A DNA stretch of 64,000 bases from NCBI GenBank assembly GCA_031315865.1, contig JALDRJ010000002.1:62001-126000 (forward strand), given 5' to 3'. Positions 1 through 64,000 of the stretch are shown one piece after another (positions within the stretch are counted from its first letter, which is position 1; each line of letters begins with the position of its first letter). The notes beneath the pieces are model-generated. The model was given only the letters and a program-made list of their open reading frames with translations. It made no database searches and was not told the origin of the DNA. The translations under genes and the position numbers were made by a program. This DNA comes from Nitrospirales bacterium (GTDB taxonomy: Bacteria; Nitrospirota; Nitrospiria; Nitrospirales; UBA8639).

Positions 1-174
1 GGCGTTCAACGAACGCTCAAGGACTACACTGAGGTGTCGAGAGGGATAAGGACTGAAATCCTACTAAGACTTCAGAAAGGAGATTTAATTCAAGGGACCG
101 TTGAAAACGGTTTATATACGGAACAACGAATCGGCATGCGGGCGTGTAACGGCCCCTGTCGAGCAGGCACATGA
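1..174 (+). CDS. Possible 3' end of a truncated unknown gene
   Basis: The first forward frame is open from base 1 to a TGA at 172-174, giving 57 residues cut by the window edge. The peptide includes TEILLRLQKGDLIQGTV and ends in CNGPCRAGT. Its composition is protein-like, but I do not recognise a family. It would converge on the outer-membrane factor gene that ends at 217. The short hairpin at 97-111 lies inside it. An open frame of this length can occur by chance, so confidence is low. Confidence 0.3.
   Translation, partial: GVQRTLKDYTEVSRGIRTEILLRLQKGDLIQGTVENGLYTEQRIGMRACNGPCRAGT
97..111. other. Short inverted repeat ACCGTT-GAA-AACGGT
   Basis: A perfect 6-bp stem with a 3-nt loop, followed on the plus strand by an AT-rich stretch (TTATATA). 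It lies in the space before the convergent efflux operon and could be a weak terminator. It also falls inside the possible partial ORF, so the role is unclear. Confidence 0.2.
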
Positions 175-216
175 TTCTATCGTGCAATCGACATTCAAGG
201 TGAAGACCATAGTCTC

Positions 217-1863
217 CTAATGGGATCGGGAGTCTTCGTCGTCTCGTTGATGCAGAGATGACTTCGTGAGATCATTATGCAAAGTGTTATCCTCCGCATG
301 AACATCGATTCCTCCGGCTGGATTGGGCTTGTCGAGATCGACGTATTGGAATGTCCCAAAAGGTTGAATCTCGTCATCCTTCGGTAATTGTTCACGATTC
401 CATCCTCCACCGAGCGCCCGAACAAGTTCCACGGTCGCTCTCAGGAGTTCGGCCTTCACCTGTACGAGCTCAATCCTGGCTGTCAGAGTAGCCACCTGTG
501 CATAAATCAGTTCGAGGCTGGAAGCCAGCCCCCCCTGATAGAGTTCCGTGGTGAGGTTCTGCGTTTTGACGGCGGCTCCCACTGCGGCGTTTTGCCGGTT
601 GGCCGCAAGAGTCAATTGGTTAGTCAGACTTAAATTGTTCTCGACCTCTCGAAAAGCATTCAACACCGTTGAACGGTAAAGATCTTCTGTTTCACGGTAG
701 GCGGACCAAGCCTGTTGTAATTGAGCGCGGCGATATCCACCCTGAAAAATTGGCAGCGAAATCGTCGATCCATACGACCAGAAACTATTGGCAAGTTTCA
801 TCAGACTAAAGCCAGAATCTTCGTATCCTCCACCGGCTGAAAATCGGACCTCAGGGAAAAAGGCAGCGCGGGCGATACCGATAGCCCGGTTGGCCTGTGC
901 CATCCGACGCTCCATTCCGGCAATGTCCGGTCGTCGCTCCAGCAACGTAGAGGGAAGCGTTTGGGGCATGGCGAAATCTTTGACTTCAAGATCTTTGATA
1001 GGCTGTATCGTGAAACTGGCCGGCATCCTATTGACGAGGATGGCAATGGCCTGTTCCGTCACCTGGCGCTGTCCATGTATCTGGGCTAGTTTTGTCTCCG
1101 TGCTGAACAGAAGCGATTCCACGCGGGCGACGTCCAATGCGGATGCGATTGCACCGGCAAACTGAGCCTTCACGAGATCAAGAGACTGCTTGTAGAGAGC
1201 GATTGATTGGCTATAGATAGCGGTCTGCGCGTCGTAGCTGCGGAGCGTGAAATAATTGGCCCCGATTTCCGCCTGCAGACTGAGTCGCGCGAGTCCATAC
1301 TCAGCAGCCAGTTCTTCGGCTCGATAAACTTCCATACGCGTGGCATTCCGAAGCGCCGACCAGAAATCAGGCTCCCAGGAGGCCAGCCCGCCCAGAGAAA
1401 TATTCGAATCGTGATTGCGTTCACCGGGAGCGCGAAACAAACGGTGATCGGACTGCCGATTGTCCGAAGCATCAAACCCAAGGCCAAGGCTTGGAAGGTA
1501 CCGCGACCGGGCTTTCATCATCATATCCCGGGCCTGGACGAACCGTTCGGCGGCAGCATGGAGATCAGGATTGGCTGCCATTGCTTGCTCTTCAAGCCAG
1601 TCCAGGATTGGGTCGTCGAACAGTTTCCACCAATCCGGCCGCAATGCCCCATCAGATGGCTTGGCCTCGACGAAAGGACTAGCCCCATGCCATGAAGCAG
1701 GTACGACATAGTTCGGAGGCTCATAGTCTGGTGCCAAATCCACCGCCGGAAACCAACTACATCCAGGAACAGTCAAGACGAAGCATAGCAGTCCAAAGAA
1801 CCAGAGATCTCTGCTTCGACAGGTTCGTAACGTTTGGGGACATGTCAAGAGTAGGTTGCGCAT
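217..1863 (-). CDS. RND efflux outer-membrane factor (NodT/OprM type)
   Basis: This 548-residue protein is the outer-membrane channel of a tripartite RND exporter. It has a lipoprotein signal with lipobox TVPGC (Cys about 35). Two OEP-type repeats follow, with typical segments such as the second-repeat LLERRPDIAGMERRMAQAN and a GGY near-repeat. The tail after about residue 500 is hydrophilic and low in complexity. The gene starts 17 bp after the membrane-fusion gene stop, so it is last in a leftward operon of permease halves, fusion protein and channel. The Shine-Dalgarno is weak (GGTCGGAA), so translation may depend on coupling. The substrate cannot be told from sequence. Confidence 0.9.
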   Translation of the reverse strand: MRNLLLTCPQTLRTCRSRDLWFFGLLCFVLTVPGCSWFPAVDLAPDYEPPNYVVPASWHGASPFVEAKPSDGALRPDWWKLFDDPILDWLEEQAMAANPDLHAAAERFVQARDMMMKARSRYLPSLGLGFDASDNRQSDHRLFRAPGERNHDSNISLGGLASWEPDFWSALRNATRMEVYRAEELAAEYGLARLSLQAEIGANYFTLRSYDAQTAIYSQSIALYKQSLDLVKAQFAGAIASALDVARVESLLFSTETKLAQIHGQRQVTEQAIAILVNRMPASFTIQPIKDLEVKDFAMPQTLPSTLLERRPDIAGMERRMAQANRAIGIARAAFFPEVRFSAGGGYEDSGFSLMKLANSFWSYGSTISLPIFQGGYRRAQLQQAWSAYRETEDLYRSTVLNAFREVENNLSLTNQLTLAANRQNAAVGAAVKTQNLTTELYQGGLASSLELIYAQVATLTARIELVQVKAELLRATVELVRALGGGWNREQLPKDDEIQPFGTFQYVDLDKPNPAGGIDVHAEDNTLHNDLTKSSLHQRDDEDSRSH

Positions 1864-1880
1864 TTCCGACCAGCCATTCC

Positions 1881-3182
1881 TTATAATTCTCTACCTGATG
1901 ATCGTTCTTTTGGTTCAGCAGGCTTTGTGGGTAACTTCTTCATAGACGTCTTGGGTTGAGAGGAGTCTATCGGCAATGGAGCCATCGGCTGAGAGGCATC
2001 AGCAGCGGTGTTGACGAGGTCATACCCTGGAGCCGGTGTCACGATACGAACCTTATCCCCTTCGAGTAAGGCTGCGCTCGGGTTGTTGACAATACGATCG
2101 TCCAGAGAAATCCCCTCCGCCACTTCGACGGCATTGTCGAAAAAATTGCTCACGGTTATGGGTTTCAAATGCACCCGGTCATCTTTCGTCACGACCGCGA
2201 CTTCGGTACCGTGTTCCTGGAACACTAATGTCGTCGAGGGAATCGTGAGCACATTCCTGTCAACCGGAGCCGTAAGTCTTACCTGCCCATACGACCCTGG
2301 CCAAAGAGCCATATCTTCGTTGTCGATCGTAAACACGGTAATCGCGGTTCGTGTGTCCACATCAAATCCACGGGCGACAGTCAGAAACTTCGCGGTAAAA
2401 TGCCGATTGGGCAGTTGTGGCACTATGACATCAGCCGTGAGACCTGGTTTCAGGAAAGGACCGAATGATTCCGGGACAGAGACGAAGAGGCGCAACAATC
2501 TCACGTCGGCCACCGTAAAGAGATTGCTGACCGAACCTGGCGTGCTAATCGTGCCTTCTTTGTTCACATAGTCGCCAACGTTGATATTCCGCACGGTTAC
2601 GACACCGTCATAGGGCGCCACGATGGTTTTAAAACGAATGAGGGCCCCGAAGTTTCTCACGTTCTGTTCTGCGGCTCTGACCTTCGCCAATTCTGCTTTT
2701 GCTTCTGCCACCTTCACTGAGATTGACTGCTCGGATACCGCATGGTTTTTTCTCAAGGCCAACCAGCGTTTCGCAGTGATTTTGGCCAACTCATACTTGG
2801 CACGCACGGACTCTAAATCGGCTTTGGCCTGATGATATTGCGCATCCAGGGCCGGCGCGTTGATTTCGGCGAGGACATCGCCCTCCTTCACCATTGCGCC
2901 GTAGTCCTTATACCACCCCTTGACGTACCCTGAGACCTGTGCATAGATGGGCGCTTGAAACCAGGCCTGGATATCTCCCGGCAAGGTAATGGTCTCAGAA
3001 GCGGGAACCGGCTTGGGATTGATGACCGCCACTGTCGGGATAGCATTTTCGAACGTCTGCTCACGGAGCAGCGAGGCATCGATGTTACTCTGATAGATCC
3101 GGTCCGCGATATAGAAGACACCCCCAAAAATCACGATAATGGCGATGATTCTTCCTAGTGAAAACTTGCTCATGTTAGGCAT
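1881..3182 (-). CDS. RND periplasmic membrane-fusion protein (HlyD/MFP family)
   Basis: The 433-residue adaptor of the first RND pump links inner-membrane permease and outer-membrane channel. It has an N-terminal membrane anchor (about 8-26), a barrel-sandwich/lipoyl hybrid region (about 60-110 and 190-215), a helical hairpin between them, and a beta-barrel ending in a proline/lysine-rich tail. The first ATG overlaps the permease stop by 8 bp and has AGGAGG only 3 nt upstream. A second ATG at 3173 gives a 12-nt spacing, so the exact start is open. The overlap implies translational coupling with the permease. Confidence 0.9.
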   Translation of the reverse strand: MPNMSKFSLGRIIAIIVIFGGVFYIADRIYQSNIDASLLREQTFENAIPTVAVINPKPVPASETITLPGDIQAWFQAPIYAQVSGYVKGWYKDYGAMVKEGDVLAEINAPALDAQYHQAKADLESVRAKYELAKITAKRWLALRKNHAVSEQSISVKVAEAKAELAKVRAAEQNVRNFGALIRFKTIVAPYDGVVTVRNINVGDYVNKEGTISTPGSVSNLFTVADVRLLRLFVSVPESFGPFLKPGLTADVIVPQLPNRHFTAKFLTVARGFDVDTRTAITVFTIDNEDMALWPGSYGQVRLTAPVDRNVLTIPSTTLVFQEHGTEVAVVTKDDRVHLKPITVSNFFDNAVEVAEGISLDDRIVNNPSAALLEGDKVRIVTPAPGYDLVNTAADASQPMAPLPIDSSQPKTSMKKLPTKPAEPKERSSGREL

Positions 3183-4887
3183 GCTCCTCCTGACGAACCG
3201 CTCGTCTGTTGTAGATCATCGCATAGACGCAAGGTACGAAAAATAACGTAAAGACGGTGGCGACCAGCAAACCACCGATAACGGCGCGACCCAACGGCGC
3301 ATTTTGCGAATACCCGACCGCCATGGGAACCATCCCGAAAATCATGGCTAACGCGGTCATCAGCACCGGACGGAAACGTGTCACTCCGGCTTCGATCGCC
3401 GCCCGCAGGGCGTCACTATGTTCTTGAAGTCGCTCACGGGCATAGGATACGACGAGAATCGAATTGGCCGTTGCGGTACCCATGGTCATAATGGCCCCGG
3501 TCAATGCGGGCTCGGAAAGTCGTGTGTGCGTCAGGAACAATGCCCATGCGATACCGGCCAGTGCGCCTGGTAACGCCGTAATGATGATGAAGGGATCCAG
3601 CCAGGACTGGAAGTTCACGACGATGAGCAAATAGACGAGAACAATCGCAACAATAAGCCCGACAATCAATTCGAAATAGGCATCGTGCATCAGGGCTGCC
3701 TGACCATGGATTTCGAGTGCGGCGCTTTTAGGCATTTCGTCCTCCATACTCTTCGCCACCTTCTCGACATCGGCAAGGACACTTCCGAGATCGCGCCCCT
3801 CGGCAGATATATAAATGTTAAACAGCGGCATGATGTTCCCATGGGTGATCACGCCCGGTGTGCCAACGGCTGAAATATTGGCAAGATTGCCGAGGAGCTG
3901 CACACCATGACCTTTCTCATCGCTATTACTATTACTTACTACGGAATGATCCGAAGACTTGACCGGTATGGTTTTGAGGCTATTCAGACTGTTGACCTGC
4001 GACTGCGGCGTATAGACGTTGATCAAGTAGGACATGCCGGTGCTCGGATCGAGCCAATAGGTCTGGTCGACCTGCTGGCTCCCGGCGGTGGTTAAAATCA
4101 AATTGTCGGCCATGTCCTTGAGAGACTTATTGACACCCAGCCCAAAAGTCCGGTTCCCTTCCACCATCAGCGTCGGCGTACGCATGGTTTGTTGAATAAC
4201 CACGTCAGCCGTACCGGGAATTTCCCGGAACTTGCCTACCAATTTTCTGGCATATTCGTAATTGGGATACATGTCAGGGCCGTTAATCTGCACATCGATC
4301 GGCGCGGGCGCTCCAAAGTTGAGGATCTTGGCCGTCAGATCCGACGGCTGAAACGTGAACTCGGTTCCGGGATACAGTTCCCTCAATCCCTTCCTGAGAA
4401 TCCGTCGATAGTCCCACACCGGCGACTTCTCATTCTTTAACAGAATCGTCAGATCACAATCCTGAGATCCGATCGTCGGAGTCGGAATGAATGCCAAGTT
4501 GTGTGGGCCGACCGGCAGACCACAATTACTGACGATATTTTCCACCTGACCCGGCAACAGCTCATCGATACTCTGGGAAACAAGCGTGGCAATACGCCCT
4601 GAAGCCTCGATACGGGTTCCGAGGGGAGCCCGCATGTGCATCGTCAGAACCCCGGACCTGATCTCAGGAAAGTAGTCCCGTCCGAGGAAGAAAAAGAGCG
4701 ATAGAGAACCGAGCGCAATGATCAAACAGATCATGACAAACTTGCCGCGGTTGGCGATAACCCGCTCAAGCAGCGAGCCATAACCCGCGCGAAATTGATT
4801 GAACCCATGTTCGAACCTTTTCTGAAAACGAACGAAGGGATTTTGCGAGGATTCGGTATCCGGCTGAGAATCACTGGGCTGGGACAT
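3175..4887 (-). CDS. RND permease, C-terminal half of a split pump
   Basis: This 570-residue protein equals the second half of an HAE1-type RND permease. It has TM7 (about 50-70), the second large periplasmic loop, and TM8-12 in the last 180 residues, including the GTATANSILVVSYARER segment. A complete RND permease is about 1,040-1,070 residues, and the two ORFs here sum to 1,069. The ATG at 4885-4887 lies inside the last codons of the N-terminal half (17-bp overlap, +1 frame) and has AAAGGA 6 nt upstream. The two can therefore be made as separate coupled polypeptides. The alternative is a recent or sequencing frameshift in the cytoplasmic linker between TM6 and TM7. Confidence 0.85.
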   Translation of the reverse strand: MSQPSDSQPDTESSQNPFVRFQKRFEHGFNQFRAGYGSLLERVIANRGKFVMICLIIALGSLSLFFFLGRDYFPEIRSGVLTMHMRAPLGTRIEASGRIATLVSQSIDELLPGQVENIVSNCGLPVGPHNLAFIPTPTIGSQDCDLTILLKNEKSPVWDYRRILRKGLRELYPGTEFTFQPSDLTAKILNFGAPAPIDVQINGPDMYPNYEYARKLVGKFREIPGTADVVIQQTMRTPTLMVEGNRTFGLGVNKSLKDMADNLILTTAGSQQVDQTYWLDPSTGMSYLINVYTPQSQVNSLNSLKTIPVKSSDHSVVSNSNSDEKGHGVQLLGNLANISAVGTPGVITHGNIMPLFNIYISAEGRDLGSVLADVEKVAKSMEDEMPKSAALEIHGQAALMHDAYFELIVGLIVAIVLVYLLIVVNFQSWLDPFIIITALPGALAGIAWALFLTHTRLSEPALTGAIMTMGTATANSILVVSYARERLQEHSDALRAAIEAGVTRFRPVLMTALAMIFGMVPMAVGYSQNAPLGRAVIGGLLVATVFTLFFVPCVYAMIYNRRAVRQEEHA

Positions 4888-6370
4888 GATGATCCTTTAA
4901 CATGTATTTGGCCATGGTCGGCACCAATGTACGTGAAAAGATGAACGATGCGAGCATCGAAATGATGACCGCTTCCGCCATGGGTTTGAACAGGTAACCG
5001 GCGACTCCGCCGAGTCCAAACAGCGGAAGCCAAACGATCGCGATACAGAGGGTTGCAACGAGCGTCGGCACAACAATTTGGTTCGCCGCGTCAATGATGG
5101 CTTGCTCGAGGGGCTTACCCATTTCAATATGACGATCGATATTCTCAATCATCACGGTCGCATCATCGACCAAAATACCTACCGCCAGCGCCAATCCGCC
5201 CAACGTCATCACATTGATCGTCTCTCCGAGATAATGCAGGCCGATAATAGCGGTAAGAATGGATAACGGAATCGATGTCCAGACGATGACTGTGGCCCGC
5301 CACGAGCCGATTAAGAACAGGACGATGAGGCCGACAAGCCCACCGGCGAGCAGCATTTCGTGCAGCACATCCGCTATCGATTCCTTCACGAACGTCGAGG
5401 CATCATCTATGAGTTTGATCTCCACACCCTCCGGAGAGATTTCCTTCGCGCGAGGAATCATTTTCTTGATTCCATCGACGACATCGATGGTCGAAGCCTC
5501 CGTACTCTTCATGGCGACGATGATGACGGTCTGCTTGCCATCCACGAGTACCGAGTTCTGTTGCACACGACCCATGAGTCGGACCGTGGCGACATCGCGC
5601 AAGTAGACAAAGGCATTCCCCTCCCGCTTGATCGGGAAATTGGCGAAATCCTCGATCTTGACGGGCGAGGCGTTCGTCTGGACGATCCAATCGGTCTGTT
5701 TGATCTTGATGTCTCCCGAAGGTAACACGAGATACTGCTGCTTGAGCGCATCATGAATATCTGACGGAGTCAGTTGACGAGCGAGCAATTTCTGCTGATC
5801 AAGATTGACCATCACCTGCATATCTTGCCCACCGTAAGGATGTGGCAGCACAATTCCCGGTACCGTCACCAACAGGGGGCGGATTCGCATGTAGGCAAGA
5901 TTGTAGAGCTCGGCCGGAGTCAGGTGTTCAGAACTTATCTGAATCATGGCGACCGGGATCGAAGACGGTGCGAGACGCATAACCATGGGAGGAGAAATAT
6001 CGGGAGGCAACGCATTGACCACGTTCTGCGCGATTCCCACGATATCGGCTTCAGCCCTGCCGACATCGACTTCATCTTGAAGAAAAATATTCGTGATGCT
6101 ACTGCCAAAATACGAGTGACTATGGATGTACTTAATGCCCTCTACGGTTGAAGTCAAAAAGCGTTCGAAGAGATACGTAATGCGCCCCTCCACCTCCTGT
6201 GGCAACATGCCTGAGTAAATCCAGACTACGGAAGTGACAGGGATCGTAATATTGGGAAACACATCCGTTGGCATATGGCCCACCGTTAGGACACCAAACA
6301 GGACAATAACGATGGTCATCACCACGAATGTGTACGGCCGACGCAAGGCAATAAGAACGATTTTATTCAT
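4871..6370 (-). CDS. RND permease, N-terminal half of a split pump
   Basis: This 499-residue protein holds TM1 (about 13-33), the first porter loop, and TM2-6 of an HAE1-type RND permease. The proton-relay aspartate pair is present in TM4 (AVGILVDDATVMIEN, about 405-420). It ends right after the TM6 segment at LKDHHVPAQ, where a normal permease continues through a cytoplasmic linker into TM7. The rest follows in another frame as the next gene. It is the first gene of the leftward operon. The Shine-Dalgarno is poor and the upstream 570 bp is AT-rich. Confidence 0.85.
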   Translation of the reverse strand: MNKIVLIALRRPYTFVVMTIVIVLFGVLTVGHMPTDVFPNITIPVTSVVWIYSGMLPQEVEGRITYLFERFLTSTVEGIKYIHSHSYFGSSITNIFLQDEVDVGRAEADIVGIAQNVVNALPPDISPPMVMRLAPSSIPVAMIQISSEHLTPAELYNLAYMRIRPLLVTVPGIVLPHPYGGQDMQVMVNLDQQKLLARQLTPSDIHDALKQQYLVLPSGDIKIKQTDWIVQTNASPVKIEDFANFPIKREGNAFVYLRDVATVRLMGRVQQNSVLVDGKQTVIIVAMKSTEASTIDVVDGIKKMIPRAKEISPEGVEIKLIDDASTFVKESIADVLHEMLLAGGLVGLIVLFLIGSWRATVIVWTSIPLSILTAIIGLHYLGETINVMTLGGLALAVGILVDDATVMIENIDRHIEMGKPLEQAIIDAANQIVVPTLVATLCIAIVWLPLFGLGGVAGYLFKPMAEAVIISMLASFIFSRTLVPTMAKYMLKDHHVPAQ

Positions 6371-6942
6371 AAGGAAGAGTTTTTTGAAAAAGGGTTAGGA
6401 TGACTAAACATTCATGGATAATAATGTTGATTTCGTTACTTCAGTGTCGCTCACAGACTAAGACGTGAGCTTCGGCATTGTAGCGACGAGCAAATTACTT
6501 GCCATCTCGTATACTCACGAATCTCCCCGCTAGTTCGTAACGTCAAAAGTGCAAAGATTGACGTAGGTTATCAGAGCCGAGTCATCGCTAAATTCATGTC
6601 ATTTTCACCTCTGAAAACTTGGCCTTAAAGAAATGCAAAATGAAATTTTGCACTGAGCGCACTGTTCGAAATCGCACGGCACGCGCCATAAACACAGAGA
6701 TGATTTTGAGGAAATCAAGAATGCATTCTGGTGAATTATCAAGTAAAAAAGGAGAGTTAGAACCAATCCATGTCGCCACGAGACTAGGCATTCAATTTGC
6801 TTGAACCTCACATCATCATTCGTTTGCAGCGATCAGATAAGATTTCAAAAATCAATGTGCGGTTAAAAATTTGAAAGCAACTTCTGTTTACCAATTTTTT
6901 AAAAATCCCTTCAGCCAACAAGGGGCAGAGAGGTACACAATA
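6371..6942. other. AT-rich divergent promoter region without a supported gene
   Basis: About 570 bp separate the leftward RND operon from rightward modA. The short ORFs here overlap each other on both strands and resemble nothing I recognise. The one structured element is the palindrome at 6634-6652. Both promoters are expected here, but I could not fix -35/-10 boxes with confidence. Confidence 0.5.
6634..6652. promoter_or_regulatory. Perfect 8-bp inverted repeat, operator-like
   Basis: TGCAAAAT-GAA-ATTTTGCA is a perfect palindrome with a 3-nt centre. It lies about 265 bp before the RND operon start and about 290 bp before modA. Its symmetry suits a dimeric repressor such as a TetR or MarR family member, but no such gene is adjacent. 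That role is inference. Confidence 0.4.
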
Positions 6943-7743
6943 ATGACAACGACAAGTATTTGGAAGAAACTGGGTATCGTGATCGCAGTCGGCGGAATAC
7001 TCAGCTTAGTGGCTACCAAGGAGTCCGTACAAGCAGAGCCTTTGACAGTCGGTGCTCCGCCAAGCATGAAGGCTGCGTTACAGGAAATCGTACCGATGTT
7101 CGAGGATGAATACGGTGAAAGCGTGAAGGTCGTCTACAGCGCTTCTCCAACGCTGCGTCGACAAGTTGAAAAAGGCGCTCCGATTGATGTCTTTCTTGGG
7201 GCATCGACCGAGGACGTGAACATCCTCCATGATAAAAACATGACACTCTATAATGGGCCTCAACCCTATGCCGAGACTTCCCTGGTGCTCGTCATGTCCT
7301 CGCAATCATACGCAATGCCGATCTCTTTTAATGAGGCGATTCCCAACCAAGCAACGATTGCTCTTGGGCACCCCCGCACGTCGTCCCTTGGGGAAGTCAC
7401 GTATCAAGCGCTGGCCGATCTTTCCCCTGTTCATAAGAAACAAGGCAAGTTTATCCATGCCAAGCATGCTGAAGATATCATGAACTTAATCCACACCGGC
7501 AAAGCGGAGATGGGAATCGTCTATCGCTCGGACGCCATCAGCAATGGGAAAGTCTATATTGTTGATGAAGAACCAACTGGGACGCATGTACCGGTCCAAT
7601 TAGGGCAGGCCATTGTATCTACCTGCCGCGAGGCTTCTTTGCCTGTCGCAAAGAAATTTTTTGACTACATGTTAAGCGCCCGCATACAAAAACTGATGCT
7701 CAAGTACGGCTTTGATTCCGTATCCCCGAATCAGCTTTCGTAA
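6943..7743 (+). CDS. modA: ModA-like molybdate/oxyanion-binding periplasmic protein
   Basis: This is a 266-residue type II periplasmic binding protein that would capture molybdate or a similar oxyanion for an ABC importer. A signal peptide covers about 1-31 (cut near VQA-EPL). The mature start EPLTVGAPPSMKAALQEI carries the ModA pattern of a small-residue anion loop, and APIDVFLGAS is the second typical segment. I chose the ATG at 6943 because GAGAGG lies 9 nt before it; the open frame upstream begins only at a TTG. No modB or modC is next to it, so it works with distant partners or has another role. Confidence 0.85.
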   Translation: MTTTSIWKKLGIVIAVGGILSLVATKESVQAEPLTVGAPPSMKAALQEIVPMFEDEYGESVKVVYSASPTLRRQVEKGAPIDVFLGASTEDVNILHDKNMTLYNGPQPYAETSLVLVMSSQSYAMPISFNEAIPNQATIALGHPRTSSLGEVTYQALADLSPVHKKQGKFIHAKHAEDIMNLIHTGKAEMGIVYRSDAISNGKVYIVDEEPTGTHVPVQLGQAIVSTCREASLPVAKKFFDYMLSARIQKLMLKYGFDSVSPNQLS

Positions 7744-7755
7744 TCTTCAGAGATG

Positions 7756-7779
7756 TCCCACGGGCTTTGGCCCGTGGGA
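7756..7779. terminator. Strong hairpin between convergent modA and CBS gene
   Basis: TCCCACGGGC-TTTG-GCCCGTGGGA is a perfect 10-bp GC-rich stem with a 4-nt loop, 12 bp after the modA stop. No T-run follows on either strand. It is a likely bidirectional terminator or mRNA-end stabiliser rather than a textbook intrinsic terminator. Confidence 0.6.
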
Positions 7780-7869
7780 TGCTAATCACTAAAATGTTAT
7801 TTCATCGTACAGAAGAAGAGCGGGAAGAGAGGGTCGGGCGATCTGGTCGCCTGGGACAGAATACAAGCC

Positions 7870-8637
7870 TTAATTCACACCAGAATAATACCTCAAAACA
7901 TCAGAGACAGATACCACTCCCATGATTTGACCATTTTCGGTCACCGCTAAATGGCGGGTCGCCTTTTCTTTCATTAATCGCACGGCTTCCACGATCGGAT
8001 CACTACTTTCGATCGAAATGACCGGCTCTCGCATACAAGTCTTCACCGTCGCGGTGGTTGCATCGACCCCGCCTCCCACAACCTCTCTGGTAAGCTCGGT
8101 ATCGGTAATATACCCGATAAACTCCTCCCCGCTTTGAACCAACAAGGATCCGACATTCCACTGATTCAGACTTTGTCCCGCTTCTTTCAGCGTAGCCTCC
8201 ATTGGAATCGCACGAATAGATTTTGACATGTATTCCGCGACGCGCGGCCCTGAGATATGTTTTCGACGAGCCCCATGCGTCGCCGCAGCTCGACGAGTCT
8301 CCAGGTCCGCGATACAACTCTCAAGAATTCGTAACCGCTGTCGGAGATTTTCCCGTTCCGACTCGTGCGTCATCCCTTCAGGGGCTTCATCAGGCCAATT
8401 CATCAGGCCCGCCGCTTCTCCAACCGTGGCATATTCATAGGCCTCAATCATCGGGGAAGAGCTTCCCAAAATGTCACTGATCAGATCGACGACCTTGGCA
8501 TCGTAGTCTAATAAATCTTCCGCGGTTGGCTCCGCTTTTAAGTAGCCCTTGAGGATAGATAATTGGCTTCGTAAACGTTCGATGTCACGATCAAGCGGAA
8601 CCCCTTGTTTGACGCGATTGACAAGCGAGCTGTCCAT
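7870..8637 (-). CDS. Cytoplasmic CBS-domain pair protein
   Basis: The 255-residue protein has a helical N-terminal part (about 1-125, charged, likely coiled coil near 90-120). A tandem CBS (Bateman) module follows at about 130-250, with motifs such as VGSLLVQSGEEFIGYITDTEL and ATRHLAVTENGQIMGVVSVS. CBS pairs usually bind adenine nucleotides and report energy state. No enzymatic or membrane domain is attached, so it is probably a stand-alone sensor or partner protein. AAAGGAGAGG directly precedes the ATG. It is separated by 239 bp from mgtE upstream, so co-transcription with the CBS-containing MgtE operon is possible but not shown. Confidence 0.8.
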   Translation of the reverse strand: MDSSLVNRVKQGVPLDRDIERLRSQLSILKGYLKAEPTAEDLLDYDAKVVDLISDILGSSSPMIEAYEYATVGEAAGLMNWPDEAPEGMTHESERENLRQRLRILESCIADLETRRAAATHGARRKHISGPRVAEYMSKSIRAIPMEATLKEAGQSLNQWNVGSLLVQSGEEFIGYITDTELTREVVGGGVDATTATVKTCMREPVISIESSDPIVEAVRLMKEKATRHLAVTENGQIMGVVSVSDVLRYYSGVN

Positions 8638-8876
8638 AACCTCTCCTTTCCTCAGAATAAAAAGCCGATGGCCATTGTGAATGATCGGTGAAGATAGTAT
8701 CCCAGGAGCTCGCAGACAGGCAACTCATCGAAAAAGAGCCGTTCGATTTTATGAGATTTCGTTACCGGCGTTGCGGTTATCCCGCAGACCGGCGATCCAT
8801 TAGCCAAAGGCCCTTTTCAACCTCAAAAGGTCATGTCTCCTAGGAAAATGCGCGTTGTGGAAAGGATGGTTACGAT

Positions 8877-10172
8877 CTAGAATTCAAGAAAACGGGAGAA
8901 GACAGTCGCGAGGCCAAGAAAACTGAAAAACCCGACGACATCGGTTATCGTGGTGAGCACGATCGAAGAAGATTGCGCGGGATCTTGTTTCAACGCTTTC
9001 AACGTAATCGGAATGATGGCTCCGGCCAATCCCGCGATCACCATCGACACAACCATCGAAATCCCGATAACCATCGTCAACCCGACTGAATGACTCCAGA
9101 GGGCCACCGCAAAACACGCCGTCAAGGCAATCGCCACTCCATTCAAGAAGGACACGTAGACTTCCTTCCCACTGACCGTTAGCCATTGAGATGGACGAAT
9201 ATCGCGCAAGGCCAACCCACGCATGACCACTGCCAGAGATTGCGCACCCGTGTTGCCCGACTGTCCCGCCACCACAGGTAAGAGGACGGCCAAAGCCGTG
9301 ATTTTGGCGATCGTGTCTTCAAACATACCGACGACCAACGCCGCAAGAAACGCCGTCAACAAATTGATCTGCAACCAGGGCAATCGCTTACGAACGGAAA
9401 ACCAGGCGGGTGATAACGCCCGTTCATCTTTGCTCGCACCGACCATCGTTTGCAAATCGGCTGTCGCGTCTTCCTGGCTCGCCTTGACGATATCTTCATT
9501 TCGAATCACACCCAGCAACACGCCGTCAAGATCAACGACCGGGATCGTAAACACATGTCGCTCACTAAACAGCTCGACGATTTGTTCCCGGTTTTCGAGC
9601 GGATGGATTGCCGGCAAATCCTGATGCATGACGGATTGCAAACGCTCATCAGGCGGGACCAGGAGCAAGTCACGTAGCGATAGTTTCCCGACAAGCTGGT
9701 GTGTACGATCGATCACGTACAGATCATGAATATCTTTTGAAGCCCTATTGCGGACCTGGTAAATCGCCTCTTCGACCGTCACATCTTCAGGAAGGACAAA
9801 CGGCGAAGGATCCATCAGACTTCCCACGCTTTCTGGGGGATATTCCATGTGCGCACGGATCTCGTTGGCGCGCTTAGAAGAAATTCGATGTAGTATCGCG
9901 ATTTGAAAATCTTCATCCACTCGGTGCAACAACGATGCAGCGATCGCGGGAGAAAGTTCCGAGAGCGTTTTGGAAAGCAATTCGCTGGGCATGACGGTCA
10001 TGATTTCGGCAGCCAGGGAAGGGCTCAAGCAGGACAGAAGATTGGCCGCGTTCTTCCCACTGGTGGACTGCAACATCCGGAGGATGTCCGGAACGGGAAA
10101 CGTCTCAAGAATTTGCGCAGCTTCTTCATGGTAATCCGTAAAGAACGCTTCATGGATCACCTCATAGGACAT
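8877..10172 (-). CDS. mgtE: Magnesium channel/transporter MgtE
   Basis: This 431-residue Mg2+ channel has the standard order: a superhelical MgtE-N domain (about 10-110), two CBS domains (about 115-240), a plug helix, then five membrane helices (about 275-430). The conserved pore segment VLLPVVAGQSGNTGAQSLAV is clear. The cytoplasmic domains close the pore when Mg2+ is high. The ATG overlaps the stop of the preceding CBS gene by one base (TGATG), so translation is coupled. It is last in a three-gene operon behind the MscS-like channel. Confidence 0.95.
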   Translation of the reverse strand: MSYEVIHEAFFTDYHEEAAQILETFPVPDILRMLQSTSGKNAANLLSCLSPSLAAEIMTVMPSELLSKTLSELSPAIAASLLHRVDEDFQIAILHRISSKRANEIRAHMEYPPESVGSLMDPSPFVLPEDVTVEEAIYQVRNRASKDIHDLYVIDRTHQLVGKLSLRDLLLVPPDERLQSVMHQDLPAIHPLENREQIVELFSERHVFTIPVVDLDGVLLGVIRNEDIVKASQEDATADLQTMVGASKDERALSPAWFSVRKRLPWLQINLLTAFLAALVVGMFEDTIAKITALAVLLPVVAGQSGNTGAQSLAVVMRGLALRDIRPSQWLTVSGKEVYVSFLNGVAIALTACFAVALWSHSVGLTMVIGISMVVSMVIAGLAGAIIPITLKALKQDPAQSSSIVLTTITDVVGFFSFLGLATVFSRFLEF

Positions 10173-11044
10173 CAGGGGTTCTCCTTCTGATGCCAGATCG
10201 ATGTTCCATACCGGTCTGGCTCTCGCGACCCCATAGTTTTGACCATATCGGTCATGATGCCAATACCCGCCAGTGAATACACCTCCCAGAGTTGAATGAG
10301 CGCCTGGCTGAGAGGGCCTGGATCTGGGTTTTGCACATGCTCCTGCTCAATGCCTCGAAGCGTGCGGTAACGCAACGCCCCCAGGAACGCGCCCCAACGA
10401 TCGACGACTGGCAGGGTATGAAATCGCTCCCACTGCGGAGATTGCAGTATTTCATCAATACTGGCGTCTGCCGAAAGCGTCACGACCTTCGTGGTCATCA
10501 GTGTGGCGATGAGATGGTCACCGTCGTTCGCGATCAATTGCTTCAGCGTGATGAGTCCCTTGAGCTTGGCCTCGCGATCGATCACGTACACATAATAGGT
10601 CGTGTTCCGCGCGTCTTGTTTCGTACGGGCTAACGCTTCTTGAATCGTAATATCCGGCGGCAGAGTCATCACGCGAGGATCAGCCAAATTGGCTGCCGTG
10701 TGGGGAGGGTATCGCATGGCTCGACGCAGGCTTGAGCCGATGGCTTTCTCCAATCGTTCCAATAAATCCATTCGAAGCGATTCATCAAACTGTCGAAGCA
10801 CGCCGATTGCCGAAGAGGTCGAAAGCTCGGTGATAACATTACAGGTCATCCGCAGAGTGAGGTTGGCTAAAATTCTTGAGGCCGGACCCGGCAGACAATG
10901 TTCCAGAACCGAGGCGACATCGTCCGCTGGCAAGGGGGCGAGTAATCCTGCGGCATCTTCGGACTTCATCGACTCCAGGCGACGAGCCGCTTCCAGTGGA
11001 TGAGAACGAACATAGCCCAACGTTAATTGATCTTCTGGCTGCAT
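10172..11044 (-). CDS. Soluble MgtE-N plus CBS protein without a membrane domain
   Basis: This 290-residue protein resembles only the cytoplasmic half of MgtE: a helical MgtE-N-like domain (about 1-115) and a CBS pair (about 130-250, with YYVYVIDREAKLKGLITLKQ). No transmembrane segment follows; instead there is a short hydrophilic tail. It sits between an MscS-like channel and full MgtE with ATG/TGA junctions on both sides, so the three are probably made together. The likely role, by inference, is a regulatory subunit or Mg2+/nucleotide sensor for one or both channels. It is complete, not a truncated mgtE: it has its own stop and coupled start. Confidence 0.85.
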   Translation of the reverse strand: MQPEDQLTLGYVRSHPLEAARRLESMKSEDAAGLLAPLPADDVASVLEHCLPGPASRILANLTLRMTCNVITELSTSSAIGVLRQFDESLRMDLLERLEKAIGSSLRRAMRYPPHTAANLADPRVMTLPPDITIQEALARTKQDARNTTYYVYVIDREAKLKGLITLKQLIANDGDHLIATLMTTKVVTLSADASIDEILQSPQWERFHTLPVVDRWGAFLGALRYRTLRGIEQEHVQNPDPGPLSQALIQLWEVYSLAGIGIMTDMVKTMGSREPDRYGTSIWHQKENP

Positions 11045-11045
11045 A

Positions 11046-11921
11046 TCAGGTTTCTGGACTGGAGATCACGGCGGTCGTGTCATTGAACTGTGAAGCCGGA
11101 ATCACCACCCGTCCGCTATCCGTTTCCACGACGACCGAGACCGGCGTCATCGCCACAACGGTCCCTTGAATCTCTCCCATACGCACGTGCAATCCCACTC
11201 GTACGATCGATTGCAAATAATGTGCAGCGATAAGATTGGCGACCGCGGCCCGGGAACCAAGCCCGAAAGATAAGGCGGCACCCGCGATGAGCCCGGCAAC
11301 CAGCAAAGTGATGGTGTTGTTTAACAATCCCGTGTCGATACCCAGTTCATTAATCGCCGTGACGACGACGAGAAGAATGCCCGCGACATAAAACGCCTGC
11401 GCCACGATCGCACCCTGCACGATACCGGCCGTACTGCAGGCGAGTAAGATTAATTCTCTGACGAAATTAGCCGCCATCAATCCCAAGACCAGGATCAGGA
11501 TGGCGATACCTACCTTGGGAATATAGTACGCAAGACTGGTCAACGCTTCCGACACGATCGCCAGCCCTACCGTCCTCGAGGCGGAGATGAGAAACAGAAG
11601 AAAGATGACCCAGAAACTCGTCATGCCTAAAATTTCGGAAATTTTCTTTTTGGTCCCGGACCGTTCAAGAAGCGTCTGAATCGCAGTGCGCCCCAACAGA
11701 CGATCCAGCCCAAACAATCGCAGTAAACGCGTGGTGGCGACGCCAACGAGCTTGGCCAATAAAACTCCTAAAAGTAAGAGAAGAAGCGCTTCCAAAAGGG
11801 TGGGGAAAAAAGACACGACGTCCGACACACTCGCCGTAAACGACTGCGTGAATTGTTCCGCCCAGTCGGCCATACTTGCCTGAATAAAGACCGTGAACAG
11901 TCGAATGTCCGATAGCTGCAT
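11046..11921 (-). CDS. Small MscS-like mechanosensitive channel
   Basis: This 291-residue membrane protein has hydrophobic helices at about 38-62, 98-120, 128-150, 165-185 and 200-228. The last one, rich in Gly/Ala (LIAGAALSFGLGSRAAVANL), is typical of the MscS pore helix. A short MscS beta-like domain follows (about 235-285). The N-terminal helices match the conserved TM-helix repeat of CmpX-type channels. It probably opens under membrane tension to release ions or solutes. Its stop nearly touches the next ATG (TGATATG), placing it first in the operon with the MgtE-N/CBS protein and MgtE. Confidence 0.85.
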   Translation of the reverse strand: MQLSDIRLFTVFIQASMADWAEQFTQSFTASVSDVVSFFPTLLEALLLLLLGVLLAKLVGVATTRLLRLFGLDRLLGRTAIQTLLERSGTKKKISEILGMTSFWVIFLLFLISASRTVGLAIVSEALTSLAYYIPKVGIAILILVLGLMAANFVRELILLACSTAGIVQGAIVAQAFYVAGILLVVVTAINELGIDTGLLNNTITLLVAGLIAGAALSFGLGSRAAVANLIAAHYLQSIVRVGLHVRMGEIQGTVVAMTPVSVVVETDSGRVVIPASQFNDTTAVISSPET

Positions 11922-12297
11922 GAACCTAGTGCCTTACGAATTCTTCGCGAACTTCCTGCTCAACGAATCTCACGAACGTTTCACTGAAAAAATGTTGAAT
12001 CATGAAGTTCCAAAAACTATATTTCACCAAAGAGGCGTCGCCCCTTCGTCTGGCTCCACCGATAAACCTTGTCATATTCATTGGACCGCAGCCACGATCC
12101 AATTGAGGAAAAAGAAGCGTCTATCCTTGCATGTCTCTTGAATCAGTCGCAAGCCGCTTGCCATCAACTTCGCTGAAACGTGCACCTGAGCCGCGACATA
12201 CCCTTTGTCGGTGAGATATTCCTGGAATCCCTCATGGCCCCAACACCCATCATCACATCCATGACCTTCATAGCACTCATGGCGCAGCCATGCCCCG
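11922..12297. other. Leader of the MscS/MgtE operon; open frame continuing past malQ
   Basis: No independent gene is supported in these 376 bp. On the minus strand one frame stays open from inside the malQ end to a TGA at 12078-12080. It could extend MalQ if a 7-G run were read as six. I looked for an M-box-like Mg2+ riboswitch by eye and did not find a convincing one. Confidence 0.4.
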
Positions 12298-14559
12298 TCA
12301 ATCCCCCCCTTTCCTGGCCCTTCCCTGACACCTGTTGCCTTGTTGCTCAGCGTGAACGGCTTTCATCGTAGAACCGATTCGAGGATCTTTTTTAAATTCT
12401 TCGAATGACCGGCGTAATTTAATTTTCCATGAGGGGTACGCATCATGTGTTGCACCGGGTAAATTGGGGGCGTCCAGTTCTCCAACGATATCTTCCAGGG
12501 GAATCATGACCACCCGGCAGCGAGAACGGGCGAGGTAGGCATACGCGGCCCTCAAAAACGTCTCAGGCGCATGTAGGGGGACCGAAGTCACTGCGCTCTT
12601 GGGAAGAAGGTTCGCCTTGACCATGGCTTGAATGAAGGCAATCCGGTCCTTCATTCGCGTTTCCCAATCGCATTCAATGTGCTGCTCACTGGGATACAGG
12701 GCTGCCTGGGCTTTCACCTCAATATCACGTCCCGCCCAATACCCCCTAAAGGTCGGTAAGTCATGCGTCGTGAAGGACACGATCGCCTGCTTCGGGTAGT
12801 GTTTGGGCGTTTGCCATTTTCCCATCTGCGTCTTCTCAAACGGCATGATTCGATACGATAGAATTCCGGCCTTCGCTAAACAGTCACGAATTTCCTGTGT
12901 CACCACGCCAAGATCTTCCCCCACCACCATGACGTGATTCCTGACACTCTCCAGAGCCAGAATCGCCAGGATTTCATCAATGCGAGTTTTCACGTATGTT
13001 CCAGCTTCTCCGGGACATCCCTCTGGAATCATAAAGAGCCGGAATAACCCTAGAGCATGGTCAATTCGCAACATTCCCCCATACTGCATATTGCGTCGAA
13101 TCGTTTCCAGAAAAAATTGATATCCTGACACACGCATGCGCCATGGAATTGGCGCCATAAGCCCCCAATTCTGTCCCTGTAAATTAAACGAATCCGGCGG
13201 CGCTCCCAACGTCACCCCTAATGCCAGCTCGTCTTGAAATATCCACGCATCCGCTCCATCAGGATGGACGCCAACAGGAAGATCATGATAGAGCCGATGC
13301 GAGAGCTTGAGGCGCTTTGCGAGCCGGTCTAAACGAGATAACTGCTCTTCACACTGCCATTGCACGTACTGAAAAAATCGAAACCGCTCCTGGCTCCCGT
13401 CAAGAACGTCCCGCACAACTTGAGAGGTCGACCGTTGATAGTCCGTTGGCCACTGACGCCAATTGGCCGTCTTGAATCGTTCGGACAGCACCTGGAAGGC
13501 GCAATACTGTTCAAGACGTTTTCCCTGCGTCCGACAGTATCGTTCGAATGTGCGAAAACGGGCTGTCCTGTACCGAACATGTTGCCGCTCAAACGCTTTG
13601 TACAAGCATCCCAGCATTTCCGATTTTATCTCACGCACTCGATCGTATTGCACGAGATGACTCGTTCGTAATTCCTGCAAGGCCTTTTGAAACCGTGCAC
13701 TATGAAACCGTCGCTGACAGGAAGGCGTCGATCGGAATTCGGGAATCCCTTCCAGATTTAAATAGATGGGATTAAAGTAGAGCCGGCTTGACGGGGAGTA
13801 CGGGCTCGAGAGACCCGCCGATGGGGCGTGAAGGGGATTGAGCCCGATCGTCGAAACATCCAGATGCTTTTTGCCCCATCGCATGAGGCTTTCAAGATCT
13901 CGGAAGTCTCCGATTCCCCAGTTTTGAGCCGTTCTGACATTATAGAGTTGTACGCTCAGCCCCACGCTGCGAGACGGAGTCCGAGGAAGGTAGCATTGAG
14001 AGGGAGCGACGATGAGAAACGTCTCCCCACTCGCATGCTGATTCCCGGCTTGCCCGGCTTGCCGGACTTGAATATCGAGGGACATCCGGTAATAACCTAG
14101 CCCCAACACACACGGCATGGATAGAGCGACACGAACATACCGCATGGTTTCGAGCCGCTTTGCCTCCAGAACACGAAATGGCTGAGGATTCCTCTGGAAC
14201 GTCTGCGCTCTGTTCTGTTCGTCAGTAATCGTCCAGGTCATTTCCAACGTTTCCAATCGACCGGACTCAACGGGCAGTGAAACATCGATGGATGATGACC
14301 CAAGATGATCCGGTAAAACGATGACCTCGTCCACGAGCTGTCGCCAAGGATGGTTTTCTGCTTCACGCAGATGCTGCGCCACCCCTTGGCTTGACCTCAC
14401 AGGGATGCCCAAGGCCTCTAAAACCGAAGTCAAGTTCTCATCCCGAATGGTCCTGGTCACGCCCACCCCATCGGTGTAAGAGCTTGCAAGACCAAAGTAG
14501 TCGGCCAGTCGACGCACATCATCGAATTGAACGGAAGAGTTGTCGGGCATAGACGTCAT
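12298..14559 (-). CDS. malQ: 4-alpha-glucanotransferase (amylomaltase, GH77)
   Basis: The 753-residue enzyme moves alpha-1,4-glucan segments between maltodextrins in the cytoplasm. An N-terminal beta-rich MalQ domain (about 1-200) precedes the GH77 barrel. Key motifs are SPYSPSSRLYFNPIYL (substrate loop), MLRIDHALGLFR (nucleophile Asp), VVGEDLGVVT (acid/base Glu) and SFTTHDLPTFRGYW (third acidic residue). I chose the ATG at 14559; the open frame also has a TTG at 14565 and an ATG at 14550. The last residues (RARKGGD) run into a 7-G tract just before the stop. It is the outermost gene of the glycogen/trehalose cluster. Confidence 0.95.
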   Translation of the reverse strand: MTSMPDNSSVQFDDVRRLADYFGLASSYTDGVGVTRTIRDENLTSVLEALGIPVRSSQGVAQHLREAENHPWRQLVDEVIVLPDHLGSSSIDVSLPVESGRLETLEMTWTITDEQNRAQTFQRNPQPFRVLEAKRLETMRYVRVALSMPCVLGLGYYRMSLDIQVRQAGQAGNQHASGETFLIVAPSQCYLPRTPSRSVGLSVQLYNVRTAQNWGIGDFRDLESLMRWGKKHLDVSTIGLNPLHAPSAGLSSPYSPSSRLYFNPIYLNLEGIPEFRSTPSCQRRFHSARFQKALQELRTSHLVQYDRVREIKSEMLGCLYKAFERQHVRYRTARFRTFERYCRTQGKRLEQYCAFQVLSERFKTANWRQWPTDYQRSTSQVVRDVLDGSQERFRFFQYVQWQCEEQLSRLDRLAKRLKLSHRLYHDLPVGVHPDGADAWIFQDELALGVTLGAPPDSFNLQGQNWGLMAPIPWRMRVSGYQFFLETIRRNMQYGGMLRIDHALGLFRLFMIPEGCPGEAGTYVKTRIDEILAILALESVRNHVMVVGEDLGVVTQEIRDCLAKAGILSYRIMPFEKTQMGKWQTPKHYPKQAIVSFTTHDLPTFRGYWAGRDIEVKAQAALYPSEQHIECDWETRMKDRIAFIQAMVKANLLPKSAVTSVPLHAPETFLRAAYAYLARSRCRVVMIPLEDIVGELDAPNLPGATHDAYPSWKIKLRRSFEEFKKDPRIGSTMKAVHAEQQGNRCQGRARKGGD

Positions 14560-14810
14560 AGGCAATGATCGCTCACACTACCGGAATGAGAATAAATTAT
14601 GCATACTGCCTATTAAAAGAAACACATGCCTCTATCCAACATGTTGTTTTTCTTGCAAGAACACTATTTCTGTTCAGATACCACAGCCCCAAACTTACCA
14701 CAAGAAAAATTACGTATGCACGACACTAAATTCTATCCCGCGACAGCTTAACAGAAAAAGGAAGACAGGATTTGCGAAAATCGGAATGGCATGGGATTTT
14801 CCTGGACGAA

Positions 14811-14839
14811 ACTTGATGATATTTCACTTGACGATATTT
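14811..14839 (+). repeat. Two direct copies of ACTTGAYGATATTT, 15-bp period
   Basis: ACTTGATGATATTT (14811-14824) and ACTTGACGATATTT (14826-14839) differ at one base. They end 28 bp before the Shine-Dalgarno of the small ORF at 14881. The second copy, with its flank, contains an 11-mer (TCACTTGACGA) that recurs in reverse orientation at 61779-61789. They could be half-sites for a regulator. Confidence 0.3.
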
Positions 14840-14880
14840 GGATATTAAGAGACAATTGAAAATCTGTGGGAGGTTCAATC

Positions 14881-15159
14881 ATGACCTGTTCTGTCGGAAG
14901 ACAGCCACGATGTTCCCAACTCCACACCTTCAATTGTATTGAAGAATATTCCTCTTCTGTCCTAACGACATTCGCTCCATCTCGCTTGACATCATCCGTA
15001 TTATTCAAGATGTCACGCTTCATACCTTTTCTTATTCTTACCTATCTTGCTCTCGTCGTTGTTCACTTCAAGCGGTTGGCGCTTAGCACATCTTCTTACT
15101 CAGAAATTGCATGCGTCGACCGCTCAAAGGGTTTGATGGGCAGAATACCATCGCCCTGA
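14881..15159 (+). CDS. Possible small membrane protein, unknown
   Basis: A 92-codon ORF begins at an ATG with GGGAGG 7 nt upstream, which is the main support. Residues about 46-63 (FIPFLILTYLALVVV) form one hydrophobic segment. The rest is Ser/Thr-rich with several cysteines. No family is recognised and codon use is not clearly coding. It could be noise in an AT-rich spacer. Confidence 0.25.
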   Translation: MTCSVGRQPRCSQLHTFNCIEEYSSSVLTTFAPSRLTSSVLFKMSRFIPFLILTYLALVVVHFKRLALSTSSYSEIACVDRSKGLMGRIPSP

Positions 15160-15375
15160 TAGAGGGCTTGTAAAAAAATTGCAGTGCCTTCCCGGTCCCA
15201 TGCCCATAGTGGAAGGCGGGGCAGTGAAGCAAACACGAGTGCCCATGAGATTGAATGACTTATTAAATGGAACGGAAATAAAAAACCGCCAAAAAACCGG
15301 TGGCTTAATATCAATCATGAGCCATGTCCTTCGCACCTGCGAGTGGCTGTCCTCGCTTAAAGAATGGAGGTCACC

Positions 15376-16353
15376 ATGCCCACTACCCATGTTGAACCAC
15401 TTCCCCTCTGGTCGGTCATTTTCACGGGAGACGAGCAACATTCCACCCATCCAAGTTTTCAGCATTGGTTTGGCCAGAAGAAACCCACACCCTTTTATAC
15501 CTTCGTCGGCTCACGGTCGATGCTGCAACATACCTGGGACCGCGCCGATCAACTGAGTCATCCTAATTGTAAAATCACGATCGTCGCCAAATCGTATCTC
15601 CACGAAGTCTGCACACAATTGGGCGGACGCGTTCCCGGCATTATCATCACAGAACCCCGTCATCGTGGAAGAGTCGTGAGCCTGTTTTTAGCCCTCACCT
15701 ACTTGCAAATTAAAGAACCAAGGGCATTAGTCGTCTTCTATCCTTCGGATCATTTTATCTATCCTGAAAACTTGTTCCTGAAGACTGTCCAACGAATGAT
15801 ATGGTCGACTGAACGTTTCCCTGATCACATTTTCATCATTGGAGCGACGGAGACGGCCTCACGGCAATCCGAGGACGGCATCGTACTTGACCAACCATTG
15901 GGGTGGACCCATGGATATCCCCTGTATGGCGTGAAAGGTCTTGCCCCTGCTTCAGAACAAGATACCGATGAGTATCCTCCTCAAACCGCCATACTGGCCA
16001 ATACCTCAGTGTTGGCCGCGCAGGTAGACGTGCTGTGGAATTTAGGCTGGGATTTTTTTCCTCAGATGATGGATTTATTCGATGAGTTGCAAGATGCCAT
16101 TGAGACTTCCTATGAACAGGCGGTTCTTGAACGAATCTTCCAACATCCCAAAATCTGGGAAATCTCGCTCTCGTCTCTACTCCAGCTCGCTCCCCAGCTC
16201 GCGGTCATTGAGCTTGAAAAAGTGCTCTGGAGTGATTGGGCAAAGCCACAGCAAATATTGGAAAATATGGCAGAGATTGGTAAACAGCCGACCTTTCCTC
16301 TAGAATATACGAGAGACGCTAGAGCTTGGCATGCACCTTGGCCCCAAACGTAG
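15376..16353 (+). CDS. Degenerate sugar-phosphate nucleotidyltransferase-like protein
   Basis: The 325-residue protein follows the fold of mannose-1-phosphate guanylyltransferase-like enzymes. FYPSDHFIYPENLF matches the metal-binding PSDH segment and VLWSDWAKPQQIL matches the late W-SDWG region. The N-terminal nucleotide-binding loop, normally AGGxGTRLxPL, is replaced by FTGDEQHSTHPSF and lacks the GxGTR core. Enzyme activity is therefore doubtful; a regulatory or binding role is possible. The ATG at 15376 has GGAGGT 4 nt upstream and is preferred over the ATG at 15364. A YtxH-like gene follows 27 bp later. The position inside the glycogen cluster suggests a link to glucan metabolism (inference). 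Confidence 0.7.
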   Translation: MPTTHVEPLPLWSVIFTGDEQHSTHPSFQHWFGQKKPTPFYTFVGSRSMLQHTWDRADQLSHPNCKITIVAKSYLHEVCTQLGGRVPGIIITEPRHRGRVVSLFLALTYLQIKEPRALVVFYPSDHFIYPENLFLKTVQRMIWSTERFPDHIFIIGATETASRQSEDGIVLDQPLGWTHGYPLYGVKGLAPASEQDTDEYPPQTAILANTSVLAAQVDVLWNLGWDFFPQMMDLFDELQDAIETSYEQAVLERIFQHPKIWEISLSSLLQLAPQLAVIELEKVLWSDWAKPQQILENMAEIGKQPTFPLEYTRDARAWHAPWPQT

Positions 16354-16380
16354 AACACATCTTAAGAAGGGAAATACGAA

Positions 16381-16617
16381 ATGGACACTGACACGCGATA
16401 TGTCTTATTCGGCGGACTGGCATTTATTACAGGGATCATCCTCGGTACCGGCATGGGCATCCTCATGGCCCCACAATCTGGAAGTCGTACTCGAAGAAAA
16501 ATCCGTCATTTCGCCGAAGACGCCGGTGAACGCGTGAACGAGTTTACAGAGGATGCCCGTGGTGTCGTGGATGATCTGATGGAACGGGGAAAGAAATTTG
16601 TCGGGAATCGGGGATAG
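16381..16617 (+). CDS. YtxH-like small membrane protein
   Basis: This 78-residue protein has one N-terminal transmembrane segment (about 8-30, LFGGLAFITGIILGTGMGIL). MAPQSGSRTRRKIR follows, the typical YtxH signature after the membrane helix, and then an amphipathic charged helix to the end. YtxH-type proteins are small stress-linked membrane proteins of unknown biochemical role. The gene lies 27 bp behind the nucleotidyltransferase-like gene, with AGAAGGGAAA before the ATG. A second YtxH-like protein sits near glgA in the same cluster. Confidence 0.75.
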   Translation: MDTDTRYVLFGGLAFITGIILGTGMGILMAPQSGSRTRRKIRHFAEDAGERVNEFTEDARGVVDDLMERGKKFVGNRG

Positions 16618-16678
16618 CCAAAACCCATAGGGCATTGTTTCGCGGATCTTTCTTCTTTCCTGAAACCCTACCTGGTTC

Positions 16679-16718
16679 GTTGAGAGCGGGATAAGAGGGC
16701 CTCATCTCTGCTCTCAAC
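16679..16718. terminator. Long imperfect hairpin between convergent YtxH gene and glgX
   Basis: GTTGAGAGC (16679-16687) pairs perfectly with GCTCTCAAC (16710-16718), and AGAG/CTCT can extend the stem inside. It covers the glgX stop codon. There is no T-run, so it is a probable bidirectional transcript end rather than a classical intrinsic terminator. Confidence 0.4.
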
Positions 16719-18843
16719 ATATCCGCATGAGGGCAAAACCACGTGGAGAAAGCGCGTAGGGCTGCCCACCTTTCATCAGTGGAGTTTTCTTTAGCACGGT
16801 CTGCTCATGATCCAAAGCCGTATCGAACACTAATTCCCACCTCACCCCTTTTTTATGGGCCGGAAGAACAAACGGTACCTCTTTATGATACGCGTTTAAG
16901 AGCAGAAGAAAGGTGTCATCGATGATCGGTTGCCCACGAGTATCTTTTTCGCCGATCGCATCTCCCGCTAAGCGAATGCCGATCGTGCGAAACCCCATGC
17001 CCCATTCTTGATCGGTCATTTCTTTTCCATGGGCTCCAAACCACGAAATATCCTTGACTTGCGAACCGCGAATGCGCCGTCCTTGAAAGAATCGCCGCCG
17101 TCGAAAGACGGGATGCGTCTTTTTCAGATCGATCAAAAGCTTGGTAAATTCCAGAAGATGTTGTTGCGGCTTGGTGAGATTCCAATCGTACCAGCTGAGT
17201 TCATTATCCTGACAATAGGCATTGTTGTTTCCTTCCTGAGTGCGGCCTATTTCATCCCCACCACACAGCATGGGAATCCCCTGAGAAAGCAACAGGGTGG
17301 CGAGAAAGTTTCGCTTCTGCTGTTCCCGTAACTCAAGAATCACGGGATCATCGGTCCGGCCTTCTGCCCCACAGTTCCAACTCAAATTGTCATCCGAGCC
17401 ATCGCGATTGCCCTCTTGATTCGCTTCATTGTGTTTCTGGTTGTACGAGACCAAATCATTGAGGGTAAAGCCATCATGGGCCGTGACAAAATTAATGCTC
17501 GCATAGGGCTGACGACCGCTACGCCCGTATAAGTCGCTGCTCCCGGACAACCGATACGCGATTTCACCCAACACCCCGCCATCGCCTTTCCAATATCGAC
17601 GAATATCATCCCGGTATATGCCATTCCATTCTGCCCAACCAGGGGGGAAATTGCCTACCTGATAGCCGCCCTCTCCTAAATCCCAGGGCTCGGCGATCAA
17701 CTTGACCTGAGACAACACCGGATCTTGATGGATAATGTCGAAGAACGCGCTCAGGCGATCCACATCATGGAGCTCACGAGCCAGGGTGGACGCCAAATCA
17801 AACCGGAATCCATCCACATGCATCTCGCACACCCAATACCGCAAACTGTCCATGATCAATTGAAGCGTACGGGGATGGCGGACATTCAAGGTATTCCCAC
17901 ATCCCGTGTAATCCATGTAATAGCGGGGATCGTCAGGAACGAGACGGTAATAGGAAGCATTGTCGATCCCGCGAAACGAGAGCGTGGGGCCGAGATGATT
18001 ACCTTCTCCCGTGTGATTGTACACCACATCGAGAATGACCTCGATTCCGGCACTGTGGAAAGTTTTCACCATCGTTTTGAATTCATAAACCTTCCGCCCC
18101 AAATCTTTGTATGCCGAATACCGGATGTCCGGAGCAAAAAACCCGATGGAATTATATCCCCAATAATTCGTGAGACCACGTTCTTTAAGAAAATTGTCAT
18201 TCACAAAATGATGCACAGGGAGAAGTTCGATTGCCGTGACGCCGAGCGATTGCAGGTATTCAATAATAGGTGGAGAAGCCAGGCCGGCGTACGTCCCACG
18301 CAACTCCTCCCTCACTTCAGGATGCCGCATGGTCAATCCTTTCACATGCACCTCATAGATTACCGTTCGCTCCCAGGGCGTATCCAGTAACCGGTCACCT
18401 CCCCAGGTAAAGGCTTGATCGATCACAATGCCCTTGGGGATGTTTCCCGCATTATTCCGCTGATCCAATGAAAGATCCTGCTCAGGATCCCCCTGTCGAT
18501 AGCCATACATCGCGTCCGACCATTGGACGACTCCTGACAGGGCCTTGGCATAGGGGTCAATCAATAACTTGGATGGATTAAATCGGTGACCGGCTTTCGG
18601 ATCGTATGGGCCATGAACCCGATACCCGTAGAATTGGCCAGGGCGGATCTCAGGAAGGTAGACATGCCATACCTGATCGGTACGCTCTTCGATTCTGATG
18701 CGATGGGTTTCCTGATCCTGCCGTTCATCTTCGAACAGACACAGATCTACGTCAGTCGCATTTTCCGAGAATAAGGCAAAGTTCACACCTTCGCCATCCC
18801 ATGTCGCACCAAGGGGGTACGGCCTCCCGGGCCACACTTTCAT
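16714..18843 (-). CDS. glgX: Glycogen debranching enzyme GlgX (isoamylase type, GH13)
   Basis: The 709-residue enzyme hydrolyses alpha-1,6 branches of glycogen or limit dextrin. The CBM48-like N-terminus (about 10-100) contains [18 protein letters not shown], a GlgX/TreX hallmark. In the GH13 barrel I see [23 protein letters not shown] (nucleophile), LIAEPWD (acid/base) and [16 protein letters not shown]. Length fits the family (650-720). AGGAGAAC precedes the ATG. It is transcribed alone, divergently from treZ with 141 bp between the starts. It would feed linear dextrins to MalQ and to TreY/TreZ. Confidence 0.95.
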
Positions 18844-18984
18844 ACTTGAGGTTCTCCTGTAAGGGATGAATAGTCCGTTATGAAAGAAACACGAATGGAA
18901 TGAAGAACACTATACTGCAATTTTATAACTGGCGCAATCGCACATTCCAAGGCATAATGACCTGGTCATTTCACGAGGAGGATT

Positions 18985-20874
18985 ATGAGTCCACCAAACA
19001 CGAGAACACAGAACTCGATTGTTGACCGCCCCTTTGATATCGGGCCTCGTTTTCTCGACTCATCAACCGTCGAGTTTAGAATGTGGGCTCCATGGGCGCA
19101 TTCCATGGCCGTCCACTTTCCGGAAACTTCCGATGCCCCCACTCCCCTTTCCGCACAGCCCTTTGGCTATTGGACAACCACCGTCTCCAACGTGTCGGCC
19201 GGCACCCGTTATCGCTATCTCCTCAATGAAGAGAAAGACAGACCTGATCCGGTCTCCCGCTTTCAACCGGAAGGGGTCCATGGGCCTTCGGAGCTCGTAG
19301 ACACACACGCGTTTGCCTGGACAGATCAGCGGTGGACAGGACGCCCATTGAAAGAGTTCATTATTTATGAACTCCATGTAGGCACCTTTACCCAAGAGGG
19401 CACCTTCGAAGCCATCATTCCGTTTTTACCGTATCTTCGCGACGAGATCGGCATCACAGCCATCGAACTCATGCCGGTCGCTCAATTTCCCGGCAAACGG
19501 AATTGGGGCTATGACGGCACCTATCTGTTCGCCCCACAAAACAGCTATGGCGGGCCACAAGGCTTACATCGCCTCGTTGACGCCTGCCATGCGGCAGATC
19601 TCGCAGTCATTCTGGATGTGGTCTATAACCACTTTGGGCCGGAAGGAAATTATTGGGGGGATTTCGGGCCGTTGTTCACGGACCACTACAGGACTCCTTG
19701 GGGCAATGCCGTCAATTACGATGGACCCGATAGCGATTCCGTACGCGCCACGATCATCGACAACGCTAGGTATTGGGTTCGCGACTATCATATCGACGCG
19801 CTGCGCCTGGACGCCATTCACAGCATCTTTGATTTCAGCACGAAACATGTGCTTCAAGAACTGACCGAAGCCGTCCGTCAAGAGGCCAAGCGCCACGGAC
19901 GATCAGCCTACATCATCGCGGAAAGCGATTTAAACGATACCAAGATCATCGCGGCTCCTTCCAAAGGAGGCTACGGATTGGATGGACAATGGAACGATGA
20001 CTTTCACCATGCCCTCCACGCCCTGGTGACCAAAGAACAACAGGGATATTACTGTGATTTCGGGGCACTTGAAGACATTGCCACGGCATGGAAAAAGCAC
20101 TTTGTCCTTTCAGGTCAGTATTCCCGGCACCGGCACCGACGGCACGGACATTCGGCCTCACACCTCTCCGCCGCCTCCTTCGTCGTTTTTGCACAAAACC
20201 ACGATCAAATCGGAAATCGCGCCCAGGGAGACCGGCTTTCCACGCTTGTTCCTCATTCCGCACAACAGGTCCTGATCGCATCCGTACTCCTATCCCCCTT
20301 TCTCCCCTTGATGTTCATGGGAGAAGAATACGGCGAGCAGGCACCCTTTCAATACTTCATCGATCATGGCGACGAACATTTGATAGATGCTGTCCGGAAA
20401 GGACGATTGTCGGAATTTAAAAAATTCGGGTGGAAGAAAGTCCCTGACCCGTACGATGCGAAGACCTTTGAAGCCTCGCGACTGACATTGAAATCCGAAC
20501 ACTCCGAACTTCAACGACGCATGGCTGCCTGGGTGACACGGCTCATCACTCTCCGCAAACAGCACCCATCGTTAGGCCCCGGCGTCAAGGGTCATCAACT
20601 CAAAGTTTGGACCCACAAAAAACAGAATGTCCTGATGATGTACCGAAAACATCTCAACGCTCCCGCCATGCTGCTGATTCTCGGGTTTAACGATATGCCC
20701 CAGACTTTCACGATTGCGAAACCTCAGGACAAGTGGAGACTCTTGCTCAATAACCACACCGAAGCCTTTTCAACGGATATTGAATCCCCCTCCCCCACAG
20801 AGCTGGACCTCACAAAAGAGAAACAACAACTCTCGCTTCCGGCTTATCCCGTACGGGTCTATCAGCAAACATAA
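18985..20874 (+). CDS. treZ: Malto-oligosyltrehalose trehalohydrolase TreZ (GH13)
   Basis: The 629-residue enzyme cleaves trehalose from malto-oligosyltrehalose made by TreY. An N-terminal beta domain (about 15-110) precedes the barrel. Motifs include [27 protein letters not shown] (nucleophile), YIIAESDLND (acid/base) and FAQNHDQIGNR (third acidic residue). The Shine-Dalgarno GAGGAGG is well placed before the ATG. The partner treY lies about 4.7 kb downstream on the same strand, separated by an insertion sequence and glgB. An original treZ-glgB neighbourhood was thus interrupted by the IS. Confidence 0.95.
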   Translation: MSPPNTRTQNSIVDRPFDIGPRFLDSSTVEFRMWAPWAHSMAVHFPETSDAPTPLSAQPFGYWTTTVSNVSAGTRYRYLLNEEKDRPDPVSRFQPEGVHGPSELVDTHAFAWTDQRWTGRPLKEFIIYELHVGTFTQEGTFEAIIPFLPYLRDEIGITAIELMPVAQFPGKRNWGYDGTYLFAPQNSYGGPQGLHRLVDACHAADLAVILDVVYNHFGPEGNYWGDFGPLFTDHYRTPWGNAVNYDGPDSDSVRATIIDNARYWVRDYHIDALRLDAIHSIFDFSTKHVLQELTEAVRQEAKRHGRSAYIIAESDLNDTKIIAAPSKGGYGLDGQWNDDFHHALHALVTKEQQGYYCDFGALEDIATAWKKHFVLSGQYSRHRHRRHGHSASHLSAASFVVFAQNHDQIGNRAQGDRLSTLVPHSAQQVLIASVLLSPFLPLMFMGEEYGEQAPFQYFIDHGDEHLIDAVRKGRLSEFKKFGWKKVPDPYDAKTFEASRLTLKSEHSELQRRMAAWVTRLITLRKQHPSLGPGVKGHQLKVWTHKKQNVLMMYRKHLNAPAMLLILGFNDMPQTFTIAKPQDKWRLLLNNHTEAFSTDIESPSPTELDLTKEKQQLSLPAYPVRVYQQT

Positions 20875-20930
20875 TAACCACGCCATAACCACGCCGCGAA
20901 AACATTCGTTCAGCATGTAGAAGCAGGCAG

Positions 20931-20938
20931 AAAAATTA
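20931..20938 (+). repeat. Left 8-bp target-site duplication
   Basis: AAAAATTA directly precedes the left inverted repeat and is identical to the 8 bases after the right one. Eight-base duplications are typical of the IS1595 family. Confidence 0.9.
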
Positions 20939-21647
20939 GGGGCTGTCCTAGATAATGAGAATTATTTTAGGATGGCCAGATGCGGAAAAGTCGATTAAGT
21001 CCTGGAAAGCAGGGGCGATTGATCGAGTACTTTGTCTCCGGGACCACCGCCCGCACTGCGGCCGCTTTAGTCGGCGTAAATAAAAGCACGGCCGCGTACT
21101 ACTTTCTGCGATTGCGCATGATTATCACGCAGGCTCTAGCTGAAGAAAGGCCGCTTGCTGGGGCCATCGAAGTCGATGAAAGTTATTTCGGCGGGCATCG
21201 AAAAGGGAAACGGGGCCGGGGCGCTGCTGGGAAAGTGCCGGTCTCTGGTATCCTGAAGCGGGGCGGACACGTGTACACGCAAGTCATCCCGGACACGAAA
21301 GCGAAAACTCTCTTGGGTATCATGAAAGAGCGCATTGTGCCTGATAGTATTGTCTATACGGATACCTATCGCTCCTATAACGTGTTGGATGTGTCAGAAT
21401 TTAAACACTATCGGATCAACCATTCGAAACGGTTTGTAAAAAAGCATAAACACATTAACGGCATCGAAAACTTTTGGAACCAGGCTAAGCGGCACTTACG
21501 CAAATTCAATGGCGTGCCGCGACAGCATTTCAATTTCTTTTTAAAAGAGTGTGAATGGCGATTTAATACACCAAATCCACAACGGCAGCTCATCCAGCTC
21601 AAACAATGGGTGAGGCAGACAATGACTTAATTATCTAGGACAGCCCC
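20939..21647 (+). mobile_element. Complete IS1595-family insertion sequence, 709 bp
   Basis: The element is bounded by a perfect 18-bp terminal inverted repeat, GGGGCTGTCCTAGATAAT (20939-20956) and its complement (21630-21647). It is flanked by identical 8-bp direct repeats. It holds one intact transposase ORF. Size, single ORF and duplication length fit the IS1016-like branch of IS1595. It inserted between convergent treZ and glgB, ending 13 bp from the glgB stop, and disrupts no gene. Perfect ends and duplication indicate a recent, probably still mobile insertion. Confidence 0.95.
20980..21630 (+). CDS. IS1595-family transposase
   Basis: The 216-residue transposase has an N-terminal helix-turn-helix region (about 5-45, TTARTAAALVGVNKSTAAYY). 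The DDE-like catalytic core is of the ISXO2 type: GAIEVDESYFGGHRKGKRG (first Asp), SIVYTDTYRSYN (second Asp) and KHINGIENFWNQAKRHLRKF (His-Asn/Glu end block). The stop codon's last base is the first base of the right inverted repeat, as is usual for compact elements. All key residues are present, so it is likely functional. Confidence 0.95.
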   Translation: MRKSRLSPGKQGRLIEYFVSGTTARTAAALVGVNKSTAAYYFLRLRMIITQALAEERPLAGAIEVDESYFGGHRKGKRGRGAAGKVPVSGILKRGGHVYTQVIPDTKAKTLLGIMKERIVPDSIVYTDTYRSYNVLDVSEFKHYRINHSKRFVKKHKHINGIENFWNQAKRHLRKFNGVPRQHFNFFLKECEWRFNTPNPQRQLIQLKQWVRQTMT

Positions 21648-21655
21648 AAAAATTA
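21648..21655 (+). repeat. Right 8-bp target-site duplication
   Basis: AAAAATTA immediately follows the right inverted repeat and matches 20931-20938. It ends 5 bp before the glgB stop codon. Confidence 0.9.
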
Positions 21656-21660
21656 TTGTG

Positions 21661-23871
21661 TCACGAAACGGGCTTAAAAAAGACCACCGCTAAGGGAGGG
21701 AGGGTGACGAGGACGGAAAACGATTGTCCGTGGAAGGGAATGGGTTCAGCCTGGACGTACCCGGCATTTCCGGTATTGCTGCCGCCATAAAGTTCCGCAT
21801 CGCTGTTGATGAGTTCCCGATACGTTCCCTCTTTGGGAACTCCCATGCGGTATTGCTCTCTGGGCACAGGCGTAAAATTACAGGCACAAATGATATAGTC
21901 ATTGTGATCACGCGCGTAACGGATGTATGTCAGCGTTGAATTGTCACTGTCATGCAGGTCAATCCATTCAAATCCCTGCCAATCAAAGTCCACCTCGTAG
22001 AGAGCGGGTTCGGATCGGTACAACCGATTCAGGTCAGCCACGTAGCGTTGCAAACCCTGATGCGGAGGATACTCCAACAGATGCCATTGCAGGCTATCAT
22101 CGTGATTCCACTCCCACCATTGGCCGAACTCCCCGCCCATGAATAGCATCTTTTTGCCGGGGTGTCCCCACATATGGCCGTAGAGCGCGCGCAAGTTGGC
22201 AAATTTCTGCCAATTGTCGCCGGGCATCTTATCGAGAAGCGCTTTTTTCCCATGCACGATTTCGTCATGTGAAAGAACCAGGACGAAATTTTCCGTAAAC
22301 GCGTACATCAACCCGAACGTGACTTTATTCTGATGGTATTTCCGGTGAACTGGGTCCAGGCTGAAATACTCCAGCGTATCGTGCATCCAACCCATGTTCC
22401 ACTTAAACGTAAACCCGAGTCCCCCAACATAGGTGGGCCGGGACACCCCTGACCAGGCTGTCGACTCTTCGGCAATCATGACGGCGCCAGGGTGCTCCTG
22501 ATGGACCATCACATTTAATTCTTTGACGAACTCCACCGCCTCCAAGTTTTCATTGCCCCCGAATTTATTCGCCAGCCATTCGCCGTCTTTCCGGGCATAG
22601 TCCAAATAGAGCATCGAGGCCACCGCATCCACGCGGAGACCGTCGATGTGATACCGGTCGAACCACATCAACGCGCTATTGATGAGAAAATTCTTCACTT
22701 CGGTCCGGCCATAGTTAAAAATACGGCTTTTCCATTCAGGATGGTACCCGAGACGAGGGTCTTGATGGTCATAAAGATGTGTGCCGTCGAACCAGGCCAA
22801 CCCATGTGGATCGTCCGGAAAATGAGCCGGCGCCCAATCCATCAGGACACCGATACCAGCTTGATGACAGGCATCGACAAAGGCCATGAAACCTTCCGGA
22901 GTTCCGAATCGGCTCGTGGGCGCGAAGTACCCAGTCGACTGATAACCCCAGGACCCGTCGAAGGGATGTTCGGTCACAGGCATGAGCTCGATATGGGTGA
23001 AACCCATTTCTTGGACGTAGGGAATGAGCGACTCAGCTAATTCTGCGTACGAGAGCCACCGAGAACCTTCTTCTGGAATGCGCTTCCAGGAACCCAGGTG
23101 GACCTCATAGATCGAAAAGGCCTGAGATAAAGGATCCCAACCTTTTCGTTTCGACATCCAGTCCTGATCGTTCCAGTGGTACTGACTCGTACGACGTATG
23201 ACCGATGCCGTTTTGGGCCGAAGCTCAGAGGCCGTGGCATAGGGATCTGCCTTAAGGAGCGGGGGACCTCCCTGCTGGGGCAAAATCTCATACTTATACA
23301 CGTCCCCTTCCATCAACTCTGGAATAAAGAGTTCCCACACCCCATATCCTTCTCGTAATCGCATAGGGTGGCGACGGCCATCCCATGCATTGAAATCACC
23401 GACCACACTAACTCGCGTTGCATTCGGGGCCCAAACCGCAAAACTGACCCCTTCAATCCCTTCATGCCGACACACTTGCGCCCCCAGCTTATCGTAGGCT
23501 TTGTAAAGCTTTCCTTCGCCAAAGAGATGGAGGTCGTACTCCGACAACACTGGTCCATACGCATACGGATCCCGACATTCAGTCTTCGTTCCAACCCGAT
23601 CTTCAACCAAAAACCGGTACCCGGTCGCACGGGCATCGATCGCACAACTCGCCTCGAACACACCCTCGGAAGACAGGGCGGACATCGGCAACACGGTCTT
23701 CTCCGCATCATCGAACACGATGGAGACATTTGCCGCCTCAGGCATAAATGTTCGAACGATCGTACGCGTCTGACCGTTCACGATTTCCGCATGCGGCCCG
23801 AGGTAACCAAATGGATGACCTTCTTCACCTCGAATCAGACGCTCTATTTGTTGATCACTGACTGTAGACAT
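21661..23871 (-). CDS. glgB: 1,4-alpha-glucan branching enzyme GlgB (GH13)
   Basis: The 736-residue enzyme introduces alpha-1,6 branches into glycogen. It has the long bacterial form with two N-terminal beta modules (about 15-105, and CBM48 at about 125-220 with VSVVGDFNAWDGRRHPM). The GH13 barrel shows DGLRVDAVASMLYLDY (nucleophile), MIAEESTAWSGVSRP (acid/base) and LSHDEIVHGKKALL. A C-terminal beta domain ends at about 735. It is transcribed leftward, divergent from the lapA-glgC operon with about 65 bp between starts, so the two share a promoter region. An IS lies just behind its stop. Confidence 0.97.
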   Translation of the reverse strand: MSTVSDQQIERLIRGEEGHPFGYLGPHAEIVNGQTRTIVRTFMPEAANVSIVFDDAEKTVLPMSALSSEGVFEASCAIDARATGYRFLVEDRVGTKTECRDPYAYGPVLSEYDLHLFGEGKLYKAYDKLGAQVCRHEGIEGVSFAVWAPNATRVSVVGDFNAWDGRRHPMRLREGYGVWELFIPELMEGDVYKYEILPQQGGPPLLKADPYATASELRPKTASVIRRTSQYHWNDQDWMSKRKGWDPLSQAFSIYEVHLGSWKRIPEEGSRWLSYAELAESLIPYVQEMGFTHIELMPVTEHPFDGSWGYQSTGYFAPTSRFGTPEGFMAFVDACHQAGIGVLMDWAPAHFPDDPHGLAWFDGTHLYDHQDPRLGYHPEWKSRIFNYGRTEVKNFLINSALMWFDRYHIDGLRVDAVASMLYLDYARKDGEWLANKFGGNENLEAVEFVKELNVMVHQEHPGAVMIAEESTAWSGVSRPTYVGGLGFTFKWNMGWMHDTLEYFSLDPVHRKYHQNKVTFGLMYAFTENFVLVLSHDEIVHGKKALLDKMPGDNWQKFANLRALYGHMWGHPGKKMLFMGGEFGQWWEWNHDDSLQWHLLEYPPHQGLQRYVADLNRLYRSEPALYEVDFDWQGFEWIDLHDSDNSTLTYIRYARDHNDYIICACNFTPVPREQYRMGVPKEGTYRELINSDAELYGGSNTGNAGYVQAEPIPFHGQSFSVLVTLPPLAVVFFKPVS

Positions 23872-23935
23872 GGTAAATAGGTAGTGGAGTTTGAGTACAA
23901 ATTCCTATTTTTTTCGCGCCAGTTCGCAAATACTT

Positions 23936-24226
23936 ATGTCAGTCGGCCTTATTGCTGCGTTGCTCCTCATTTTTTTGGCCGTGGCTTTCGCCTTACAGAA
24001 TGCGAGTGAAATCACGATACACTTTTTTGCATGGACATTCCAAGGGTCATTAGTGATTGTCCTCCTCACCGCACTGGCCTTAGGCGTCATGATTACCCTT
24101 TTAGCATCATTACCGTCCCAGGTGAAGAGAAGTCGAATGCTGGCACAACAATCTAAGGAAATTGAAACACTCAGACAAGCGCTTCCATCTTCAAAACCAC
24201 CACGAATTCAAACGAAATCATCATGA
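23936..24226 (+). CDS. LapA-domain (DUF1049) inner-membrane protein
   Basis: The 96-residue protein has two hydrophobic segments (about 4-24 and 36-62) joined by ALQNASEITIHFFAW, the hallmark of LapA/DUF1049 proteins. A short charged coiled-coil tail faces the cytoplasm. In E. coli LapA works with LapB in lipopolysaccharide assembly control; here no lapB is near. I chose the ATG at 23936 because the longer frame starts at a TTG within a non-hydrophobic leader. The stop overlaps the glgC start (ATGA), which couples translation of this membrane protein to glycogen synthesis. Confidence 0.75.
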   Translation: MSVGLIAALLLIFLAVAFALQNASEITIHFFAWTFQGSLVIVLLTALALGVMITLLASLPSQVKRSRMLAQQSKEIETLRQALPSSKPPRIQTKSS

Positions 24227-25512
24227 GCCGAACACAAAAAATCAGACCAAGAGGGCAACAGCGGGAACGGGGATCACAACGGGTCCTGGCGATGATCATG
24301 GCTGGAGGAAAAGGTGAACGCCTGATGCCTCTGACGGAACAACGCAGTAAACCAGCCGTTCCATTCGCCGGAACCTATCGTATCACAGATTTTGTGTTAA
24401 GTAACTTCCTGAATTCCGGCGTGTTGGCGATGTACGTGTTAGTGCAGTACCGCTCCCAATCACTCATCGAACACCTGCGACGCGCCTGGCGGTCAGGCGG
24501 TCCACATCGTCAATCCTTTATCACCGTCGTTCCACCCCAAATGAAAGGACGGGGCAAATGGTATGAAGGCACGGCCGATGCTATCTATCAGAATATTAAC
24601 CTGATTAATGACTTCGCGCCCGGTCTCGTGGCGGTGTTTGGCGCCGATCACATCTATCGCATGGACATTCGACAAATGATTCAATTCCACCTGGATCATC
24701 AGGCCGACGTGACGGTGGCCGCCCTGCCTGTCCCCATTCACGCGGCAAAAGGCTTCGGGATTATGGAGGTGGATCAGGAACACCAGATCATCGGGTTTGA
24801 AGAAAAACCCAAATCCCCGAAACCCATGCCCTCGAACCCGGAGATGGCCTACAGTTCCATGGGAAATTATATCTTCAACGTCGATACGTTGATTCGCTCG
24901 CTTGAAGATGACGCCAGTCTGACGGGTACCCATGACTTCGGAAAAGATATCATTCCCTTACTCACAAAAACCCATCGGGTTCTGGCGTATGATTTCCTGA
25001 AAAATGTCGTTCCCGGCATCCATCCATACGAAGAATGGGGCTATTGGCGTGACGTCGGGACTATCGATGCCTACTGGCAGGCCAATATGGACGTCCTTGG
25101 CGAAACGCCAATCTTCGACCTACGAAACGTGAATTGGCCGATTCAAACTGATGCCTCGCTGGAACCCGTCGCCAGTTTAGTCCGAACTCACATCGATGAT
25201 GCCATGGTGGGCCAAGGCAGCCTGCTCGTCGACACGACGATCACCCGCTCGATCATCGGGCGGAATGTCCGTATCGGTGAAGGCTCGCACATTGATGAAT
25301 GCGTCATCCTCGATGGGACCATCATCGGCCCCAAATGTCGGTTGCGTCGTGTCATTGCCGATCGGTTCAACGTCATCGCGGCAGGGACAGAGCTAGGCTT
25401 TTCTAGCCCCAGAAACTCTCCGATAAGCCCTGTTGGGAAATCAGGCCTGATCGTGCTTCCCCGGGGCCGTTCCTACGGTGGACGAGCCGTGGATCCGATT
25501 CATACGACGTAA
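24223..25512 (+). CDS. glgC: Glucose-1-phosphate adenylyltransferase
   Basis: The 429-residue enzyme makes ADP-glucose from ATP and glucose-1-phosphate, the committed step of glycogen synthesis. The NTP-binding loop AGGKGERLMPLT is at about 27-38. It is followed by RSKPAVPFAGTYRITDFVLS and FGADHIYRMD (metal-binding Asp). A left-handed beta-helix of hexapeptide repeats covers about 300-400 (RNVRIGEGSHIDECVILDG). The tail beyond about 405 is short and basic. ATGA overlap with the LapA-like gene upstream and a 13-bp gap to treY downstream place it in a six-gene rightward operon ending at glgA. Confidence 0.97.
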   Translation: MSRTQKIRPRGQQRERGSQRVLAMIMAGGKGERLMPLTEQRSKPAVPFAGTYRITDFVLSNFLNSGVLAMYVLVQYRSQSLIEHLRRAWRSGGPHRQSFITVVPPQMKGRGKWYEGTADAIYQNINLINDFAPGLVAVFGADHIYRMDIRQMIQFHLDHQADVTVAALPVPIHAAKGFGIMEVDQEHQIIGFEEKPKSPKPMPSNPEMAYSSMGNYIFNVDTLIRSLEDDASLTGTHDFGKDIIPLLTKTHRVLAYDFLKNVVPGIHPYEEWGYWRDVGTIDAYWQANMDVLGETPIFDLRNVNWPIQTDASLEPVASLVRTHIDDAMVGQGSLLVDTTITRSIIGRNVRIGEGSHIDECVILDGTIIGPKCRLRRVIADRFNVIAAGTELGFSSPRNSPISPVGKSGLIVLPRGRSYGGRAVDPIHTT

Positions 25513-25525
25513 ACGCTGAAAGTCC

Positions 25526-28432
25526 ATGCCAACACCCAGTCGTCGCATCCCGGTTTCTTCCTACCGACTCCAATGCCATCAATCCTTTACGTTCCAAGAT
25601 GCGGCCAACATCGTCCCATACCTGCATGATCTTGGCATTACCGACTGCTATGTCTCTCCCTACCTGAAAGCTCTTCCCGGAAGTACGCACGGCTATGATG
25701 TGATTGATCCGACTTCGCTCAACCCTGAGCTTGGTAACGACGCTGACTATCAGGCCTTCTTCCAGGCCTTAGATCATCACCAAATGGGGCAGATTCTCGA
25801 TGTCGTCCCCAATCATCTGGGCATTGACCGTTCCGCCAATCCCTGGTGGCAAGATGTGCTGGAAAACGGACCGAGTTCCAGGTATGCCAAGTTTTTTGAC
25901 ATCGATTGGAATCCAGTCAAACCCGAACTCGAGAATAAAGTCTTACTTCCCATTTTAGGAGAACAGTACGGCATCGCGTTAGAGAATCAGGAGATTACCC
26001 TGGTCTACGCCGATGGGTCCTTTGCGCTTCATTATTACGATCACCATCTTCCCACCGACCCCTCCTCCTGGCCACTGATTCTGTCATTGCGCCAAGAAGA
26101 GTTGGCCCACACTCTGAGTCCGGAAGCCCCCCATTACCAAGAATATCAGAGCATTTTGACCGCATTGTCTCACCTGCCGTCAAGAAATGAACGTGATCCT
26201 GAGCGCATCGCGGAACGCTACCGTGAAAAAGACGTCATTCAACGACGTTTGGCTGCGTTATGCCAAGAACAGCCTGAGATCGAAACATTTTTCAGAGAAA
26301 ACGTACGCATCCTCAACGGTGTCAAAGGCTCGTATTCCAGCTTCGATTTACTCGATGCCCTGGTGAGCGATCAAGCCTATCGCCTCGCCTACTGGAGAGT
26401 CGCGGCGGAGGAAATTAACTATCGACGATTCTTCGACATCAATGAATTGGCCGCGATCAGGATGGAACAAGACGACGTCTTTACCGAGATTCATCAACGC
26501 GTGTTCGCACTCCTGCGGTCCGGGGCCGTGACGGGACTCCGCATCGATCATATCGATGGCCTCTATGATCCATCCCAATACCTACAACAGTGGCAAGCAT
26601 GGGCTCACGACCACTTACAACTTCCAGCCGACCGGCAAGGCCGTTCCATCTATATCGTCGTCGAAAAAATTCTGGGAAAATCAGAAACGCTGTGTAAAAA
26701 TTGGGCCTGCGACGGTACAACCGGCTACGAGTTTCTTACGCTCGTGAACAATCTGTTTGTCGACTCACGATCTCTGCAAAAGTTCGACGACCTGTATCGT
26801 CGATTCACCAAAAGCGCAGAATCATACGAAGATCTGATCTATCAAGCCAAAAAACTGATCATGAGCAGCGCCATGTCGAGTGAGATTAACGCCTTAGGTC
26901 ATCAGTTGAGCCTGCTGTCGGAGCGGAATCGACGGTCCCGCGACTTTACGCTGAACAGCTTGATCCATGCGGTCAGGGAAATCATCGCCTGCTTTCCCGT
27001 TTATCGCACCTACATTACTTACGATCCAAGCCAAGCCGTCGCGGATCGGGACCAACTCTACATCCGAGTGGCGACGATCCGCGCCAAGCGGAGAAACCCA
27101 GCTATCAGCAGCCTGGTGTTTGATTTCATTCAAGATCTTCTGCTGAAAATCCCCATCACGGAGTCCCGACTCGACTGGCGAGAGGTCAATAGCTTTATCA
27201 TGAAGTTTCAACAAACGACGAGCCCCGTGATGGCCAAAGGCGTGGAGGATACGGCGTTCTACATCTACAGCCGGTTTCTTTCGCTGAATGAAGTCGGTGG
27301 AGAACCGGACCAATTCGGCATCCCGCTTCCCCAGTTTCATGAAAAGATGCAGGCCAGATACAAGAGCACACCGCACAGTCTATCCACAACCTCCACACAC
27401 GACACCAAACGCGGGGAAGATGTTCGCGCTCGCTTAAATGTGATCTCTGAACTTCCGCAGGAATGGCGTAAGCGTGTCAGCCGTTGGTACCAACTGAACA
27501 AAAAAGCCAAACAGACGATCGACGATCAAACTATCCCCGCTCGACAGGAGGAGTACTTTTTGTACCAGACGCTGTTAGGCTGCTGGCCCTTTGGTCCGGT
27601 CGAGGGGAACACGCTCGAGAGTTTTTCCACACGTATCCAAGACTATATGATCAAAGCTCTTCGTGAGGCCAAAGTGCATTCCAGTTGGTTGAACCCGAAT
27701 GAGGCCTACGAACACGCGATGCGAGAGTTCATCGCCCGTATTTTGACTCCAGCCCGCTCACGAGCCTTCTTCAAGGATTTTCTCCCGTTCCAAGAAAAAA
27801 TCGCACACTACGGCATCGTCAACTCTCTGTCTCAAGTCTTAGTCAAAGTCACGGCTCCGGGTATTCCTGATTTTTATCAAGGGACGGAACGTTGGGACCT
27901 CAATCTGGTTGATCCGGACAATCGCCGCCCCGTTGATTATGACAGCTCTCGAGAAGCTCTCGCTCGCCTTCGTGATGCTCAACGACAGAATGGCCCCATT
28001 GCGTTACTTCAGGAACTGCTCGAACATCCAGAGAACGGTGAGATTAAACTTTGGACGACTCTCGCGGCTCTTCATTACCGGCGGGAACATGCGGCATTGT
28101 TCGCAGACGGTCACTTCCAGCCACTCGATGCCGAAGGTCCTAGATCGCAACATATTTGTGCATTTGCTAGAATAAAAGATAACCAAGTGGCGATTACCCT
28201 GATTCCTCGGTTCATAGCGAGTCTTGGCCTTGAACCGACCACCTGGCCGATGGAGCAAACCATCTGGGAAGACACATATCTCCGGCTTCCTCACGAGTGG
28301 GGCAACCTATGCTTTCGAAATCTTTTTACCGATGAAATCGTTGGATCGACGCAGGAAGAAGAAAAGGGTATAGTATTCATAGCGAATATTCTTCAGAATT
28401 TTCCCGTGGCCTTATTAGCGAGGACCCCATGA
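25526..28432 (+). CDS. treY: Malto-oligosyltrehalose synthase TreY (GH13)
   Basis: The 968-residue enzyme isomerises the reducing-end bond of maltodextrin into an alpha,alpha-1,1 linkage, giving malto-oligosyltrehalose for TreZ. The family start PVSSYRLQCHQSFTFQDAA is clear. Other motifs are VVPNHLGIDRSANPWW, VTGLRIDHIDGLYDP (nucleophile), YIVVEKILG (acid/base Glu) and TSTHDTKRGEDVRARL. Length is at the upper end for TreY because of a helical insertion at about 430-520. The stop overlaps the next small ORF (ATGA). The TreY/TreZ route draws trehalose directly from glycogen. Confidence 0.97.
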   Translation: MPTPSRRIPVSSYRLQCHQSFTFQDAANIVPYLHDLGITDCYVSPYLKALPGSTHGYDVIDPTSLNPELGNDADYQAFFQALDHHQMGQILDVVPNHLGIDRSANPWWQDVLENGPSSRYAKFFDIDWNPVKPELENKVLLPILGEQYGIALENQEITLVYADGSFALHYYDHHLPTDPSSWPLILSLRQEELAHTLSPEAPHYQEYQSILTALSHLPSRNERDPERIAERYREKDVIQRRLAALCQEQPEIETFFRENVRILNGVKGSYSSFDLLDALVSDQAYRLAYWRVAAEEINYRRFFDINELAAIRMEQDDVFTEIHQRVFALLRSGAVTGLRIDHIDGLYDPSQYLQQWQAWAHDHLQLPADRQGRSIYIVVEKILGKSETLCKNWACDGTTGYEFLTLVNNLFVDSRSLQKFDDLYRRFTKSAESYEDLIYQAKKLIMSSAMSSEINALGHQLSLLSERNRRSRDFTLNSLIHAVREIIACFPVYRTYITYDPSQAVADRDQLYIRVATIRAKRRNPAISSLVFDFIQDLLLKIPITESRLDWREVNSFIMKFQQTTSPVMAKGVEDTAFYIYSRFLSLNEVGGEPDQFGIPLPQFHEKMQARYKSTPHSLSTTSTHDTKRGEDVRARLNVISELPQEWRKRVSRWYQLNKKAKQTIDDQTIPARQEEYFLYQTLLGCWPFGPVEGNTLESFSTRIQDYMIKALREAKVHSSWLNPNEAYEHAMREFIARILTPARSRAFFKDFLPFQEKIAHYGIVNSLSQVLVKVTAPGIPDFYQGTERWDLNLVDPDNRRPVDYDSSREALARLRDAQRQNGPIALLQELLEHPENGEIKLWTTLAALHYRREHAALFADGHFQPLDAEGPRSQHICAFARIKDNQVAITLIPRFIASLGLEPTTWPMEQTIWEDTYLRLPHEWGNLCFRNLFTDEIVGSTQEEEKGIVFIANILQNFPVALLARTP

Positions 28433-28695
28433 CCACTGCACAACAAGGCGAAGCACCCATACATCCCATACATAAGGAAGAACGAGACGCAGATTCGTCC
28501 TTCCGGCAAGCGAATCTCGGATGGGAAGGCCATGTCCACTTCCCGACCGATGTTCCACTTTGGAGACGTGTGTTAGAAAGTTGGCCGGAACTCAGAACCG
28601 GGCTGGCCTACGGTCTCGTGTTTGGAGCCGGCGTGTTGCTCGGCAGTGCCGTGACAACATTCGTCGGAACCAAAAATCAGAAAACTCAACGTTAG
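28429..28695 (+). CDS. Small single-pass membrane protein, unknown
   Basis: This 88-residue protein overlaps the treY stop by 4 bp. It has a hydrophilic N-terminal half and one C-terminal hydrophobic stretch (about 58-80, GLAYGLVFGAGVLLGSAVTT) with a Gly-rich face similar to the YtxH helix. I do not recognise a named family. The tight coupling to treY and the YtxH-like gene 24 bp downstream suggest a membrane-associated accessory to the storage operon. It could pair with the YtxH-like protein. Confidence 0.6.
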   Translation: MTTAQQGEAPIHPIHKEERDADSSFRQANLGWEGHVHFPTDVPLWRRVLESWPELRTGLAYGLVFGAGVLLGSAVTTFVGTKNQKTQR

Positions 28696-28719
28696 TCAAC
28701 ACTCGGAAGGAGTGCACGC

Positions 28720-29037
28720 ATGGATCATCAGGACTATTCAGACGATTCTGGTTGGGTCAACACGTTTGTCTTTATCGCAGGGGTGGTCCTCGGAGCAGGT
28801 GCCGCGTTACTCATGGCACCAGAGTCTGGTTCAATCTTGCGGGGACGTATTTCACGCGGAGCAAGAACGGCGCAGGATGAGATCTCAGATATGGCCGCCA
28901 ATACCAAAGACGCGCTCAGCACCCTATCCAGAGATACGCAGCAATCGTTAAAACATGCCGCCACCCGAGTCACCGCAGCGGTTGATGCGACGAAACAGTC
29001 GGTGAAATCTGAACTGAAGGAAAATTTGATCGACTAA
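28720..29037 (+). CDS. YtxH-like small membrane protein
   Basis: The 105-residue protein has a Gly/Ala-rich membrane helix (about 15-34, FVFIAGVVLGAGAALLMAP) followed by ESGSILRGRISRG, the YtxH-type signature. A long Ala/Thr/Asp-rich amphipathic helix of apolipoprotein-like character covers about 48-100. GGAAGGAG lies before the ATG. It is the second YtxH-like gene in the glycogen/trehalose cluster. The amphipathic tail could contact membrane or granule surfaces, which is inference. Confidence 0.7.
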   Translation: MDHQDYSDDSGWVNTFVFIAGVVLGAGAALLMAPESGSILRGRISRGARTAQDEISDMAANTKDALSTLSRDTQQSLKHAATRVTAAVDATKQSVKSELKENLID

Positions 29038-29194
29038 CCCAAGTCATGCTGTCAGGTCATGCGACACCCACCCCGCAGCTAGAGGGAAAAACCAGTCCTC
29101 ATGTCTTTTACAAGGGAGAAGACTGCGATAGCCCTCTAGGGAGTTCGTCGACAGGCCTCACCCAACCCACGTTACTCGTAACATACTCTCTCTG

Positions 29195-30403
29195 ATGAAA
29201 GTCTCGATCTTCAGTAATGAATATCCTCCCTATACCTATGGAGGTGCGGGAGTTCACGTAGAATACCTGAGTCGAGAACTGGCCAAACTGATGCACGTTG
29301 ACGTGCGTTGCTTCGGAGATCAACGAATTCACGAAGACAATCTCCAAGTGCGCGGGTTTGAACTCGACTCAAGTCACTATGAATGCCCCAAATCACTGGT
29401 CTCGGTATTTGGTGCCATACAGCGAGGACTCGACTTTAATACGTCGGGACTCGATGCCGACCTCGTGCACTGTCATACCTGGTACACCCATCTAGCGGGC
29501 ATTTTAGCCAAGCTGAATTATGGTCTTCCGTTGGTCATTACCACTCACTCGCTTGAGCCATTACGACCGTGGAAACGAGAACAATTAGGCGGGGGTTACG
29601 ATTTTTCCCTGTGGGTGGAGCGAACCGCCCTAACCATGGCTGATGCCGTCATCGCGGTTTCGCATGGCACAAAGCATGATATTCTTCAAAATTTCCCAGT
29701 CTCAGAAGATAAAATCCATGTCATCCACAACGGCATAGATCTCACGGAATATCAAAAACGAGATTCAATGAAAGCCCTTCAGCATTACGGCATCGACGCG
29801 TCGACGCCCTATGTGCTATTCGTCGGGCGCATTACAAGACAAAAGGGCATCATTTACCTGGTGCAGGCCATCGAGCACCTGAACCCCGGCTATCAAGTCG
29901 TTCTCTGCGCCGGAGCCCCCGACACGCCTGAAATCGAGACTGAAATGAAGACGGCAGTCAACGATGCCTCGTGCCAGAGGCCTGGCGTGATCTGGATACG
30001 AGAGATGTTGGATAAGACGAGCCTCATAGAGTTGTATTCGCACGCGGCCGTTTTTTGCTGTCCCTCGATCTACGAGCCATTCGGCATTATCAATCTTGAA
30101 GCAATGGCATGCGAAACCGCTGTTGTCGCGTCAGCCATCGGCGGCATCCCTGAAGTGGTCGTCGATGGAGAAACCGGAATCCTCGTTCCTCTTCAGCAAC
30201 TGTCAACTTCGCCCTTCACGCCATCGAATCCTGCACAATTTTCACAAGACCTGGCTCGTGCCATTAACCAACTGATGAACGATGAACCACTACGACGGCG
30301 ATTGGCGCGAGCCGGCCGCGCGCGAGCTGAAGAGAAATTTAGTTGGGCCGCGATCGCGCAGCAAACAACCACGTTGTACCGTCAGCTCCTCGCGACACCG
30401 TAA
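29195..30403 (+). CDS. glgA: Glycogen synthase, GT4 (actinobacterial GlgA/GlgM-like)
   Basis: The 402-residue GT-B enzyme is of the short GT4 type rather than the E. coli GT5 type. It starts MKVSIFSNEYPPYTYGGAGV, with the loop that binds glucan and nucleotide sugar. Mid-protein it has VLFVGRITRQKGI. The EPFGIINLEAMAC motif holds the E-x7-E pair (about 290-305). Relatives use ADP-glucose either to extend glycogen or to make maltose-1-phosphate. No GlgE, TreS or Pep2 genes lie in the window, so a plain glycogen synthase is more likely here. It is the last gene of the operon, after a 157-bp gap. Confidence 0.9.
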   Translation: MKVSIFSNEYPPYTYGGAGVHVEYLSRELAKLMHVDVRCFGDQRIHEDNLQVRGFELDSSHYECPKSLVSVFGAIQRGLDFNTSGLDADLVHCHTWYTHLAGILAKLNYGLPLVITTHSLEPLRPWKREQLGGGYDFSLWVERTALTMADAVIAVSHGTKHDILQNFPVSEDKIHVIHNGIDLTEYQKRDSMKALQHYGIDASTPYVLFVGRITRQKGIIYLVQAIEHLNPGYQVVLCAGAPDTPEIETEMKTAVNDASCQRPGVIWIREMLDKTSLIELYSHAAVFCCPSIYEPFGIINLEAMACETAVVASAIGGIPEVVVDGETGILVPLQQLSTSPFTPSNPAQFSQDLARAINQLMNDEPLRRRLARAGRARAEEKFSWAAIAQQTTTLYRQLLATP

Positions 30404-30528
30404 CGCTCGCTCCTTGCCAACATCTCTGGTTCTGCCATCTCACGTGACTCGATGGGTGCTGCAGATTCGTGGCTACTCTGCATTCGATCCTTGCTCAACT
30501 GAACGGATAATGAGAAACTAAAATCACC

Positions 30529-31479
30529 ATGTCCATGACGCCGACTTATCAACAACTCAAATCTCGTCTTCAGATCGGACTCGCCATCAACGGCATCATT
30601 ATCATCGCAGAATTTATCGGAGGATACTTGATTAACAGTATCAGCCTCATGAGTGACGCAGGACATAATTTAATCGATCAAGGTTCGCTCTTTCTCGCAC
30701 TCTATGCGCATATCCTTGCGGCTCGGCCAGCAACGGAAGATCGAACTTTTGGGTATCATCGGGCAGGAATAGTTTCGGCGTTCATCAATGGCTTTGCGTT
30801 ACTGATCACGGCAGTCATACTGGCCGCTGTCGCCCTCTATCGTCTGACCTCTCCGGTCCTCGTGCCTGGAGGGTGGATGATGGGGATCGCCCTGGCGAGT
30901 TTTCTCGCCAATCTGACCGTCGCTCTCCTATTGCAGCAGGGTGCCGAAGATGACCTGAACATCAAAGGAGCGTTTTGGCATATGCTCGCCGATGCCTGGG
31001 TTTCCCTGGGCGTGGTAGCCGGAGGCATTGGGATTCTCGTTACAGGGTGGACCGTGTTCGACCCCTTGATCAGCCTCCTGATTGTGTTTGTCATCGCGAA
31101 AGGCGCTTGGCCCATCTTTCACGAATCCCTTCATGTTCTCTTAGAGTCTACGCCTCCAACCATCAAGGCCACGAAAATCGTGGAAGCGATCGAACAGATA
31201 CCGGGAGTCAAGAACGTCCATGACCTGCACATCTGGGCGGTTGAACCGCGCTTGATCATGCTGACCTGCCACGTCTTGGTCGATACCGGATACGAACCGA
31301 CACAAGACGGACTGCTTCACGACATTCAATCCATGATTTCCTCTGACTTCCATATCCACCATCATACGATTCAACTCGAAACCCGGTGTGCGGAACCCAA
31401 TGACGTGCATTGCGACCTCAATCGCCTAACCAATGGACAATTGGAAACGAAATTCAGCCATTCCCACTCTCCGCACTAA
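30529..31479 (+). CDS. Cation diffusion facilitator (CzcD/ZitB-type) metal exporter
   Basis: The 316-residue exporter probably removes Zn2+, Co2+ or Cd2+ from the cytoplasm in exchange for protons. Six membrane helices cover about 15-205. Metal-site motifs SDAGHNLID in TM2 and HMLADAWVS in TM5 fit the Zn-type HD-HD site. The C-terminal domain (about 210-290) carries VKNVHDLHIWAVEP. A short His/Ser tail (SHSHSPH) ends the protein. It stands alone, convergent with the PAP2 gene 17 bp away. Confidence 0.93.
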   Translation: MSMTPTYQQLKSRLQIGLAINGIIIIAEFIGGYLINSISLMSDAGHNLIDQGSLFLALYAHILAARPATEDRTFGYHRAGIVSAFINGFALLITAVILAAVALYRLTSPVLVPGGWMMGIALASFLANLTVALLLQQGAEDDLNIKGAFWHMLADAWVSLGVVAGGIGILVTGWTVFDPLISLLIVFVIAKGAWPIFHESLHVLLESTPPTIKATKIVEAIEQIPGVKNVHDLHIWAVEPRLIMLTCHVLVDTGYEPTQDGLLHDIQSMISSDFHIHHHTIQLETRCAEPNDVHCDLNRLTNGQLETKFSHSHSPH

Positions 31480-31496
31480 ACGCTGACTTTTAACGT

Positions 31497-32075
31497 TCAC
31501 GTGGGATGATGGGTCGAACTGGTCCCCCCACGCCCGATCCAGGAAGAACGTGCCAGCAAAAATCCCGCACTGCCTCCCAGTATGATCCCCAGTATCCATC
31601 CGGCAAACACATCAGTCACATAATGCGCGCCTAAATAGACGCGCGACAACCCGATGAATCCAACCAAAGGCCATGCAATCCACCCTGTCGAAGGATACAG
31701 AAGATGGAGAAAAGCCGCGGCCGTTGCAGAATTAAACGCATGATTGGACGGCAGGCTCATCGTTCCACCACATCCAACCAGCTCATGAATATGCGCAAAC
31801 ACATGACAAGGCCTTGGACGTCCAATCAGCAGTTTCAATTGACCTCCAACGATATCACTCAGCCCTATCAACAACGCCAGGCTGGGGCCGGCGATTCGCG
31901 CCTCTCGCCAATTGGTCCAACTCCAATAGATGACAAGAAGGATACCTGGCAGGAGCAGGTTTCCTTCCTGCGAGAATTCGTACATCGACCAGTCTAAAAA
32001 TTCGAACCGCCCTGCCCATCCGTTCACGGTTCGAAAGAGCCATTCATCCCAACTCACATGTGACTCCTCAGCCAT
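31497..32075 (-). CDS. PAP2-family membrane phosphatase
   Basis: The 192-residue membrane enzyme has all three PAP2 motifs: KLLIGRPRP, PSNHAFNSA and SRVYLGAHYVTDV. Five to six helices are predicted. Relatives remove phosphate from undecaprenyl pyrophosphate or lipid phosphates on the periplasmic face. The ATG at 32075 gives MAEESHVSWDEWLF, a normal family beginning. The longer frame to 32189 starts at TTG, lacks a Shine-Dalgarno and adds 38 atypical residues. Confidence 0.88.
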   Translation of the reverse strand: MAEESHVSWDEWLFRTVNGWAGRFEFLDWSMYEFSQEGNLLLPGILLVIYWSWTNWREARIAGPSLALLIGLSDIVGGQLKLLIGRPRPCHVFAHIHELVGCGGTMSLPSNHAFNSATAAAFLHLLYPSTGWIAWPLVGFIGLSRVYLGAHYVTDVFAGWILGIILGGSAGFLLARSSWIGRGGTSSTHHPT

Positions 32076-32269
32076 CGTCCCAGATAGCCCATCATTCGTG
32101 TCACACGAAGAGTTTCCGCTGAATTCTCGACCGAACAGGACATTGGTCGTTCCTTTCTTTTGAATTCTCCTCTGACTCTCGTCACTCAAGCAGGCAAGCG
32201 CTGAGGAGTACTGCAGGGGGCTCCAGTCTTATGATACATTGCTCGAAACGCTCGAAAGCAGGAGGGACC

Positions 32270-33058
32270 ATGCTTATTGACACGCACGTGCATTTGGACG
32301 ATCAGCGGTACGACACTGATCGGATAGAAATGTTTTCCAGAGCCCAGGACGCCGGGGTGGAAGCGTTTATCACCATTGGTTGCGATTTAGCTACGAGTCG
32401 TGCTGCCGTCGAGTTGGCCGATCAACATCCCAACATCTACGCCGCTATCGGCGTCCATCCTCACGAAGTCAAACATATCGAAGACGCCTGGTACCGGGAA
32501 TTGGCAGAATTAGCGAAACATCCCAAAGTGGTCGGATATGGTGAAATCGGGTTGGATTTTCACTACGATCATTCCCCTCGAGACATTCAACGTCGACGCT
32601 TTCGCGAGCAGATACAGCTCGCTCGGGAACTTCATCTTCCCATCGTGATTCACACGCGCGAGGCCCAAGAAGACACTATCACGATTTTAGACGAAGAGCA
32701 CGCCTCACAAACTGGGGGCGTGTTTCATTGCTTTTCAGGCGATGCCTGGCTAGCCCAGCAAGCCCTACGATTGGGATTCTACCTGTCCTTCTCAGGCATC
32801 ATTACCTTTCAAAAGGCCTCGGCACTCCGAGACATCGTACAAACCATCCCCGATGATCGCCTCCTGATTGAAACCGATGGGCCTTATTTGACCCCGGTTC
32901 CCTTTCGAGGCAAACGGAATGAATCCGCTTACGTCAAAAAAGTCGCAGAAAAGATCGCAGAAATAAAAGGAGGAGCTACCCTCTCGAACTATGAACGGAT
33001 CGCCTCCCTCACGACAGACAATGCACGAGCCCTGTTTAAAATTTCTTCAAGTTCCTGA
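32270..33058 (+). CDS. tatD: TatD-family metal-dependent deoxyribonuclease
   Basis: The 262-residue TIM-barrel hydrolase begins MLIDTHVHLDDQRYD (first metal ligands). It carries GEIGLDFHYDHSP, IHTREAQEDT, FHCFSGDAWLA and ETDGPYLTPVPFRGKRNES, the full TatD set. It degrades DNA ends or oxidised DNA with divalent metal. The ATG at 32270 has GGAGGGACC directly before it; the frame upstream to 32231 is non-family. The 3' end overlaps the convergent NYN-nuclease gene by 23 bp. Confidence 0.95.
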   Translation: MLIDTHVHLDDQRYDTDRIEMFSRAQDAGVEAFITIGCDLATSRAAVELADQHPNIYAAIGVHPHEVKHIEDAWYRELAELAKHPKVVGYGEIGLDFHYDHSPRDIQRRRFREQIQLARELHLPIVIHTREAQEDTITILDEEHASQTGGVFHCFSGDAWLAQQALRLGFYLSFSGIITFQKASALRDIVQTIPDDRLLIETDGPYLTPVPFRGKRNESAYVKKVAEKIAEIKGGATLSNYERIASLTTDNARALFKISSSS

Positions 33059-33572
33059 GACGCTGACGGATGGCTTTAGGTAATTTACGGGGATTCCCCT
33101 TTTTTCCGAGTCGTTGCGTCCTGGGAGCCTCATCGTCAGTGACAATCGAATCAATCGATCGAAGTGTCGAAGTGGAGTGAGAACGATGGCGAAGCTTCTG
33201 CAGGAATTCCTGCGAGCGAAGCACGAAAGCTCCATACGCTCTAGCCGTATTGAGAATCTCATGGTCAGAAGATACGACCACGCAATCATGGCCTTCTGCA
33301 CGTACGAGCCGTTGAATCACTTGATCGGCTTGTTCGCCTTGTCTGGTGAACACCACCGTCAGCCCTGCCCGATGCTCTTGTTGTTGGGTCGCTCCATGTT
33401 GTCGCCATGCATCAAAGACCACCGTCATGGTATGCCCGACCCGATGTCGGTACGTCGCAAGATCGAGCAGCAAGGCTTCGCGAGCGGATTCTCCGGCTTG
33501 CCCAGCATTCAGCGCTCCCTTGGCTTGCACTCCCAACAGATTGTAGCCATCGACAATAATATGCCTGGACAT
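33036..33572 (-). CDS. YacP-like NYN (PIN-like) ribonuclease
   Basis: The 178-residue protein begins MSRHIIVDGYNLLG, the acidic NYN start. It continues through MTVVFDAWRQHG, GEQADQVIQRL and CVVVSSDHEILNTARAYGA, which hold the acidic catalytic residues. It ends with a very basic tail (about 150-178, GNPRKLPKAIRQRL). YacP/Rae1-type proteins cut mRNA or stalled-ribosome RNA. The ATG at 33572 fits family starts; the TTG at 33611 adds 13 atypical residues. The tail codons overlap tatD. Confidence 0.88.
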   Translation of the reverse strand: MSRHIIVDGYNLLGVQAKGALNAGQAGESAREALLLDLATYRHRVGHTMTVVFDAWRQHGATQQQEHRAGLTVVFTRQGEQADQVIQRLVRAEGHDCVVVSSDHEILNTARAYGAFVLRSQEFLQKLRHRSHSTSTLRSIDSIVTDDEAPRTQRLGKKGNPRKLPKAIRQRLRNLKKF

Positions 33573-33734
33573 CGTGCGCCTATCATTAACGAACGCAAGA
33601 GAACCCGTCAAGATGACTCAGGAAAGTCCAGAGTCAACAAACTTGACAAGAACCGGGACATCTGAGAAATAGTTATAATAGACGAACTTGCTATTGAATC
33701 GATTCGGCCCAGCTGAATCGCCCATAAGAATATC

Positions 33735-35075
33735 ATGCCGCGCATCGTACGACTGTTTATTCCCTGGATCCTGTGCCTCCTGATTCCAACGCTCTTCTCC
33801 GGCACGTTAGGAGCAGTTCAACTCTCCTCTTCCGTTGGACTCACACAGCACCATAGCCCACCGTTCGCTCAACTCATCTCCACCAAGAAATCCTCTCGAC
33901 GGCAGACAGGAAACGCTCAACCACCGTCGTTGGTCCAAAACCTTCGATTCCATCGATACGCCGATCACACAAGACTCGTGATAGACGTCGAGGGGCAACT
34001 CCATCTTAGAAAACGCTCACAAACCAAAACCGATCAGGTCATTCTTGAGCTTGCGAACACGAGACTCAGTAAACGAGCATTCGGAAAGACGAGAAACACT
34101 GGATTTCCCCAATCAGTGCAGATTGCTAGAAAATGGGGCAATCCCGTGACTATCACGATCGATCTGTCCGCGATCAATACGTACAAAGTGATCACCTTAA
34201 ACAACCCGACTCGACTGGTTCTGGACTTGTTTCCCTCAACAGAACCGAAAATGAATGGTGACGACAAGCCAAGCCTTGTTCAAAAAATACCGGAAAAATC
34301 AGAAAATGCGACGCCTCGAGCGGCTAGAAAGAACCCTCCCAGCACTGCCAAACCGGTTCCGGTTCAATCAGTCAAACCGGCTAAATCATCACAGCGGCTC
34401 CTGATCGTTCTGGACCCTGGACACGGGGGGAAAGATCCCGGTGCCTTGGGCCGGAAGGGCACACGAGAAAAAGATATCGTGCTCAAAGTTTCCAAGCAAC
34501 TCAAGCAAATGATTACCGAACGATTGAACGCGAAAGTATTGATGACGCGAGAAGATGATGTTTTCATCGAACTTGAAGACCGGGCTAAATTTGCGAACTC
34601 AGAAAAAGCCGACCTCTTTGTCTCCATCCACATCAATTCTCACCCCAAACACTCAGTCAAAGGCTTAGAACTCTACCATTTCGGTCAAGCCAGTGATCCG
34701 CGAGCGCTTGAAGTCGCCGCCCGTGAAAACGGCACGCCATTGGAGAATAATGGTCCGGCCTGGCAATTCATTTTGGCGGATAAATTGACTGATAAGAAAA
34801 TCGATGAATCCAGAGATCTGGCTTGGATAGCCCGTAAGGCCCTTGTTGGCCACTTGCGGAAGCATTACAAGATCAAGGACCATGGCGTGAAAACGGCTCC
34901 TTTTTTCGTGCTGCGCAACACCACCATGCCCGGAATCCTCGCAGAAATTGCCTTTGTGTCCAATCCCATAGAAGAAAAACTCCTCAGGAGCACGACCTAC
35001 CAAACACGCGTCGCCGAAGGCATCTATCAAGGCATCAAAGCCTACGTCGCACCTCTCCAGACTGTCCTGCGCTAA
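33735..35075 (+). CDS. amiC: N-acetylmuramoyl-L-alanine amidase (AMIN + Amidase_3)
   Basis: The 446-residue periplasmic enzyme splits peptidoglycan during cell separation. A signal peptide covers about 1-26. An AMIN domain (about 65-170, VQNLRFHRYADHTRLVID) targets septal wall. A Pro/Lys linker leads to the zinc amidase (about 220-440) with VLDPGHGGKDPGALG (His), TREKDIVLKV (Glu), VSIHINSHP (His) and GILAEIAFVSN (catalytic Glu). AmiC-type architecture is clear. It is preceded by a 120-bp gap and followed by truA after 133 bp. Confidence 0.93.
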   Translation: MPRIVRLFIPWILCLLIPTLFSGTLGAVQLSSSVGLTQHHSPPFAQLISTKKSSRRQTGNAQPPSLVQNLRFHRYADHTRLVIDVEGQLHLRKRSQTKTDQVILELANTRLSKRAFGKTRNTGFPQSVQIARKWGNPVTITIDLSAINTYKVITLNNPTRLVLDLFPSTEPKMNGDDKPSLVQKIPEKSENATPRAARKNPPSTAKPVPVQSVKPAKSSQRLLIVLDPGHGGKDPGALGRKGTREKDIVLKVSKQLKQMITERLNAKVLMTREDDVFIELEDRAKFANSEKADLFVSIHINSHPKHSVKGLELYHFGQASDPRALEVAARENGTPLENNGPAWQFILADKLTDKKIDESRDLAWIARKALVGHLRKHYKIKDHGVKTAPFFVLRNTTMPGILAEIAFVSNPIEEKLLRSTTYQTRVAEGIYQGIKAYVAPLQTVLR

Positions 35076-35208
35076 CACTGGCTTCTTCAACCATCACGTC
35101 CTAGGATTTTCTCGTTTCCACCGTTCACCTTCTATTCTTCGTTCGTAGTTATCTTCAAATAACTATGCTACCGTAGAGTCTCCTTGAACACGATCAACAT
35201 CAAGCCTT

Positions 35209-35943
35209 ATGAACACGTACAAGCTCACGATCGAATACGATGGAACCAATTACGCTGGTTGGCAATGCCAACCGCATCAGCCGACGGTTCAAGCCGAGGT
35301 CGAACAGGCGCTTGAACGCATTACTCAACAACAGACCCCCGTCATCGCAGCGGGCCGCACCGATGCCGGCGTCCATGCCTGGGGACAGGTCATTAGTTTC
35401 CAAACTGAAAAATCTCTGTCTTCGCACGAATGGATTCGCGCCCTCAACGGCATTCTCCCTGCTGATATCGCCGTGAAGCATGCCGAAGACGTGCCTGCGA
35501 CGTTTCATGCACGGTACAGCGCAACCGGAAAGATTTATGAATATCGCATATTACGGACTGCCCATCGCTCGGCGCTCGAGCGATCCCGCATGTGGCACGT
35601 GCCCAAGCCATTGGACATCAAGGCGATGGAAGAGGCCGGACACTTTTTCACGGGCACGCATGATTTTTCCTCGTTTCAGAATATGCCGACTGATACCAAG
35701 AACAGGGTGTGCAGGATCGAATCCTTCACCGTACTATCAGAAGACGTGCATGTACGAATTCAGGTACGGGCCGATCGTTTTTTAAAACAAATGGTACGGT
35801 CGATGGTTGGGACCGTCGTAGAAGTGGGACTAGGCAAGCGTCACGCACACGACATGAAGCAGATTCTTGAGGCAACAGATCGCTCGGCAGCAGGGAAAAC
35901 CGCTCCTCCCCATGGACTGTATCTCCTGAAAGTCCTGTATTAA
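35209..35943 (+). CDS. truA: tRNA pseudouridine(38-40) synthase TruA
   Basis: The 244-residue enzyme modifies uridines 38-40 of tRNA anticodon arms. It starts MNTYKLTIEYDGTNYAGWQ and carries the catalytic AAGRTDAGVHAWGQV (Asp about 52). ATFHARYSATGKIYEYRI and FLKQMVRSMVGTVVEVG are the other family segments. Length is normal (240-270). It is transcribed toward the acquired-looking HNH gene, with a hairpin at 35973-35993 between them. Confidence 0.97.
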   Translation: MNTYKLTIEYDGTNYAGWQCQPHQPTVQAEVEQALERITQQQTPVIAAGRTDAGVHAWGQVISFQTEKSLSSHEWIRALNGILPADIAVKHAEDVPATFHARYSATGKIYEYRILRTAHRSALERSRMWHVPKPLDIKAMEEAGHFFTGTHDFSSFQNMPTDTKNRVCRIESFTVLSEDVHVRIQVRADRFLKQMVRSMVGTVVEVGLGKRHAHDMKQILEATDRSAAGKTAPPHGLYLLKVLY

Positions 35944-35972
35944 GAAAAAGAGACTCTCTACTTTTAGCACAA

Positions 35973-35993
35973 AATGGTAAAGCGTGTACCATT
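35973..35993. terminator. Hairpin between convergent truA and HNH gene
   Basis: AATGGTA pairs with TACCATT over a 7-nt loop, 29 bp after truA. The following sequence (CTTCCATTTAG) is only mildly T-rich. It may serve both converging transcripts. Confidence 0.35.
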
Positions 35994-36076
35994 CTTCCAT
36001 TTAGTTCCAGCACAATTCTAAGACAACTCTTAATTCCAAAGGTAAAGTTGAATGTCCCCTTTTTATTTTCCAAAAC

Positions 36077-37057
36077 CTACTTTCCAGCTTCAACTTTTAG
36101 AAAGTCAATATTTTCATTATAACTTTTGATTATTCTGAGCCCTTTCTCTAATTCTTTTTCTATTAGGATTTTATTATGTTTCGGGGATAACACTTCAACA
36201 GCATCAATTTGAGGAGCTATAAAGCCTGATCTTCCAGGAATGTAGTTTGATGTCACAGGGTCAATGGTGTGATCTAACCCTGGCCAGGAAAGTAGACTGT
36301 TAAAGGACTTGGATAGAAGAACTGAATATCTGAACATGCCAAAAAGACACACAAATCCAATAACAAGACTCTCTTTTCTATTCATACATATGTGAATTTT
36401 GTGTAGAGGACGTATATTATCTGTCATAAATGAGGTATGAACATAGTTAGCAGTGGCCAAATGGTCAGAAGAACCCAATCTAATGTAATTTCTCACATCA
36501 TCGAACGATTTGGACATAACTAGTTCAGGCGGAAGCTTGATACAAAGTAAGCTGTATGCAATTTTGGAAACGCATCGTCGTATAAGAGAATTATCTAAAA
36601 CAAATTCTGTTGCCGCGTCTACTGGACTAGGATATATCTCTGGAAAATAGTAGAGCTTCTCATCCAACTCATATTTCATCCTAATGCTTGAGAGAATTGC
36701 ATTTAATTCGCCTTCATTTCTAGCCCTTACATCAACAGAATTTATGGTTTTACCATTTTTCTTAATTCTAACGATCGGATCTTTTCGCGTTATTTTTCTC
36801 CCATCAAAAGTTAATTTTTGATCGTTTTCTTCCAGTGTGAGGGCATAAGGTCTATTTGAACCACTCGTCCGTTTAATATTCAAAGCTGTTCCAACATAGC
36901 CAAGGTTTTTTATTAGCTCTGCATCAATTTCTTTTCCATACTGGTCATTACAGACCTTGCAATATATTGGAGCATATAATCTTCCGCCAAGTGCTTGAGG
37001 AATTACATGCTCATTAGTCAGTTTTCTGTTCTCACAGCAGGAGTAACATATATCCAT
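36077..37057 (-). CDS. HNH_5-like nuclease, AT-rich accessory gene
   Basis: The 326-residue protein starts MDICYSCCENRKLTNEHVIP, followed by ALGGRL and YCKVCNDQYG. This CxxC...EHVIP...CxxC arrangement is a zinc-bound HNH endonuclease head, as in HNH_5 proteins. The remaining 270 residues match no family I can name and contain many Ile/Lys/Asn codons. The gene is distinctly more AT-rich than its neighbours and single, so it was probably gained horizontally, perhaps as a defence or mobile nuclease. The ATG at 37057 fits the domain start; the longer frame begins at TTG (37156). Nuclease activity is inferred. Confidence 0.7.
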   Translation of the reverse strand: MDICYSCCENRKLTNEHVIPQALGGRLYAPIYCKVCNDQYGKEIDAELIKNLGYVGTALNIKRTSGSNRPYALTLEENDQKLTFDGRKITRKDPIVRIKKNGKTINSVDVRARNEGELNAILSSIRMKYELDEKLYYFPEIYPSPVDAATEFVLDNSLIRRCVSKIAYSLLCIKLPPELVMSKSFDDVRNYIRLGSSDHLATANYVHTSFMTDNIRPLHKIHICMNRKESLVIGFVCLFGMFRYSVLLSKSFNSLLSWPGLDHTIDPVTSNYIPGRSGFIAPQIDAVEVLSPKHNKILIEKELEKGLRIIKSYNENIDFLKVEAGK

Positions 37058-37254
37058 TTTTAATATCCGTCCATCTTGCCCCGTCTGATTTTTGCCTCTT
37101 GCCTCCTTATTCCTCCAGATAGAGAAGTAAATGTCAATCTCAGAAACAAAGAGCAACTGGAATATGCCATTGTGTGCTTAAACCCATCAGTACTCCCATC
37201 TTAATTTCGTATGTTACCATTAATAGAGAAATTCCTTAAAATAGGAGGTTTTTC

Positions 37255-38529
37255 ATGAACACCTCTACGGTCTCTGAATTTAACCATCCCACCTTTCACC
37301 TCGCTGTCGCTCAGTTTGATCAAGCCGCAGAACTCATGGGCCTCCACCAGAACCTCAGAGAACGTCTCAAAGCTCCCCAACGGGCACTCACGGTCAGTCT
37401 TCCAATCAGGATGGACGACGGTCATGTCAAAGTCTTCATGGGATACCGCGTGCAACATGACTCAGCTCGAGGCCCATCGAAAGGCGGCTTCCGGTTTCAT
37501 CATGAAGTGAATTTAGGAGAGGTCGCGGCACTGGCCATGTGGATGACCTGGAAATCTGCGCTGGCCGGACTTCCGTTCGGAGGAGCCAAAGGGGGCGTGA
37601 AGGTGAATCCCGGCGCACTTTCGACCGGAGAGCTGGAACGGATCACGCGGCGATACGCGGCAGAAATTTTTCCCCTCATCGGACCGGACAAAGATATTCC
37701 CGCTCCCGATATCGGAACCAACGCGCAGATCATGGCCTGGCTCATGGACACCTATAGTCAACAAGTCGGATTTGCTGTTCCGGGAGTGGTGACTGGAAAA
37801 CCGCTCGCGCTTGGAGGAAGTTTGGGACGAGAGGAGGCAACTGGCCGAGGGGTGGTCAACGTCACGCTCGAAGCCTTAAAACACCTCAAGATCAACCCAG
37901 TCGGATCCACTGTTGTCATCCAAGGTATGGGCAATGTCGGATCACATACAGCCAAAATTATCGGCCAAACAGGGGCCAAGATCATCGCCATCAGCGATCA
38001 TCGAGGGGGGCTCCACAACGCGCGCGGCTTGAATATTCCTGAAGTACTCAAACGTTTCCAGACTGACAATGCACCTCTCAGTTCCATGCAGGACCTGGGC
38101 GACCCCATAACCAATGAAGAGCTGTTAGAGACAAAATGTACGATCCTCATTCCCGCAGCCGTGGCTGAACAAATTACCGAGCGCAATGCCCCGAAAATTC
38201 AATGCCAGGTTCTTTCCGAAGCGGCAAACGGTCCGACAACGCTGGAAGCGGATGCCATCCTGACCGATCGGGGAATCTTTACGATACCGGATATTCTCGC
38301 GAATTCAGGAGGGGTAATTGTGTCCTATTTTGAATGGGTTCAGGATGTCCAGCGCTTTTTTTGGAAGGAATCAGACATTCATGAACGCCTTGAAGAAATC
38401 ATCGTTTCGGCATTTCAACGGACCCTGGCCTTTGCGCAAGAGAAGAAAACGACGATGCGAATGGCAGCCCTCATGAATGGGATCGATAAAGTGGCTCAAG
38501 CGCATCAACTACGAGGACTGTACCCCTAA
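37255..38529 (+). CDS. gdhA: Glutamate dehydrogenase (Glu/Leu/Phe/Val family)
   Basis: The 424-residue enzyme interconverts glutamate and 2-oxoglutarate plus ammonia. The dimerisation/catalytic domain shows GYRVQHDSARGPSKGGFRFH, then PFGGAKGGVKVNP with the catalytic Lys. The Rossmann domain has VIQGMGNVGSHTAK (about 220-235). GREEATGRGV and ANSGGVIVSYFEW are further family signatures. AGGAGG lies before the ATG. It is followed 35 bp later by the convergent aldolase gene. NAD versus NADP use cannot be fixed by eye. Confidence 0.95.
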   Translation: MNTSTVSEFNHPTFHLAVAQFDQAAELMGLHQNLRERLKAPQRALTVSLPIRMDDGHVKVFMGYRVQHDSARGPSKGGFRFHHEVNLGEVAALAMWMTWKSALAGLPFGGAKGGVKVNPGALSTGELERITRRYAAEIFPLIGPDKDIPAPDIGTNAQIMAWLMDTYSQQVGFAVPGVVTGKPLALGGSLGREEATGRGVVNVTLEALKHLKINPVGSTVVIQGMGNVGSHTAKIIGQTGAKIIAISDHRGGLHNARGLNIPEVLKRFQTDNAPLSSMQDLGDPITNEELLETKCTILIPAAVAEQITERNAPKIQCQVLSEAANGPTTLEADAILTDRGIFTIPDILANSGGVIVSYFEWVQDVQRFFWKESDIHERLEEIIVSAFQRTLAFAQEKKTTMRMAALMNGIDKVAQAHQLRGLYP

Positions 38530-38563
38530 ATAGACAGATAGCAAACTGGAGACTGCGTTGTTT

Positions 38564-39499
38564 TTACGGCAATTCCCCTGAATAAATCTTCATCACCGTC
38601 GACATAAATTCGAGGGCCTCGGGCTTTTGCCGTTGAAACGAATTCCGCCCGATGATGGAACCAAACCCGCCTCCATCTCGAATCGCGCGGCATTCGTCGA
38701 AGATCTTTTTATCTTCGCCTTTCGCCCCGCCTGAGAAAATCACGATCCGCCGTCCGTTGAACGCGCTTTGGACGACATGACGAATACGGTCAGCCGGCGT
38801 CTCGATGGGAATCTTCTCCGACTCGTACACTTTCTTGGCCGCGCTCTGTTCGATATGCGCGGAAGGGACTTTGACTTTAATGATATGGGCTCCGAGTTGC
38901 GCGGCAATTTGCGCGGCATACGCAGCGACATCGATACCCGTCTCCCCTTCCTTGCTCAACCCTTCCCCTCGCGGATAGGACCACACCACCACGGCTAATC
39001 CGTAGGATTTCGCCTCTTCCGCGAGTTCTCGCAGATGTTGATACATGGTCTGGGCGTTGGCAGACCCCGGATAGATGGTATAGCCAATCGCGCAACATCC
39101 AAGCCGCAGGGCATCGCGCACGCTTCCGGTCATGGCCGAGTTCGGGTTCTTGGTGGCAAACAGAGAATCGTTATTATTCAGCTTCAGAATCAGCGGAATT
39201 TGACCGGCAAATGCCGCCGCACCCGCTTCAAGAAACCCGAGTGGCGCGGCATACGCATTACACCCGGCTTCGATCGCAAATTCAAAATGATAGTGGGGGT
39301 TATAACCAAGCGGATTGGGAGCAAAACTGCGTGCCGGACCATGTTCAAAACCCTGATCGACTGGAAGAATCACGAGACGACCCGTGCCAGCCAAACGGCC
39401 AGTCATCATCAAGCGAGCCAGATTCGACAGCTCTCCCGGACTGGCGCCGTCATAATAACTCAAGATTTCTTTTACGCGTGGTGTCATGTGAGTACTCAC
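38564..39499 (-). CDS. fbaB: Class I fructose-bisphosphate aldolase (FbaB/DhnA type)
   Basis: The 311-residue Schiff-base aldolase cleaves or forms fructose-1,6-bisphosphate. VILPVDQGFEHGPARSFAPN is the archaeal/FbaB-type signature, LGAHIIKVKVPS holds the active-site Lys, and VIFSGGAKGEDKKIF is the phosphate site. I keep the GTG at 39499: GGAGG lies 12 nt upstream of it, whereas the in-frame ATG (39487) would be too far. With FBPase in the same region it supports gluconeogenesis toward the glycogen cluster. Confidence 0.93.
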   Translation of the reverse strand: MSTHMTPRVKEILSYYDGASPGELSNLARLMMTGRLAGTGRLVILPVDQGFEHGPARSFAPNPLGYNPHYHFEFAIEAGCNAYAAPLGFLEAGAAAFAGQIPLILKLNNNDSLFATKNPNSAMTGSVRDALRLGCCAIGYTIYPGSANAQTMYQHLRELAEEAKSYGLAVVVWSYPRGEGLSKEGETGIDVAAYAAQIAAQLGAHIIKVKVPSAHIEQSAAKKVYESEKIPIETPADRIRHVVQSAFNGRRIVIFSGGAKGEDKKIFDECRAIRDGGGFGSIIGRNSFQRQKPEALEFMSTVMKIYSGELP

Positions 39500-39635
39500 A
39501 AATTCTCCTCCATTTTCATTCGACGATGAAAGCTCTATTGAGTATGATTCGGCACACTCGTTGAGATGCTCAAAGCAGTTTAGAAAACAATCTGAAACAA
39601 CGCAATATGTTTAACGACAAAATTAATGGTCAGGC

Positions 39636-40274
39636 TCAGTCTCTGCCATTGTCTACGCGCTTCCGTAAATCAATGAGCTCCCGCTCCATGGCCTCGAATC
39701 GTTCGGCAATCGGGTCGGGAATATTCGTGTGGTCCATGGTCGCCTCAGGAACCCGTTCACCGTCATACTTGACGACCCGGCCGGGATTTCCCACGACGGT
39801 CGAGTTGGGCGGAACGGAACGGAGTACGACGGCATTGGCTCCGACTTTTACGTTATCGCCAATCACGATCCCTCCGAGAACTTTGGCTCCTGCGCCCACG
39901 ACGACATGGTTGCCGAGCGTTGGATGACGTTTTCCTCGCTCCTTGCCCGTTCCCCCTAACGTCACCCCTTGAAATAATGTCACGAAGTCTCCGATCTCTG
40001 TCGTTTCTCCGATGACCACCCCCATTCCATGGTCGATAAAGAACCCTCTTCCAATAGTGGCGCCGGGATGAATTTCAATGCCGGTCGCCCAACGTGTCAC
40101 CTGCGATAAGAACCTCGGGAAAAAAGGAATTTTTCGACGCCAAAGCCTATGTGACACACGGTGCATGAGCAGGGCATGGAACCCGGAATAGGTAAGAAAC
40201 ACTTCCCAACGGCTGGTGGCCGCTGGATCGCGCTCAAAAACCGCTTGCAGATCTTGGGAAATGGACGTGAACAT
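39636..40274 (-). CDS. cysE: Serine O-acetyltransferase (short CysE/EpsC type)
   Basis: The 212-residue enzyme acetylates serine for cysteine synthesis. A short helical N-terminus (about 1-60) leads into hexapeptide repeats: [40 protein letters not shown] and [19 protein letters not shown]. The catalytic His/Asp are in FIDHGMG and QGVTLGGTG. The C-terminal tail is charged and longer than the feedback-sensitive tail of E. coli CysE. It lies 102 bp behind ispF on the same strand and may share its transcript. Confidence 0.93.
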
Positions 40275-40376
40275 GAATTGTACCAGGATACCACATTCAT
40301 CGTGTTCAGTGCCCCTCTCTCAATGACTTGCCCCCTCACCATGGCTATCCTCTCAATATTTCAACATTACGTCCTT

Positions 40377-40853
40377 TTAGGAACGGTCGATCAAACACAC
40401 CGCTTGCGTGGCGATTCCTTCCTGTCGACCGATCATCCCAATGCCCTCGCCGCTCTTGACCTTTACATTAACCTGCTCCCGTTCGACCTGAAGGGTCTCG
40501 GCTAAACATTCTGCCATCTTCTCGAGATGGGGACCTAACTTGGGAGCTTGAGCCAAAATCACCGTATCAAGATTCACGAGTCGATATCCTTTTTGCACGA
40601 GAAGCTCGTGAACGTCCTTGAGCATGGTCAAGCTCGAGAGGTCCTTATACGCCGGATTCGAGCTGGGATACCGTTTTCCCAGATCCCCCTCTCCCATCGC
40701 TCCTAGAAGCGCGTCACAGACGGCATGAACCAATGCATCCGCATCGGAATGCCCATCGAGTCCATGGGTGTGGTCAATGGCGATACCGCCCAGAATGAGC
40801 CGGCGCCCCTCTTTCAGCGGATGCACGTCATAGCCTTGTCCAATTCTCATCAT
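40377..40853 (-). CDS. ispF: 2-C-methyl-D-erythritol 2,4-cyclodiphosphate synthase
   Basis: The 158-residue enzyme makes the cyclic diphosphate of the MEP isoprenoid pathway. MRIGQGYDVHPL provides Asp and His zinc ligands. DGHSDADALVHAVCDALLGA and GEGDLGKRYPSSNPAYKD complete the signature, and the C-terminus has GEGIGMIGRQEGIATQAV. The ATG overlaps the ispD stop by 4 bp (ATGA), a coupling common for the ispD-ispF pair. Confidence 0.97.
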   Translation of the reverse strand: MMRIGQGYDVHPLKEGRRLILGGIAIDHTHGLDGHSDADALVHAVCDALLGAMGEGDLGKRYPSSNPAYKDLSSLTMLKDVHELLVQKGYRLVNLDTVILAQAPKLGPHLEKMAECLAETLQVEREQVNVKVKSGEGIGMIGRQEGIATQAVCLIDRS

Positions 40854-41569
40854 GTATCCTGACGGCCTCGTCTCGTTTGAAGACTTGATAAAATCGATTC
40901 ACCCAGGATCAAGTCTTCGGGTTTGGTAATCTTGATATTTTGGACACTGCCTGGCACGACCGTCACAGGATGCCCCAATTGCTCAACGAGGCCTGCATCA
41001 TCCGTCACATCCCACTGCCGCGTCTCAGCCTGCCGATGGGCTTCCAATAACCACGAATACCGGAATACCTGCGGGGTCTGAGCTGACCACAGTTCTTCGC
41101 GATTCAGGGTCGCCTCCACCCTTCCCTGTTGGTCGACTCGCTTGACGGTATCTTTCATCGGGATAGCCACAAGCGCTCCTCCCGTCTCACGCGCAACCAG
41201 TATGGACTGTTCGGCGATGTCTTTGGTGATAAATGGCCTTACGCCATCGTGCACCAACACCAGCTCTGGAGGCTCGTTGATCGCATAAACACCATGACGA
41301 ACCGAATCTTGTCGACGGACTCCCCCGGGAACGACCTGCGTCACCTTCTCAATCGCAAACCGATGAATGACCTCTTCCCGGCAATAGGCGAGATCAGACT
41401 CTGGTATGACAACGATGATTTCAGCAATGGCATCAATCGAGGCGAGTGTACGGAGGGAGTGAACGAGCAGAGGAACGCCGCCCAACAATAAAAATTGCTT
41501 CGGGGTGCTTCCGCCCATGCGCACCCCCCGTCCCGCGGCAGGAACGACCGCAACCACGCGATCAGACAC
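40850..41569 (-). CDS. ispD: 2-C-methyl-D-erythritol 4-phosphate cytidylyltransferase
   Basis: The 239-residue enzyme attaches CMP to MEP. It shows VVPAAGRGVRMGGSTPKQF (CTP-binding loop), LVLVHDGVRPFI (metal site) and TPQVFRYSWLLEA, with VTDDAGLVEQLG near the end. Length is normal. Its start overlaps the end of the PIN-TRAM gene by 8 bp and its end overlaps ispF, so the three are translationally linked. Confidence 0.97.
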   Translation of the reverse strand: MSDRVVAVVPAAGRGVRMGGSTPKQFLLLGGVPLLVHSLRTLASIDAIAEIIVVIPESDLAYCREEVIHRFAIEKVTQVVPGGVRRQDSVRHGVYAINEPPELVLVHDGVRPFITKDIAEQSILVARETGGALVAIPMKDTVKRVDQQGRVEATLNREELWSAQTPQVFRYSWLLEAHRQAETRQWDVTDDAGLVEQLGHPVTVVPGSVQNIKITKPEDLILGESILSSLQTRRGRQDT

Positions 41570-42605
41570 GCGCGAAGCTTAATTCTTCCCGCTCGGATTC
41601 TTCTTTCAGGCGGGTGAAAATCATACGACCGGCACTCGTTTGCAGGACGCTCGTCACCAGAACATCGACATTCTTTCCGATCGCGCGCTTGGCATGATCG
41701 ACGACGACCATCGTTCCATCATCAAGGTAGGCAATACCCTGACCAGCTTCTTTGCCTTCCTTCAACACGAAGACCCGCAGCGTCTCCCCTGGAAGGACCA
41801 CCGGTTTCAACGCGTTACAGAGTTCGTTAATGTTTAAGACTTTGACCCCTTGCAAGCCAGCGACTTTATTCAAATTCAAATCATTCGTCAGAATTTTAGC
41901 TTCGATTTTTTTGGCGAGCTCGACCAATTTGGTATCGACTTCTTTCACGTGAGGGAAATCATCTTCGATGATATCGATCTTGATATTCGTCATTTTCTGC
42001 ATGCCATTCAGGATATCCAACCCTCGTCGCCCCCTGGCGCGTTTCAGACTGTCGGAAGAATCAGAAATATGTTGAAGCTCCAACAGGATGAACTGTGGAA
42101 CGACCAATGTCCCTTCAATGAACCCTGTTTCACACAGGTCAGCGATTCGACCATCGATGATGACGCTGGTGTCCAATAATTTCAGCGTGACGTCTGCTTC
42201 ACTTTTTTCTTGCTGTGACCCTGCCCCCGATTCATCCGTATGTATCGCGACCATCGCTTCCGATCCATACCGCATTCCAACGATCAGGCCTGCATACGGC
42301 ACTGTCAAAAGGGCAATCAGGCCTCCCACACGTCCCAAGACCGTCGACGACGCGAGCATAAGACCTGAGAGGTAGACAAACAGACCTGACACTAACAACC
42401 CGAGGCCAAAACCTACGCCGCCCCAAACGGAGAGTGGAAGCGGCACCTCCACCAATCGGTTTTCTAACAGTATCACGCTCCCGCTGATGATAGCGCCAAG
42501 GCCAGCTCCAGCCAGAAGAGACAGTACACTTTCATCGCCTACACTCAGTCCAATCCCAGCTCCTGAGACAATTCCCACCACCAAGAAGATGGTATGGAGA
42601 ATCAT
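41562..42605 (-). CDS. Membrane-anchored PIN-TRAM protein (YacL-like)
   Basis: The 347-residue protein has four N-terminal membrane helices (about 1-25, 28-48, 60-82, 90-112). A PIN nuclease domain follows (about 140-260) with LLDTSVIIDGRIADL, VPQFILLELQHISD and ILTNDLNLNKVA. A TRAM RNA-binding domain covers about 275-335. YacL-like proteins are conserved next to ispD in many bacteria and probably act on RNA. The ATG at 42605 has AAGGGG well spaced and lies 32 bp after the fbp stop. The longer frame to 42779 overlaps fbp and is unlikely. Confidence 0.9.
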   Translation of the reverse strand: MILHTIFLVVGIVSGAGIGLSVGDESVLSLLAGAGLGAIISGSVILLENRLVEVPLPLSVWGGVGFGLGLLVSGLFVYLSGLMLASSTVLGRVGGLIALLTVPYAGLIVGMRYGSEAMVAIHTDESGAGSQQEKSEADVTLKLLDTSVIIDGRIADLCETGFIEGTLVVPQFILLELQHISDSSDSLKRARGRRGLDILNGMQKMTNIKIDIIEDDFPHVKEVDTKLVELAKKIEAKILTNDLNLNKVAGLQGVKVLNINELCNALKPVVLPGETLRVFVLKEGKEAGQGIAYLDDGTMVVVDHAKRAIGKNVDVLVTSVLQTSAGRMIFTRLKEESEREELSFARV

Positions 42606-42636
42606 AAGCGTTACCCCTTCGTCTTGTGGTTCGTAT

Positions 42637-43635
42637 TCAAGCCCGGATAAATCCCTGGACCTGTTCGACGTCTTCTCGACTCCCGATAAACAGCGGCACC
42701 CGTTGATGCAGTATCTTGGGTTGAATGGCTCGAATCGGTTCCACACCGGTGCTCCCGAGCCCTCCCGCTTGTTCGACAATGAACGTCAGAGGGGCGGCTT
42801 CATAGAGAAGCCTTAACTTTCCTTCAGGTTTTTTGACTTCTCCTGGGTAGAGATAAATCCCACCCTTGAGCAAAATTCGATGCACATCGGCTGCGAGACA
42901 ACCTGAATAGCGTCCAGTATAGGGACGACCGCTCGCGGAATCCGACTCCTTGATGTGGTCGAGGTACCGCTGCACGCCCTGGGACCACTTTTGACGATTA
43001 CCTTCATTCACGCAGTAGATTTTTCCTCGTGCCGGCATCCGCACATTCTCCCTTGTGAGAATAAACTCTCCCAATTCCGGGTCAAGGGTAAAAACATGAA
43101 CGCCATGACCATTGGTCCACACCAAAACCGTACTGCTGCCATACAGAACATACCCGGCACCGACCTGATCTTCACCTGTCTTCAGCAGTTCTTGGTCACG
43201 ATCCCCCGAGCTATTCTCCTGCAACCGGTGTATGGAAAAAACGGAACCGAGGGAAGCATCGACATCGATGTTCGATGAACCGTCCAGCGGGTCAAAATAC
43301 AGAACATACCTCCCACTGTGTTCAGCAGATTGTACGACGTATGGGCTTGCCATTTCTTCCGACACCAGCGTCCTGACGACACAACTTTCTCGAAAGACAC
43401 TGACGAAAATCTCATTCGCTCGCTCATCTAATTTCTGCACTTCCTCGCCTTGAACATTCGTCTTCCCCGTCGAGCCCAACACATCCGACAACCCGCCGTA
43501 TTTCAGATCACGCGCGATCATTTTTCCCGCTAACGCAACCTGCGTCATAATGTGGAAAAACTCGCCCGTTGTGTCAGTCGTGGAAAGCTGTTCTTGTAGG
43601 AGATGAGTCGTTAAAGATCGCGGAGCGTGCATCAT
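42637..43635 (-). CDS. fbp: Fructose-1,6-bisphosphatase class 1
   Basis: The 332-residue enzyme hydrolyses fructose-1,6-bisphosphate in gluconeogenesis or the Calvin cycle. It carries VLYFDPLDGSSNIDVDASLG (metal and substrate site), GYVLYGSSTVLVWTNG and KLRLLYEAAPLTFIVEQAGG. The N-terminal helix and NVQGEEVQKLDE allosteric-type segment are present. Two ATGs in a row begin the frame. It leads the fbp/PIN-TRAM/ispD/ispF transcript. The 340 bp upstream contain three tandem 46-bp repeats. Confidence 0.96.
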   Translation of the reverse strand: MMHAPRSLTTHLLQEQLSTTDTTGEFFHIMTQVALAGKMIARDLKYGGLSDVLGSTGKTNVQGEEVQKLDERANEIFVSVFRESCVVRTLVSEEMASPYVVQSAEHSGRYVLYFDPLDGSSNIDVDASLGSVFSIHRLQENSSGDRDQELLKTGEDQVGAGYVLYGSSTVLVWTNGHGVHVFTLDPELGEFILTRENVRMPARGKIYCVNEGNRQKWSQGVQRYLDHIKESDSASGRPYTGRYSGCLAADVHRILLKGGIYLYPGEVKKPEGKLRLLYEAAPLTFIVEQAGGLGSTGVEPIRAIQPKILHQRVPLFIGSREDVEQVQGFIRA

Positions 43636-43974
43636 CCATGACTCCCAGCGAGAAGAAACGATGTGTGAGATTCCATTATAGACTTTTCTGTAGAGCTGAG
43701 CAATGGAAAGAGATTCGAACCAGGTTTCGTCCGATTTAGTGCTGGGCAGCGGGAAGAGAGTCGAATCAGATTTCGTCCGATTTAGTGTTGAGCAAAGGAA
43801 AGAGATTCGAACCAGATTCTGACCGACTCGTATAGAGCAAACCTAACAAAACCGGTGTCACACATGCCTATGAATAAGAACCACGATGGTGTTAGTAGAA
43901 AGCTGGAGGCGAGTAAAAGAACCGGCGAACTGCCCGTGAAACGAGCAAAGAAAACTCACGCATGACGACAGGTG
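43636..43974. other. Promoter region of fbp with tandem repeats
   Basis: This 339-bp spacer between two leftward genes contains the repeats listed at 43696-43833. It also holds a 33-codon basic forward ORF at 43864-43965 without a Shine-Dalgarno, which I do not accept as a gene. No tRNA or other RNA gene is supported. Confidence 0.5.
43696..43833 (+). repeat. Three imperfect tandem 46-bp repeats
   Basis: Units at 43696-43741, 43742-43787 and 43788-43833 are each exactly 46 bp. Units 1 and 2 share the end TTTCGTCCGATTTAGTG; units 1 and 3 share AGATTCGAACCAG. Unit 3 diverges over its last 16 bases. The complement of AGATTCGAACC resembles a tRNA T-loop, but flanking bases do not form a T-stem. 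They may be remnants of a duplicated tRNA-like or REP-like element upstream of fbp. Confidence 0.7.
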
Positions 43975-45402
43975 CTACAAGTCGCATTGCTGTTGACACA
44001 CCTTGAGCTGATCCTCCAAGAAGGTGCGTATGCGGTGAAGATGCTCCGGTGAAGATGCCTCAAATCGCAAAACCAGAGCCGGCTGCGTGTTAGAAGCACG
44101 GATCAAGCCCCAGCCTTGATCGAACGTCACGCGAATCCCATCGATGGTAATGAGATCTCGAATATTCACGGGGGATTCATCTGAACCCCCTTGCCGCGCG
44201 AGCGCTTGCAAACGTTCAGTCACGCGATCGACTAACTGAAACTTGGTTTCATCAGGACAATCCACACGAATTTCAGGAGTCACTGACGTTTGAGGAACAT
44301 CTGCCAAGAGACTCGAAAGAGACTGCTTGGTCTTGGTCAGAATTTCTATCAATCGGCAAGAGGCATAAATCGCATCATCGTACCCAAAATACCGATCGGC
44401 GAAAAACATATGCCCCGACATTTCTCCTGCAAGCGCGGCGTTTTCTTCCTTCATTTTCGCCTTGATCACCGAATGGCCGGTTTTCCACATAATCCCTCGA
44501 CCACCACGCTCTGCAATGTCGTCGTATAAGAGTTGGGAGGCTTTGACTTCAGAGATAAACGTGCTGCCGGGTTTTGACTTGAGAACATCCCGCGCAAAGA
44601 GCATGAGCAACCGATCCCCCCAGAGGATGTTTCCCTGTTCGTCAATCGCGCCGATTCGATCGGCGTCTCCGTCATACCCGATCCCCACATCGGCGCCATG
44701 ATCTTTGACCGCCTTGATTAAATCCTGAAGGTTGTCGACGACAGTGGGGTCAGGATGATGGTTGGGAAATTTTCCGTCCAACTCACAATACAGTCCCGTC
44801 ACGGTACACCCTAATTGTTCCAACGCGTCCTTGGCCACCAACGAAGCCGCCCCATTGCCGCAATCGATCACGACATGAACGCCACGTCCATCCAATGACG
44901 CAAAACTTTTTTGCAGATAGGCTAAGTAATCCGGGATGATCGGCGAATCGAGAACGGTACCACGTCCCTCTGAATAGTTCTCTGTTTCTATGATCTCTCG
45001 TAGACGTTGGATATTCGAACCGTAGAGCGCTTCTTTCCCCATGCACATCTTAAAGCCATTGTATTCGGACGCATTATGACTGCCCGTGATCATGATGCCT
45101 CCGTCGACTTCTCTGTTGAACAATGAAAAATAGAGAAGAGGGGTCGCACAGATGCCAATGTCGACGACGTTGACTCCCCCATCGGTCAGCCCTTTGACGA
45201 GGCGGTCTCGCAATTCAGGCGACGTCAGACGACCATCCCGGCCCACGGCCACGGCGCGAACGCCTTGTTGTCGCCCCAGGCTCGCGTAGGCCCGCCCGAC
45301 GGACTCGGCTATGTCCACCGTCAGGTCCTCCCCGACCACTCCACGAATGTCGTACTCTCGGAATATTCGCTGATTGACCGTCTTACCGTTCACGACGTTC
45401 AT
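43975..45402 (-). CDS. manB: Phosphomannomutase/phosphoglucomutase
   Basis: The 475-residue alpha-D-phosphohexomutase interconverts hexose-6- and hexose-1-phosphates. Domain 1 has GGIMITGSHNASEYNGFKM with the phosphoserine. Domain 2 has DVGIGYDGDADRIGAID (metal loop). Domain 3 has AGEMSGHMFFADRYFGYDD (sugar-binding). Domain 4 ends with WGLIRASNTQPALVLRFEA. It overlaps manC by 4 bp, which points to mannose-1-phosphate for GDP-mannose. PGM activity would also supply glucose-1-phosphate to glgC. Confidence 0.94.
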   Translation of the reverse strand: MNVVNGKTVNQRIFREYDIRGVVGEDLTVDIAESVGRAYASLGRQQGVRAVAVGRDGRLTSPELRDRLVKGLTDGGVNVVDIGICATPLLYFSLFNREVDGGIMITGSHNASEYNGFKMCMGKEALYGSNIQRLREIIETENYSEGRGTVLDSPIIPDYLAYLQKSFASLDGRGVHVVIDCGNGAASLVAKDALEQLGCTVTGLYCELDGKFPNHHPDPTVVDNLQDLIKAVKDHGADVGIGYDGDADRIGAIDEQGNILWGDRLLMLFARDVLKSKPGSTFISEVKASQLLYDDIAERGGRGIMWKTGHSVIKAKMKEENAALAGEMSGHMFFADRYFGYDDAIYASCRLIEILTKTKQSLSSLLADVPQTSVTPEIRVDCPDETKFQLVDRVTERLQALARQGGSDESPVNIRDLITIDGIRVTFDQGWGLIRASNTQPALVLRFEASSPEHLHRIRTFLEDQLKVCQQQCDL

Positions 45403-46844
45403 TTCATGTCTCCTCTTCCAAAATCATCCTGAAAACGAACGATATCATCCTCTCCCAAATACTGGCCGTTTTGCACCTCGATAATCTCCAGAATGGCTTT
45501 CCCGGGGTTTTCTAACCGGTGAGGAGTTTCAACGGGAATTCCCGTACTTTGTCCGGCACGGAGATCATACACGTCCTCTCCCCGAGTCACGCGCGCGCGC
45601 CCAGTGATTACGACCCAGTGTTCACTTCTCTTATGATGAAGTTGCAACGAAAGCCGTTTCCCCGGGTTGACGGTAATACGTTTCACTTTATACCCAGGTG
45701 CTTCTTCCAGAACCGTATAAGCACCCCATGGCCGCATCACTGTGACATGCTCCAGATGTTCTGGAGCATCACGTTTCTTCAATTCCTCTACGACTTTTTT
45801 GACATCTTGGGCCCGGGATTTTGGACAAACCAACGTCGCGTCCGGCGTATCGACCACCACCATATCCGACAATCCGATCGTCGCAACCACACGCCGGTCT
45901 GCGAATAACACCGAATTGGTACTACCCATGTCCATGATATTTCCATTCAGCACATTGCCGGATTTTGTGCGTGGCGCGACCTCCTCGAGACTGCCCCAAC
46001 TTCCGACGTCGGACCACCCAAACTCGACTGGAATGACGGCAGAGCGGGACGAATGCTCCATCACGCCATGATCAATGGAGATGGATTCCAGCCGATGATA
46101 CTGCCGGGCAATGTCAACTTTGGGCGCGCCTTCATGCATCATGGATTCAACCCGTTTCAACCCCTTCACGAGGGATGGTTTCTGCTGCTGAAGCTCATCA
46201 AGCAGGGTGGAAGCCTTCCACATGAACATCCCGCTATTCCAGAAGAAATTTCCAGATCGCACATAGCGTTGCGCGGTGGATAAATGAGGTTTCTCGACGA
46301 AACGAGCCACGCGATAGCCGGTTAGTTTTCCCCGGCTTCCCACACGTGAACGTCGTTGAGGCTGGATATACCCATAGCCTGTCTCAGGCCGCGAAGGTTT
46401 GATCCCGAAGGTCACCAGGTTCCCTTCCGCAGCCAATTGAGCCCCCAGATTCACAGCTTGTTGAAATTTGGCTGGTTGAGTAATCACATGGTCGGCTGGC
46501 AGCACAATCATCACCCCATCGGGATCACGCCGGAGCAGTCGAAGCGCGGCCAGACCGATAGCGGGTGCAGTGTTGCGTCCTTTCGGCTCAGCGATCAGAT
46601 TCGCTGACAAGGCGTCTTTCCACTCGACTAACTGTAAGAGGATCGACTCGGCTTGTGTCTCATTGGTTACCACCATGATACGATCCGCGGTCATGAAACG
46701 GAGCAGCCGTCTCACCGTTTGCTGAATGAGAGTCTCTTCCCCCATAATGCGCAACAGTTGCTTCGGAAAGCGTTCCCGACTCAGCGGCCAAAACCGTGTA
46801 CCGCTGCCTCCCGCCAAGATGACTCCGTAAACTTTCCTATTCAT
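45399..46844 (-). CDS. manC: Mannose-1-P guanylyltransferase / mannose-6-P isomerase (type II)
   Basis: The 481-residue bifunctional protein has an N-terminal GDP-mannose pyrophosphorylase (about 1-290; ILAGGSGTRFWPLSRERFPK, IVLPADHVI, FVEKP and FGWSDVGSW). A C-terminal cupin isomerase covers about 345-470 (PWGAYTVLEEAPGYKVKRI, LQLHHKRSEHWVV). It makes GDP-mannose for envelope polysaccharide. It is coupled to manB by ATGA overlap. It gives a useful intact comparison for the degenerate relative at 15376. Confidence 0.96.
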   Translation of the reverse strand: MNRKVYGVILAGGSGTRFWPLSRERFPKQLLRIMGEETLIQQTVRRLLRFMTADRIMVVTNETQAESILLQLVEWKDALSANLIAEPKGRNTAPAIGLAALRLLRRDPDGVMIVLPADHVITQPAKFQQAVNLGAQLAAEGNLVTFGIKPSRPETGYGYIQPQRRSRVGSRGKLTGYRVARFVEKPHLSTAQRYVRSGNFFWNSGMFMWKASTLLDELQQQKPSLVKGLKRVESMMHEGAPKVDIARQYHRLESISIDHGVMEHSSRSAVIPVEFGWSDVGSWGSLEEVAPRTKSGNVLNGNIMDMGSTNSVLFADRRVVATIGLSDMVVVDTPDATLVCPKSRAQDVKKVVEELKKRDAPEHLEHVTVMRPWGAYTVLEEAPGYKVKRITVNPGKRLSLQLHHKRSEHWVVITGRARVTRGEDVYDLRAGQSTGIPVETPHRLENPGKAILEIIEVQNGQYLGEDDIVRFQDDFGRGDMK

Positions 46845-46950
46845 CGGCTCATACCTTTTATCATGATTCCAAGAGATTGCGAGGTGGTTTCTCTATGGGC
46901 TTTCTCGGCGAACCGGGCGAAAGTATTGAGGTTTACTCCGTAGAACACGA

Positions 46951-47505
46951 CTACTGAAAAAGAGGCTGCGCACCCCGAGCCGCTAAGATGAGATCGGAAA
47001 CTTCCCGAACCGCCCCTTCGCCTCCCTTCTGTCGACAGATATAATGGACCGCCTGACGAACAGGCATCATACAGTCGGCAGGCGCTCCGGCAAATCCCAC
47101 GGCTCGCAACGCTTGCAGATCATTCACATCGTCGCCCATGTAGGCGATCTCATTCAGAGAAATTTTATACTTGGTAGCCAACGCCTGCAGAACGGATAAC
47201 TTATCCCGTATCCCCTGATGGACTTCAGGAATGCCAAGTTTTTTGGCCCGCCGTTTAACGATGTTCGTCCGTTCCATCGTCACGATCGCGGTCAGGATCC
47301 CTTCAGCCTGCAACATCTTAATTCCCATGCCATCACGTGTCTGAAACTTTTTCAACTCTTCACCCGATTCTCCGTAATACATCCCGCCATCCGTCAAGAC
47401 ACCATCGACGTCGAGAGCGATCAAACGAATGCCACGCAACACTTTTTTTCGTTGTGCAACCGTGAGTTTTTTTTTAGATCGTTGACGAGAAGATGGCATT
47501 GGCAC
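46951..47505 (-). CDS. kdsC: KdsC-type HAD phosphatase (KDO-8-phosphate phosphatase)
   Basis: The 184-residue C0-type HAD enzyme has ALDVDGVLTDGGMYYG (nucleophile Asp), IVTMERTNIVKRRAKKL (motif II/III region) and IAYMGDDVNDLQAL (metal site). It begins with a very basic stretch (SRQRSKKK). KdsC releases KDO for lipopolysaccharide core; close relatives act on acylneuraminate precursors. It lies 106 bp upstream of manC on the same strand, in line with an envelope-sugar group. Confidence 0.88.
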   Translation of the reverse strand: MPMPSSRQRSKKKLTVAQRKKVLRGIRLIALDVDGVLTDGGMYYGESGEELKKFQTRDGMGIKMLQAEGILTAIVTMERTNIVKRRAKKLGIPEVHQGIRDKLSVLQALATKYKISLNEIAYMGDDVNDLQALRAVGFAGAPADCMMPVRQAVHYICRQKGGEGAVREVSDLILAARGAQPLFQ

Positions 47506-47877
47506 GAATCATGTCCAAATTAGGTATGGGTTGAGAGTCGGAGATAGTCGACGCATACATCACGTACACAACACGAACGATGATGCATAGGTCTCGCGTC
47601 AGGGCCAACTTTAGCAGCGTGATCGAGTCTTGCCAAGAGGCAAATCCTCACCCTCAAAAGTGATAATGGGAAATAAAAAGAAACGGAAGACGCACTTCAA
47701 GGTTTCTCCAATGAGAAATGGATGATATGATGGTCAAAGCTTCAATCAGAATTCGCTGAGGCGATGTCTTGTTACCGAATACGAAATTCTGACTGATTAC
47801 CGATGTCCGTCCTTAGAAAAACCTTTTCGATCGAGGGCAATCTCCACGCAGAAACACGTTCCAACGATCATTCTTTC
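47506..47877. other. Divergent spacer between kdsC and a lipoprotein gene
   Basis: About 370 bp without a supported gene; a forward frame from 47803 reads into the lipoprotein gene. I see no strong hairpin, repeat or recognisable promoter here. Confidence 0.4.
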
Positions 47878-48384
47878 ATGGCCAAACTCGCCCTTTCCAC
47901 TCTACTGCTTGGAACGTTGCTCATCTTGACGAGCTGTTCTTCACGAGAGTCACGAGGTGACTTTGACACATTGTTATGCTGGCTCCGTCCTTCTTGCCTG
48001 CCCTCTCAACAGTCTTCATCACCCCCCCAGCCCCCTCCACCACCACCGAAGTCTTTGCCTTCCAAGCAGGCGGCACCACCGAAACTCACGCCTCCCTGTC
48101 AAACGACATTGACCACGACGGTCACAGCAACAGCCCCCTCCGTCACCATCTCCTACGTCGAACCCACCACGCAGGCCAATGGCAACCCGCTCAAGAATCT
48201 GGCAAAAACGACGATCTATCACAATAACGGGGATGGTTATAAAAAAACCAAAGATGTGCCGGCTTCCAGTCCCGAGGGGGGAGGGACAGTCACGGAAACA
48301 CTCTCCTTCACGATTGCTCCGGGAAAATCGATTGAAACGACCATTTGCGTCACAGCCACCAACAGCTCCGGTCAAGAAGGGTAA
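47878..48384 (+). CDS. Small proline-rich lipoprotein
   Basis: The 168-residue protein starts MAKLALSTLLLGTLLILTSC, a lipoprotein signal with lipobox LTSC (Cys 20). A proline/serine-rich spacer follows (about 48-72, with a run of seven prolines). A beta-rich domain of about 90 residues then resembles a Fn3/Ig-like fold (TTTVTATAPSVTISYVEP). It is probably anchored in the outer membrane with the domain in the periplasm or outside. The frame upstream to 47803 lacks a Shine-Dalgarno; the signal peptide decides the start. Function unknown. It precedes the MinD-like gene by about 50 bp. Confidence 0.65.
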   Translation: MAKLALSTLLLGTLLILTSCSSRESRGDFDTLLCWLRPSCLPSQQSSSPPQPPPPPPKSLPSKQAAPPKLTPPCQTTLTTTVTATAPSVTISYVEPTTQANGNPLKNLAKTTIYHNNGDGYKKTKDVPASSPEGGGTVTETLSFTIAPGKSIETTICVTATNSSGQEG

Positions 48385-48435
48385 GACCGGTTCACAGCCC
48401 TGCTTTCTGCTGATCCGTTGAGAAACAGCGAACCC

Positions 48436-49356
48436 ATGACACACAGACCCACGGTTATCTCCATAGCATCAGGAAAAGGCGGAGTTGGCAAGAGCGTGAT
48501 TTCGAGTAATCTGGCGCTGCAGTTCTCCCGACAGGGAAAGAAAGTGGTCCTGATAGACCTCGATATTGGAGGGGCCAACTTGCACGTCCTGTTCGGCAAT
48601 CTTTCGCCTACCCGAACCCTTTCCGATTTCCTCGAACGTCGTGTCGAGACGTTAGGCTGCCTCGTTCACCCGATATCTTGGGCGCCGGGTCTCGGGTATA
48701 TTCCCGGCACGGAGAACACGTTAGTGGCCGGCAATCTCTTGCATTCCAAAAAACTCCGGCTTTTGCGTCATATCAGAAACCTCGACGCCGACCTCGTGAT
48801 TCTCGACTGCGCTCCCGGCACCAGTTATCACACGCTGGACTTTTTTCTTTCGGCTGATTGGCATGTGGCGATCGCGACGCCCGATCCCACATCGGTCATC
48901 GAAGTGTATCGCTTCATTAAATTAGCTGCGATTCGAAAAGTGATTACCGAGTTATCCATACGCATACACGGGGAAGTTCGGCAAGCATTAGTCAATCGGG
49001 AATTTTCGAGTATTCAAGACGTGCTCAAGGCATTCGGTCAGACGGAAGGCTTGCAGAAAACCGAGGCCTTCGGCATTCTTCGCACGTTCGCCCCTTCTCT
49101 GATCGTGAATCGGATCAGCAAGAAATCGAAGTTTTCGACCGCCTCGCTACAACAAGTTCTTCTCAAATTCTTAGGGACGGATTTAGTCGTGTTGGGAGAA
49201 ATCCCTCAGGATTCACAAGTCGAAGACTCCGTCCGGGAATTTTTGCCGGTTCTGGACTTTGCGCCACATTCCCATGCTTCACTCGCCTTACGACAGACGT
49301 TCTACGCCCTTGAACAACGCCTTCCCAAACCGACGTATCTTGCGGCCTCAGCTTGA
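48436..49356 (+). CDS. Orphan MinD/ParA-like ATPase (FlhG-like)
   Basis: The 306-residue ATPase has a deviant Walker A motif SGKGGVGKSVISSNLA (about 12-27), VVLIDLDIGGANLH (A') and LVILDCAPGTSYHTLDFF (Walker B/switch II). It resembles the FlhG/YlxH or MRP-like branch. An inserted region (about 165-220) with ELSIRIHGEVRQALVNREF is typical of MinD relatives from delta-type bacteria. No flagellar, Min or chemosensory genes are adjacent. It may place an envelope or pilus complex. The ATG at 48436 is chosen over a TTG at 48418. Confidence 0.85.
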   Translation: MTHRPTVISIASGKGGVGKSVISSNLALQFSRQGKKVVLIDLDIGGANLHVLFGNLSPTRTLSDFLERRVETLGCLVHPISWAPGLGYIPGTENTLVAGNLLHSKKLRLLRHIRNLDADLVILDCAPGTSYHTLDFFLSADWHVAIATPDPTSVIEVYRFIKLAAIRKVITELSIRIHGEVRQALVNREFSSIQDVLKAFGQTEGLQKTEAFGILRTFAPSLIVNRISKKSKFSTASLQQVLLKFLGTDLVVLGEIPQDSQVEDSVREFLPVLDFAPHSHASLALRQTFYALEQRLPKPTYLAASA

Positions 49357-49391
49357 CTGAAAGCGACCGGCCGTGGAACACCGCACGTCCA

Positions 49392-49715
49392 TCACCTTAA
49401 CACCAACTCGTAACCGTTCATAACCATGCAATGATTGACTTCCATCCCGAAAGCCACCGTGTTTTTCAACCAGCCATTTTCTCTGCGCATATTCCTTTCC
49501 ACACACGTGCGGTAGGATTCTGCAGGATCTGGTTCCACCGACGATCTGGCCACCCAGGTTCCCTGAGAACAATGACCGTATGGATGACAAATTTGTTCAG
49601 CTCGCTCTCGCCCATAGTGCGGCGTGGCGTAACTGTTCCAGGCCTCCGCCACACATCCTGTTGTATTGATCACGATTCCCAGCAACACGACTGGCCACCA
49701 GTTCTCCGTAGACAT
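49392..49715 (-). CDS. Small cysteine-containing lipoprotein, unknown
   Basis: The 107-residue protein starts MSTENWWPVVLLGIVINTTGC, a lipoprotein signal with Cys 21. GGAGGG lies 6 nt before the ATG at 49715, which rules out the longer frame. The mature part has four further cysteines (QICHPYGHC, YRTCVERN, VNHCMVMNGYE) that could form two disulfides. The pattern of C...C and a C-terminal CM-x-GYE recalls small lipoproteins with a final CMxxxGY motif. It is convergent with the MinD-like gene, 35 bp apart. Confidence 0.7.
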   Translation of the reverse strand: MSTENWWPVVLLGIVINTTGCVAEAWNSYATPHYGRERAEQICHPYGHCSQGTWVARSSVEPDPAESYRTCVERNMRRENGWLKNTVAFGMEVNHCMVMNGYELVLR

Positions 49716-49804
49716 GGGCACCCTCCTTATGGAATCCGTTCTCTCAGCAATTTGCCCGTCTTCTATCCGTTTCAGTGATACCGAAACGATACAGCGCACC
49801 CTTA

Positions 49805-49824
49805 ATACGCCTTTATACGCCTTT
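49805..49824. repeat. Perfect 10-bp tandem duplication ATACGCCTTT
   Basis: Two identical copies lie back to back about 90 bp upstream of the lipoprotein gene. On the minus strand they read AAAGGCGTAT twice, giving TATAAA- and TATTAA-like boxes. The duplication could alter that gene's promoter. Confidence 0.5.
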
Positions 49825-49963
49825 GCTGTTCAAGATGTGATAGAAACATCTTGGCCAATAAGAGAAGTGTCGAATACTGTTTCGGCTATTTTGTGAAATC
49901 AAACAAGAAGAAAATGTTTTATACCAGCGAGGGACAGGAACAACACGCAATTCGCAGCAACGT

Positions 49964-50749
49964 TCAGATCTGTCCTTGAAGCCACGCCCAAGCCAATCCA
50001 AGGTATTCATGTGTCGCCAGTTCTGCCAGCCGTAATCCCGACGCCCCAGGCAGCCAGTACCATAGAGGAAACCCCTCGGGGACTCTCCAATGTCCGATGG
50101 GAGAAGGAATCGGAAAAAGATTATACTTGGCGAACAACTTCATGGCCCTTGGCATATGATAGGCCGATGTTACGAGCAGAAATGGTTGGTCTTTGACGAA
50201 GGCTGAAACAAAGCGAGGATGATCCTTCGTGTCTCGAGACTGCACCTCCAAAACCATATCGGATTTCTTGACACCATGAGACTGCGCCACGCGGCTGAGA
50301 ATCGTGGCTTCAGACACCGACTGCAATCCACTACCTCCCGTCAAAATCAGTTGACTACCTGGCAACAGACGATAGAGACGAATACCTTCCAAGAGTCGTT
50401 CCCGGGATGCCTTTGAAATTTGAAGAGGAGGAGGAAGCGTGGGATCTCCAGAAATTCCCCCGGCCAAGACCACGATCTGAGACACCGGAGGTTCTCCTGC
50501 AGACTCCAACCGTGTTTGAAGATGTGAAACATCGAGCGGCTTGTATTGAGATTCAAGCGTCTGAATGATCCGCCCGGAAACAGCCTGAATACTCAACAAC
50601 GTCAACAGCACAAAACCCACGCTCGCCAAGACTTTTCCCAGGAACTTTTTCCTGGTAAACCAGAGCAGCAACAGTCCCGCGCCAATGAGTCCTAGGCAGA
50701 CCGGCAGAGGGGCCAGCATTTCACCCACGATCTTCTTCATCAAGAACAT
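49964..50749 (-). CDS. ElyC/YdcF-type DUF218 envelope protein
   Basis: The 261-residue protein has two N-terminal membrane helices (about 13-32 and 38-57). A DUF218 domain (about 85-245) follows with IVVLAGGISGDP, GSQLILTGGSGLQ and LLVTSAYHMPRAMKLFAKY. The domain faces the periplasm in ElyC, which is needed for peptidoglycan synthesis at low temperature in E. coli. The ATG at 50749 has GAGG 5 nt upstream; a GTG at 50779 is possible. The AGG...TGGSG loop fits nucleotide- or phosphate-like binding. Confidence 0.85.
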   Translation of the reverse strand: MFLMKKIVGEMLAPLPVCLGLIGAGLLLLWFTRKKFLGKVLASVGFVLLTLLSIQAVSGRIIQTLESQYKPLDVSHLQTRLESAGEPPVSQIVVLAGGISGDPTLPPPLQISKASRERLLEGIRLYRLLPGSQLILTGGSGLQSVSEATILSRVAQSHGVKKSDMVLEVQSRDTKDHPRFVSAFVKDQPFLLVTSAYHMPRAMKLFAKYNLFPIPSPIGHWRVPEGFPLWYWLPGASGLRLAELATHEYLGLAWAWLQGQI

Positions 50750-51114
50750 CTCAACCTCGGTCAGGTAGTCCCTTACCACTCACTGGTTGTACGCGATTCA
50801 TCGAAGCAAAACCAGAAACCATCCTACCAATCTCTATGAACGAGCCTCTAGGTTCAGCGTCGAACAACCTGTCTTGCCTCGGACGAAATTCCCTTATTCA
50901 CCGATGGATTGTTTCCCTAAGATAAACAAATTAGGAACTTCTGACCAGGCATGAATCTCGAAGAAAATCTTTACGCAGACGATCGCGATGATACACATGC
51001 AGAAAGGAGGAAGAACGATTCCTGTTTTGAGAAAAATCCGGCAGATTGACCTTTGAAACTTTATTCAAACATCGCCCTTGACAGCATGCACCATAAAATG
51101 CAACCATTGGTTAC
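50750..51114. other. Divergent spacer upstream of the XRE-S24 repressor
   Basis: About 365 bp. It contains a 32-codon acidic forward ORF (50951-51049) without a good Shine-Dalgarno, which I do not accept. An interrupted inverted repeat TTTGAA/TTCAAA lies at about 51052-51069. The palindrome at the repressor start is listed separately. Confidence 0.4.
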
Positions 51115-51115
51115 A
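51099..51115. promoter_or_regulatory. 17-bp near-perfect palindrome at the repressor start codon
   Basis: TGCAACCATTGGTTACA is symmetric around its central T except for one pair (C at position 3, A at 15). It ends on the A of the ATG. Its size and symmetry fit a CI/LexA-type operator. Its place would let the repressor block its own transcription or translation start. A role in autoregulation is inference. Confidence 0.5.
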
Positions 51116-51657
51116 TGAAGCCTGACATGCTCAAGAAGATGCGAAAAAGTCTTGGCCTGACGCAACAGGAACTCGCGGACCGGCTTCAGACAACCCGCAC
51201 GACCATCGCTCGATATGAATGCGGGGACCGTCGCATTCCGGGAATGATCGAAGTGGCAATCGCACAACTGAACAATACCGTCCAGATTCCCATGGCCGGT
51301 CTCGTCGCGGCCGGAAACCCGATTGAACCAATCCCACAAACAGAGTTGGTTGAAATCCCGCATGCGATGCTGACGAACGAGAAAACATTCGCGCTTCGCG
51401 TCAAGGGCGAATCCATGAAAGATGATGGAATTCTCCCGAACGATCTGGTCATCATCCGCAAGCAAGATATGGCACGAAATGGTCAAACGGTCATTGCGCT
51501 TTTAAATAATGAAGCGACCATAAAAAAATACTATCGAAAAGAGAGTCAGATAGAACTGAGGCCTGCCAACGCAACAATGCAATCTATCTTCGTGAAACCC
51601 AGTGATGACTTCAAGCTCGAAGGAATCCTGATCGGCGTCATCCGTTATTGCGAATAA
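51115..51657 (+). CDS. XRE-S24 repressor (LexA/CI-like, self-cleaving)
   Basis: The 180-residue regulator has an N-terminal XRE helix-turn-helix (about 5-50, LGLTQQELADRLQTTRTTIARY) instead of the LexA winged helix. An S24 autoprotease domain follows (about 60-178). The cleavage site is Ala66-Gly67 in LVAAGNP, Ser100 is in KGESMKDDGI and Lys137 is in EATIKKYY, so the protease looks complete. Such proteins are inactivated through RecA-stimulated self-cleavage after DNA damage. No Shine-Dalgarno precedes the ATG; translation may be leaderless, or start at Met5. No phage genes adjoin it. Confidence 0.85.
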   Translation: MKPDMLKKMRKSLGLTQQELADRLQTTRTTIARYECGDRRIPGMIEVAIAQLNNTVQIPMAGLVAAGNPIEPIPQTELVEIPHAMLTNEKTFALRVKGESMKDDGILPNDLVIIRKQDMARNGQTVIALLNNEATIKKYYRKESQIELRPANATMQSIFVKPSDDFKLEGILIGVIRYCE

Positions 51658-51689
51658 CCATTTAATAAATATAAATGAAGGTAATATTT

Positions 51690-51836
51690 ATGGTACGCAC
51701 GTCCTCCTACAAGATGTCCCTCCGAACCTGGCTTAGACGAATGTGGAATCACTTGTTGCCTCGACCTCAGGCACGGGCCTTGCCACGGCCCAACATACGC
51801 CTGAAACACGTTCAACTGTCATTACCGTTTCAGTGA
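51690..51836 (+). CDS. Possible 48-residue very basic small protein
   Basis: An ORF of 48 codons begins at ATG 51690 with AAGG 8 nt upstream, 32 bp after the repressor. The peptide has ten Arg/Lys and no Asp or Glu, with segments MSLRTWLRRMWNHLLPRP and LPRPNIRLKHV. It could be an amphipathic membrane-active or nucleic-acid-binding peptide co-transcribed with the repressor. Small size makes chance a real alternative. Confidence 0.35.
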   Translation: MVRTSSYKMSLRTWLRRMWNHLLPRPQARALPRPNIRLKHVQLSLPFQ

Positions 51837-51908
51837 AAATGGAAAACCTCTGCATATGTAAGTCCAGGACGGTCCATGATGAACATCTCGATGCATCAAC
51901 ATGAAGAA

Positions 51909-52766
51909 TCACCATAACCGTGGAAGCCGGAACGAAATTCCTGCGGCGATAAACCAATCGGGAGCCGCGCTCGTCAAGGCCGGGCCTCCAGATACATCGA
52001 ATTGCAGGGTTGGAGACAGAAGATACGTCAAGCCAGCATCAAATCCATGGGTCGCCGGGCCGTTCAGATTCCCAAACACCTCGGCAAACGTTGAGAGGTT
52101 TTCAGAAAGAGATAGGCCTAAGGCTGTTGTATAGGCTCCTGTCACGTCCTGGACCCCGTTTTCCCACCCTACACCAAGATTTGCCTCCCAACTCACGAAT
52201 TCCGAGAAGGCATAATTTGCGGCGACTTTAAAGGAGGGCGTAACATCATCGGGCCGTTGCTCCTTGCTTCCGAACGGAAGGGTGGCATTCATAAAAAACG
52301 CCGTCTGAGGAGTGAATCGATCTTCTTGAGTCAGTTGAAGCTTCGTGGCAATAGTCGGCGCGCTCACATCATAGACATGATCATCCCGGTTACCCGAATG
52401 TGTTTTTTCATACACGAAGTCTCCACCCAAAAACCGTAGTTCCAAAGCTTTCAGCAGACCGATTCTGATCACCATATTCGGTGCGAAAACGGTCGTCACC
52501 CGCTGATCCGGGACATGCGTTCGATCATGCTGCAACGTCACCCCGCTCTCAAATTGCAAATACCCCGGAGGCACAATGTACGCCGAATCCCCAATGCCGG
52601 GGCGATCGGTTGAAAAAGAAGGCATCGCCGAGTCTTGAGCCGATGCTGGTGATAGACCATTACCCGTCACGAGGAAAACAGACAGAACAATCACGTAAAC
52701 AATAGCGCGCGCGACGTGTCTTCGGCCTGCGAACTGTCCGCCATACCCCATCGTTCGTATTCTCAT
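51909..52766 (-). CDS. Outer-membrane beta-barrel, phenol MetA-pathway family
   Basis: The 285-residue protein has a signal peptide (about 10-43, ending NGLSPASAQ). It then starts the typical way with STDRPGIGDSAYIVPPGYLQFESG. Alternating beta strands fill the rest, and the C-terminus FIAAGISFRLPRLW fits an outer-membrane barrel ending in an aromatic residue. The family is annotated as MetA-pathway or transporter-like, with no proven substrate. The ATG at 52766 has AGAGG upstream; the longer frame to 52862 adds atypical residues. It lies next to the second RND operon on the same strand. Confidence 0.8.
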   Translation of the reverse strand: MRIRTMGYGGQFAGRRHVARAIVYVIVLSVFLVTGNGLSPASAQDSAMPSFSTDRPGIGDSAYIVPPGYLQFESGVTLQHDRTHVPDQRVTTVFAPNMVIRIGLLKALELRFLGGDFVYEKTHSGNRDDHVYDVSAPTIATKLQLTQEDRFTPQTAFFMNATLPFGSKEQRPDDVTPSFKVAANYAFSEFVSWEANLGVGWENGVQDVTGAYTTALGLSLSENLSTFAEVFGNLNGPATHGFDAGLTYLLSPTLQFDVSGGPALTSAAPDWFIAAGISFRLPRLW

Positions 52767-52963
52767 AAACTTACCTCTGAAAGAACATCTGTCGATGTTC
52801 GCCCACGACGTCACTCCCGTCAAGAAAATTTCGGTATGCGTTGACAAACTCGACAGACTCAAGACGATTAAGGGATAAGGTATGGAAAACTATACAGAAG
52901 GGAGCGAAAAAGCCTGGGATGGGTTTGTCGAAGGATTCACTCGCTTTCAGGTCGATGTGGATG

Positions 52964-54403
52964 TCAGCCTTTCACCGACAGAGAAGACGGGTCACCAGAA
53001 TTCGGCGACCAACCTCCTCCAAGAGCCTTGTACAATTGCACAATCGAGACCAATTCAAGGCGATGGGTTTCCACGAGCGCCAATTCAGCGTCGAACAGAC
53101 TTCGCTTGGCGATCAGAACATCCACATAACTCGTCACTCCACCTTGATAACGAAAATCCGCTAGCCGCAAGGCCGAACGCAACGCCTCAACTTGTTGGAC
53201 TTGCGCCTGACGTTGTCGACGAGCCGTCTGAACGCTGACCAGCGCATCTTCGACTTCCTGAAACGCGACAAGAATGGTTTGCTCATACCGGGCGATGGCC
53301 TGCCGGGCTTGCGCTTCAGCCACGTCTTGTTGAAACCCAAGGGCTTCGGCATTGAAGATGGGACCGGCCAAGTTAAAGCCGGCGGCTCCAAATTTTGAAT
53401 CAGACTCAAAGAGCTTGGAAAGCTGCGGACTCGCCACTCCAAGAATGCCGGTTAACGTCACTTTCGGAAAACGGTCGGCTTTCGCCATGCCGATTCGGGC
53501 CGTGGAGGCCGCGAGTTCTTGTTCGGCTTGCAGGACATCCGGACGCCGTTGGAGCAACTCCGACGGCAAGCCAGCGGGCACCTCCGGGGGAAATACCTGA
53601 TCCGTCAGGACCGTACCCCTCTCGATGGCGCTTGGATTCCTGCCCAAAAGCACGCTCAGCTCATTTTCTTTTCGCGTCATCAACCGCTCCAACGACTCAA
53701 CGCGGGCCGCCGCATTCGCTCGCTCAGCTTCGAATTGATCGGCATCGAGCCGGGAGGTCACGCCTCGCTCCAGCCTCGCCTTAGCGATCCTCACGGATTC
53801 TTCCCAGGACTCGAGTGTTCTTCTGGCGATACCCAATTGCATGTCGAACTGCAATAAATCGAAATACGCCTGCGCGACGCCACTCACCAGTCCGAGAACC
53901 ACTGCGCGTCGGTTTTCTTCGCGGGCCAGCAGGTCGGCGAGAGCAGCCTCCGTTGATCGGCGTATCCTCCCCCACACATCCATCTCCCAGGCCAACTCAC
54001 CAAGTAGTGAATAATTAAACGTGCTGGGATTCCCGGGAAAGCGAAACCCGGCTTTCGTACGGCCAAAAGAGGGAGATCTCCCGCTCCCCGTCACCTGTGG
54101 CACAAAATCGGTCCTGGCGACATAAAGCCTGGCCTGGTACTCCTCGATACTCGCGATGGCTTGCTTGAGATTTTTGTTTTCCTCGAGTGCGATACCGACA
54201 AGTTTCTGAAGTATCGGATCTTGCAGGAGCTTCCACCAGGAAAGATTCGCCAAAGAGGGAAGAGACGAGTCGGTTTCCGCTAGCCGAAAATCTTTGGGCA
54301 CAGATAAGTCTGGCCTGGAATAATCAGGCCCGACGGCGCAGGCGCCGAAAAATGTGCAGAGTATGACGATCACCAGTCGCATACGCCAATTCTTCCTGTT
54401 CAC
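52964..54403 (-). CDS. RND efflux outer-membrane factor (NodT/OprM type)
   Basis: The 479-residue channel lipoprotein has lipobox FFGAC (Cys about 22). CAVGPDYSRPDLSVP is the standard mature start. Two OEP repeats follow, with LLQRRPDVLQAEQELAASTARIG in the second and FRYQGGVTSYVDVLIAKRSL near the end. It is the last gene of the second RND operon and overlaps the permease gene by 4 bp (ATGA). It forms the exit duct for the AcrB-like pump. Confidence 0.95.
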   Translation of the reverse strand: MNRKNWRMRLVIVILCTFFGACAVGPDYSRPDLSVPKDFRLAETDSSLPSLANLSWWKLLQDPILQKLVGIALEENKNLKQAIASIEEYQARLYVARTDFVPQVTGSGRSPSFGRTKAGFRFPGNPSTFNYSLLGELAWEMDVWGRIRRSTEAALADLLAREENRRAVVLGLVSGVAQAYFDLLQFDMQLGIARRTLESWEESVRIAKARLERGVTSRLDADQFEAERANAAARVESLERLMTRKENELSVLLGRNPSAIERGTVLTDQVFPPEVPAGLPSELLQRRPDVLQAEQELAASTARIGMAKADRFPKVTLTGILGVASPQLSKLFESDSKFGAAGFNLAGPIFNAEALGFQQDVAEAQARQAIARYEQTILVAFQEVEDALVSVQTARRQRQAQVQQVEALRSALRLADFRYQGGVTSYVDVLIAKRSLFDAELALVETHRLELVSIVQLYKALGGGWSPNSGDPSSLSVKG

Positions 54404-57400
54404 AACGAAGCGGTTTGTTCAACCGCCGGAGGCTCGGGCTCGTGAACGGTTGGTTGATCTTTTCGGAACTTTGAGATCGCAGCGAAAAAGAGCGGCACGA
54501 AAAAAATGGCCAGAAACGTGGCGACCAACATCCCGCCAAGCACTCCAGTACCGATTGAATGCCGGCTGGCCGCGCCGGCTCCTGTGGCGACCGCAAGAGG
54601 AATCACCCCAAGAATGAATGCCATGGACGTCATGATGATCGGTCGAAACCGGAGCCGGGCGGCTTCAAGAGCCGCATCCACAGCCGAAAGGCCCTCATGG
54701 TACCGTTGATTGGCGAACTCAACGATGAGAATCGCATTCTTCGCCGACAATCCAATCAACGTCAGCAATCCAATCTGAAAATAGACGTCATTTTCCAACC
54801 CTCTCATCCATATGGCTGCCACAGCCCCCAATACGCCGAACGGAACGGCAAAGAGCACGGCAAACGGAATCGACCAGCTTTCATATTGTGCCGCCAGAAC
54901 CAGAAAGACCATCAAGAGTCCTAACAGCATGATGATGACGGTTTTCCCTCCGGCTTTCTTTTCCTGGTAGGAAATCCCGCTCCACTCAATACCGTACCCT
55001 TCCGGGACGAGCACTTCTTGAGCAATGCGTTCCAAAGCGTCCATCGCCTGCCCTGAGCTGAATCCGGGCGCCGCCGCTCCCACCACCAATGCCGTGTTGT
55101 CCCCATTAAAATGCGTGACCGGATCGGGTCCGCTGGATAATTCCATGTCGACCACGGCGTTCAATGGCACCATCGCTGGCTTTGGGCCGCTTTGGGCACG
55201 AACATAAATTTTGGAAATATCCCCGGGAGTCATGCGATATTCGGGTTCGGCTTCGGTTTGCACACGATAGACTCTCCCAAATTTGACGAAATCATTGATG
55301 TAGAGATTGCCAAAGTAGGCTTGCATCGTATCGAAGACTTCAGAAATGGGAATCCCTAACGCCTTTGCACGCTCTCGATTGATCTTGGCATACATGCGTG
55401 GGGCCGTGACCCGAAAACTCGAATTCGCGCCTGCGATGGCCGGATCTTCTCTGGCCTTGGCGAGAAAACGATGCACGATATCCGCAAATTCAGAAAACTC
55501 TCGACTGCTTGGATCCTGGATCTGAAGCGAATACCCTCCCGTCGCCCCAAGCCCTCGAATCGTTGGGGCATTAAAGGCCAGAACCAGACCCTCAGGAATT
55601 TCGGCAAACTGTTTATAGGCCCGGCCAATGAGTGCCTGAACATGGGACTCTGGTTGTTGACGTTCTTTCCAGGGTTTCAGAGGAACAAACGTCGTGGCGG
55701 TGTTTTGCCCTCGCGTGTTAAAAACGAAGTTTTGCCCAGACAACGATTGAGTCCCATAGACCGCTGGGTCTTTGAGAAAATACGTTGAGACGTCTTTGAG
55801 CACGCGATCCACCCGCTGGCTGGAGGCCCCATCTGGCAACGTCGTTGACACAATAAAGTACCCCTGGTCTTCTTCGGGCAAAAAACTGCCTGGAACGATC
55901 TTGAGAAGAGTCCACGTCACGAACAACAGCAGGCCAAACGCCACGAACGAGAGAAGCATATGCCGTTCCATGATGCTCACCGCCGTCGCATAGCGGTGTT
56001 GGAGCCAATTAAACCCATGATTGAAGAGACGCCAAAACCCTCGAGGCTCGCCATGTTGCGGCCTTAGAAGAATCGCACAGAGCGCGGGACTTAACGTCAA
56101 CGCCACGACCCCAGAAAGCGCCACGGACAAGGCAATCGTAATCGCGAACTGCCTGTAGAGCTGTCCGGTAATCCCGCCTAAAAACGCCACTGGAACAAAG
56201 ACCGAACTCAGGACCAAGACAATGGCAATCACCGGCCCTGTCACTTCGGTCATCGCTCGTATCGCCGCTTCTTTGGGCGACACCCCACTCTCCAAGTGAC
56301 GTTCCACGTTCTCAACCACCACGATGGCGTCATCGACGACGATGCCGATAGCCAAGACCATGCCAAAGAGCGTTAACGTATTGATCGAAAACCCAAGGGC
56401 TTGCATCCCGGCAAACGTGCCAATTAAGGAAACCGGCACCGCCAGCGCCGGAACTAATGTCGCACGCCAACTTTGCAAGAACAAGAAGACCACGATTAAC
56501 ACCAGAATCAGGGCTTCACCCAACGTATGAATGACCTCTTCGATCGAGACCTCGATAAACTTCGTCGTATCGTAAGGAATGTCATAAAACATGCCTTGGG
56601 GGAATACTTTAGCGAGCCTGTCCAATTCTGCGCGAATACGCTGAACCGTCTCGAGCGCATTGGCGCCAGGGGATAAAAACGTGAGCAATAACGCCGTAGG
56701 CTTTCCATTGTAACTTCCCTCAAGATTGTAGGATTGGGCTCCCAGTTCAATGTGCGCCACGTCTTTTAGTCGAACAGTCGAGCCATCCGGCAAGGCCCGG
56801 ACGATCAATTCTTCAAACTCCCGTACATCCGTCAACCGGCCTTGTGTGATCACCGGAATCGTGAGCTCCGTCCCCGGAGGCGCCGGCTCTCGACCGATGG
56901 TTCCGGCAGGAAAGTCTCGATTTTGTTCTTTGACGATCGAGGAAATATCTGAGGGCGTGATGCCGAGTTGCGCCATCCTGACCGTATCGAGAATCAGACG
57001 CATACTGTAATCTTGCTGACCGAACAGGGACGCATCACCGACTCCGGGTAGCCGCTTGACGTTGTCCAATACCCTGAGGATCGCATAATTCGAGAGGAAA
57101 AAGGCGTCGTGATTAGGATTCGTTGAGTCGAACACGACCACGGCAAGCAAGTTTGGAGAGGTTTTCTTGACGGAAATTCCCTGACGAATGACCTCTGGAG
57201 GTAACTGAGGTTCAGCCAGCTTTTCTCGGTTTTGAGTCTGGACTTGCGCAATATCGACGTCAGTGCCGATTTCAAACGTCAGTTGCAGAGTCATATGCCC
57301 GTCGTTGGTGCTCGTCGAGTTGTAATACAGCAGGTTATCGATACCGGGAAGCTGGAGTTCAATGGGCCTGGCGACGGCTTCCGCCACGACTTCAGCGCTG

Positions 57401-57558
57401 GCGCCGGGATAGTCCGCATCGATTTGCACCATCGGGGGGGTAATCTCAGGAAACTGTGCGATGGGAAGAGTCTGAATCGCCACGATGCCGACGACCATGA
57501 TTATGATCGAGAGCACCGAAGCAAAAATAGGTCGCTCGATAAAAAAATGAGGGCTCAT
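54400..57558 (-). CDS. RND multidrug efflux permease (AcrB/MexB type, HAE1)
   Basis: The 1,052-residue inner-membrane proton/drug antiporter is complete. It begins MSPHFFIERPIFASVLSIII. TM4 holds the proton-relay pair in AIGIVVDDAIVVVENVERH (about 400-418). Porter-domain segments include FDIPYDTT-like and ALGFSINTLTLFGM. TM10-12 carry GLLTLIGLSAKNAILIVEFA. Close similarity in layout to AcrB/MexB suggests hydrophobic, amphiphilic or aromatic substrates. It overlaps the fusion-protein gene upstream and the channel gene downstream by 4 bp each. Confidence 0.97.
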   Translation of the reverse strand: MSPHFFIERPIFASVLSIIIMVVGIVAIQTLPIAQFPEITPPMVQIDADYPGASAEVVAEAVARPIELQLPGIDNLLYYNSTSTNDGHMTLQLTFEIGTDVDIAQVQTQNREKLAEPQLPPEVIRQGISVKKTSPNLLAVVVFDSTNPNHDAFFLSNYAILRVLDNVKRLPGVGDASLFGQQDYSMRLILDTVRMAQLGITPSDISSIVKEQNRDFPAGTIGREPAPPGTELTIPVITQGRLTDVREFEELIVRALPDGSTVRLKDVAHIELGAQSYNLEGSYNGKPTALLLTFLSPGANALETVQRIRAELDRLAKVFPQGMFYDIPYDTTKFIEVSIEEVIHTLGEALILVLIVVFLFLQSWRATLVPALAVPVSLIGTFAGMQALGFSINTLTLFGMVLAIGIVVDDAIVVVENVERHLESGVSPKEAAIRAMTEVTGPVIAIVLVLSSVFVPVAFLGGITGQLYRQFAITIALSVALSGVVALTLSPALCAILLRPQHGEPRGFWRLFNHGFNWLQHRYATAVSIMERHMLLSFVAFGLLLFVTWTLLKIVPGSFLPEEDQGYFIVSTTLPDGASSQRVDRVLKDVSTYFLKDPAVYGTQSLSGQNFVFNTRGQNTATTFVPLKPWKERQQPESHVQALIGRAYKQFAEIPEGLVLAFNAPTIRGLGATGGYSLQIQDPSSREFSEFADIVHRFLAKAREDPAIAGANSSFRVTAPRMYAKINRERAKALGIPISEVFDTMQAYFGNLYINDFVKFGRVYRVQTEAEPEYRMTPGDISKIYVRAQSGPKPAMVPLNAVVDMELSSGPDPVTHFNGDNTALVVGAAAPGFSSGQAMDALERIAQEVLVPEGYGIEWSGISYQEKKAGGKTVIIMLLGLLMVFLVLAAQYESWSIPFAVLFAVPFGVLGAVAAIWMRGLENDVYFQIGLLTLIGLSAKNAILIVEFANQRYHEGLSAVDAALEAARLRFRPIIMTSMAFILGVIPLAVATGAGAASRHSIGTGVLGGMLVATFLAIFFVPLFFAAISKFRKDQPTVHEPEPPAVEQTASL

Positions 57559-58784
57559 GCATCAGCCTTGTCGGCCGCCTTGCCTGTTGGCTGTTTTCCT
57601 TTCGGGAGTGACCCTGGCTCCTGGTATGGAATCGGATTGACCGGTTTTCCTGGACGGACGCGATGAAGCCCTTCCACGATCACACGATCGCCTTTTTTTA
57701 AACCTTTTTCGATCACCCACTGACTGCCTTGCCACACACTGGCGTCTATGGGACGAATTTCAGCGACATCGTTCTCTCCCACGACAAAGACGATCGTGCC
57801 ATTCGGGTTCTGTTGAACAGCTCTTTGGGGGATCAGGATGGCATTCGGTCTGGTATAGCCCATAACCCGTAGTTTAACGAATTGACCGGGAAAGAGCAGA
57901 TAGTTCGGCCGGTCTCGATCTCCGGGAAACGTTTTCTGCCGCATGTTGGGGAAGATAAAACGGGATTGTAACGAACCGGTCTCGGAACGGAACCCGGTTC
58001 CCGCGTAATCCATCCTCCCTTCATGCGGATACGTACTGCCGTCTGACATGATCATCACGCCTTTTAATTGGAAGAGGTCCGGAAGTTTCACCAAATGTTC
58101 CGTTAATTCTCGTTGCCGTCGAAGAATGTAGCTTTCCGGCACATTGACATTGACGTACATCGGATCCATCTGAATGACATTGGTCAAGAGATCTGTTTGC
58201 GCAGAAACGAGACGTCCCTCGTAGAGCCGGCTTCGTTCCATACGTCCTGAAATGGGCGCGACGATAATCGTATTGGTCAGATCGAATTTCGCCTTCTCCC
58301 AGTCGCCTTTCGCCGTCACGAGCGTCGATTCCGACGCTAGGACTTCGGCCGTCGCATCATCTACATCTTTTTGACTTACGGCCTGCTCTTGGAGAAGCGG
58401 TTTGACCCTGGCCAGCTCCGCCCTGGCTCGCGCTAATCGAGCAACCGCCTGTCCCACTCGGCCCTTCGCACTGACCATAGCCGCTTTGAATGGTACGGGA
58501 TCGATGAGGTACAGTTTATCGCCCTTTTTGACGTTTCGCCCTTCCGTGAAAAACACTTTTTCGATGATGCCCGTGACTTGTGAACGGATCTCCACTGGAC
58601 GGAAGGACTCGGTATGACCGATAAACTCGGTATCGTCAGGGATGGTTTTCGGAACGACCGTAATGATGTGAACGTCTGGTGGTGGGACAGTTGGCGCTGT
58701 CCCAGCTTCCGGTTGACAGGCGATTAAACTGGAAAGAGCGAGGAGAAACAAAAGACAAGTCTGAATTGATGGCGTCCGGATCAT
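57555..58784 (-). CDS. RND periplasmic membrane-fusion lipoprotein (AcrA/MexA type)
   Basis: The 409-residue adaptor has lipobox SLIAC (Cys about 23) for inner-membrane anchoring. The barrel-sandwich domain shows PVEIRSQVTGIIEKVFFTEG. A helical hairpin (about 105-165) is followed by the beta-barrel and the membrane-proximal domain ending around VIVEGLHRVRPGKPV. It is the first gene of the second RND operon and is coupled to the permease by ATGA overlap. No TetR, MarR or AraR regulator gene is adjacent. Confidence 0.95.
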   Translation of the reverse strand: MIRTPSIQTCLLFLLALSSLIACQPEAGTAPTVPPPDVHIITVVPKTIPDDTEFIGHTESFRPVEIRSQVTGIIEKVFFTEGRNVKKGDKLYLIDPVPFKAAMVSAKGRVGQAVARLARARAELARVKPLLQEQAVSQKDVDDATAEVLASESTLVTAKGDWEKAKFDLTNTIIVAPISGRMERSRLYEGRLVSAQTDLLTNVIQMDPMYVNVNVPESYILRRQRELTEHLVKLPDLFQLKGVMIMSDGSTYPHEGRMDYAGTGFRSETGSLQSRFIFPNMRQKTFPGDRDRPNYLLFPGQFVKLRVMGYTRPNAILIPQRAVQQNPNGTIVFVVGENDVAEIRPIDASVWQGSQWVIEKGLKKGDRVIVEGLHRVRPGKPVNPIPYQEPGSLPKGKQPTGKAADKADA

Positions 58785-58844
58785 CGAGGTACAGCGAGCG
58801 TTTTTACCACTTCCATGACGTGCAATCGTCGTCTGACTTTCAAT

Positions 58845-59291
58845 TCACAGCGCCAATGGCTTGACCGGTGAAAGTATCAAGCTCGGATTGTTTACCCAAT
58901 CAACCTCGGGATTATCGACATACAATTCAACTTCATTACCATCCGGATCAGAGAGGTAGAGACTGCGAGTGACTGTGTGATCGCTCATCCCAGAGATCTC
59001 TACCCCAGCCTGTTCCAAGTCTTTTTTAGCAGAACACAGCTCATCGAAGCTACTCCCCACCTTGATCCCAATATGGTATAGCCCTCTGCGAACGCCTTTT
59101 AAAGGACCAAGAGCATTCCCCACTTCGATCAAGAACAGCTCATGATGCGTCCGTCCAGCCGTTAACGCAGCGGCTTTCCCGTCAAAGATCCGGCCGACTT
59201 CCTGGAACCCTAGCAGATCGCGATAAAAATGTAACGACTGTTCCAAATTTTTCACGTAAAACACGACATGCCCGAGATACTCTGCTTTCAT
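58845..59291 (-). CDS. VOC-family metalloenzyme (glyoxalase/ring-cleavage type)
   Basis: The 148-residue protein has two beta-alpha-beta-beta-beta VOC modules. Likely metal ligands are His8 (LGHVVFYVK), Glu51 (HHELFLIE), His73 (GLYHIGIK) and Glu122 (PDGNEVELYVD), the full two-His/two-Glu set. Relatives include glyoxalase I, fosfomycin-type thiol transferases and extradiol dioxygenases. Its place beside DoxX, an intradiol dioxygenase and an efflux pump favours detoxification or aromatic/quinone handling. The substrate is unknown. Confidence 0.88.
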   Translation of the reverse strand: MKAEYLGHVVFYVKNLEQSLHFYRDLLGFQEVGRIFDGKAAALTAGRTHHELFLIEVGNALGPLKGVRRGLYHIGIKVGSSFDELCSAKKDLEQAGVEISGMSDHTVTRSLYLSDPDGNEVELYVDNPEVDWVNNPSLILSPVKPLAL

Positions 59292-59360
59292 GCTGGCCTC
59301 CGTTCTTTCTGTAAAATCTGCTCACGCGTCTCTCCTCGAATATTCATATTCATGAATTCG

Positions 59361-59633
59361 TCAGCCATTCGTCATGCCTTCGACGATGGCCCTCATTAAG
59401 CAACCAGAGACGCTGAACCGTCCACCTTGTTGATAGATTCGTTTCAATAAATCTTGCCCACATTGATCGACATACGTCACAGCCTGAAGATTCACCCACA
59501 CCCGAGTTCCCCGATGAAGGACGTGGATGGATTTCCACTGCTTCTCAAGTTCGTGAACCCAGGGACCGGCCAATCTTCCCTCAACCTTGAGGCCAATCCC
59601 TGATTCATTTACGCTTTGCGTAATTTTGAGCAT
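59361..59633 (-). CDS. Stand-alone STAS-like protein
   Basis: The 90-residue protein reads as a short STAS fold: GLKVEGRLAGPWVHELEKQW, VWVNLQAVTYVDQCGQDLL and GGRFSVSGCLMRAIVE. In anti-sigma antagonists a Ser follows the VD of the central loop; here the loop reads VDQCGQDLL, so Cys occupies the position and phosphorylation is doubtful. Bacteria often use such proteins in lipid or toluene-tolerance systems (MlaB-like) or partner switching. It lies between the VOC and DoxX genes on the same strand and has no partner kinase nearby. Confidence 0.75.
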   Translation of the reverse strand: MLKITQSVNESGIGLKVEGRLAGPWVHELEKQWKSIHVLHRGTRVWVNLQAVTYVDQCGQDLLKRIYQQGGRFSVSGCLMRAIVEGMTNG

Positions 59634-59657
59634 GACCGTCGCGTCCTCAGAAACATC

Positions 59658-60158
59658 TTAGATCGCGGAATGTGAAACATGGGAAGGCACATGGTGCCTC
59701 TCGGACGTCTCGCTCGTAATGAATCCAGCTATGGCCCGATCCACCGACCACTTCCCGCCGCCCTCAGCCACCAACGCCAAAGCCATGCCGATCACCAGAA
59801 GATGAAACTCGAAGCCCTCTCCTGCTTGTTGACCGAACCAATTCATGAAAAACCCATGTGGCCAATGAACGATCGTGATAGCCCCGAGCATGATGACACC
59901 AAGACTGGCTGCCGAAAAGCGTGTGAACAGACCTAAAGCCAGCGCCAACGCTCCGACTGATTCGCCGATGATGACCAGAAACGCCACAATCCACGGCATA
60001 CCCATTTGTTGAGTGAAGAATCCCATCGTCCCTTCAAACCCATTCCCTCCAAACCATCCCAAGAGCTTTTGTGCACCATGCGGGAAAATGACAAGAGCCA
60101 ACATGACTCGAACAATCAACCCAGTCCATCGATCATCTGTTTGGAAAAATGCTTTCAT
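59658..60158 (-). CDS. DoxX-family membrane protein
   Basis: The 166-residue protein begins MKAFFQTDDRWTGLIVRVML and has four helices (about 12-32, 52-75, 80-100, 115-135). The DoxX signature FPHGAQKLLGWFGG lies between TM1 and TM2. DoxX relatives act in thiosulfate:quinone oxidoreductase complexes or in oxidative and thiol stress. AGGAGG lies just before the ATG at 60158; the frame to 60200 is not needed. A TGACG-type palindrome lies about 200 bp upstream. Confidence 0.88.
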   Translation of the reverse strand: MKAFFQTDDRWTGLIVRVMLALVIFPHGAQKLLGWFGGNGFEGTMGFFTQQMGMPWIVAFLVIIGESVGALALALGLFTRFSAASLGVIMLGAITIVHWPHGFFMNWFGQQAGEGFEFHLLVIGMALALVAEGGGKWSVDRAIAGFITSETSERHHVPSHVSHSAI

Positions 60159-60358
60159 GATTCGGCCTCCTCTTCTGTTATGAAATTGTGATGGTGTCAT
60201 TGACCCAGATAACTCTCATTTACCTATCTGCCGTTAAGATAGAGCATAAGCCGTACCAAAAAGACATCCAAAAAAATGTCATCACAACACTATGAATTTT
60301 CATGACTTTTAATATTTCAAAAATATAGACTCTTAAAAGTGACGAATTGCTAATGACT

Positions 60359-60385
60359 ATATTTCGTCATGTGATGAAATGACGA
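60359..60385. promoter_or_regulatory. TGACG/CGTCA-type palindrome upstream of doxX
   Basis: TTTCGTCA-TG-TGATGAAA (60361-60378 region) is a palindrome with one mismatched pair, followed directly by another half-site, TGACGAA. The 19-bp stretch at 60359-60377 matches 61774-61792 upstream of the dioxygenase at 17 positions. A shared regulator for both promoters is the simplest reading. Confidence 0.5.
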
Positions 60386-60429
60386 ACATCTTCAGGCTTG
60401 AAAAAGCTGACTGATGAAATTTCGCGCTT

Positions 60430-60476
60430 GAAAAAGATTCGCTCCCCCTCACACTCGATGGCGTTCGAAGGGGAGC
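60430..60476 (-). terminator. Rho-independent terminator of the dioxygenase gene
   Basis: Read on the minus strand, GCTCCCC (complement of 60470-60476) pairs with GGGGAGC (complement of 60441-60447) over a 22-nt loop. GAATCTTTTTC follows. The 7-bp GC-rich stem plus T-run lies about 125 bp behind the dioxygenase stop. The large loop lowers confidence. Confidence 0.4.
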
Positions 60477-60601
60477 ATGAGGGACAGGAGGGAATAGACG
60501 GGCTATTTGCTGGCTCGACCCTTCACAAAGATGATGCCAGCACGATAGTACAAACTCGCATTATCAGATGCGAGCCATAGCTCGTGAAGTTTCAGGTATC
60601 A

Positions 60602-61453
60602 CTAAAGAGACAAGACAAAATCATAATGCCCCACGAGACCGTCCGTGATCAGACCGGCCGGATCGTTCGCATACTCGATAATGACGCTTTCCCGCTCCTC
60701 TTCAGTCATTCGGTCGCTTTGCAGGATGCCGTCTTTGGCGTTCAACCCCTGTATAAAGTCATTTCCCTGAATGTGCTCTCCCCTGAAGTAGAGTTGTGTG
60801 ACCAATTGAGGAACACCGGGGGCCGTGATCATGAAATGTAAATGAGGGGGACGATACCATTGCGCTTCGACATCCACAGGATAGAAACCTGGCACGATGG
60901 TCTTAAACCAGTAATGGCCTTCGGCATCTGTGATACAACGCCCCCAATACTGAAAATGATCATCGTGAGACCGCTCAATCCATTCGCCAGATAGCGGATG
61001 CTGAAACTGGACATTGCCTTGGTCTCCCCGATGATTGTACCGCCCGGACGCCGAGGCGTTCCATTCGATAAGCACGGCCCCCGGGACTGGCTCAAGAGCA
61101 CCCCTCACGTCTTTCAACACGTTGCCCCTGATATAGACCACTTGACCTTTCGCCTTCCCATCCTTTCCTCGAATGCTCGTGAGATCATTGTCATTGGCCT
61201 CACTGATCGGCAGCCGGAAATCCAAGTTTTCACGAATGTCCGTCACTGGATCGCCATCATCGGGGAAAAACGGTCCCAGCGTTTGCCGGGGAGTCCTTCC
61301 GTTCGATGGCAGTCCTTCGCGCATGCGAGTTTCTTGTTGAAGTGATCGGGCAAGTGCCGGAGCCCCCATCAATGTTCCTGCGACCGCTCCGACCATTCCC
61401 AGGCTATTCTGCAGGAATGCTCGGCGAGAATGCTTGTTGGCCGTGTGCTTCAT
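60602..61453 (-). CDS. Tat-exported intradiol ring-cleavage dioxygenase
   Basis: The 283-residue protein has a twin-arginine signal (SRRAFLQNSLGM, about 9-20) and cleavage near APALA-RS. The catalytic domain resembles protocatechuate 3,4-dioxygenase beta subunits. Iron ligands appear as Tyr139 (SGRYNH), Tyr191 (PGFYPV), His204 and His206 (PPHLHFMI). It would cleave catechol-like rings outside the cytoplasm. No alpha subunit or beta-ketoadipate pathway genes are near, so a detoxifying role is more likely than growth on aromatics. GGAGGG before ATG 61453 decides the start. Confidence 0.88.
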   Translation of the reverse strand: MKHTANKHSRRAFLQNSLGMVGAVAGTLMGAPALARSLQQETRMREGLPSNGRTPRQTLGPFFPDDGDPVTDIRENLDFRLPISEANDNDLTSIRGKDGKAKGQVVYIRGNVLKDVRGALEPVPGAVLIEWNASASGRYNHRGDQGNVQFQHPLSGEWIERSHDDHFQYWGRCITDAEGHYWFKTIVPGFYPVDVEAQWYRPPHLHFMITAPGVPQLVTQLYFRGEHIQGNDFIQGLNAKDGILQSDRMTEEERESVIIEYANDPAGLITDGLVGHYDFVLSL

Positions 61454-61620
61454 GACCCTACCCTCCTTCATAGAAATGAATGTGACTCGCCCCATTGTCT
61501 TTGCCCTGCGGATCGAGCCGCACCAGCATTGACGTTCCAATATACTGCCCCTCACTCAACATATCCGCCGACTCTACACCAAACGGAATAAAAACAGAGC
61601 AGCTAGGATTATGACGATAA

Positions 61621-61630
61621 TGACGCGTCA
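61621..61630. promoter_or_regulatory. Perfect palindrome TGACGCGTCA
   Basis: A 10-bp perfect palindrome about 170 bp upstream of the dioxygenase start. It shares the TGACG half-site with the two sites further upstream and with the doxX site. Confidence 0.4.
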
Positions 61631-61752
61631 GAATACAAACAGTATCATTAGGAACCGCAAGAGCTATTCCACCAACGACCAGTAATCTCGATACTCACAA
61701 ACAACTGTTTTTATTTGACTTTCAAGCCGTCAAGATCATGAACCTTGAATTG

Positions 61753-61764
61753 TGACGAACGTCA
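61753..61764. promoter_or_regulatory. Perfect palindrome TGACG-AA-CGTCA
   Basis: A 12-bp inverted repeat about 300 bp upstream of the dioxygenase start, and 14 bp from the next site. Spacing of half-sites differs from the 61779 site, so both may not bind the same protein. Confidence 0.4.
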
Positions 61765-61778
61765 TATGAGATGATATT

Positions 61779-61792
61779 TCGTCAAGTGACGA
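61779..61792. promoter_or_regulatory. Perfect palindrome TCGTCA-AG-TGACGA
   Basis: A 14-bp perfect inverted repeat with 2-nt centre. With its left flank (61774 onward) it matches the doxX-upstream site at 17 of 19 positions, which makes a common operator likely. Confidence 0.5.
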
Positions 61793-61973
61793 TCATGCGA
61801 CGCGAAAGTTATGCAAATGGGTGCCGAATGGACCCACAGGCCATGCTGCAATTTTGCGCATACGTTCCTAAGGAAGAAACATTCCGAATCCAGGGAAATG
61901 GACGGTGTGTAAGGAATAAGCGGGATTAGAAACGGTTGGAGACCGGCTGCAAACACGTTCGATGCTGAAGATT

Positions 61974-62432
61974 CTAATCGAGCCGCGCTCCAAAATTCAC
62001 GAAGATAGGGACACCCTCATCGATCACGACGAAGATTTGGTCTGTGGACACACCACACGGTTGCACATCTCGGCCTTTAACATCGCAGGCAGTCGGGAAG
62101 ACGACGACCTTTGGACTGGCTTCAACAGGCTCTTCGACATTGGCAGGTGTTTCCGTAAATGCAATGTTTAGGATAGGACGCTGTTTGGGTCTGCTTTTTT
62201 GAGATAATTCAAACAAATTAGGCCATTCCCATCGACAGACATGACACCAAGGAGCCAAAAATGCCAGAAATGTGGAATGTCCAAGCTGTAACGCCTTGCT
62301 GCTACGTTCTCCCTCTAACGTCATCAGCTCAAATTCCTGGACCTCCACAGGAGAAACAGCATCGGCAGTAGAGGCCCAGAGAGTCATCCAGAGAGCCAGG
62401 CTAATAAGGAAAATCATGAGACACGCGACCAT
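61974..62432 (-). CDS. Periplasmic thioredoxin-like protein (TlpA/SoxW-like)
   Basis: The 152-residue protein has a signal peptide (about 1-25). The thioredoxin active site APWCHVCRWEWPNL has Cys63 and Cys66. Where TlpA-type proteins usually have the cis-proline (TPTxFxID) it reads STDQIFVVID, so that residue is missing, which is odd for a reductase. A second cysteine pair (CDVKGRDVQPC) is unusual. The ATG at 62432 has AAGGGG 8 nt upstream. It follows a DsrE-like gene by about 100 bp on the same strand, so it may service that protein's thiol. Confidence 0.75.
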   Translation of the reverse strand: MVACLMIFLISLALWMTLWASTADAVSPVEVQEFELMTLEGERSSKALQLGHSTFLAFLAPWCHVCRWEWPNLFELSQKSRPKQRPILNIAFTETPANVEEPVEASPKVVVFPTACDVKGRDVQPCGVSTDQIFVVIDEGVPIFVNFGARLD

Positions 62433-62531
62433 GTTATAGACCCCTTGAACTCTCGTCGTCTGATAGGTGCCGGGCTGGCGCCCACGCACTGAGACGGCTT
62501 CCATTCTCTGATCACACAGCATCAGGGGTCC

Positions 62532-63008
62532 TCACGGTTTGATGTACACATATCCGTCTCGCTGAAGATCAGCGATGCGTTTGACGGCAACAGGATGCTC
62601 AGTCGGGATAAACCCGGCCACTAACTTCTCTAATGGCGTTCCAAACAATTTCATCGAGACCTGACACATTTCCGCCGTGGCGCCCTTGTCCAGCACGATC
62701 TTGATTTTGTCCTTTAATTCTTGATCAGCGTTGGCGTTTTCAAAGAGTTTCAAGGCTGGCCCATGTACGACCAGCACGACATCAATATGATCAGGGCCAC
62801 CTTCGGCTTCGATATGTTTATTGATGAGAGCGAGAGCGTACTTCGCAACGGCGGGATCTGGACCATCCACATGATAGACCACTTTCACCTTGTCCGTATC
62901 GTGGGATTCGCTCGCCTGCGTCAGATTCGCTCCGATCATCAGCAAACAGACCATCGCGAAAATCAACGCGGAGGAATAACAATAAGAGTGCTGATATTTG
63001 GTCAACAT
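62532..63008 (-). CDS. Periplasmic DsrE-like protein
   Basis: The 158-residue protein has a signal peptide (about 1-33, ending NLTQA-SE). A DsrE/F-like domain covers about 40-150, starting KVKVVYHVDGPDPAVAKYAL. VVLVVHGPALKLF is the typical second strand, and the single mature cysteine lies in AEMCQVSMK (about 116). DsrE folds handle sulfur or reactive thiols; secreted members occur near sulfur-oxidising or stress genes. GGGAGG lies before the ATG. A NarL-like inverted repeat sits about 150 bp upstream. Confidence 0.82.
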   Translation of the reverse strand: MLTKYQHSYCYSSALIFAMVCLLMIGANLTQASESHDTDKVKVVYHVDGPDPAVAKYALALINKHIEAEGGPDHIDVVLVVHGPALKLFENANADQELKDKIKIVLDKGATAEMCQVSMKLFGTPLEKLVAGFIPTEHPVAVKRIADLQRDGYVYIKP

Positions 63009-63151
63009 GACAACCTCCCTTGGTAAAACTTAATAGTGAATGATGATGCCGGCGTTTCACGGATCATGATGTTAAGACTATAGCCCCCCGGCAAGACAGA
63101 CTGGTAGGTGAGAACGCCTGGCGAATGGAAACTTTAATGCCCGTAGTCCGT

Positions 63152-63169
63152 TAGGGGTAAATGCCCCTA
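63152..63169. promoter_or_regulatory. 7-2-7 inverted repeat resembling NarL-family sites
   Basis: AGGGGTA-AA-TGCCCCT (63153-63168) is a 7-2-7 inverted repeat with flanking T/A pairs. The complement of its left arm, TACCCCT, fits the NarL heptamer TACYYMT; the right arm differs at one base. Arm orientation is opposite to the classical E. coli 7-2-7 site. A direct echo, AATGCCCGTA, lies at 63136-63145. It covers the stop of the response-regulator gene and lies upstream of the dsrE-like gene. Confidence 0.45.
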
Positions 63170-63826
63170 TTGAGGAAATCGGCGAACGAACAAGGCAGCG
63201 GCTTGTGAACGGCGAGTGACATTGAGCTTGGTGAAAATATTCTCGAGATAGTGACCGACCGTCTTGTCGCTTAAGGACATCTTGATCGCGATTTCTTTAT
63301 TCGTCTTGCCCTCTGCCACCAAAGCCAACACTTTTTTTTCCTGGGGTGATAAATCTTCATTGCCGCCCTCTTGCGTCACTCCGGAAATCGTTTTCATTTT
63401 CTCGAGCACGCGTTGGGTCGTGGCGGGGTCGAGGATCGAGTGCCCTTCCGCGACGGTTTTCACCGCTCGGATCAATTCATTGCCCCCGACCTCTTTCAGC
63501 AAAAACCCGTCCGCTCCCGCCATAATGGTCGCCATCATCGCATCATCATCCGCGAAGGAAGTGAGGAACAAGATCCGGCTCTGTGGGCATGCACTCCGAA
63601 TTTCACGACAGGCCTCGATACCACTGCCATCAGGTAAGCGCACGTCCATGAGCACAACATCAGGCTCAAGACGGATGGCTTCGGAAATGGCTGCGGCTTG
63701 AGTCCCGGCCTCGCCGATCACCTGAATGCCTTCCGCCTCCCCAAACAGCGTTCGCAATCCAAGACGCAACACCTGATGATCGTCGACGAGAAGGAGCCTG
63801 ACTGGCTTAGGTTGACGCCGCGACAC
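63167..63826 (-). CDS. NarL/FixJ-family response regulator
   Basis: The 219-residue regulator has a receiver domain (about 8-125) with VDDHQVLRLGLRTLF, phospho-acceptor Asp61 in VVLMDVRLPDGSGIEA, and LKEVGG near the end of the receiver. A LuxR helix-turn-helix covers about 152-212 (LSPQEKKVLALVAEGKTNKE, KTVGHYLENIFTKLNV). GTG at 63826 has AGGAGAGAG directly upstream and overlaps the kinase gene by 20 bp; the longer ATG frame at 63892 lies wholly in the kinase. The partner is the adjacent histidine kinase. Confidence 0.92.
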   Translation of the reverse strand: MSRRQPKPVRLLLVDDHQVLRLGLRTLFGEAEGIQVIGEAGTQAAAISEAIRLEPDVVLMDVRLPDGSGIEACREIRSACPQSRILFLTSFADDDAMMATIMAGADGFLLKEVGGNELIRAVKTVAEGHSILDPATTQRVLEKMKTISGVTQEGGNEDLSPQEKKVLALVAEGKTNKEIAIKMSLSDKTVGHYLENIFTKLNVTRRSQAAALFVRRFPQ

Positions 63827-64000
63827 CTCTCTCCTGTTTGTGAAGATCAAAAATGATGTGTGTGCCTTTCTTCCGTTCAGACACCAGCTCAAACCGAGCC
63901 CCGAGTTGCCGTGCCCGTGCCGCCATATTCTTCAACCCGTAGCCTTGCTTCTGACCCTGCCCGATATCAAAGCCGCATCCGTCATCTTCGATCTCCAACC
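63807..64000 (-). CDS. Sensor histidine kinase, C-terminal end (partial)
   Basis: The last 64 or so residues of a HisKA_3-type kinase, cut by the window edge. The ATPase motifs DDGCGFD (G1) and GYGLKNMAARARQLGARFEL (G2 region) are present, then KKGTHIIFDL. It overlaps the response-regulator gene by 20 bp, so the pair is co-translated. Its sensor region is outside the window, so the signal cannot be told. Confidence 0.9.
   Translation of the reverse strand, partial: LEIEDDGCGFDIGQGQKQGYGLKNMAARARQLGARFELVSERKKGTHIIFDLHKQERGVAAST

Follow-up and report, generated by a model that had tools for sequence, protein, structure and literature searches.

MgtE is the textbook example of a channel that is shut by the very ion it carries. 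We took the sites through which Mg2+ closes the Thermus protein from PMC5882242 and the ATP contacts of MgtE from PMC5529423, with PMC8104411 as a further source on MgtE gating. At the level of operons, the nearest published parallel that we found to the locus described here is cmaX-cfrX-cmpX of P. aeruginosa, which, according to PMC7641640 and PMC10965496, encodes the CorA homologue CmaX, the small protein CfrX and the MscS homologue CmpX. In the text of PMC12903955 consulted here, mgtE and mscL are merely named in a legend.

How does the present locus compare? It lies on the minus strand of the window, by which we mean the whole stretch of DNA that was analysed (64 kb). Its core consists of three coupled genes at 8877-11921, as the first-pass annotation had read from a TGATATG and a TGATG junction and as open reading frames and sequence confirm. 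We refer to the middle, soluble protein as Sol. The features, in the order of transcription except for the two flanking genes given last, are:

11046..11921, minus strand: MscS-like channel, 291 aa (ORF; Pfam PF05552 with E 4e-14, PF00924 at cut-off; AF2 pLDDT 77; weak MscS fold match)
11044..11050, minus strand: TGATATG junction of channel stop and Sol start, one base between them (sequence)
10172..11044, minus strand: Sol, soluble MgtE_N plus CBS-CBS protein, 290 aa, no pore (ORF; Pfam; AF2 pLDDT 83; MgtE cytosolic fold, Z 18.9; conserved in 86 loci)
10171..10175, minus strand: TGATG junction of Sol stop and MgtE start, one shared base (sequence)
8877..10172, minus strand: MgtE of the triple with N domain, CBS pair and pore, 431 aa (ORF; Pfam; TIGR00400; residue table)
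7870..8637, minus strand: CBS-pair protein, 255 aa, separated by 239 bases from the downstream end of MgtE (CBS E 1e-22)
12298..14565, minus strand: 4-alpha-glucanotransferase, malQ type (Glyco_hydro_77 E 2e-105)

When regions were compared, a CBS-pair gene was found at the equivalent position downstream of MgtE in many A-type loci, and the protein encoded at 7870..8637 is probably an accessory to A-type triples. The malQ-type gene is a conserved upstream neighbour of A-type triples in the same comparison and presumably no member of the functional unit. An Rfam search at gathering thresholds across the whole 64-kb window returned 0 matches of any kind, hence no upstream Mg2+ riboswitch, and a promoter and terminator scan of 7600-12600 stayed near the expectation from shuffled sequence.

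The arrangement of channel, Sol and MgtE is far beyond chance, because the genome of the host (3.78 Mb in two contigs) contains a second complete triple, and because the order is kept, with short gaps in nearly all cases, in 77 of 86 Sol loci. Relative to the triple in the window, the second one shows 57% identity in the channel and 40% in Sol; behind it lie a CNNM-domain gene and a RimK-type cluster. Elsewhere, the same genome also encodes one solitary MgtE. Sol occurs in 37 of 146 genomes of the same order, 17 of which also carry the second type. Outside the order, it was found in at least six genomes among 395 Nitrospirota (five of the same class, one of another) and in at least six of 398 sampled genomes from the phylum of a Haliea MAG (Pseudomonadota, as assigned from the name of the MAG), both counts being lower bounds as at most six candidates were scored per genome and lists of hits were truncated in these searches of roughly 400 genomes. 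Within the family of the Haliea MAG, 12 of 100 genomes have Sol, one of them as a contig-end fragment. All 14 regions retrieved from genomes of this family and phylum show the order channel-Sol-MgtE, with all three genes on one strand. The triple is present in Nitrospirota and in Gammaproteobacteria (Haliea MAGs and further genomes from their phylum).

The census of Sol loci was seeded with Sol sequences from triples, and very divergent Sol may be missed by it. It held 87 rows, of which one (143 aa, L149) was the start of an MgtE and was dropped, leaving 86; one set of 62 loci contributed ten entries (eight plus L149 and L152), its other members being, by the length of the contig and the position on it, already entered or plain MgtE, and a Sol that forms a contig-end fragment (L156, genome G424) was left out. 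Full triples make up 77 of the 86 loci, seven are cut by contig ends (L054, L069, L079, L121, L148, L149 and L193), and two from a divergent lineage lack the channel: L050, where MgtE is missing as well, and L051, where Sol is accompanied by an MgtE-like protein with no Pfam match to the pore. In this genome-neighbourhood survey, which the first-pass annotation had suggested, Sol is thus not found mostly away from the two channels. Gaps between the genes of a triple are nearly all between -26 and +42 bases, and those between channel and Sol range from -14 to +7 with a single exception of 48; no fusion of Sol to either partner was seen in the triple loci surveyed. Around solitary MgtEs, no MscS-like channel was found in any of 17 Nitrospirota loci, with 6.8-12 kb examined in each.

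The three genes also share their history. We built trees from 73 of the 77 full triples (the rest are without a full-length partner), and tree distances among the three proteins correlate at 0.978-0.982, a value that none of 500 permutations reached for any pair. Between Sol (42 supported splits) and MgtE (47), 37 splits are shared and one conflicts; Sol and the channel (40) share 30, again with one conflict, and MgtE and the channel share 32 with four conflicts. The triple is hence a conserved unit: the congruent trees show that it was inherited and duplicated as such, and since all three trees separate the two paralogous operon types with a support of 1.0, it was the whole operon that was duplicated. 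When the third protein is accounted for, the partial correlation is 0.56 for Sol and MgtE versus 0.39 for Sol and the channel, a direction common to the A, B and distant subsets; as an indication of the contact partner of Sol, such partial correlations are weak evidence.

Sol has the cytosolic half of MgtE in common with it and is not an MgtE channel, in agreement with the earlier reading of the middle gene as a copy of the cytoplasmic half only. Pfam recovers MgtE_N (E 7e-11) and two CBS domains (E 6e-11) and gives no match to the MgtE pore domain PF01769, and the TIGR00400 score of 73.5 bits lies below the cut-off of 232.75. The AF2 model confidently adopts the fold of the MgtE cytosolic domain (pLDDT 83) and matches 2oux_B with a Z of 18.9 over 235 residues; we attribute the rmsd of 12.5 to N and CBS domains being turned differently, which is our reading of the superposition. 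CBS-pair proteins, too, are abundant in the list of fold matches, where they reflect the CBS domain alone. The C-terminal helix of Sol (residues 244-272) is conserved, if modelled with lower confidence, and sits at the position of the plug helix/TM1, given that the Sol model aligns to full-length Thermus MgtE (2zy9) up to residue 313. In the multiple alignment, Sol terminates inside the former TM1 of MgtE. Together, alignment and fold comparison suggest that Sol descended from an MgtE truncated in TM1.

A membrane anchor was rejected for the window Sol, as its 19-residue Kyte-Doolittle maxima (1.13 in the tail, 1.28 in the body) stay below the usual membrane threshold of 1.6; the middle protein had been called membrane-free, and by hydropathy so it is, with the C-terminal helix kept at the plug/TM1 place. 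Across the 77 Sol, values above 1.6 occur in the body of seven and in the tail of three (L152, L194 and L254, although the stretch of L254 belongs to the CBS part). Decay into a pseudogene is ruled out by a dN/dS of 0.04-0.09 (five of six pairs with estimable synonymous change, some of them near saturation), and Sol is under purifying selection. Four long MgtE frames (L211, L219, L222 and L226) contain an extra weak N-domain match, which is not a fused Sol.

Might Sol respond to nucleotides? In the near group, the ATP-contact Tyr is kept in 57/57 Sol, an aromatic residue stands at the adenine position in 55/57 and a basic one at the phosphate position in 57/57, and nucleotide control of Sol is possible in this group on the strength of these residues. 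The 20 Sol of the distant group do not keep the contacts, so that ATP binding was rejected as a general property of Sol, and nucleotides cannot be what Sol binds throughout.

The MgtE of the window comprises MgtE_N, two CBS domains and the MgtE pore domain (Pfam, E 1e-30), and passes TIGR00400 with 265 bits against the cut-off of 232.75. To gauge its Mg2+ sensor, we counted D91, D95, D247 and D250 (Thermus numbering) as kept where Asp or Glu is found; D91 was placed in an alignment enlarged with more solitary MgtEs, on which the counts rest. At least three of these four acids are retained by 39 of 42 solitary MgtEs (16/17 from Nitrospirota, 23/25 from others), but by none of 75 triple MgtEs and none of 77 Sol, which contradicts the first-pass description of the soluble copy as Mg2+-sensing. 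More precisely, 27 of the triple MgtEs keep none of the acids, 44 keep one and four keep two, while 60 Sol keep none, 17 keep one and no Sol keeps more. The pore Asp (D432 in Thermus) is present in 73 of the 75 triple MgtEs, the other two having gaps at this position, and also in the window MgtE. Judged from these residues, the partner MgtE has what looks like a functional pore, but neither this MgtE nor Sol resembles a functional Mg2+ sensor of the type described so far. For the window MgtE, the apparent sensor loss weakens the label "Mg2+-gated" and not its membership in the pore family. The Mg2+-gated MgtE of the host is likely to be the solitary one elsewhere in its genome (L039) rather than that of the operon.

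Sensor loss has its gradations. D247 persists in 43 of 75 triple MgtEs and D259 in 50, and some Mg2+ binding may therefore remain in many of them. Nor is the loss all-or-none outside the triple, as D95 is replaced by Tyr in 11 of 17 Nitrospirota solitary MgtEs; one solitary MgtE (L267) keeps one of the four acids and falls outside the solitary clade. In the tree, the triple MgtEs form one clade (75/75, support 0.94), as do the Sol (77/77, support 0.91), and both are separate from solitary MgtE.

The assignment of the MscS-like channel draws on two MS_channel_1st_1 stretches (PF05552), which are conserved TM-helix segments (E 4e-14), and on a borderline match to the MscS beta-domain (PF00924), whose 20.2 bits equal the cut-off exactly. 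The fold resembles E. coli MscS weakly (E 1e-5, low TM-score). In the AF2 model (pLDDT 77), the chain stops straight after the beta-strands, and a Pfam search at E up to 1 gave no match in the channel to the C-terminal cytosolic alpha/beta cage, the third MscS domain. At L093-L096, equally short channels from this family have neither Sol nor MgtE beside them. Gating by membrane tension is assumed here from family membership.

What, then, is the role of Sol? We favor, with a probability of roughly 40%, a dedicated cytosolic regulatory subunit, acting mainly on a Mg2+-blind MgtE and functionally coupled to the MscS-like channel, such that the three genes would constitute one functional unit and possibly one complex. 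Sensor loss in MgtE coincides with the gain of a channel gene and of a pore-less relative of the sensor half, and the most likely reason for this coincidence seems to be that Sol serves as regulator of MgtE and the channel as source of a tension signal. As a detachable subunit whose main target is the MgtE encoded beside it, Sol would pack against the N/CBS ring and the plug region of this MgtE. MgtE would have kept its Mg2+ pore and lost the aspartates that close this pore at high cytosolic Mg2+; its control, we propose, has passed from Mg2+ to Sol, which in turn would relay the tension state signalled by the channel. The net effect would be a divalent-cation uptake tied to turgor or membrane tension. 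We infer the contact between Sol and MgtE, the gating of MgtE by Sol and the passage of a tension signal from the channel into Sol. Points that sit less well with this explanation are the lone channels (L093-L096), the absence of the channel from L050 and L051, and the persistence of D247 and D259.

Alternatively, Sol could regulate MgtE only, with the channel kept in the operon for shared conditions (Mg2+ uptake, osmotic release) and no molecular coupling. This somewhat unlikely account is in line with the fold and ancestry of Sol, which are those of MgtE, with the partial correlations, which tie Sol more closely to MgtE than to the channel, and with L051, where Sol and an MgtE-like protein are retained without a channel. 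However, only 2/86 Sol loci lack the channel without being contig-cut on that side, and this across two phyla, and mere co-regulation rarely keeps so tight an order. Less probable than this rival is the strong form of the regulatory-subunit reading, namely a tension-coupled Mg2+ uptake complex of Mg2+-blind MgtE, pore-less half and cage-less channel, wherein tension and not cytosolic Mg2+ opens MgtE; we regard it as doubtful. Still further down, a free cytosolic sensor, for example of adenine nucleotide, co-expressed with two membrane proteins and out of physical contact with them, would account for the ATP-contact residues kept in the near group; yet distant Sol keep the gene order without these residues, and MgtE has lost its sensor where Sol is present, making such a free sensor unlikely.

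Could the channel, rather than MgtE, be what Sol belongs to? That the channel ends directly after its beta-domain, and that Sol follows directly in all full triples, would fit a detached cytosolic cap that docks under the short, cage-less channel while MgtE is only a co-expressed neighbor. Against this, equally short channels do without Sol (L093-L096), Sol appears to derive from MgtE and co-varies more with it, and a dimeric CBS protein under a heptamer makes for awkward stoichiometry; we hold such a cap to be even less likely than the free sensor. Finally, in the first-pass interpretation Sol would sense Mg2+ and either form mixed rings with MgtE or place the channel under Mg2+ control. Its functional link between MgtE, soluble copy and channel holds up in the 77/86 full triples, and fold and domain order of Sol are indeed those of the MgtE sensor half, but the Mg2+-sensor role falls with the acids, of which 60/77 Sol have none and 17/77 one, the partner MgtE being largely without them too. 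As a whole, the sensing ring is highly improbable.

In returning to the regulatory subunit, we see a separate MgtE clade, spread over Nitrospirota and Gammaproteobacteria, in which sensor residues are lost beside a pore-less copy of the sensor half and an MscS-like channel. Should the coupling prove real, the adjustment of divalent-cation uptake to turgor in bacteria becomes testable, and so does the question why small MscS-like channels adjoin Mg2+ channels (compare cmaX-cfrX-cmpX). Our search of the full-text literature, which covered titles and the beginnings of abstracts and left subscription papers mostly outside, found no description of a channel-Sol-MgtE triple.

Among related arrangements, L196 encodes a pore-less (PRC-)MgtE_N-CBS protein (with a similar protein at L218) directly before an Nramp gene; unlike in the triple, the partner is thus Nramp, and no MscS-like channel was noted. 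We treat this type of soluble protein as a separate lineage because of its lower similarity (30%) and not on the basis of a tree. CNNM/CorC is a divalent-cation transport family, and a CNNM-domain gene neighbors many triples; it differs in its membrane domain and is a neighbor, not a member, of the triple, and the B-type CNNM neighbor has no CBS match in Pfam. With the MscS family, the window channel has the beta-domain and pore-helix region in common, whereas the PF05552 TM-helix repeats in front and the end of the chain after the beta-domain set it apart. Its likeness to CmpX lies in the common assignment to MscS and in the setting of the operon. The cmaX-cfrX-cmpX operon resembles the triple, according to PMC7641640, in that another protein is encoded between a Mg2+ channel homologue and what is predicted to be a small channel of the MscS type; it differs in that CmaX is of the CorA type, not MgtE, and in that CfrX has 84 residues and is not an MgtE_N/CBS protein. 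Closest in its parts is MgtE of Thermus thermophilus (TIGR00400): Sol shares its N and CBS domains and its fold, and the last gene of the triple encodes the same N domain, CBS pair and pore Asp. Unlike in Thermus, the sensor acids are largely lost from both Sol and MgtE, the sensor half is encoded a second time, as a protein without a pore, and an MscS-like channel is attached in the operon (77/86 Sol loci).

The window triple, the operon of MscS-like channel, Sol (a soluble, pore-less MgtE_N + CBS-CBS protein) and MgtE, belongs to the first of two paralogous types (A-type), and one further gene follows MgtE on the same strand:

7870-8637, minus strand: CBS-pair protein, 255 residues

In the locus comparison, this CBS-pair protein is a conserved downstream neighbour of A-type triples, as a malQ-type gene is a conserved upstream one; the CBS-pair protein may constitute a fourth part of the unit. 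The host genome carries a second triple:

L037 3582-7776 (G000:C2, about 2,659.6-2,663.8 kb): second triple

Here, a CNNM-domain gene comes after the triple and overlaps the end of MgtE, and the RimK/zinc-protease/AstE-like cluster also lies downstream. A triple on a contig labelled Verrucomicrobia (L107; 52% in Sol against Nitrospirales triples) is about as close to the Nitrospirales triples as these are to one another, and its presence there would reflect misbinning or transfer.

Sol-like and other soluble MgtE_N/CBS proteins also occur in other surroundings:

L051 3285-5455 and L050 4490-5362: third, divergent Sol-like gene
L196 6095-8244: soluble MgtE_N/CBS protein immediately upstream of an Nramp gene

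The divergent gene is flanked by AsmA-like and HD-domain genes; it adjoins an MgtE-like protein without a Pfam pore match in L051 and is without an MgtE partner in L050, and the channel gene is absent from both loci inspected. Resembling the L196 protein is a PRC-MgtE_N-CBS protein encoded in L218.

MgtE itself also varies:

L267 5275-6528: solitary MgtE

This protein keeps only one of the four sensor acids (D91, D95, D247 and D250 in Thermus MgtE), falls outside the solitary clade in the tree and may be a leftover from the triple type. An additional weak N domain match precedes the usual one in MgtE of L211, L219, L222 and L226. Finally, full-length MgtE genes stand in tandem pairs at seven loci (L208, L210, L212, L214, L225, L230 and L232), an arrangement that prompts one to ask whether mixed MgtE dimers form elsewhere.
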